From the IMG/VR virus record IMGVR_UViG_3300023179_000527, positions 1 to 23,315 of that record: a DNA stretch of 23,315 nt; one strand, given 5' to 3'. Under the pieces are notes generated by a model. The model was not told where the DNA came from. It saw nothing but the letters and a program-made list of their open reading frames with translations, and did not search any database. Every line of letters begins with the position of its first letter. Positions within the stretch are counted from its first letter, which is position 1. Source of the DNA: a virus. Shown here in pieces: positions 1-23,315 of the stretch. The position numbers and the translations under genes are program-made.

Positions 1-177
1 CAAGGATGCGACCAAAGCGCCGCCGAGAGTAACGCCAAGATTCTGTAATGGACTAGCGTATGGATTCTGCAAAGCTGGCAATGCCTGAGCTACACCTTGA
101 GCGCCGATACCCCACCCCGTTTCTATAGGCGCAAACTCTAATCCACTGAGTGCTGATGTAAGTGTAGGGTCTGCCAT
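1..177 (-). CDS. Unidentified virion-region protein, N-terminal 59 residues only (cut by window edge)
   Basis: An open frame begins with ATG at 177, one base after the stop of the upstream gene, and runs off the left edge without a stop. The visible part begins MADPTLTSAL and is rich in Ala, Gly, Leu and Gln, with no charged clusters. It is the last gene seen in the left-going late unit, after the nozzle and ejection-type genes. By position it could be another internal virion (ejection) or tail protein, but the fragment is too short to place in a family. The start is supported by close coupling to the preceding stop rather than by a strong ribosome binding site. Confidence 0.6.
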   Translation of the reverse strand, partial: MADPTLTSALSGLEFAPIETGWGIGAQGVAQALPALQNPYASPLQNLGVTLGGALVASL

Positions 178-178
178 A

Positions 179-1081
179 TTAACTTGTTCTCATTAATCCA
201 GACGTTAATGCAGCGCCAACACCTTGAGCAGCGCCACTTATACCAGCATTAAGCGTAGATGACTGTTGGCCCGATGATCCATAACCTCCCATAATCATAT
301 TGGCGAGAGCTTGCTCAGCGGCACTTGAGCCACCTCCACCGCCGCCTCTAGGCAAACTCTTTTGACGCTGAAATGCTTTACGAGCTTCTTCAGCTTGGAA
401 GCGCCTTTGCTTTTCTGCTTCTTCAGCCGTGAATTGCTGACCCTGTTGCTGTCCGTAAATTGACAAGTATGGAGAAGCAATTTGTCCAGGCAGCAAAGCC
501 GTTCCAGTGGCTTGCTGATATCCTTGCTGCTGATACCCTTGAGCCGCTTGCCATGCTGCTGATTGAGCCTCTTGTCTAGCTGCATTTTGCTGCTCAGCAA
601 GCTGACGAGTCATAGCTGCATAAGCTGGAGAGTTAGGATCTAATCCACGCTCTACAAGACTCTGTTGAAGCTGCTCTTGCTCACGGCCAAATCGCTCTTG
701 ATTGCGGCGCTCAAACTGACCATAAATAGTGTCGTAAGCTCGCTGCATCCCTTGTTCAAATTGAGGCTCATATTGTTGCTGAAATGTTGCTGGGTCAAAG
801 TCTCTAGCGCCTTGAATACCTTCCTGAACTAAACCTTCCATTCCAGTTTGGATTTGTTCTTGAGTAGTAGGAGCAGCAGGAGCCGTAGGAGCCGCAGGAG
901 TTTTTGGCGCAAATGGATTCTGTTTGGCAGGAACAAACGCTTGTTTTTGGTTTGGCAAAACTTTGCCATAGTTATCCACAAGGAAGCCTTCCTTGTTGAC
1001 CCATTTCCCTTTGTATTTCCAGTTACCTCGTTTTGAGGTTTCTGGCGTTTTAGGGTCTTTTGCCATCGCTGTTTTAGCCAT
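179..1081 (-). CDS. Putative internal virion / DNA ejection protein, Gln- and Ala-rich
   Basis: This 300-residue protein begins MAKTAMAKDP. A short basic N-terminus is followed by a G-x-LP-x-Q segment (GKVLPNQ, about residues 39-45), a Pro/Ala/Thr linker (about 55-72), and a long Gln/Glu/Ala-rich helical region (about 75-235) containing GLDPNSPAYAAMTRQLAEQ. The tail is rich in Gly and Ser, with a run of six Gly near residue 247. Proteins of this composition next to nozzle genes in short-tailed phages are usually ejection proteins packaged in the head; that role is inferred from composition and position. AGGTG lies just before the ATG, and the gene starts two bases after the nozzle gene stop. 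It shares its MA-KTAM opening and the LP-x-Q motif with the protein at 2616-3269. Confidence 0.75.
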   Translation of the reverse strand: MAKTAMAKDPKTPETSKRGNWKYKGKWVNKEGFLVDNYGKVLPNQKQAFVPAKQNPFAPKTPAAPTAPAAPTTQEQIQTGMEGLVQEGIQGARDFDPATFQQQYEPQFEQGMQRAYDTIYGQFERRNQERFGREQEQLQQSLVERGLDPNSPAYAAMTRQLAEQQNAARQEAQSAAWQAAQGYQQQGYQQATGTALLPGQIASPYLSIYGQQQGQQFTAEEAEKQRRFQAEEARKAFQRQKSLPRGGGGGGSSAAEQALANMIMGGYGSSGQQSSTLNAGISGAAQGVGAALTSGLMRTS

Positions 1082-1083
1082 AC

Positions 1084-2616
1084 TTACACCTGTCCACCCA
1101 TATCGTAACGTATTTCAAATCCAAGTATTTGCATGGTTGAGTTCTTTAGGGAACCGCCAAAACGTATGGCGGCACAATGCCCCTGCCCCTTAACCGCAAA
1201 CCTATCAAAGACATATTCAACCTCTGCTGACCACGGACTACCCCATGGACTACCCCACGGAGTAAACACCCCGCTAGGAGTAGCAACCGCCGTAACTGTA
1301 GTAGCTCGTTTGAAGTCAGTATCTAAGCCAAGCTGCAAAGCCACTCCACGCTTAACTTTAAGCAGCGGTCGAATATCCTTAAACGCTTTGTAATTAGCTC
1401 GGCTACCGTAATAGCTAAAAGCCGTACGCCCACTGTAAGTTATGGCTTGGCTGTCGGTTGAGGTAGTAGCGTCTGCCTGTCCCGTCTCTCCCTTCCAAAC
1501 TATGCCAGTTGTAGAGCCGTAATAAGGCTTTTTATTGAATAGGCATGAAGCATAACAATGCTCATCACTGTAAAGCTGAAACAAAGTCCAGCCTTTCGTA
1601 TCAATGCTATAAACAAGAAACCTACAGCCATTGGAAACATTCGGGATGCTAATATAAACCCGTCGTCCCTGCGGCCAAAAAAATCCTGACCACTGATGGT
1701 CAAATGGGGTAATGGCCGCATACTCAGAAATAAGCGGATTAATTTTGTAACTTACAATTTGGACTGCCGCTTCTGGGTCGCTCATAAACAACCCAGAGAT
1801 AGGAACTATACCCTGCTCGGTAATTATCCAAACGTCATTGTTCATCCGCACAAAGGCACGATAGCCAAGCGGTCTACCAATGTAATAACGAGCTACCAAT
1901 CCCCAGGTAGTAGGGTCGCCAGCGTATGTTCCATTGTAGAAAACTATTTCGCCTTCGCTGCTACAAGCCCAGAAATAATCCTGACTTGTCATGCTGGTGT
2001 TAGTGCTAAAACTTCCAACGCCTACAAGGAAACCACCCTTAGTAAAAACATATTGGAAATCAAAGCTAGTTAATGCAGGGGTACCGCCTGTTCCTACAAC
2101 CTGTAACCCGCCATACCAAACCTTAGCGGTATTCTTTTCTACAAAGTACAAACGCTCTTTGTAGGAGGTAACGTTAATAAGGTTGCTTAACGTAACGCCA
2201 GTAAACGTGACATCTTGAGCGTTGCCAGCGCCTGTATATACCTTTGCATTGTCTACGCCGTTGCAAAGATACAAGTTGTTGGCATAAGTAACGGTGTTGA
2301 ATTGTCCATTCGTAACCGTTGTGCTTCCAGTTATATTAGTAGAAACACCAGCGTCGGTAATCTTATAAATGGCAGAATCAGTTGTAGCTACAAGCTGAGA
2401 AGTACCATCTTTCAAATCAAGCGAAGCCATAGAAACAATCGGCGTAGAAACACCGATGTTACTAAATTGCTCATAGCCAAGACGAACAGTTGGAGCGCCA
2501 GCACCTGGGAATACGTTCACCAATTCAAGAGCAAACGTAGGCTCCATGTTGTCTATTGGACTTACTAAGTCCAAACCGCTGTAAGGCGGCGACATTGTAA
2601 ATCCTTGAAATGCCAT
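1084..2616 (-). CDS. Putative tail nozzle / packaged-DNA stabilisation protein (P22 gp10 / T7 gp12-like)
   Basis: This protein of 510 residues is almost entirely short beta segments with repeated blade-like units, for example TSQLVATTDSAIYKI, YANNLYLCNGVDNAKVY, YKERLYFVEKN and MNNDVWIITEQGIVPI. That pattern fits the beta-propeller nozzle proteins that close the tail channel of short-tailed phages. The gene lies two genes after the gp4-like adaptor, between ejection-type genes, as expected for the tail hub. It starts at ATG 2616 in a TAATG overlap with the preceding stop. The family assignment rests on architecture and neighbours, since I see no diagnostic short motif. Another type of virion surface protein remains possible. 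Confidence 0.65.
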   Translation of the reverse strand: MAFQGFTMSPPYSGLDLVSPIDNMEPTFALELVNVFPGAGAPTVRLGYEQFSNIGVSTPIVSMASLDLKDGTSQLVATTDSAIYKITDAGVSTNITGSTTVTNGQFNTVTYANNLYLCNGVDNAKVYTGAGNAQDVTFTGVTLSNLINVTSYKERLYFVEKNTAKVWYGGLQVVGTGGTPALTSFDFQYVFTKGGFLVGVGSFSTNTSMTSQDYFWACSSEGEIVFYNGTYAGDPTTWGLVARYYIGRPLGYRAFVRMNNDVWIITEQGIVPISGLFMSDPEAAVQIVSYKINPLISEYAAITPFDHQWSGFFWPQGRRVYISIPNVSNGCRFLVYSIDTKGWTLFQLYSDEHCYASCLFNKKPYYGSTTGIVWKGETGQADATTSTDSQAITYSGRTAFSYYGSRANYKAFKDIRPLLKVKRGVALQLGLDTDFKRATTVTAVATPSGVFTPWGSPWGSPWSAEVEYVFDRFAVKGQGHCAAIRFGGSLKNSTMQILGFEIRYDMGGQV

Positions 2617-3269
2617 TACCTAAACCGTTTTTGAAGCAGTCCCGATACTGTATTTGGTTGTTGCTGTTGCTCCTGCTGTCGTTGTCCATAGTTGTACAAA
2701 GCTCCAAAGTTAGGAGCCTGTCCCGGTGGATATTGATACATTAGGTTTTGAGGCATATTAGTTTGCAACCTTTGCTGCTCTTCTGGCGATAGTTGCAACA
2801 TGCCATTTTGTATTCCTTGTTGTGGCATACCTTGTGGTCGAAACGCTGGCAAAGTGTAGAATCCAGCTTGGTCTGCCATTCCTGGCATGTTGTTTTGTAA
2901 ACCTTGCGCTCCCTGCGTAGCACCTTGAATTAATTCTTGCATCATACCCTGCGGCATTTCCTGTCGAGGCGTTCCACCTATTCCTTGTGCAATACCTTGA
3001 ATAGCGCCTTGAACCACGCTTTGTGGTTGAGGTTGTCTGTTAGCTTGTCCAGGCAACGGTCGTCCCTTAGAATTTACTAATCCACCATTGGCACCACGAT
3101 ATACGCCAGGGGACAAACGCTGCGGCTTTGGCTGCTTGAAGTTACCCTTATCATCCATCGGCGGCGTTTTCAGTGGAGGCAAAAACCGCTCGTTTTCGGA
3201 TCTAGGTATAGCAATACTTACTCGCCCACCGCCTTTCGGCTCGCTTCTCATCGCAGTTTTTCTAGCCAT
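2616..3269 (-). CDS. Gln/Pro/Met-rich putative ejection-type virion protein
   Basis: A 217-residue protein opening MARKTAMRSEPKGGGR with a basic N-terminus. Next comes a proline-rich stretch with a G-R-x-LP-G-Q element (about residues 69-74), then repeated Q-G-A-(I/T)-Q-G units (about 87-125), and a C-terminal half rich in Gln, Met and Pro that includes a Q-run near residue 197. It looks intrinsically disordered or weakly helical. It lies between the hydrophobic protein at 3271-4395 and the nozzle, and starts one base after the preceding stop. Composition and location suggest a minor internal virion protein; no enzymatic domain is visible. The N-terminal similarity to the protein at 179-1081 suggests a common targeting segment or common ancestry. 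Confidence 0.7.
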   Translation of the reverse strand: MARKTAMRSEPKGGGRVSIAIPRSENERFLPPLKTPPMDDKGNFKQPKPQRLSPGVYRGANGGLVNSKGRPLPGQANRQPQPQSVVQGAIQGIAQGIGGTPRQEMPQGMMQELIQGATQGAQGLQNNMPGMADQAGFYTLPAFRPQGMPQQGIQNGMLQLSPEEQQRLQTNMPQNLMYQYPPGQAPNFGALYNYGQRQQEQQQQPNTVSGLLQKRFR

Positions 3270-3270
3270 G

Positions 3271-4395
3271 TTAATCCTTTTTCAAATACTGTTGTAACGT
3301 GTCTCTAATTGATTTGCTTTTCTCTTTACCTTCTGGCGTTGAGACTTGTGGCGTTTTTACCGGCGGGACAACCTGCCTACCTTTAGGCATCGGTGGTAAA
3401 GCAACGCCAGCTTGCTTAGCAAACGTAGAGTTACCGAGCATAGCGTTAATGTTCGCCAAAATATCTTCTTCGCTTTTAGCGTTAGAGGTGACAGCATTTA
3501 CAAGCATACCTGTATACTGCTCAGGCTTTAGCTTGCCGTCAGAATCTTTGTAAATGTTAGCGATCATGGGATTAATTTTATCCACGGCAAATTTTGCCAA
3601 TGGATTAGAAAAGTCTACATCCCAAGCATTTCTAGAGGTTTTGCCGTCGATATTTTTACCAACGTTTTTATATTTGGTCTTACCATCGAATCCAATGTTG
3701 AATTGAGAACCATCGGCAAGAGTTACATTGTATTTATCATCTGCAACGCCTGTTTCTTTAAGCAAGCCACGGAAATCATCTCGCAAAAGCTGAGCATCTG
3801 ATTTGCCAGTTGTCATCATTTTGCCAATGGATCGTTTGCCCATTAGGCGTAGCGCAAGGTTTGGAAGTCCACCTCCTGCAAAATTTACGCCTGTATTGAT
3901 CCAATCTTCTCTTGTTCCTCGGCCACGAAGAATATCCTTCATGCCTGTTTCCCACAGATTATTTAACCCCAAGCCAATTATTGCCGCTGGCAAAGCTACA
4001 GATCCTATGGCACCTAGTGTACTTGTTCCCGCAGCAGCTCCTCCAGCTCCAGCCGTTCCAGCACCAGCAGTAGAAGCTGCTCCTCCACCTACGAGTTTAG
4101 CTCCAACAAGTGTTGGAGTTGCCGGTGCTGCACCACTTGAAAACAATCCAGCAATAGCTGGAACGCCTTTTGTTACAGCTAACGTGCCACCTACCATGCC
4201 GCCTGTTTGAGCAAGGGTGTTCTTCAACTGCTGGTCAGCGGCTTCCTTTTGCATTTGGTCAGGAGACTTAGGAGCGCCAAAACGATTCTGCACTTCCTGT
4301 GCCGCTTGCAACGGCGACATACCTTGAGTTTGAAGCCAAAGATAATATGCCTTTGGGTCAGATTCTGTTAATGCTGGTGCTTGTTGTGGTGCCAT
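3271..4395 (-). CDS. Putative membrane-interacting ejection protein with a Gly/Ala-rich hydrophobic core
   Basis: The protein has 374 residues from ATG 4395 (MAPQQAPALT). An in-frame TTG 12 bases earlier is less likely because it lies inside the previous gene. The N-terminal helix (about 10-65) contains MSPLQAAQEVQNRFG. A long hydrophobic Gly/Ala region follows (about 66-155, with GGMVGGTLAVTKGVPAIAGLF and VALPAAIIGLGLNNLW), then a soluble charged domain and a basic C-terminus ending in QYLKKD. Glycine/alanine hydrophobic stretches of this kind occur in phage proteins that enter or cross the host envelope during DNA delivery. That function is inferred. The gene sits directly after the adaptor gene and before another ejection-type gene. 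Confidence 0.7.
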   Translation of the reverse strand: MAPQQAPALTESDPKAYYLWLQTQGMSPLQAAQEVQNRFGAPKSPDQMQKEAADQQLKNTLAQTGGMVGGTLAVTKGVPAIAGLFSSGAAPATPTLVGAKLVGGGAASTAGAGTAGAGGAAAGTSTLGAIGSVALPAAIIGLGLNNLWETGMKDILRGRGTREDWINTGVNFAGGGLPNLALRLMGKRSIGKMMTTGKSDAQLLRDDFRGLLKETGVADDKYNVTLADGSQFNIGFDGKTKYKNVGKNIDGKTSRNAWDVDFSNPLAKFAVDKINPMIANIYKDSDGKLKPEQYTGMLVNAVTSNAKSEEDILANINAMLGNSTFAKQAGVALPPMPKGRQVVPPVKTPQVSTPEGKEKSKSIRDTLQQYLKKD

Positions 4396-4397
4396 AA

Positions 4398-5261
4398 TTA
4401 AATCCAAGTTCCAAAGACCGCTACGCCATTTCTTGCAAACAATTCAGCACGATTAGTGTTACCAGCGTATATAACTTTACCAGCAGCTACTCGACTAAAT
4501 TCCTCGTGAAGTTGCATCTCAAATCGTGGCTTGATGCTGTCTAATCCGTGAATCTCAGCAAACCGCTCAAGTATTCCCTGCTCAAGCAGCTTCTCGTTAA
4601 ACAGGCTTATATCTGTATCGGCCAAGAATTGATCGTATGGTCCGTTGTAATAGTTCCATGTAACGCCACCATCTGATGCACTACCGCTCGTATGCGTTGG
4701 CGGTGTAGCTCCTGTAGTGCCTCCGGCTGTAGTTTGATAGTAATTGCCGTTGTAGAAACAATAGCTGTTGGCTGCGAATGAAGTGCTTGTAGTCCAAGTC
4801 TTGGGACGCACTGACCGATCCGCTACATACTCAAATATGCAGACATCGCCATTGTTTTGATTCCCAGGTGTCGGACTAATAAATATCTCGTTGTTGGACA
4901 AACCACGGATTTGATACCGCTGATAGACGGCTGTATTAAGACCGAAACCTCTAATCTCGGCAACTTCCTGCTCCGTCATTGGTCCCAATATTCGCCAACG
5001 GGTAGAGGAGTTCCAAAAGGTTTCGTAGTGATAGTGAGAAAAAGCCGCTGGCAAAGCGTATGTATTCACACCCGATGCCAGCGTGAAGCTACCTGAAGCG
5101 AAACACTTGGGCCAAAGATATGCTTCAAAGATGTCACGGTTAATACGATTGGCTATAGCAACCAACTGTTTAGTGGTTGTCTCATTAGAAGTCAGGATAT
5201 TTGATTCGACCGTGTATCCAGCTTCGTTTGCAACATTCGTAATAACCGTGGCTATCGTCAT
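4398..5261 (-). CDS. Head-tail adaptor (P22 gp4 / T7 gp11-like) carrying a carbohydrate-binding-like insert
   Basis: The 287-residue product has an N-terminal helical region with NRDIFEAYLWPK (about 40-51), followed by the FTLASGVNTYALPAAF element (about 59-74) that recurs in gp4/gp11-type adaptors. Between about residues 155 and 207 there is an inserted beta module (Y-NGNYYQTTAGGTTGATPP, then DGGVTWNYYN) resembling the small carbohydrate-binding modules found on phage surface proteins. The helical C-terminal part then resumes. The gene starts in an ATGA overlap with the upstream gene and precedes the ejection and nozzle genes. The role would be to dock on the portal and receive the nozzle. 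Confidence 0.72.
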   Translation of the reverse strand: MTIATVITNVANEAGYTVESNILTSNETTTKQLVAIANRINRDIFEAYLWPKCFASGSFTLASGVNTYALPAAFSHYHYETFWNSSTRWRILGPMTEQEVAEIRGFGLNTAVYQRYQIRGLSNNEIFISPTPGNQNNGDVCIFEYVADRSVRPKTWTTSTSFAANSYCFYNGNYYQTTAGGTTGATPPTHTSGSASDGGVTWNYYNGPYDQFLADTDISLFNEKLLEQGILERFAEIHGLDSIKPRFEMQLHEEFSRVAAGKVIYAGNTNRAELFARNGVAVFGTWI

Positions 5262-5950
5262 ACTTTTCTTGGTCTACCTCGTGTTCTAGGAGATGAATCT
5301 AATTCATCCTGTGCCTCGATAATCCCTTCTTCAAGAGCTTCGTCAGGAACAGATCGGATCACCTCCTTTCTTGTTGCACGAAGATCAATACCTTCGTTAG
5401 CTTCTACACGTTGCATGAACACTTCTAGCTTATGCTCTAACGCAGAAGTTCTAGCTTGCTCACGCTCCAGTAACTGCTTCAGCTTAACAACCTCATTCTG
5501 GTCTGAGTTTGCAGCGTCTAACCAATCTTTTGCCAGTTTTACAAACTTAGACAAGGGTCCAAGTTTACGTTTAACCTCGTCAGTCGCATTAGCAAGCTGT
5601 TCTACCGTTTTAAAGCCAAGGTAGTTAAGCTCACGCATAGCGGAACCCGACATCATCGGCCATTCAGCCAATGGCGTTCCTTCTGTGACTGGCTCGCTTC
5701 CAGCCTTAAAACGAGCGTAAAGTTCTGGGTACTCCTGAATATCCTGTGGCTCAATACGACGAACGGTTTCATCCATTCCTGGCCATTGAATAGAAATCGA
5801 AGGAATCTCATCAAAAATGGGACGACCCTCCGCAAGAGATTTTTCCCTGTTTTCAGTGTACGAATAAAAGAACTTTACGTTAGCGCCAGAATACCGCTTT
5901 TTTGGCTGCGAGTTTCCCGACATGATTGATTGCCAATCTATCTGAGCCAT
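5258..5950 (-). CDS. Conserved-looking connector-region protein with helix-hairpin-like segment, coiled coil and C-terminal AT-hook
   Basis: The protein has 230 residues from the ATG at 5950 (MAQIDWQS), chosen because GGAGA lies six bases upstream; an in-frame start 24 bases earlier has no such site. The N-terminal half is mixed (about 1-105). A helical segment, GTPLAEWPMMSGSAMRELNY then TVEQLANATDE, resembles the helix-hairpin-helix repeats of phage proteins in this position. A charged coiled coil follows (about 150-195), and the tail is acidic with an SPRTRGRPRKV terminus that matches the AT-hook core RGRPR. Function is unknown. Position between the small head proteins and the adaptor suggests a head-completion or DNA-contacting role, which is inference. 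Confidence 0.7.
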   Translation of the reverse strand: MAQIDWQSIMSGNSQPKKRYSGANVKFFYSYTENREKSLAEGRPIFDEIPSISIQWPGMDETVRRIEPQDIQEYPELYARFKAGSEPVTEGTPLAEWPMMSGSAMRELNYLGFKTVEQLANATDEVKRKLGPLSKFVKLAKDWLDAANSDQNEVVKLKQLLEREQARTSALEHKLEVFMQRVEANEGIDLRATRKEVIRSVPDEALEEGIIEAQDELDSSPRTRGRPRKV

Positions 5951-5966
5951 GCTTTCTCCATAGTAA

Positions 5967-5984
5967 TTACGCACGATTGCGTAA
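5967..5984 (-). promoter_or_regulatory. Perfect short hairpin before the 230-residue gene
   Basis: A 7-bp perfect inverted repeat, TTACGCA / TGCGTAA, with a 4-base loop lies in the gap between the stop at 5998 and the ATG at 5950. No T-run follows on the minus strand, so it is not an ordinary terminator. It may mark an mRNA processing site or set translation of the downstream gene. Confidence 0.5.
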
Positions 5985-5997
5985 GTACCTTATAGCA

Positions 5998-6315
5998 CTA
6001 ACCCTCTATGACTGTAACCGTGTTAATCGTCGACCCGCTGGTCTGGTATGCCGTTATAGCTCCAGCAGGGATAAAACCATTATCGAACCTGACCATGTTG
6101 CTTCCAGCCGTGGAAGTAAGCACATAACACTTGTTTGTAGACGTCGGAGCTATTCCGGTAAGAGTTGCACCCTCGAAGTTAATAGCTACGTTTGCTGCGG
6201 AGTTATTCTGAATAAGCAAAAATTTACGAAACGGCTTTGCTGCCGCAATCGTAACGCTTGTTGCCGTAGCCATTGTGGGTGTTGTCGTTGTTGTATTGCC
6301 AGCAAAACTTGTCAT
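5998..6315 (-). CDS. Small beta-rich virion protein of unknown function
   Basis: A 105-residue protein. A low-complexity Thr-rich N-terminus (about 4-25) leads into a beta-rich body containing RKFLLIQNNSAANVAINF (about 30-47) and ending INTVTVIEG. Small proteins with an LLIQNNS-type strand are common near phage capsid genes and are often minor capsid or head-fibre proteins; this one cannot be assigned more precisely. It is preceded on the transcript by a strong GC-rich hairpin with a T-run (6325-6350), so its expression may be lowered by partial termination. AGGT lies before the ATG. Confidence 0.7.
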   Translation of the reverse strand: MTSFAGNTTTTTPTMATATSVTIAAAKPFRKFLLIQNNSAANVAINFEGATLTGIAPTSTNKCYVLTSTAGSNMVRFDNGFIPAGAITAYQTSGSTINTVTVIEG

Positions 6316-6324
6316 AAATTACCT

Positions 6325-6350
6325 AAAAAGTTGGGGGGATTGCTCCCCCC
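6325..6350 (-). terminator. Rho-independent-type terminator/attenuator between two small head genes
   Basis: On the minus strand, GGGGGGA and TCCCCCC form a 7-bp stem around a GCAA (GNRA) tetraloop, followed by AACTTTTTAGG. This has the form of an intrinsic terminator. Because the late unit continues downstream with coupled genes, I read it as a partial terminator rather than the end of the operon. The base following the T-run also supplies the AGG of the next ribosome binding site. Confidence 0.75.
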
Positions 6351-6355
6351 TTGTA

Positions 6356-6679
6356 TTAAGATCCCTTAGTCATTTTAAGCGCATAAAAGCTGGTGCCATT
6401 ACTTGCACAAATGAAAAAGTTAGTGTCTGTATTGTTGTCTTTAATAACTCCAATGAATCCTGAGCCAACCGTAGCTGCGGCACCGAAGGCGGTTACCATT
6501 TCAGCTTGTGTCGGCAAGGCGTCAGTTACGTTATTAACACTTTGCTTGGTGCGTACTCCTGCTGCTGTAGCAACAACCTGTCCGGTTGGAGTTACAGTGC
6601 CAGAAAACACACCATCAGCCACAGCAGACGATAATTCCGCTGGCATACCAAGACCAATAAGGGTCGTTGCACTTGCCAT
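6356..6679 (-). CDS. Small virion-region protein of unknown function (opens MASATTLIGLGMPAELS)
   Basis: The product is 107 residues, low in charge and rich in Ala, Thr and Val, opening MASATTLIGLGMPAELSSAV. The central segment has short beta strands, and the C-terminus reads TNFFICASNGTSFYALKM. I recall this type of N-terminus from small proteins just downstream of phage capsid genes, but no function is known to me. The ribosome binding site AGGAG lies six bases before the ATG. The gene is bracketed on both sides by near-identical GC hairpins with T-runs, so its dosage relative to its neighbours is probably controlled at the transcript level. Confidence 0.7.
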   Translation of the reverse strand: MASATTLIGLGMPAELSSAVADGVFSGTVTPTGQVVATAAGVRTKQSVNNVTDALPTQAEMVTAFGAAATVGSGFIGVIKDNNTDTNFFICASNGTSFYALKMTKGS

Positions 6680-6688
6680 AAATTCTCC

Positions 6689-6715
6689 TAAAAATGGGGG
6701 GTTGTTACACCCCCC
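6689..6715 (-). terminator. Rho-independent-type terminator/attenuator after the decoration-like gene
   Basis: On the minus strand a stem of GGGGGGT / ACCCCCC with a six-base loop is followed by ATTTTTAGGAG. It lies between the stop of the 161-residue gene (6724) and the next start (6679). It is nearly the same design as the hairpin at 6325-6350, and again the T-run abuts the next ribosome binding site. Confidence 0.75.
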
Positions 6716-6723
6716 CTAGTTGG

Positions 6724-7209
6724 TTAGTTCACATTGAGATGCGCTGTTGAGCCAAGCTCTACAGCAGCAGCGCCAGTGGTAGCTGCAAGTCCAACAACGT
6801 AAGAAATCTTAGTTGTCGAAGCATCGTCAGCTACGCCAGCAGTTGCAGTTGTGAACAGGTTGTTCTTAGCAACGTAGCTTGCAGCCAACTTGCCTTTGAT
6901 TCCCTTTCCAACTCCACCACCATTAAGTCCACCAACCCATACCCAAAGGTATTCATTATCAGCAGCAGCTACCTGAGCTACGCCAACGAGAAGTCCCTGC
7001 GAGCCAGCGTTCGTAGTAGTAAGCATAGCGGCTTGGCCGTCTTGCTCAATCTTTACGAAAGCATACTGGTCGATAGCACCATCAGCTTGGACGAATACGA
7101 ACTCACCCTCTGACAAACTACCGACAGTGCGGAGCTTGACAGGGAGAGGAATCGATACTCCATCCCAAGTTTTCTTATAATTAACTCCAAAAGAGCCTAC
7201 CTGTGACAT
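6724..7209 (-). CDS. Putative capsid decoration / small head protein
   Basis: A 161-residue, Gly/Ala/Val-rich protein with beta-type segments: SEGEFVFVQADGAIDQYAFV (about 33-52), QGLLVGVAQVAAADNEYLWVWVGG split across about 71-94, and ISYVVGLAATTG near the end. Gene position directly after the major capsid gene, length and composition fit head decoration proteins that bind the outer capsid surface. The assignment is by context, not by a clear signature. It has the strongest ribosome binding site in the unit, AAGGAGGT, which agrees with a protein needed in high copy number. A terminator-like hairpin follows it. Confidence 0.65.
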   Translation of the reverse strand: MSQVGSFGVNYKKTWDGVSIPLPVKLRTVGSLSEGEFVFVQADGAIDQYAFVKIEQDGQAAMLTTTNAGSQGLLVGVAQVAAADNEYLWVWVGGLNGGGVGKGIKGKLAASYVAKNNLFTTATAGVADDASTTKISYVVGLAATTGAAAVELGSTAHLNVN

Positions 7210-7226
7210 ATCTGTTACCTCCTTAA

Positions 7227-8183
7227 TTAAGCGTAAATAACAGCCTGAAGCGCAGGTGCTGAGCAGCAGAGGTTTCCTTCAACGATGATAACCGTGAAGA
7301 AAGCATCCTGATCAACTGGTCGAGCCATCTCTGGAGCGAGAGGCTTGAAGTCAGCGCCACGAACCATATCGAATGTCCAATACTTCGTATTAAGAAGTCG
7401 GCAGCTATTGGTCTCAAGAACAGACGACCCATATCCACCGTCAAATACGAAATCACATCCGTCATAGCTAAGCACACGGAATCCAGCTACAGCCTTCTTT
7501 GCAGGAAGCTGAATACGCTGAATAGCTGTGAGAGAGCTGTGAAGGTACTTCCAAGCTGTACGATCCATGAGTCCCAAATCAGGCTGCTCATCGCCACGAG
7601 TTACTTGGCTGATAGCATCAGTGATTTGTTCCTGAACGTTTGAAGCAGAAAGCGTAACGTTTACAGCAAGGTTACGAGCCCAAGTGTTGGTTCCACGGTC
7701 GATAGTTCCGTAAGTTCCAGACCCAGGGGATGTGCTTACTGCCTTCTTAATACCGTCGAACTCAAGTCCACCGGAACCAGTTCCATCGCCACGAAGCGAG
7801 GTAGAAACGGTGTTTTTAAGTCGGCTGATAGCAGCTTTCATCTTCATCTCAGCGAGATCAAGGAGAACTGCCTCATCACGGTTAGCACGACGCTCACGAC
7901 CCGAAATTGCTACAGGCTCATATACCTGCTTGATAGCAAATCGGAATGCAGTTGCATCGTCGATTGCAGCAAGATCAAATGAATCGAATCCAGCGTAAAA
8001 TCCACCTACAGCCGCATCATTGTACATGATTGGCTTACGGAGTTCATATCCACCGGAAAATTTACGAATAAGACCCTGCTCGTCCAGCGAAGCAAGAAGC
8101 GGGTTGTGGTGAAGAACCTCATCCGCAATAGCATCCGACTGGTCGAAAAGGGTCGCTACGATTGCCTCTTCTAAATTAGCCAT
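7227..8183 (-). CDS. Major capsid protein (HK97-fold type)
   Basis: The product is 318 residues. The N-terminal helix (about 8-35, DQSDAIADEVLHHNPLLASL) is followed by GGYELRKPIMYNDAAVGGF, then a long alpha segment with REREANRDEA-like spacing (seen as GRERRANRDEAVLLDLAEMK, about 95-114). The GDGTGSGGLEFDGI turn (about 132-145) matches the glycine-rich turn before the A-domain in many phage capsid proteins. Further on are LGLMDRTAWKYL and the C-terminal QDAFFTVIIVEGNLCC strand. It follows the scaffold gene, as expected. There is no obvious N-terminal delta domain, consistent with a separate scaffold protein. Its Shine-Dalgarno AAGGGA lies within an inverted repeat at 8185-8219. Confidence 0.85.
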   Translation of the reverse strand: MANLEEAIVATLFDQSDAIADEVLHHNPLLASLDEQGLIRKFSGGYELRKPIMYNDAAVGGFYAGFDSFDLAAIDDATAFRFAIKQVYEPVAISGRERRANRDEAVLLDLAEMKMKAAISRLKNTVSTSLRGDGTGSGGLEFDGIKKAVSTSPGSGTYGTIDRGTNTWARNLAVNVTLSASNVQEQITDAISQVTRGDEQPDLGLMDRTAWKYLHSSLTAIQRIQLPAKKAVAGFRVLSYDGCDFVFDGGYGSSVLETNSCRLLNTKYWTFDMVRGADFKPLAPEMARPVDQDAFFTVIIVEGNLCCSAPALQAVIYA

Positions 8184-8184
8184 T

Positions 8185-8219
8185 TTAAGTTATCCCTTAT
8201 AGTTATGGGACAACCTTAA
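8185..8219 (-). promoter_or_regulatory. Imperfect hairpin embedding the capsid gene ribosome binding site
   Basis: On the minus strand TTAAGGTTGTCCC pairs with GGGATAACTTAA (one bulge and one G-U pair) across a 10-base loop in the gap between scaffold stop and capsid ATG. The 3' arm contains the AAGGGA-type Shine-Dalgarno. The structure could moderate or time capsid translation, or protect the 5' end of a processed capsid message. Confidence 0.5.
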
Positions 8220-8223
8220 ACAG

Positions 8224-9252
8224 CTATTCTCCAGATAGGCGACGCCGCAGGTTGTCCCGAATATCTTTCGTTACTATCCTGGGAGTTCCGCTACCAGCAG
8301 AGCCAGATATGGTCTTAGCAGCCTTTCTCGCCTTTTCTACGGCTACTTGTTGCTGCTGAATTACCGGCGTTGCCTGGAGCTTTTGAGCTAATCCAGAGAA
8401 CGTCGGATTGCCGTTTACGACATAGTTATAGGCGGTTTCTAGGATCTCTTCAGCAGAGCTAAACCTACCTGTACCTGTCAACGCCTGTACCACGGGGGCC
8501 ATCTCAGCCTCTAGCTGCGAAGCTGTTTCAGGGTCACGGAACAATGGCTTACGACTTACAAACGATTCTACAGTGCGTTGATTCATGTACTCAACTGCTT
8601 TTTTTTCTTGCTCTTGTTGAATCGCTCTAAATCGCTCCTCGGCTATGCGCTCAGCCTCATCCCTTGTCAGATAGTTCTGATAGTCTGGCTGCGGCTCAGC
8701 ATTGTACTGAGCAGCTAAATCTTGGGGGGAAAGACCATAGGCTTCAAGCCACTCAATAGCTGTCTGAACTGGGTTAGCTTGCATAGCTTTATCCCAGGCA
8801 ATCGACCGTCGAGTAACATCAGCTACGGAAATACCATCCCTAGCATAATCCTCTTCATACTGCTTAATTACGTTATAGACGTTAGCAGTTTGGTCCCGAA
8901 GCTGATTTACCTCTTGCATCTTACGGTCGTACTGAGTACGAGTTTCGTATGCACGACGGTTTAGATAGGATTGTAGGATATGAGCATTTTCAGGCGTAGG
9001 ATTAAGAAACGCATCCTTCTCTGCCTTGTTCATATCCGCAGGTGGCGCAAATGCTGTTGGTTGCGTTTGCTGAGGAACAAATGTTTCTTGGCTTTGTGTA
9101 TTTTCCTCGGTTTCCTGAATGGATTCCTCTACCTCATCCTTTTCTGCTGTCTGTTTAAGCTGTTTGCTCAGCGTTTGTCGTATTGATAATTCGGCTGGCT
9201 CACGTTCTGTAACTACTTCTGTAGACTCTACATCTTGGGTGTTATCTTCCAT
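8224..9252 (-). CDS. Scaffolding protein
   Basis: The product has 342 residues from ATG 9252 (MEDNTQDVEST), preferred over an in-frame TTG at 9267 because AAAGG sits eight bases before the ATG. The sequence is strongly acidic at the N-terminus (about 1-60, rich in Glu/Gln/Thr), then almost entirely helical: YLNRRAYETRTQYDRKMQEV, RDEAERIAEERFRAIQQEQE. It ends in a basic helix, DIRDNLRRRL. Acid N-terminus, helical body, basic C-terminus and position just before the capsid gene are the standard features of internal scaffolds that guide procapsid assembly. In such proteins the basic C-terminal helix contacts the capsid lattice. The start overlaps the upstream gene by 11 bases. Confidence 0.8.
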   Translation of the reverse strand: MEDNTQDVESTEVVTEREPAELSIRQTLSKQLKQTAEKDEVEESIQETEENTQSQETFVPQQTQPTAFAPPADMNKAEKDAFLNPTPENAHILQSYLNRRAYETRTQYDRKMQEVNQLRDQTANVYNVIKQYEEDYARDGISVADVTRRSIAWDKAMQANPVQTAIEWLEAYGLSPQDLAAQYNAEPQPDYQNYLTRDEAERIAEERFRAIQQEQEKKAVEYMNQRTVESFVSRKPLFRDPETASQLEAEMAPVVQALTGTGRFSSAEEILETAYNYVVNGNPTFSGLAQKLQATPVIQQQQVAVEKARKAAKTISGSAGSGTPRIVTKDIRDNLRRRLSGE

Positions 9253-9568
9253 ATCTGTACCTTTCAATCATTTTGTCTTTTAGTTTGCTTACTAATTCAC
9301 GCTCAGTCTTGCCGCTTTCACGGTCAGACTTGTAGCCTCGGTCGTAAGCGTCACCTACTTCTATTGCTCCAGCGGCACGATACGCCGCTCTTAATTTACT
9401 TTTACTTGTGTAAATCTCTTTAGGATTAAGTGGGTTTCGGGTTGGTTCCATCTCATCCTGAATAAATAAGTCCCTCGCATTGGACTGATATTCTCTATCA
9501 ACTTCCTCAATCGGAACTACTTTTTTTTGCTTATAACAGTATTGAAATAGCTTATATTTAGTCGTCAT
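9242..9568 (-). CDS. Conserved-looking small phage protein between portal and scaffold regions
   Basis: The product has 108 residues from ATG 9568, which overlaps the preceding stop by 11 bases; longer in-frame starts extend far into the previous gene. The body contains FIQDEMEPTRNPLNPKEIYT, SKSKLRAAYRAAGAIEVGD and a basic C-terminus with YKSDRESG. I recognise the DEM-x-PT ... SKS-x-RA-x-x-RA-x-G-x-x-E-G pattern from uncharacterised phage proteins encoded just before head genes. The two Cys near its start zone do not make a convincing zinc site. Function is unknown; position suggests a head assembly accessory. Confidence 0.65.
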   Translation of the reverse strand: MTTKYKLFQYCYKQKKVVPIEEVDREYQSNARDLFIQDEMEPTRNPLNPKEIYTSKSKLRAAYRAAGAIEVGDAYDRGYKSDRESGKTERELVSKLKDKMIERYRYGR

Positions 9569-10040
9569 CGTCTTCATCCATTGAAGCAAACAAAAGTAAA
9601 ACCTTGATACGTTTTGCTTTGTCTTTTTTACGTTTGGTTTCAATTTCACGCTGAATGGCATCATAAACGGCGATAGCCATTTGCGTTATTTCAGCTTTGA
9701 ACTCGTCGTGATACCGCCGCATAAGCTGACGAGCATGGTCAGTAGCGGCTATTTGAACCCTTAGCTCTTCAGCTAACTTTTGCTGTGTTAGGCGAAGCGA
9801 TTCTTGCAACGCAATATCCGCTGCAATCTGCTCTAGTCTTTGGCCAGCAGCGATTTGCTGTTTAATTAGTGTTTTTAATTCAAGCTGCTTTTTACGAGAC
9901 TTCTTACGCTTCTGCTTAGCTTTGAGCATAGCAGCGGCGTATTGTTCTTCATAAATTTCATCAAAGCTCTTTCTAAACCCATCAGGGTCAAGCAGTTGCA
10001 CCTGCAAATAACTCTGAGGTGGCTTAAATATTAAAAACAT
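9558..10040 (-). CDS. Helical, highly charged protein of unknown function
   Basis: The product is 160 residues: a short hydrophobic start (MFLIFKPPQSYLQVQLL), a long Lys/Arg/Gln/Glu/Ala-rich helix (about 30-145, with KAKQKRKKSRKKQLEL), and an acidic end of MDEDDDD. The pattern predicts an extended coiled coil. It starts in a TAATG overlap with the upstream gene, and its last codons overlap the start of the next. Nothing identifies an enzyme. Its place just before the scaffold suggests a structural or chaperone role, which is only inference. Confidence 0.65.
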   Translation of the reverse strand: MFLIFKPPQSYLQVQLLDPDGFRKSFDEIYEEQYAAAMLKAKQKRKKSRKKQLELKTLIKQQIAAGQRLEQIAADIALQESLRLTQQKLAEELRVQIAATDHARQLMRRYHDEFKAEITQMAIAVYDAIQREIETKRKKDKAKRIKVLLLFASMDEDDDD

Positions 10041-10345
10041 TACGCACTGGGTACGTCAGTTATTTCTATTGGCAGCTTCGTAATATCGTCCAATGCTGCG
10101 TCTGTAGCTGCTGCGGCTGCAATCTCCTTAGCCTTGAGAGCTTCACGATCAGCTTGAGTTGCTGCCATTGGCGCATACGACTTAACACGAGAGCGAATGA
10201 AGCCAGTCAGATACTCCTGAGCTACTTGCTCCTTGGTCAGTTCACCTTCAGGGTCATATTTGCCGTAGTAAGCAAGAGCTTCAATAGCCGCAAGAATGTC
10301 TGCCTCTTCGCCTTCGTATCTGATGTTAATTATCTTTCTTGGCAT
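10040..10345 (-). CDS. Small protein of unknown function with a helical C-terminal half
   Basis: The product has 101 residues from ATG 10345 (MPRKIINIRYEGEEADILAA), chosen because GGGAGAGGAAG precedes it directly; an upstream in-frame start would lie inside the small gene at 10326-10484. A beta strand (PRKIINIRYEG) is followed by an amphipathic helix, a KYDPEGELTKEQ turn, and an Ala/Lys/Glu-rich helix ending TKLPIEITDVPSA. No family recognised. It overlaps the end of the 52-residue gene by 20 bases and ends in a TAATG overlap with the next. Confidence 0.65.
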   Translation of the reverse strand: MPRKIINIRYEGEEADILAAIEALAYYGKYDPEGELTKEQVAQEYLTGFIRSRVKSYAPMAATQADREALKAKEIAAAAATDAALDDITKLPIEITDVPSA

Positions 10346-10484
10346 CTTCCTCTCCCTTGAGTTTGTCAATTTGCTGAACAAGGTTATTGATATGCTGCGT
10401 TAGCTGCATTTGCGCTGCCTTAGCTTTCTCAAGTTCCAAGAACGCACGTCCCATTTCTGCTTCTAAAAGTGTCTTCTGATCCAT
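10326..10484 (-). CDS. Small coiled-coil peptide gene (52 residues)
   Basis: ATG at 10484 forms a TAATG overlap with the tail fibre stop. The product begins MDQKTLLEAEMGRAFLELEK and continues as a regular Leu/Ile/Gln heptad-like helix with QLTQHINNLVQQIDKL, ending KKDN. It is short but well placed: coupled to the gene before, with a Shine-Dalgarno for the next gene inside its own end. Small coiled-coil proteins next to fibre genes sometimes act as fibre chaperones; here that is only a suggestion. Confidence 0.6.
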   Translation of the reverse strand: MDQKTLLEAEMGRAFLELEKAKAAQMQLTQHINNLVQQIDKLKGEEDAKKDN

Positions 10485-12427
10485 TATGCTAACCATCCAT
10501 AATTACGTAACGCTTTTACCACCTGCGCTATTGTATATCCGTCAAATGTGCTTGCACTGTTTACCGTCGTTCCGGAGTTAGCGGCGAATGTAGAGGAACC
10601 TACCGACGTTGTTGCTTGGACGCTACCTCCTGTACCAAAGACGGCTATCGGACCGTTCGGGGATGTTTGTATTTGCACCTGACCGTAAATCGCATTTCCG
10701 TCAAATCCTCCCGCAATGAACACTTCACCACCAGGATTATTTGTATCTGTGTTGCCGCCATAAATAAAAACATTGCCGCCGGTTTGGGCTCCGAAACCTC
10801 CTCCTATGCTTACGTTTCCACCATCAGCTACTCCGTTACCGGCATAAATTAATACCGGTCCACCGTTAGTGTCGTTACTATTACCCGCTTGAAGACTAAC
10901 TGTTCCGCCGGTTTGTGTGCCGGCTTCACCTGCGACCAAATTAATGCTACCGCCATTATTATCAGCGCTACTACCGGCTCCTAGGTTTATATTACCGCCT
11001 GCACCATTAGAGGTAGAACTTCCGGCTATTAAGTTGATATAGCCGCCTGGTGCGTCGTCGACTACCTGGATTGAAATGTTAAAATTGCCTGTCTGCGTGC
11101 CGTAATTGGTTGCTAATATATTAAAATCAATACCAGGATATGCGAATGTTTGGAAATCTTCACCTGAAGTAAAAAAGAGTTTGCCTTCTCCATAAATACC
11201 TGCGCCGTCTGAAAAATTCGGAGCTTTGAATCGTGTGTAAATGTAATCGCTTGAATTAAATACAACAAAACCACCAACATCACCGCCAGAGTTGGAAATC
11301 TGATCGGATGTAAGTATGTCATACGCCCCGCCAGGAGTTAGTGCGTCCGGTGTAAAAAACCTACCGAGTGAATCAAAAGTCCACTGCAATGCTCCACCGA
11401 CAGCAACGCCAAGTTCGTCGCCGTTGGGATTGTAAAAACCTGTATTGTTGTCACCAACAAAACTATGAGAGGGAGCCAATGCTGTACCGGCTATAGTAAG
11501 GCACGAACCTGCTAACACTAAACCAGCCGAGGTGAAAGTAGCTCTAAGAACACCGCCAGTCGTTACAGAAAGTTGATCCGCCGACGAAACGTAAAAGCCA
11601 GTATTGGTATCTCCTGCAAACGTAATCGCTGGATAAATAGCAGAGTTGTTACCGTGTGCAACTATCTGACCGCTTGCCTGAATATCGCCTGTGACATTGA
11701 TTCCGTTAGTAACGAGACCGCCAGAACTGGCGTAATTAGTTACGCTAAAATTATCAAGCTGCCATCCGTTTGAAACGTCGTCGGTTGCGTTTTGTCCAAT
11801 GGTTCCCGCTGACAGTCCGCAAAGTCCCGCTGCGGTAATGCCTGTATCGCTAGTAATTTTTACGATAACATCGTTAGCATACACGACAATGTTTGAGCCT
11901 ACCGCTCTAACTCGCCAGACGGCTCCTATCGCCATGCTTATCGATGTAGCTCCGAGGTTAGTCCATACTCCTGCAACTTTTTTGTATAAGATGCAGTTTG
12001 CTGGCGTACTTGAGAGCGTTAGCAAATAGAAGTTGCTGGCATTAACGTATCTAAAAACCAGTCCGACAACATTACTGCCGGTAAGAACAGTAGACGCTGT
12101 AATCGAAACTTCAACCGCTGCTGCTGGTGCTACGTTGTTAGCAAGGTACAAACATCCTACGTTAGCTAGTGTTGTTGTCGGACGTACTGTGCCGTTGTTG
12201 AAAACGCTATACGTTGCGCCGCCAGTGCTAAGAGCAAGCGACCAGTTTGTGCCTACGTTTGGAGTGTGCAAGTTAAGGAGCGTTGTCGATGCTTCCGTAA
12301 ACGTGTCGGAGAACACCGTTGATCCAGTAGGAGCGATAAAAGCGTTGTCAGGCGCACGAACCGTTTGCAAATTCTGTACGGTGTCAAACGCTCCTGACAA
12401 CGGATTGAAAACGTAATTGTATCCCAC
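10484..12427 (-). CDS. Tail fibre / receptor-binding protein with lectin-like domain and Gly-rich beta repeats
   Basis: The 647-residue product starts at GTG 12427 in a TAGTG overlap, with GAGGAG just upstream. The N-terminus YNYVFNPLSGAFD is typical of fibre attachment ends. A concanavalin-like (laminin G type) domain follows at about 38-230, with FSDTFTEA at its start. Two fibre repeats follow with the core GDTNTGFY and GDNNTGFY (about 270-355). From about 455 to 600 there are seven or eight short repeats of the form GG-x-(V/I)-x-(L/I)-x-AG, suggesting a stacked beta structure. The C-terminus ends TIAQVVKALRNYGWLA. It would bind the host surface. The position between portal and scaffold is unusual for this class. 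Confidence 0.85.
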   Translation of the reverse strand: MGYNYVFNPLSGAFDTVQNLQTVRAPDNAFIAPTGSTVFSDTFTEASTTLLNLHTPNVGTNWSLALSTGGATYSVFNNGTVRPTTTLANVGCLYLANNVAPAAAVEVSITASTVLTGSNVVGLVFRYVNASNFYLLTLSSTPANCILYKKVAGVWTNLGATSISMAIGAVWRVRAVGSNIVVYANDVIVKITSDTGITAAGLCGLSAGTIGQNATDDVSNGWQLDNFSVTNYASSGGLVTNGINVTGDIQASGQIVAHGNNSAIYPAITFAGDTNTGFYVSSADQLSVTTGGVLRATFTSAGLVLAGSCLTIAGTALAPSHSFVGDNNTGFYNPNGDELGVAVGGALQWTFDSLGRFFTPDALTPGGAYDILTSDQISNSGGDVGGFVVFNSSDYIYTRFKAPNFSDGAGIYGEGKLFFTSGEDFQTFAYPGIDFNILATNYGTQTGNFNISIQVVDDAPGGYINLIAGSSTSNGAGGNINLGAGSSADNNGGSINLVAGEAGTQTGGTVSLQAGNSNDTNGGPVLIYAGNGVADGGNVSIGGGFGAQTGGNVFIYGGNTDTNNPGGEVFIAGGFDGNAIYGQVQIQTSPNGPIAVFGTGGSVQATTSVGSSTFAANSGTTVNSASTFDGYTIAQVVKALRNYGWLA

Positions 12428-12675
12428 TAGCTCCTCACTACGCTTGTAAGATTATCTCCAGTGTAGCCGAGAGTGAGAGTAGCTACCGTGACTCCACCCA
12501 ACTTATACACTACGCCAGTCAGGTTAGTTCCTGTATAGCTCAAAACGATCTCGTCATGCGGCTGGTTAGCAATACCGGAAACAATCTCCTGATAAACGCT
12601 GCCGCTACGAACAACGGTAGCTACAGGAATATCAGGATTAACTGATGCTGCGGAGTTGGATACTGTCGTACTCAT
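12427..12675 (-). CDS. Small beta-rich protein of unknown function, coupled to portal and fibre genes
   Basis: The product is 82 residues. After a Ser/Val-rich N-terminus it has two similar strands, LSYTGTNLTGVVYKLGGVT and LGYTGDNLTSVVRS, separated by VATLT. The internal repeat YTG-x-NLT-x-VV suggests a small beta sandwich or a fibre-associated element. The start overlaps the portal stop as TAATG with GAGGAAAT upstream, and its stop overlaps the fibre GTG. Coupling to the fibre gene suggests that it works with the fibre or its attachment; this is inference. Confidence 0.65.
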   Translation of the reverse strand: MSTTVSNSAASVNPDIPVATVVRSGSVYQEIVSGIANQPHDEIVLSYTGTNLTGVVYKLGGVTVATLTLGYTGDNLTSVVRS

Positions 12676-15245
12676 TAGTCGATTTCCTCAATATCAATTC
12701 CAACAGGATTACCTTGGTCATCCATTACAATCTTGCCACGCTTCTTACGAGCTTTCTTCTTCTCTCGCTCAACAATTACAGGCTTATCGCTCTGAAACAT
12801 GATGGATTGCGCTGGCTGTCTATCAATGGCTTCCATCGACAACCGAAGCCGCTCAATTTGCTGTTCAGAAGCTAATCGCCTTTCTTCCATGAGCTTTTCA
12901 GACTCAGATAGCTTAATACGCATCTGCTCAAGCTCAAGTTTCTGAATATCAAGAATCTGCGCCATGCGATTAGTTTCTTGAGTAATAGCTTGCTTATTAG
13001 CATCGGACTCAGACATCGCCTGAACTTTAAGCATATCAACCTGAACGGATGATTGCTTAACCTGAACCTCTTGTTGAGCGAGTGCAAGTTCTTGCTGCTT
13101 CATGTACTCCTCAACTTGTTGCTTCTGAATAGCAAGCTGAGCATCAAGCTGGTCACGCTGCATTTTGAGCTGCTGCTCTTGGTATGCAAGCTGATTCTTG
13201 GTCGCCTTATCTTGCATCTCCATTTGCATGACTTGAATCTTAGCTTGAGACTCAACTTGTGCTATTTGTAGACGCCCCTGTACCTCAAGCGTTGTCGGGT
13301 CCGGAGGCGGCGGTTGCTTAGCTGCCTCTTCCTTAGCTTTCGCAATTTCTCCAATTTGCTGCATAGCCTTCGTAAAAATGCCATCTAGCTCCTTGCCTCC
13401 CTTCATTCGTTTAATCATGTTCTGGAACAAGGATAAGCTAAAATCCAAAAGCGGTGGATATTGCTCAACCAAACCACGCATTTGGTCGAAGAACATTCCA
13501 GCTTTTTCAATCAGCATAGCGCCATCTTGCTGCTGCTGCTGTTGGTCGATAGCAACCATGCTGTCGGAAGCAATTTGGATGCGGTAATTGCGCTGCTTAT
13601 TGTCACGCAGAATACCCATTACCTGCTGCTTCATATCCTCAAGAAGCTGTTGTGGGTCTGGCTGCGGTGGTGCCATTGGTGGCATCGGAGCCATACCTGT
13701 ATCACCAGGTGGCATACCCTCTGGACCAGGCTCCGGCATTGGAGGAGGTGGGGGAATGTAAATAGTTGGTTCAATCAGAACATTAGCATCGCCAACATCC
13801 ATGATTGTTTCTTCCTCAAATTGTTCCGCAATAATCGTGCCAAGATTGCTAATGGCATCTGACACAAACTTGCTAAACATATTCTGGCGAACTACCAAAC
13901 CAAGTGACGACCACTGATTTTCGAGCCGATTAGCCGTAGCCGACTTATATTGCTCGCTTGTGCCACGAAGCAAATCAGATACTTTGAGCGTTTCGTAAAG
14001 CTGCTGCAAAGCTGTCTGTCGAGCGCCTTGAAGCACGTTAAGAGCATTTACGAATGGCTCTACTGGGTAGAACTCCATGCCAGCTCCCATACCACCACGA
14101 CCCTTGTAAGACGGCCAGTTGGTTACTGGAGTACCTTTTAAGTCGCCAGAGAACACTTGCTCTACCTGCTGACCCATAGCAGCGTCGTAAAGGAAGTTAG
14201 TTCTAATGGCTTGGGTTACAGCGTGAATACGGGTAGTAAGACGCTCAACCTCAAGGATTTGGTCTTTTACGTGAGCATAATCAGAAACTGGAATTACGCT
14301 ATCTGGGTCGCATGACTGCCTGATAACCGAACATGGATAGAACCGCTCAAACTTAGTTGGCGGCTCAGACGACTCAATAATTGGCTTTTCGCCGTTCTTC
14401 TGAAGCCAGTAAACCTTGTTAGTCGCTTCGCACCAAATCTCGTGCAGCTCAGCTTTCCCTTCGTATTTATCCTCATTACGAGATATGTCTTTCTTAATTA
14501 TTTCGGGGAACGAATCGTAGGTTAGATCGTCAGCAACTTCACGGCCAAACAGCTCCTCTGCTTGCATCCTATCCAGGAACGCCTTTCTTGATTGCCATTC
14601 AATCTCGCTTTCATTACGAGCGTCAGAACAGTCATAATCGTTGTATTGAACAATATCTAAGATAGCTTTTTCGCTTACTTTCTTCTCAATCTCTAATGAC
14701 GCTATAAAAAGATTGCTTCCCGCTGGTTGAAGTATTTCAGTATCGCCTGTGTATGGCTGACCAGTGCCATCAATTAGCTGACCGCTTGGGTCTTTGATTA
14801 CAGCTATCTCTTGGAATACCTTCTCAAACTTGGCAGCGTACCTTGCCCAAAGCACACCTTGACCCGTGAGCAAAAACTGTAGTGCAGCGTTATAACCTAC
14901 CTTGTCAAAGTCAAAGTGCATATCCATAGCGTACTGGGTGTTACGCTCTAGAATTACGCTACCAAGTTCATACGGTATTCCGCCTGTACGCTTGCGGAGA
15001 TTTACTTCTGCCTTGGGAGTTGAAGAGTAAAAAGCAGGAAGCAAAGTATTAATACAATACCACCAAACATTAAGTCGTCGTTCCGCATCGTTAAGAATTC
15101 CTACCTTCTTCTGAGCGTTATAAACACGGATTGATTCTTCTGCGGCTTCTATGAACTTTTTGCGGCGTTCTTGGGATTGAGTAATTTGCGACTTCCACCA
15201 GCGAGGCGAGTATTTCTGAACCAGTGGCTTAATCTTTACACTCAT
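12675..15245 (-). CDS. Portal protein (P22-like) with long proline hinge and coiled-coil C-terminus
   Basis: The 856-residue product directly follows terL in an ATGA overlap. The N-terminal portion has RRLNVWWYCINTLLPAFY (about 57-74) and later DYDCSDARN, ELHEIWCEATNKVYWLQKNG, RFYPCSVIRQSCDPDSVIPV and RTNFLYDAAMG, the pattern of P22-type portals. A proline block (about 520-560, PPPPPMPEPGPEG onward) acts as a hinge. It is followed by a glutamine run near 590 and a roughly 200-residue Gln/Lys/Glu coiled coil (about 650-810) with a basic end, KKKARKKRGK. It forms the DNA entry ring at one capsid vertex and nucleates the head. At 856 residues it is longer than P22 gp1 (725). Confidence 0.88.
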   Translation of the reverse strand: MSVKIKPLVQKYSPRWWKSQITQSQERRKKFIEAAEESIRVYNAQKKVGILNDAERRLNVWWYCINTLLPAFYSSTPKAEVNLRKRTGGIPYELGSVILERNTQYAMDMHFDFDKVGYNAALQFLLTGQGVLWARYAAKFEKVFQEIAVIKDPSGQLIDGTGQPYTGDTEILQPAGSNLFIASLEIEKKVSEKAILDIVQYNDYDCSDARNESEIEWQSRKAFLDRMQAEELFGREVADDLTYDSFPEIIKKDISRNEDKYEGKAELHEIWCEATNKVYWLQKNGEKPIIESSEPPTKFERFYPCSVIRQSCDPDSVIPVSDYAHVKDQILEVERLTTRIHAVTQAIRTNFLYDAAMGQQVEQVFSGDLKGTPVTNWPSYKGRGGMGAGMEFYPVEPFVNALNVLQGARQTALQQLYETLKVSDLLRGTSEQYKSATANRLENQWSSLGLVVRQNMFSKFVSDAISNLGTIIAEQFEEETIMDVGDANVLIEPTIYIPPPPPMPEPGPEGMPPGDTGMAPMPPMAPPQPDPQQLLEDMKQQVMGILRDNKQRNYRIQIASDSMVAIDQQQQQQDGAMLIEKAGMFFDQMRGLVEQYPPLLDFSLSLFQNMIKRMKGGKELDGIFTKAMQQIGEIAKAKEEAAKQPPPPDPTTLEVQGRLQIAQVESQAKIQVMQMEMQDKATKNQLAYQEQQLKMQRDQLDAQLAIQKQQVEEYMKQQELALAQQEVQVKQSSVQVDMLKVQAMSESDANKQAITQETNRMAQILDIQKLELEQMRIKLSESEKLMEERRLASEQQIERLRLSMEAIDRQPAQSIMFQSDKPVIVEREKKKARKKRGKIVMDDQGNPVGIDIEEID

Positions 15246-17524
15246 ATTTTCGCTCTTTTATGTTGTGATCGCATCTGCGCTATATACGCCTGTAGCTTAA
15301 TCTTCCCCTTGTTGAATACTTCGGCTGGCTGCTCCCACTTAGCGTCAATAAGCCTCCCTTTGCACAAATAGCGCAAGGCATCGCAGTTATGAGACACAAC
15401 CCCGTTAGCTAATACGAAGGTACTTGTAGCTGGCACATTTAGGCAATAGACATCTTGCGAGGCTTCGGAATAAGAGATGGATTTAACCGCCTTCGTCGTG
15501 CGCTCATCTTGCAGTTCTGGTGACAGTACAGGCTTTTCTTGGCCATGTGCTTCTTTGTCTGATACTCCGCTCCGCAAAAGGCGCAAACCTTGGTTATGTA
15601 CGGCATGTTCTTCGCAATTCGTATTGCATGTTCCGAATGCCATTCCCGACCCTGCAAACTCCGATGCCATAACCTCGCCATTGGCACAGCATTTTTGATT
15701 ATGTTCTCGGTTGCTTGTGCACACCGCTCTGGCGTCATGTGATGACTCAAATGAGTCTTTGAGTCTAACAATTCTAAGTTCTCTATTTGATTGTTGGCTC
15801 GATTCTGGTCTTTGTGATGAATGTGCATCCCTTTCGGAATATCGCCGTTGAAGTATTCCCAAACCTTCCTGTGCAGTCGCCTTGAGCCACGAAAATGCTT
15901 TTGCTGGGAAGAAAAGTAATTCCCGCAGCGATAATACTTTACGCCGTTGAACTCTTGGATAGTCTCGGAAATAATTACCACTCGCATATGTAACGCAGCG
16001 TATCAGGCGGCCAGAGGATAGAAAAGCCGCTTTTTCAAATGTGCCATCAGGCAGCATAAACTTGTGGTCGTAAGTACAAATTACGCTCGTATCATCATCA
16101 AAAGTGATACGCATAACTGCGGCTTGCTTTTTGGTTAAAGCACCGCATGCTTCTTGATAATTGCCGTCATGAGATAGAACAAATACAGAAAAATCACCGC
16201 AAAGTTCTTTTATTGGAATTGCACCAGAATCAGTAATGACAAGCGTATCGCCAGTAAGACAGGCGTGGTCATTACCAGTCGAATCAGCATCTTCTGGGTT
16301 TCTTTTGTCTATAGACAAGGATGGTAGGGTTTCTAAAAGATATGGGCAAGTAGCAAATATGTACAACATCGGGGGGTTGGCAACCAATCGTTGCCTGATT
16401 TGGGACCATCCCGAAACTCGCTCGTTATCAGCAGCTCTAAAGCTAGGGAACTTATATTTAGCAAATATTGTTGTGAACTGGTCAGCTATGCTTGGACCAC
16501 CTTCATGGTTGAAGATACTGGGGTCGGCAAAGGCTAGTGGATTTTCTCCGACTGATACTGATCCAATTCGATTAGCCTGATCAATGTTATCAACTCCTTT
16601 TCCCCACATTTCTCTGTAAATAACGATGGCTCCTTTGGGGTACGGAACTTCATTTCCATGGTCGTCACGGCCAGAGCTGACAGCACCCCAGACAGCAGCA
16701 AAAGGAGAGCGGTAACCCCAATCGTACCCCAAGTATCGGGGCCAGTGTTTAGGAACATTGAAAGGAGCAACGATATGTTTAGAAGAAAACTCAGGAAAGT
16801 AGGAGCCTTCATGGATTTCAAAATCCCCCTCTAGCCATGCTCTGACAAGCTCAGGTGAACCTACCATGTGCAATCGGTTTATGTACTCAGGGTCTCTAGC
16901 CAGAAGTATCTGGTTATCGTGAACCCTGCTTGGAATGTAAATGTAGTCGAAGCTGGCTCCGTTAGGTAGGAGCTTTTGTAGCACCTTCATCCCCTTTGGC
17001 GCTGGCTTGATAAACAGCTCTTTTAGCCAGCCGTGGCCGACACCGCCTGGGTTAAATGTAAGGAGAATTTGACCGCCGCCTTTACCTCGCAACGCTCCGA
17101 ATAGCTTCCATATACAGCTTGGGTCAGAGTAGTTACCTGCCTCTTCTATGGCGCAATCTGAGAGGTTTTGACCCTGGTATTTTTCGGCATCAGCGTCATT
17201 AGCCAAGGGACGAAATCGCAATCGTCCCCCACTTGGGAATGTGAACTGCTTCTTTTGGTCTTGCCAGTGCGCTCTGAGCGGCAAGTAAATTTGCTTAGCT
17301 CGCTCAATTAAGTCATCTGCTTGAGGTAGCTCTTTACGGAAGAATATAGCGTTAAAGTCTGCGCCTAACTGTTCTTGCTTGATAGCGAACTTACCCAAAA
17401 CGCCGTCAGTTTTACCGCCGCCTCGTGCGCCGCCATAGCCGACTAAAGTAATGGGACAATGAACTAGAGCTTCCTGGGGTCCGATCTGTGGGCACCATAT
17501 GATTTTTTCATCAATCTTTTCCAT
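15242..17524 (-). CDS. terL: Terminase large subunit precursor containing an intein
   Basis: The 760-residue precursor would splice to a 468-residue packaging motor. Residues 1-421: Walker A GGARGGGKT (31-39), Walker B region LSDCAIEEAGN (121-131), coupling motif LTFNPGG, and the nuclease domain beginning YLGYDWGY. The intein occupies residues 422-713, and the remainder (CDALRYLCKGRL) completes the nuclease motif DHA-CDALRY, whose Asp belongs to the metal site. The protein pumps DNA into the procapsid with ATP and cuts concatemers. The start at ATG 17524 lies three bases after the HNH gene stop and has only a weak Shine-Dalgarno. The stop overlaps the portal ATG. Activity should depend on intein removal. 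Confidence 0.92.
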   Translation of the reverse strand: MEKIDEKIIWCPQIGPQEALVHCPITLVGYGGARGGGKTDGVLGKFAIKQEQLGADFNAIFFRKELPQADDLIERAKQIYLPLRAHWQDQKKQFTFPSGGRLRFRPLANDADAEKYQGQNLSDCAIEEAGNYSDPSCIWKLFGALRGKGGGQILLTFNPGGVGHGWLKELFIKPAPKGMKVLQKLLPNGASFDYIYIPSRVHDNQILLARDPEYINRLHMVGSPELVRAWLEGDFEIHEGSYFPEFSSKHIVAPFNVPKHWPRYLGYDWGYRSPFAAVWGAVSSGRDDHGNEVPYPKGAIVIYREMWGKGVDNIDQANRIGSVSVGENPLAFADPSIFNHEGGPSIADQFTTIFAKYKFPSFRAADNERVSGWSQIRQRLVANPPMLYIFATCPYLLETLPSLSIDKRNPEDADSTGNDHACLTGDTLVITDSGAIPIKELCGDFSVFVLSHDGNYQEACGALTKKQAAVMRITFDDDTSVICTYDHKFMLPDGTFEKAAFLSSGRLIRCVTYASGNYFRDYPRVQRRKVLSLRELLFFPAKAFSWLKATAQEGLGILQRRYSERDAHSSQRPESSQQSNRELRIVRLKDSFESSHDARAVCTSNREHNQKCCANGEVMASEFAGSGMAFGTCNTNCEEHAVHNQGLRLLRSGVSDKEAHGQEKPVLSPELQDERTTKAVKSISYSEASQDVYCLNVPATSTFVLANGVVSHNCDALRYLCKGRLIDAKWEQPAEVFNKGKIKLQAYIAQMRSQHKRAKI
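15386..16261 (-). other. Intein within terL (292 residues), carrying an out-of-frame endonuclease gene
   Basis: Splicing residues are all visible: Cys1 (CLTGDTLV, block A), the block B motif T63-Y-D-H66, the C-terminal VYCLNVPATSTFVL element, and penultimate His291-Asn292 followed by Cys as the +1 residue. About residues 1-91 form the N-terminal splicing half and about 258-292 the C-terminal half. The 165 residues between are hydrophilic and Ser/Arg/Glu/Gln-rich with no recognisable domain, and this is the region whose DNA encodes an HNH endonuclease in the +1 frame. The frame has no stop, so a full precursor is made. The insertion point splits the most conserved nuclease motif of TerL, a preferred site for such elements. 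Confidence 0.9.
15439..15987 (-). CDS. HNH homing endonuclease encoded out of frame inside the terL intein
   Basis: An ATG at 15987 opens a 182-codon frame shifted +1 from terL. The product shows a convincing HNH domain: RRLHRKVWEYFNG (36-48), IPKGMHIHHKDQNRANNQIE (50-69) and NLELL (70-74), with H57/H58, N65/N66 and N70, then H79. A GREWHSEHA segment (113-121) follows, and a zinc ribbon, C135-x2-C138 and C155-x3-C159, ends in RRRR. This is the layout of phage homing nucleases. A stop (TGA) precedes the ATG by five codons and no Shine-Dalgarno is seen, so how it is translated is open: weak internal initiation or +1 frameshifting from the intein. It presumably cuts intein-less terL alleles to drive homing. 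Confidence 0.85.
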   Translation of the reverse strand: MRVVIISETIQEFNGVKYYRCGNYFSSQQKHFRGSRRLHRKVWEYFNGDIPKGMHIHHKDQNRANNQIENLELLDSKTHLSHHMTPERCAQATENIIKNAVPMARLWHRSLQGREWHSEHAIRIAKNMPYITKVCAFCGAEYQTKKHMAKKSLYCHQNCKMSARRRRLNPSLIPKPRKMSIA

Positions 17525-17527
17525 ATG

Positions 17528-18064
17528 TTAAGCCACTATTTTCCACTTTTTATTTGTGACTATATTGTGAATATGTTTGCCATCTACGCCATATTTGGCA
17601 CCTAAACTGCGTGTTGTATGCCCACCTTCAGCGTACAACTTTCTTATTTCTAAAACTTGCTCTGGTTTTAGTTTTGCGTGTTTGTTTTTTGATCCAAACC
17701 ACGTGCGTCCCTTTAACGCCATATCTTTCATGTTGTCTTGATGTGTTCCTAAAAACAAATGATCAGGATTTACGCATTGAGGATTATCGCATTTGTGCAA
17801 AACGTGTTTATCGCCAATCGGACCCTTGCAAAACTCATATAGCAAACGATGCGGTTTATATTGCTTGCGATTATCTCTGTTACCTTTTTCTCGGATAATA
17901 AATGTTCCGTACCCGTTTTTTCTTCCAAGCGTTCCAATCCAATAATGACAATCGCTAAATGGGATTTGAATTATAAATCTATTTAATCGCTCTAAAATGT
18001 GTTCTTTGCTGTACCCTAATATCATGCGGTCCACCATAGCAGTACCACACTTATTTGTCAGCAT
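17528..18064 (-). CDS. Free-standing HNH homing endonuclease upstream of terL
   Basis: The product has 178 residues from ATG 18064, which overlaps the upstream stop as ATGCTGA; a longer in-frame start at 18106 would lie within the zinc-ribbon gene. The core includes YWIGTLGRKNGYGTF, the first motif KPHRLLYEFCKGPIG, and VLHKCDNPQCVNPDHLFLG followed by THQDNM, which carries the His-Asn-His catalytic set. The C-terminus (KLKPEQVLEIRKLYAEGG, then SLGAKYGVDGKHIHNIV) is a helix-turn-helix DNA-recognition module. This architecture is that of mobile homing nucleases rather than the HK97 gp74-type packaging HNH proteins, although position next to terL leaves a packaging role possible. It ends three bases before terL. 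Confidence 0.88.
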   Translation of the reverse strand: MLTNKCGTAMVDRMILGYSKEHILERLNRFIIQIPFSDCHYWIGTLGRKNGYGTFIIREKGNRDNRKQYKPHRLLYEFCKGPIGDKHVLHKCDNPQCVNPDHLFLGTHQDNMKDMALKGRTWFGSKNKHAKLKPEQVLEIRKLYAEGGHTTRSLGAKYGVDGKHIHNIVTNKKWKIVA

Positions 18065-18231
18065 CCATTCTTTAGCTTCTTGCACTCTGACCAAAACTCT
18101 TCCCAAGTTAGCTCGGATAGCTCTTTAACAAACTCTTTCTCGCACTCTACGCAGTAGTTAGTGCCTAGCTCCCATAAGCCACCACACTCGGGACACTTCC
18201 AATGGCCGCTAGTTTCCGTATCTTTTAACAT
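18058..18231 (-). CDS. Small zinc-ribbon protein (57 residues)
   Basis: ATG at 18231 lies within the end of the upstream zinc-finger gene (23-base overlap). The product begins MLKDTETSGHWKCPECGG and has C13-x2-C16 and C27-x2-C30 (NYCVECEKEF), a four-cysteine zinc ribbon, then an acidic/aromatic tail, LTWEEFWSECKKLKNGC. It is probably a DNA- or protein-binding accessory; no partner is evident. Its stop overlaps the HNH gene start, so the endonuclease seems to have been inserted between this gene and terL. Confidence 0.65.
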   Translation of the reverse strand: MLKDTETSGHWKCPECGGLWELGTNYCVECEKEFVKELSELTWEEFWSECKKLKNGC

Positions 18232-18409
18232 CTATACCACCCATCATTACCGCATTATCGCCGTAAATGCGCTCTACTGAACAAGCAGGATTTTGGCAGT
18301 AGAAGTAAGAATCTTCACCGTCACTTACTCTTACAGTGCTGACATGGTTACAGCATGGACAACGTCGTGAGTTCTCGCTCTCATCCTTCATCCTATGCTC
18401 AATTCCCAT
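18209..18409 (-). CDS. Small zinc-finger protein (66 residues)
   Basis: MGIEHRMKDESENSRRCPCC opens the protein. C17-x2-C20 is paired with a second couple, YFYCQNPAC (C38 and C43), making a likely four-cysteine zinc-binding fold resembling the topoisomerase-type ribbons found in phage accessory proteins. GAGGAATA lies directly before the ATG. It overlaps the next small zinc-ribbon gene. Function is unknown; such proteins often bind nucleic acid. Confidence 0.7.
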   Translation of the reverse strand: MGIEHRMKDESENSRRCPCCNHVSTVRVSDGEDSYFYCQNPACSVERIYGDNAVMMGGIDVKRYGN

Positions 18410-18435
18410 TATTCCTCTTTTTCAAGCAATTTAAA

Positions 18436-18720
18436 TCACGGAACTTTTTTCTGCGAAGGATCTACATCCGTTGCAATAAGTGCATATTCAGCCGCCAGAG
18501 GCAGCCCATCTAGCGAATACGTCCTCCACTCCATAGCCTCTTCAAAGTCTTGCAAGGCTTGCAATCGTCCGGCCATAAACATCTTGTAATTGTCTGCGCT
18601 TGCAAAATGAAAGACTTCGTTTTAATAAATGCGTGATGTTTCCTGATACACCCAACTGCGAATAGCGTTCATTTGAACTACTCTCGTATCACTATCAATC
18701 ATCCTTTTTGTTGTCTTCAT
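18436..18720 (-). pseudogene. Small gene interrupted by an in-frame TAA stop
   Basis: From ATG 18720 a frame gives 32 residues (MKTTKRMIDSDTRVVQMNAI onward to TSRIY), then TAA at 18624-18622, and the same frame continues open for 61 residues to TGA at 18438-18436, including NYKMFMAGRLQALQDFEEAM and SLDGLPLAAEYALIATDV. The second part reads as ordinary protein but has no good start or Shine-Dalgarno: the ATG before FMAGR has none. The simplest reading is one protein of about 94 residues with a recent nonsense change. Alternatives are two short peptides, stop readthrough, or a base-calling error. TAA is used as a true stop throughout the window, so code change is not the explanation. Confidence 0.45.
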
Positions 18721-18856
18721 TATCTTTTAGCTCTTTTAATAATTGTTTTAATACCTCTTCTGCAATTTCTTCACAAAGATTGAACAGACATTCTTCAATA
18801 GTCATGCCAAGAATGTCTTTAAGTGTAATGCGAACTGATTCTTCAGGTGTTTTCAT
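18695..18856 (-). CDS. Small helical protein (53 residues) sharing the MKTPE start with its neighbours
   Basis: ATG at 18856 overlaps the DUF551 gene stop as TAATG, with GGAGG upstream. The product opens MKTPEESVRITLKDILG and continues as an acidic amphipathic helix, EECLFNLCEEIAEEVLKQLL, ending NKKDD. The first 15 bases are identical to those of the genes starting at 19487 and 19663, which points to duplication of the gene start. Function is unknown. Confidence 0.6.
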   Translation of the reverse strand: MKTPEESVRITLKDILGMTIEECLFNLCEEIAEEVLKQLLKELKDNEDNKKDD

Positions 18857-19158
18857 TATTCCTCCGGTGGCTCAGGCAGCGGCATCCAGTGGGTAACTTC
18901 TACAATTTCATCAACTTCGCCATCGTACCCAATAATATCATATCCCTTCCACCAAAATTCATCTGCTATTGGAATAGATCCATAAATGCGACGCCTTTTA
19001 AGCATGGCTGGCTCAACAAATCGACAAGTTTGCAAAGATGGTCTACCATATACCAATACCTGTTCCTCTATTTCCGGCAACCTATCCTTTACAGAGATCC
19101 AGTTGTTAAGAGTTTCTGAACTACTAACCATTCTATTTTGCATTGATTGATCGTTCAC
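18856..19158 (-). CDS. DUF551 family protein
   Basis: The 100-residue product starts at GTG 19158, in a GTGA overlap and preceded by GGAGGAAAA. WISVKDRLPEIEEQVLVYG (about 20-38) and the end EIVEVTHWMPLPEPPEE are the two ends of the DUF551 domain, a small phage and bacterial family of unknown function. The same 21-bp sequence encodes the HWMPLP region here and in the next DUF551 gene, so the pair arose by a fairly recent duplication. Here the domain has a short unrelated N-terminus rather than the MKTPE module. Confidence 0.8.
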   Translation of the reverse strand: MNDQSMQNRMVSSSETLNNWISVKDRLPEIEEQVLVYGRPSLQTCRFVEPAMLKRRRIYGSIPIADEFWWKGYDIIGYDGEVDEIVEVTHWMPLPEPPEE

Positions 19159-19487
19159 TTTTCCTCCTTCGGCGGCTTAGGCAGCGGCATCCAGTGGGTG
19201 ACGCCTTCTACAGTATCGTCATACTTGTCACAAAAAACTGTTCGTCCAAAATAAGCAACATCGTAATCATGCCAACCGTTACCGCTAATGAGTACAAGCA
19301 CATTTCCCTCCTTTGGCTTCGGCAACCTATCCTTCACCGAGATCCAACCGTTCGAATTATTCGAAGAGTTCATCTGATCCTGTGCGGCTTGGTAGCCAGC
19401 GAAGAAAGAGTATTTACTACACAGATAGCTATCGCTTTCTATGTATGCTTGAGCATACTCCTCTGCCAACTCTTCAGGTGTTTTCAT
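19155..19487 (-). CDS. Two-module protein: MKTPE helical module fused to a DUF551 domain
   Basis: The 110-residue product starts at ATG 19487 in an ATGA overlap with GAGGAAA upstream. Residues 1-40 (MKTPEELAEEYAQ ... FFAGYQAAQDQM) match the whole plan of the neighbouring 59-residue protein, and residues about 47-110 (WISVKDRLPKPKEGNVLVLI ... VTHWMPLPKPP) are DUF551, matching the other neighbour. The gene therefore looks like the fused form of two modules that also exist separately on either side. Function is unknown. Confidence 0.8.
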   Translation of the reverse strand: MKTPEELAEEYAQAYIESDSYLCSKYSFFAGYQAAQDQMNSSNNSNGWISVKDRLPKPKEGNVLVLISGNGWHDYDVAYFGRTVFCDKYDDTVEGVTHWMPLPKPPKEEK

Positions 19488-19663
19488 TCGTTTTCCTCAA
19501 TCTGTTCAATAACGAGGTTCTCTACCGCTACGCCTACTCCTGTTGCATACCCTTGGCGGTAGCCAGCAAGAAACGCCTGACGAGTCGCAAGAGTCATGTT
19601 ATCCTCTCGTGACCCCCACCATCCTTGCGTGTATTCGTCTGCTAATTGTTCAGGTGTTTTCAT
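19484..19663 (-). CDS. Stand-alone MKTPE-module protein (59 residues)
   Basis: ATG at 19663 overlaps the preceding stop as TAATG with GGGGGAAA upstream; a start 15 bases earlier lacks a site. The product opens MKTPEQLADEYTQGWWGS, includes TRQAFLAGYRQGYATG and ends in an acidic tail, IEQIEENE. It corresponds to the N-terminal half of the next gene product (same MKTPE-x-LA-x-EY start and a matching F-x-AGY-x-x segment). No enzymatic motif. Confidence 0.65.
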   Translation of the reverse strand: MKTPEQLADEYTQGWWGSREDNMTLATRQAFLAGYRQGYATGVGVAVENLVIEQIEENE

Positions 19664-19878
19664 TATTTCCCCCAACACCGCTCATACTCAGAGCGACTAA
19701 TCTCATAGTGCGGCAGATACAACTTACCCCTACACCGCCTACCACCACAGGCACCATACATCAGATGTGTTACTATTACACTAGGTAATCCACAATTCGG
19801 ACAACGAAAATACCAAACCTTATTCGTCTTTATTAATGAATCGCTGGATAAACTCTTCCTTCGATAGTGGCTTCGCAC
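19663..19878 (-). CDS. Small cysteine-rich (zinc-ribbon-like) protein, start uncertain
   Basis: The distinctive part is VWYFRCPNCGLPSVIVTHLM then GACGGRRCRGKLYLPHYEIS, with C-x2-C and a second Cys pair, ending ERCWGK. No start codon lies after the terS stop at 19820, so the gene must begin inside terS. I chose GTG 19878, with AGGAG eight bases upstream; GTG 19887 or ATG 19911 are possible. The second cysteine pair is spaced C-x4-C, looser than a classic ribbon. It may bind zinc and nucleic acid. Confidence 0.45.
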   Translation of the reverse strand: MRSHYRRKSLSSDSLIKTNKVWYFRCPNCGLPSVIVTHLMYGACGGRRCRGKLYLPHYEISRSEYERCWGK

Positions 19879-20287
19879 TAACCACACTCCTAACCTCACC
19901 ACTATGCTCAATCAACTGAGTCTCATTCCATCCCAACTTAGTCTTAACCAAATGCAACAAAATAGCCGTATTCCCATTCATAGCCTCAGCCATAGCTACA
20001 CTCGCTAAACCCTTCCTCATCTCAGCCTCGCCAGCCGCAAACTCCTCCCCATAATACTTATCCAAAATATACGGACTAACACGAGCAGCTATCGCTACAT
20101 TCCCCTTCGTCAATCCCATCCTAGCCATATCCCGTATCTGACTACCAATCCGCTCACACTTCTCATGACTCGGACTCGCCTTCGGTAACACCTCAGGCAA
20201 TACAGCGTTTGAATCGACTATAGCCTCCAAACTATCAGACACACTCTCAACAACTTCATCTCGCTTCAAATCAGTTTCGTTTTCCAT
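19820..20287 (-). CDS. Putative terminase small subunit
   Basis: The 155-residue product has an acidic, poorly ordered N-terminus (about 1-40). A helix-turn-helix region follows (QIRDMARMGLTKGNVAIAAR, then VSPYILDKYYGEEFAAG, about 50-86), then the A-x-A-x-NGNTAILLHLVKTKLGW segment (about 100-118). This HTH plus GN-x-x-x-x-x-x-L-K-x-x-x-GW pattern is common in small terminases and related phage DNA-binding proteins. It would recognise the phage packaging site and feed DNA to TerL. The gene lies about 2.3 kb from terL, separated by small genes. AAGG sits eight bases before the ATG. It could instead be a regulator; the position favours TerS. Confidence 0.6.
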   Translation of the reverse strand: MENETDLKRDEVVESVSDSLEAIVDSNAVLPEVLPKASPSHEKCERIGSQIRDMARMGLTKGNVAIAARVSPYILDKYYGEEFAAGEAEMRKGLASVAMAEAMNGNTAILLHLVKTKLGWNETQLIEHSGEVRSVVSAKPLSKEEFIQRFINKDE

Positions 20288-20477
20288 TTTATAGAACCTT
20301 GTTTGAGAAAGGGTTGGGAAATTTATATGTGAGATGGGATATAGCTGTAACCGGTACCCTGCTCGTTTTCAAATTTGTTTTCAAAACGAAAATCTCCAAT
20401 AGGCTAGTGAAAACAATGGGTTACAAACGAATTCGGAAATGACCGATAAGTATTGTTATCAGTCACCATGTAACTAA
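20288..20477. promoter_or_regulatory. Intergenic gap before the terS-like gene with an inverted repeat
   Basis: There is no gene in this 190-base gap between the regulator stop and the terS-like start. At 20363-20369 and 20383-20389, TCGTTTT and AAAACGA form a 7-bp dyad, and TTTTCAAA occurs twice 12 bases apart (20366 and 20378), so the dyad also contains a tandem repeat. It has the form of an operator or of the upstream part of a minus-strand promoter, but I cannot place convincing -35/-10 boxes. Confidence 0.4.
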
Positions 20478-20777
20478 CTAGGCGCAATCGTTCAACAATT
20501 TAAAGAAGTCTTTGTGACTCATACCGCTTGCGTCAAAGAGAGCGAGTACTTCCGCTAGGTGATACATCCGCTTTTGCCGCTCACGGTAACGCCATGCCTG
20601 CTCGCCTATACCGAATAGTGCAGCGGCTCTACGTTGCGTTATGCCTTGAGCCACGCGCCATCTCCGGTAGAGATTGTCTTTCGGGTACGGCATGGCATGT
20701 CGATAACAACCTACCCACCACTTATCTGCATACATCGATGCTTGCACACGTTGCGAGTTGGTTTTCTCTGTACTCAT
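20478..20777 (-). CDS. Helix-turn-helix (XRE-like) DNA-binding protein
   Basis: The product has 99 residues from ATG 20777 (MSTEKTNSQRVQASM); an upstream in-frame ATG at 20810 is possible but lies inside a hairpin. The segment LYRRWRVAQGITQRRAAALFG (about 35-55) followed by IGEQAWRYRERQKRMYHLAE has the layout of an XRE-type helix-turn-helix, with the end DFFKLLNDCA. The first gene of the left-going unit, next to a repeat-bearing control region, it is likely a transcription regulator of the late or early genes. A short N-terminal extension with WWVGCYRHAMPYPK is unusual for simple repressors. Confidence 0.65.
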   Translation of the reverse strand: MSTEKTNSQRVQASMYADKWWVGCYRHAMPYPKDNLYRRWRVAQGITQRRAAALFGIGEQAWRYRERQKRMYHLAEVLALFDASGMSHKDFFKLLNDCA

Positions 20778-20865
20778 ATATAAGGAGTCTCCCCTGTTAC
20801 TACCGTTCATACGGTAACTACCTGTGAATACACTATCCCCGTAAACGATCTTAGTCAGTACCTAA

Positions 20866-20881
20866 TCGCCTAGCGAGTGAT
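20866..20881. repeat. Operator-like 16-bp repeat, copy 1
   Basis: TCGCCTAGCGAGTGAT, containing the dyad TCGC-CTA-GCGA. This copy is preceded by CTAA, and the outer TAATC / GATTA adds a second level of symmetry. The identical 16 bases recur at 20990. A plausible binding site for the adjacent HTH protein. Confidence 0.55.
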
Positions 20882-20989
20882 TAGCCTACCTTGATACTGT
20901 TACGTTATTCAGAGGAGTATTCTATTCTGTAATATAATTAAATAGTTATGAATATAATCGAATAGAACAGCGTAGAATATATCTCTAAT

Positions 20990-21005
20990 TCGCCTAGCGA
21001 GTGAT
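20990..21005. repeat. Operator-like 16-bp repeat, copy 2
   Basis: The same 16 bases as at 20866, 124 bp downstream, again preceded by CTAAT but with one extra base between. Placement of both copies between divergent units supports a regulatory role. Confidence 0.55.
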
Positions 21006-21199
21006 CACGAGTCAGCACCAAGAGGGTCACTGCACTGTCACAACTTACTCAGCAAGACGATCAAAACCCCACTTTTATTCATACGATTTATCACTTTTTT
21101 TATCTTTTTTTATGAATACGTTCTAACTCCGTGAAACGATTCAAGATTATATTTTATGCAACATTAAAGTTTTTTTCGAGCATACCGATACTAAACCCA

Positions 21200-21228
21200 T
21201 TGCTACTACATCATACATAGTGTATATT
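21200..21228 (+). promoter_or_regulatory. Sigma-70-type promoter for the rightward operon
   Basis: TTGCTA (-35) and TATATT (-10) are separated by 17 bases; TG lies immediately before the -10 box. A second TATAAT-like hexamer overlaps just downstream. The promoter sits about 45 bases before the first rightward start codon, leaving a short leader that contains the repeated GGGAATT element. Confidence 0.6.
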
Positions 21229-21241
21229 ATAATTGTGAGGC

Positions 21242-21270
21242 GGGAATTAGCCTACCGATTAAGGGGAAAC
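21242..21270 (+). repeat. Leader repeat with Shine-Dalgarno, copy 1
   Basis: A 29-bp element beginning GGGAATTAGCCTACCGATT and ending AAGGGGAAAC directly before the first early gene. A close copy occurs exactly 300 bp downstream before the second gene. Confidence 0.65.
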
Positions 21271-21272
21271 GT

Positions 21273-21503
21273 ATGAAACGGAAATATATCAAAAGCGATG
21301 CAACTGAATGCGAAGCACACATCGGCGCAACTACGTTGTTTGGTCACAACGGGCTTAACACATACAAGGGTAAAATCATTTTCAGCGATAAAGGAATGAC
21401 CCTTTTCTCTCATACCGTTCCAGTTGAGCGATTGAACAGAGAAGATGCGGTAATGGATGCGGTTGATGCGTTACACAACGGTGAATTTGGAGACTGGTGC
21501 TAG
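21273..21503 (+). CDS. Early-region protein of unknown function (76 residues)
   Basis: First gene of the right-going unit, with the site AAGGGGAAAC before the ATG. It begins MKRKYIKSDATECEAHIGAT, has a beta hairpin-like middle (YKGKIIFSDKGMTLFSHTVP) and an acidic helical end, EDAVMDAVDALHNGEF. No family recognised. Small, first-transcribed phage proteins often modify host functions; nothing in the sequence shows which. A UNCG hairpin follows the stop. Confidence 0.65.
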   Translation: MKRKYIKSDATECEAHIGATTLFGHNGLNTYKGKIIFSDKGMTLFSHTVPVERLNREDAVMDAVDALHNGEFGDWC

Positions 21504-21513
21504 TGCCTAGCAG

Positions 21514-21535
21514 GGGATCCCCTACGGGGGATCTC
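21514..21535 (+). promoter_or_regulatory. Stable UNCG-type stem-loop between early genes 1 and 2
   Basis: GATCCCC and GGGGATC enclose TACG, giving the C(UACG)G tetraloop; with a G-U and a G-C pair the stem extends to nine pairs. No T-run follows, so termination is unlikely. It probably stabilises the message or marks an RNase processing site, leaving the second leader copy as a new 5' region. Confidence 0.65.
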
Positions 21536-21541
21536 ACTGGT

Positions 21542-21570
21542 GGGAATTGGCTCGCCGATTTAGGGGAAAC
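21542..21570 (+). repeat. Leader repeat with Shine-Dalgarno, copy 2
   Basis: A 29-bp close copy of the element at 21242 (GGGAATTGGCTCGCCGATT, ending TAGGGGAAAC), with four or five substitutions. It precedes the ATG of the second early gene. Confidence 0.65.
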
Positions 21571-21573
21571 AAT

Positions 21574-21792
21574 ATGAGTAAACTAAGCAATGCAATCAGT
21601 AAAGGGGATTTAGTTCAACTAGAAAGCGGGAAAATTGGGACAGTTATCTCAGTGAGTAGCACTGAAAACAAGTCTTACCCGTTCGTTTACGAGATTCAAA
21701 CAGACAACGTGACGCACGTCACAAATAACGTGCGAATAATTAATAAGTCTAAGAATCTTGCGACTCTCATTTCTATTACACACAACAAATAA
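21574..21792 (+). CDS. Early-region protein of unknown function (72 residues)
   Basis: ATG at 21574 follows the second leader copy (GGGGAAACAAT). The product begins MSKLSNAISKGDLVQLESGK, and IGTVISVSSTENKSYPFVYE with NNVRIINKSK suggests a small SH3-like beta barrel of the KOW type (GD-x-V-x-x-x-x-GK-x-G-x-V). That fold would fit nucleic-acid or ribosome contact, but the match is only by eye. Followed by two hairpins. Confidence 0.6.
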   Translation: MSKLSNAISKGDLVQLESGKIGTVISVSSTENKSYPFVYEIQTDNVTHVTNNVRIINKSKNLATLISITHNK

Positions 21793-21799
21793 GCCGAAA

Positions 21800-21833
21800 C
21801 CCTCTTCGAGGGGGTCTAGCCGTGATGCGGCTA
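21800..21833 (+). promoter_or_regulatory. Two adjacent stem-loops between early genes 2 and 3
   Basis: First stem CCCTC (21800-21804) / GAGGG (21808-21812) around TTC. Second stem TAGCCG (21817-21822) / CGGCTA (21828-21833) around TGATG. No T-run follows either. As with the hairpin after gene 1, they may direct processing or protect message ends rather than stop transcription. Confidence 0.55.
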
Positions 21834-21876
21834 CTGACGAGGCTACCAAATCAGAACAAACCAATGGGGAAACAAT

Positions 21877-22140
21877 ATGGATACTTTCGAGACACCAGAC
21901 CGAATCTTAGTAGTGGACGGCGTACATGGGATTTACGTTCCCCAACGTTATGCTGTTCTCGCTTCTGCTCACGACATGGCTACCGACGAACAAAGGGAAA
22001 TACTCTTAGAGGGACCAGAAAATCCAGAGTATTGGGATATATGGGATGAGATTCTTACTAACTTGAGAGTTAAGCGAGGGAACTACGATTGGTACATCGA
22101 ACAAGATGAGGGTGACGTTTGGTTGGTAAAGATTAAGTAA
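21877..22140 (+). CDS. Early-region acidic protein of unknown function (87 residues)
   Basis: It opens MDTFETPDRILVVDGVHGIY, followed by VPQRYAVLASAHDM and a tryptophan-rich acidic part, NPEYWDIWDEILTN and NYDWYIEQDEGDVWLVKI. I recall similarly built small proteins from phage early regions; function is unknown. The strong negative charge could indicate a DNA-mimic or inhibitor, which I do not claim. The Shine-Dalgarno GGGGAAACAAT matches that of gene 2. The next gene starts nine bases after its stop. Confidence 0.7.
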   Translation: MDTFETPDRILVVDGVHGIYVPQRYAVLASAHDMATDEQREILLEGPENPEYWDIWDEILTNLRVKRGNYDWYIEQDEGDVWLVKIK

Positions 22141-22149
22141 GGGGAAGCT

Positions 22150-22422
22150 ATGTATCAATCAATTAAAACAAAGGCTCAACTAAAACGCCTACCTATAGGT
22201 ACGGAGTTAATTCTAGTCGAATGCTTGATGGGACCATGCAACGATCCACGAACGATTAAGCAGATAAAAAGTAACGCCATTGTTATGCAACTGCCCGATG
22301 GTCGAACTAGCAACTGTTACCTGGATCAAATAGGCAATAAGCTGGAACCAACTGAAGATGGGTTTCTGCTCAGGTGTGAAGATGGAAAAGTCGCAGTTAA
22401 GTATCTGGTTAAAGCTAACTAA
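22150..22422 (+). CDS. Early-region protein of unknown function (90 residues)
   Basis: It opens MYQSIKTKAQLKRLPIGTEL, with ILVECLMGPCNDPRTIKQI, a beta segment NAIVMQLPDGRTSNCYL and a C-terminal EDGKVAVKYLVKAN. It reads as a mostly beta protein of under 100 residues. No family recognised. AAGGGGAAG precedes the ATG. Confidence 0.65.
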   Translation: MYQSIKTKAQLKRLPIGTELILVECLMGPCNDPRTIKQIKSNAIVMQLPDGRTSNCYLDQIGNKLEPTEDGFLLRCEDGKVAVKYLVKAN

Positions 22423-22432
22423 GAGGGAAAAC

Positions 22433-22555
22433 ATGAATAAAGCACGATTGCGACAAGAATACACAACATCAGGTAGTTTCATAGGCGATCTATGTCTCGG
22501 TGTAGCCATAGGGTTAAACCTGTTTTTCTGCCTGATTCTTTTTCTCTCATTCTAG
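22433..22555 (+). CDS. Small single-pass membrane peptide (40 residues)
   Basis: ATG at 22433 with GAGGGAAA upstream. The product is a basic N-terminus (MNKARLRQEYTTSGSF) then one hydrophobic segment, GVAIGLNLFFCLILFLSF, to the end. One transmembrane helix with a cytoplasmic basic head is predicted. Small phage membrane peptides of this kind can be lysis, exclusion or host-modifying factors; which applies here is unknown. Confidence 0.6.
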   Translation: MNKARLRQEYTTSGSFIGDLCLGVAIGLNLFFCLILFLSF

Positions 22556-22615
22556 TAGTTGCGTAAAATCGTAAATATACTATCCTACATCCTACATTAA
22601 CGTTTAAGGGGAACT

Positions 22616-22861
22616 ATGGATAAAAGAGACACAAAAGAGGCTAACAAATACACTTGGAATCAGTACTTAAGCTACTGTGAGAGATTATGTCCAAAACATA
22701 TTAGCTTTAGCGTTTTGACAATGCTGATACCGTTTTTTGAAGCATACAAAAACGGCGTGCCTCACCGGCGTTTAATGTGTGAGATAGAACACGTAGAATC
22801 ACTAGACTGGCTAACACCAGAACAGCGAATTGAACGTATTATGACCACAATTAAAAACTAA
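22616..22861 (+). CDS. Early-region helical protein of unknown function (81 residues)
   Basis: It opens MDKRDTKEANKYTWNQYLSY, has CERLCPKHISFSVLTMLIPF in the middle, and ends EQRIERIMTTIKN. Mostly helical, with no clear motif. AAGGGGAACT lies before the ATG. A 60-base gap before it contains a short direct repeat (ATCCTAC twice), so a separate start of transcription is possible but not shown. Confidence 0.65.
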   Translation: MDKRDTKEANKYTWNQYLSYCERLCPKHISFSVLTMLIPFFEAYKNGVPHRRLMCEIEHVESLDWLTPEQRIERIMTTIKN

Positions 22862-22874
22862 AAAGGGGAATAAT

Positions 22875-23195
22875 ATGAAAGCACTTCTTTTTACACTCGC
22901 ACTAATGCCGGCAACGGCACTCGCTCAATACGATGAATTGGGGATCCCTGGATACCCTCAACCAATCGTACCCAACCCGCCAGTGTACGGAATTCCAGTT
23001 CAACCCGTGCTGCCAGTGCCAAGAGATCGGGGACCATGGGGAACTGGCTATAGCGTAGTCACGGAGACAAAAGAGCGGCCCGATGCCTTCGGTAGGTTTC
23101 TAGGAGATCGTGACGCTACGACCACCACAACAACCCAAAAGGTGGTTCCCAATGACGCATTGGGGAACCCAATCAAGGGAATGAATCTTTGGTGA
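22875..23195 (+). CDS. Secreted proline-rich protein with signal peptide (106 residues)
   Basis: The N-terminus MKALLFTLALMPATALA is a classic Sec signal with a likely cut after ALA and before QYDE. The mature part is proline-rich (GIPGYPQPIVPNPPVYGIPV), has a Gly/Arg-rich stretch, RDRGPWGTGYS, and a Thr run near residue 84-89. After export it would be periplasmic or surface-located. The lack of a lipobox Cys argues against a lipoprotein. Phage-encoded exported proteins often alter entry or exclusion of other phages, but nothing specific shows this here. AAGGGGAATA precedes the ATG. Confidence 0.7.
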   Translation: MKALLFTLALMPATALAQYDELGIPGYPQPIVPNPPVYGIPVQPVLPVPRDRGPWGTGYSVVTETKERPDAFGRFLGDRDATTTTTTQKVVPNDALGNPIKGMNLW

Positions 23196-23210
23196 GCCTA
23201 TAGCCATGAA

Positions 23211-23233
23211 TGGCGCATCTTAGCGGTGCGTCA
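23211..23233 (+). promoter_or_regulatory. Stem-loop after the secreted-protein gene
   Basis: TGGCGCA and TGCGTCA form a 7-bp stem (one G-U pair) around a nine-base loop, in the gap before the next gene. No T-run follows. It fits the pattern of non-terminating hairpins between the early genes. Confidence 0.45.
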
Positions 23234-23287
23234 TTGATCGCTAGTAACGGATCATTCACTAGGTGTTTAATAATAAAGGGGAAACTT

Positions 23288-23315
23288 ATGAAAGCTATAC
23301 TAGCTTTTGGTGTCT
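23288..23315 (+). CDS. Start of a further rightward gene (cut by window edge)
   Basis: ATG at 23288 follows AAAGGGGAAAC. Only nine codons are visible (MKAILAFGV), which could be the beginning of a second signal peptide similar to the neighbour's MKALLFTLAL. Too short to identify. Confidence 0.5.

Follow-up and report, generated by a model that had tools for sequence, protein, structure and literature searches.

The large terminase gene (terL) of this phage very probably houses a mobile intein whose homing endonuclease has a gene of its own, located within the intein linker but in another reading frame. Both frames match known protein families, the same overlap recurs in relatives assembled independently, and near-identical terL alleles are found with and without the insertion.

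Organization of the terL locus

In the window (the whole 23,315-nt stretch of DNA analysed), the terL ORF (15242–17524; 760 aa; PHROG 2, terminase large subunit, 1.5e-37) is uninterrupted from start to stop; it and all other features described here lie on the minus strand. The N-extein (TerL residues 1–421; 16262–17524) ends in GNDHA and the C-extein (residues 714–760; 15245–15385) begins with CDALRY (RNase-H-like nuclease motif), placing the 292-residue intein (Cys1 to His291-Asn292, +1 residue Cys; 15386–16261) between A421 and C422 of TerL (DHA/CDALRY, slash at the insertion point). The intein comprises a single-coded N-terminal splicing block (residues 1–90, with C1 and T63xxH66; 15992–16261), an overprinted linker (residues 93–247; 15521–15985) and a C-terminal splicing block (residues 255–292; 15386–15499). 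The nested HNH endonuclease gene (182 aa; 15439–15987) is in the +1 frame relative to terL and the intein, and its last ~22 codons (15442–15507) are dual-coded with the C-terminal splicing block. As terL is one open ORF, the host gene differs from fractured genes with split inteins, which consist of two.

A second, unrelated HNH gene (17528–18106; PHROG 59/1872 type, zf-His_Me-like) begins with TTG and stops 3 nt short of the terL start codon. It occurs in eight of the relatives, some with an empty intein site and some with an occupied one. Elsewhere in the window, two adjacent, overlapping ORFs (18856–19158 and 19155–19487) look like tandem paralogues (WISVKDRLP ... THWMPLP motifs).

The intein and the nested HNH nuclease

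The initial annotation of this DNA, made from the sequence alone, had proposed a complete 182-residue HNH nuclease in the +1 frame of a splicing-competent intein and suggested profile searches for both; ORF structure, family matches and invariant residues all agree with this proposal. The intein blocks were matched by Pfam Intein_splicing (E 5.5e-11), TIGR01445 (7e-7) and TIGR01443 (1e-6), and the two blocks carry the residues of an intein (Cys/Ser1, TxxH, a C-terminal (H)N and Cys/Ser/Thr at +1), all in the open terL frame, as that annotation had stated. Across 48 inteins C1, H66 and N292 never vary, and T63 is likewise invariant or almost invariant. The AlphaFold model of the intein is of high confidence for residues 1–90 (pLDDT 92–97 in the N-terminal block) and ~255–292, with pLDDT >90 in the predicted Hint core, and its structural matches are the DnaB, DnaE and RecA mini-inteins. 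Residues 93–110 and 134–247 have pLDDT <50 and are separated by two helices (residues 112–134) of low-to-medium confidence, so that most of the linker is predicted to be disordered and without a domain, again as first described. Judged by motifs and predicted fold, the window intein is an intact, class-1-like Hint intein, and it would be expected to splice. It is not a canonical endonuclease-bearing intein, in which the nuclease is an in-frame domain of the intein polypeptide.

The HNH product matches Pfam HNH_3 (2.7e-17) and PHROG 15471 (1e-31) and has the HNH catalytic motif and zinc ribbon of an HNH homing endonuclease. The residues singled out at the outset (H57/H58, N65/N66, N70 and C135/C138/C155/C159), together with D60, are invariant in 38 HNHs down to ~35% identity. 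The AlphaFold model has a mean pLDDT of 91.9. Among solved structures, the HNH profile matches I-HmuI (PDB 1u3e) alone (E 1e-4), and I-HmuI is also the top, if weak, structural match of the model (E 0.08); it differs from the nested HNH in being intron-encoded. Divergence among relatives at the three codon positions of the HNH frame (0.27, 0.21, 0.51), a comparison proposed with the initial annotation, is typical of purifying selection, under which the HNH protein is placed by these rates.

Distribution among relatives

An IMG/VR scan with the HNH identified 80 loci, and additional loci came from later scans and from GenBank phages. Profile HMMs, built for the HNH and for each splicing block, were used to sort 113 dereplicated HNH representatives into classes. 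The +1 nested arrangement of the window was found in 29 and nesting in the -1 frame in 48, while 18 lie in a fractured terL with a split intein, 17 are intein-free and one is accompanied by a single block. In total, 77/113 HNHs occupy another frame of an unbroken intein. The label ‘nested’ needs one open frame across both blocks, so that openness in these classes holds by definition; the meaningful contrasts are with fractured and free-standing HNHs on the one hand and the stop counts expected from shuffling (below) on the other. An HNH in frame with the intein was found in none of the 113 dereplicated relatives, including the 95 associated with an intein. The view that the nuclease is a separate overlapping gene rather than an in-frame domain is borne out by dozens of independent contigs with the same overlap. 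The -1 class, the split-intein relatives, the mini-inteins and the expression signal described below were all missed in the initial annotation.

The host gene of nearly all inteins with this HNH is terL, at the same nuclease motif. Nested HNHs are present in Tetrasphaera phage TJE1, Rhodobacteraceae phage LS06-2018-MD07 and Acinetobacter phage Highwayman, whose records name nothing but terminase there, and in MT838676, a record without annotation. In the fractured form (Vibrio phages 1.245.O and 1.238.A, also L056 and L216–L228), the HNH lies between the split-intein halves in terL. A single-protein scan of bacterial genomes gave only three distant matches, Megasphaera cerevisiae DSM 20462 being the source of one. 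At least 23 changes between the four states (+1 nested, -1 nested, fractured, no intein) are required on the HNH tree, and the starred branches alone force three changes for +1, two for -1, two for fractured and five for no intein; this tree is quick and unrooted, its inner branches are weakly supported, and no order of events, such as nested before fractured or the reverse, is claimed from it.

Several relatives have additional features at or near terL. The two Vibrio phages (L165 and L166) carry, in the N-terminal part of TerL near the P-loop, what seems to be another intein, whose long middle region is in frame. In L054, the sequence FANDILVTN upstream of 2789, before the HNH-bearing intein, resembles the end of another intein and suggests two neighbouring inteins in this terL. 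L290 has a terL intein (3001–4005) before LLIDDPVKDRED (Walker B region), with a weak HNH-family match (E 1e-7) in another frame of its second half, possibly the same nested arrangement at another terL site. Brevundimonas phage Poludnitsa (L161; ON529862) has an unannotated, free-standing HNH of the same family (2938–3513) between terL and portal.

Presence/absence polymorphism and deletion derivatives

The majority of close terL homologues have an empty site, with neither insert nor HNH. The +1 residue is Cys in every occupied terL aligned, and Cys, Val, Met or Ala in empty ones. One occupied and one empty allele (L012 and L101) differ at 4/900 nt upstream of the site and at 0/127 nt compared downstream; in other occupied/empty pairs the +1 codon is among the positions that differ, as would be consistent with co-conversion. 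This is the presence/absence polymorphism at one site among near-identical alleles that characterizes homing endonucleases. Three mini-inteins lack the HNH: the 136-aa intein of L157 is nearly identical to that of L034 save for the missing segment, and those of L281 and L282 retain the last ~25–30 HNH codons and the stop, identifying them as deletion derivatives of nested forms. Empty, near-identical terL genes and HNH-deleted mini-inteins indicate, from these sequence comparisons, that the element is mobile and the nuclease dispensable.

Stop avoidance and selection in the overlap

The initial annotation had argued that the open intein frame across the HNH gene is not due to chance. This holds, with 0 stops against 12–20 in shuffles, but its chance figure (1.6e-4) was too lenient. 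When the HNH protein was kept, synonymous codons were drawn from the terL usage of the family and stops were counted in the intein frame, 12.5–19.9 (~16) stops were expected per sequence, compared with none in 22/22 dereplicated relatives. HNH codons ending in T are followed by AA, AG or GA in 0/860 cases (362 expected), while the third, unused frame has the usual 7–12 stops. By class, the shuffle expectation is 15.4 stops for +1 and 4.2 for -1 nested HNHs.

In pairs of relatives, identity at 4-fold sites is 0.35–0.59 in HNH codons 1–160 vs 0.34–0.51 in the single-coded N-terminal block, and 0.62–0.77 in HNH codons 161–182, which also encode part of the C-terminal splicing block. On this measure constraint acts on both frames in the final ~22 HNH codons and nowhere else, and the dual coding of the C-terminal splicing block with the nuclease end was correctly recognized from the start. 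Because 4-fold sites of HNH codons 1–160 diverge like those of the single-coded block, linker amino acids appear unconstrained beyond the absence of stops, in keeping with the original description of the linker as overprinted sequence; selection on the linker amino-acid sequence is unsupported.

Putative expression signals upstream of the HNH gene

Shine-Dalgarno (SD) initiation was rejected for the +1 nested HNHs: SDs at or below -5 kcal/mol precede 3% of them, compared with 18% of random positions and 100% of the fractured class. Instead, the sequence upstream of their ATGs is unusually conserved. GATA at -17 to -14 is invariant in 23/23, third codon positions included, the Ile codon in this motif is ATA in 23/23 (vs 32% in TerL), and position -10 is always T though the residue encoded varies (C, Y or S). 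Both the GATA and the T fit TG-n-TAnnnT, i.e. an extended -10 element. Among 191 offsets, the sigma70 score is highest at -15 (6.87; runner-up 2.77), where shuffles preserving the intein protein give 2.34 +/- 0.53 (z 8.6, to be read against an sd of 1.8 for z values across offsets, as the sequences are related).

The motif was first noticed in close relatives and then tested, making distant lineages the cleaner test. Eight divergent +1 lineages outside the set in which it was noticed (L055, L218, L054, L059, L062, L065, L217 and L229) have -10 elements TACAAT or TACAGT and, in the same place, -35 elements up to TTGACA, with predicted transcription starts 0–3 nt before the ATG (Fisher P 2.5e-8, treating lineages as independent). 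L051 and L213 have no good promoter match at the -15 place. In the window, a putative extended -10 element (TGATACGCT, TG-n-TAnnnT; 15997–16005) lies 10–18 nt before the HNH ATG, 17 bp from a putative weak -35 element (TTTTCT; 16020–16025), with the predicted start ~3 nt before the ATG. These elements (TTTTCT/TACGCT) are weak (protein-preserving shuffle P 0.07) and were not listed by a strict consensus scan of the window. A sigma70-like promoter inside the N-terminal splicing block, strong in distant relatives and weak in the window, would yield a leaderless HNH mRNA.

The -1 class as a group does not have the leaderless signature, and about one third of its members have an SD; L061, L071, L176 and L249 combine an SD with an upstream promoter, while L184 looks leaderless. 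In one nested -1 clade (e.g. L246, L248, L257 and L271) the nearest HNH ATG is within the N-terminal splicing block (ATG of GGATGGAA), and neither an SD nor a clear promoter was found at that ATG.

Alternative explanations

The frame offset and the missing SD before the HNH ATG would also be expected if programmed +1 frameshifting from the TerL-intein frame produced the HNH as a TerL-IntN-HNH fusion. In aligned relatives, however, TGA or TAG in the HNH frame 15–18 nt before the ATG confines any shift to a short gap, the ATG is conserved in 28/29 +1 representatives, no relative has an in-frame fusion and the promoter pattern accounts for the conserved nucleotides; this explanation was rejected as improbable. 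Interruption of terL by an HNH-bearing group I intron, removed by RNA splicing, is suggested by I-HmuI, the nearest solved HNH and itself intron-encoded, but complete intein blocks with conserved Cys1, H66, Asn and +1 Cys, a host frame without stops and a search of the window against Rfam that gave no match make it highly improbable, and it too was rejected. Sequencing or assembly indels displacing an ordinary in-frame HNH domain, for which nothing but the unusual arrangement speaks, have a negligible probability. They are refuted by the recurrence of one offset across dozens of contigs from independent assemblies as well as deposited phage genomes, by the existence of two different offsets and by the single frame shared by the intein ends.

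Two further explanations, each very unlikely, concern the function of the nuclease. That the HNH is a decaying passenger, with the open intein frame a by-product, would fit the three HNH-less mini-inteins, but catalytic and zinc residues remain invariant in distant relatives, the codon-position pattern points to purifying selection and the HNH model is confident; interrupted HNH frames inside intact inteins were absent from the relatives fetched, among which HNH-based searches favour intact copies. Alternatively, the nested HNH could now serve the phage, e.g. in DNA packaging with the terminase, rather than homing: the family often adjoins or sits within terL, and HK97-type HNH nucleases work with terminase (discussed in PMC10448857). 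The lack of both insert and HNH in most close terL homologues means that it is not essential for packaging, and the presence/absence pattern fits mobility. A homing nuclease encoded out of frame within a mobile intein is the preferred explanation.

Comparison with known systems

Dassa et al. reportedly described, in 2009, fractured genes whose split inteins enclose a free-standing endonuclease. The terL genes of some relatives are alike in having the HNH between N- and C-intein halves, whereas the window intein frame is unbroken, so that splicing in cis would be possible, and its HNH lacks the strong SDs of fractured-class HNHs. Canonical inteins with an in-frame homing nuclease include TerL1-b and TerL1-c, from mycobacteriophages BAKA and Bethlehem; TerL inteins of mycobacteriophages are spliced, and their in-frame nucleases are active (PMC5050341). 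These are likewise mobile elements in terL, with splicing blocks flanking a nuclease-coding middle, but the window nuclease is a polypeptide of its own, encoded in a different frame and with no in-frame case among its relatives, and the insertion site is the TerL nuclease motif rather than the ATPase domain.

The closest precedent is the out-of-frame (‘hidden’) HNH insertion in actinophage DNA methylases, ShiLan-domain and Pacc40 (Arsenault, Gosselin, Gogarten 2025, PMC11855218), so the remark in the initial annotation that no described example was known to it is not quite right, though these cases are without an intein. Common features are an HNH out of frame in an open host gene, disjunct distribution, a disordered host-frame product, the lack of a detectable RBS and leaderless initiation, as proposed by its authors. 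ShiLan and Pacc40 insertions have no intein or intron splicing blocks, whereas the window HNH is inside a complete intein in terL, is partly dual-coded with the C-terminal splicing block and belongs to a family also found between split-intein halves. The same article cites a 2025 preprint by Gosselin, Arsenault and Gogarten (‘Actinobacteriophage Inteins: ... Non-Canonical Architecture’, 10.1101/2025.01.02.630785) for overlapping frames in actinophages and Gorbalenya 1998 (‘Non-canonical inteins’) for overlapping reading frames. Judging from the context of these citations, both may describe cases related to the nested HNH intein, and categorical novelty is not claimed.

Proposed mechanism and implications

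In the proposed mechanism, the terL frame would be translated straight through and both splicing blocks would fold around the disordered ~155-residue linker and self-excise, restoring TerL at DHA/CDALRY. The +1 frame of the same DNA would encode an I-HmuI-like HNH nuclease, probably transcribed separately from the sigma70-like promoter that lies within the N-terminal splicing block. Its mRNA, with little or no leader, would be translated from the conserved ATG. This nuclease would cut or nick intein-free terL, leading to the whole unit being copied in. In-frame deletion of the HNH would leave a mini-intein. As the overlap restricts the linker only to stop avoidance, one stop codon there would convert a nested intein to a split intein in a fractured gene, the arrangement present in relatives.

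It is quite conceivable, if somewhat short of probable, that these elements represent a class of phage inteins which is common and perhaps for the most part undescribed, with out-of-frame nested homing nucleases that arose in both alternative frames, the +1 class being expressed via a splicing-block promoter and leaderless mRNA, and that they are plausible intermediates between mini-inteins and fractured phage genes. Such nucleases are easily missed, as in TJE1, LS06-2018-MD07 and Highwayman. The arrangement predicts a promoter under constraint within a protein-coding splicing block, and a leaderless message. The locus is a clear case of overlapping frames that encode two functional proteins unrelated to each other, one an autocatalytic splicing element and the other a site-specific nuclease, and the arrangement recurs in both alternative frames. 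With empty sites, mini-inteins, nested forms and fractured genes all known at one terL motif, a possible route from intact to split inteins is suggested.
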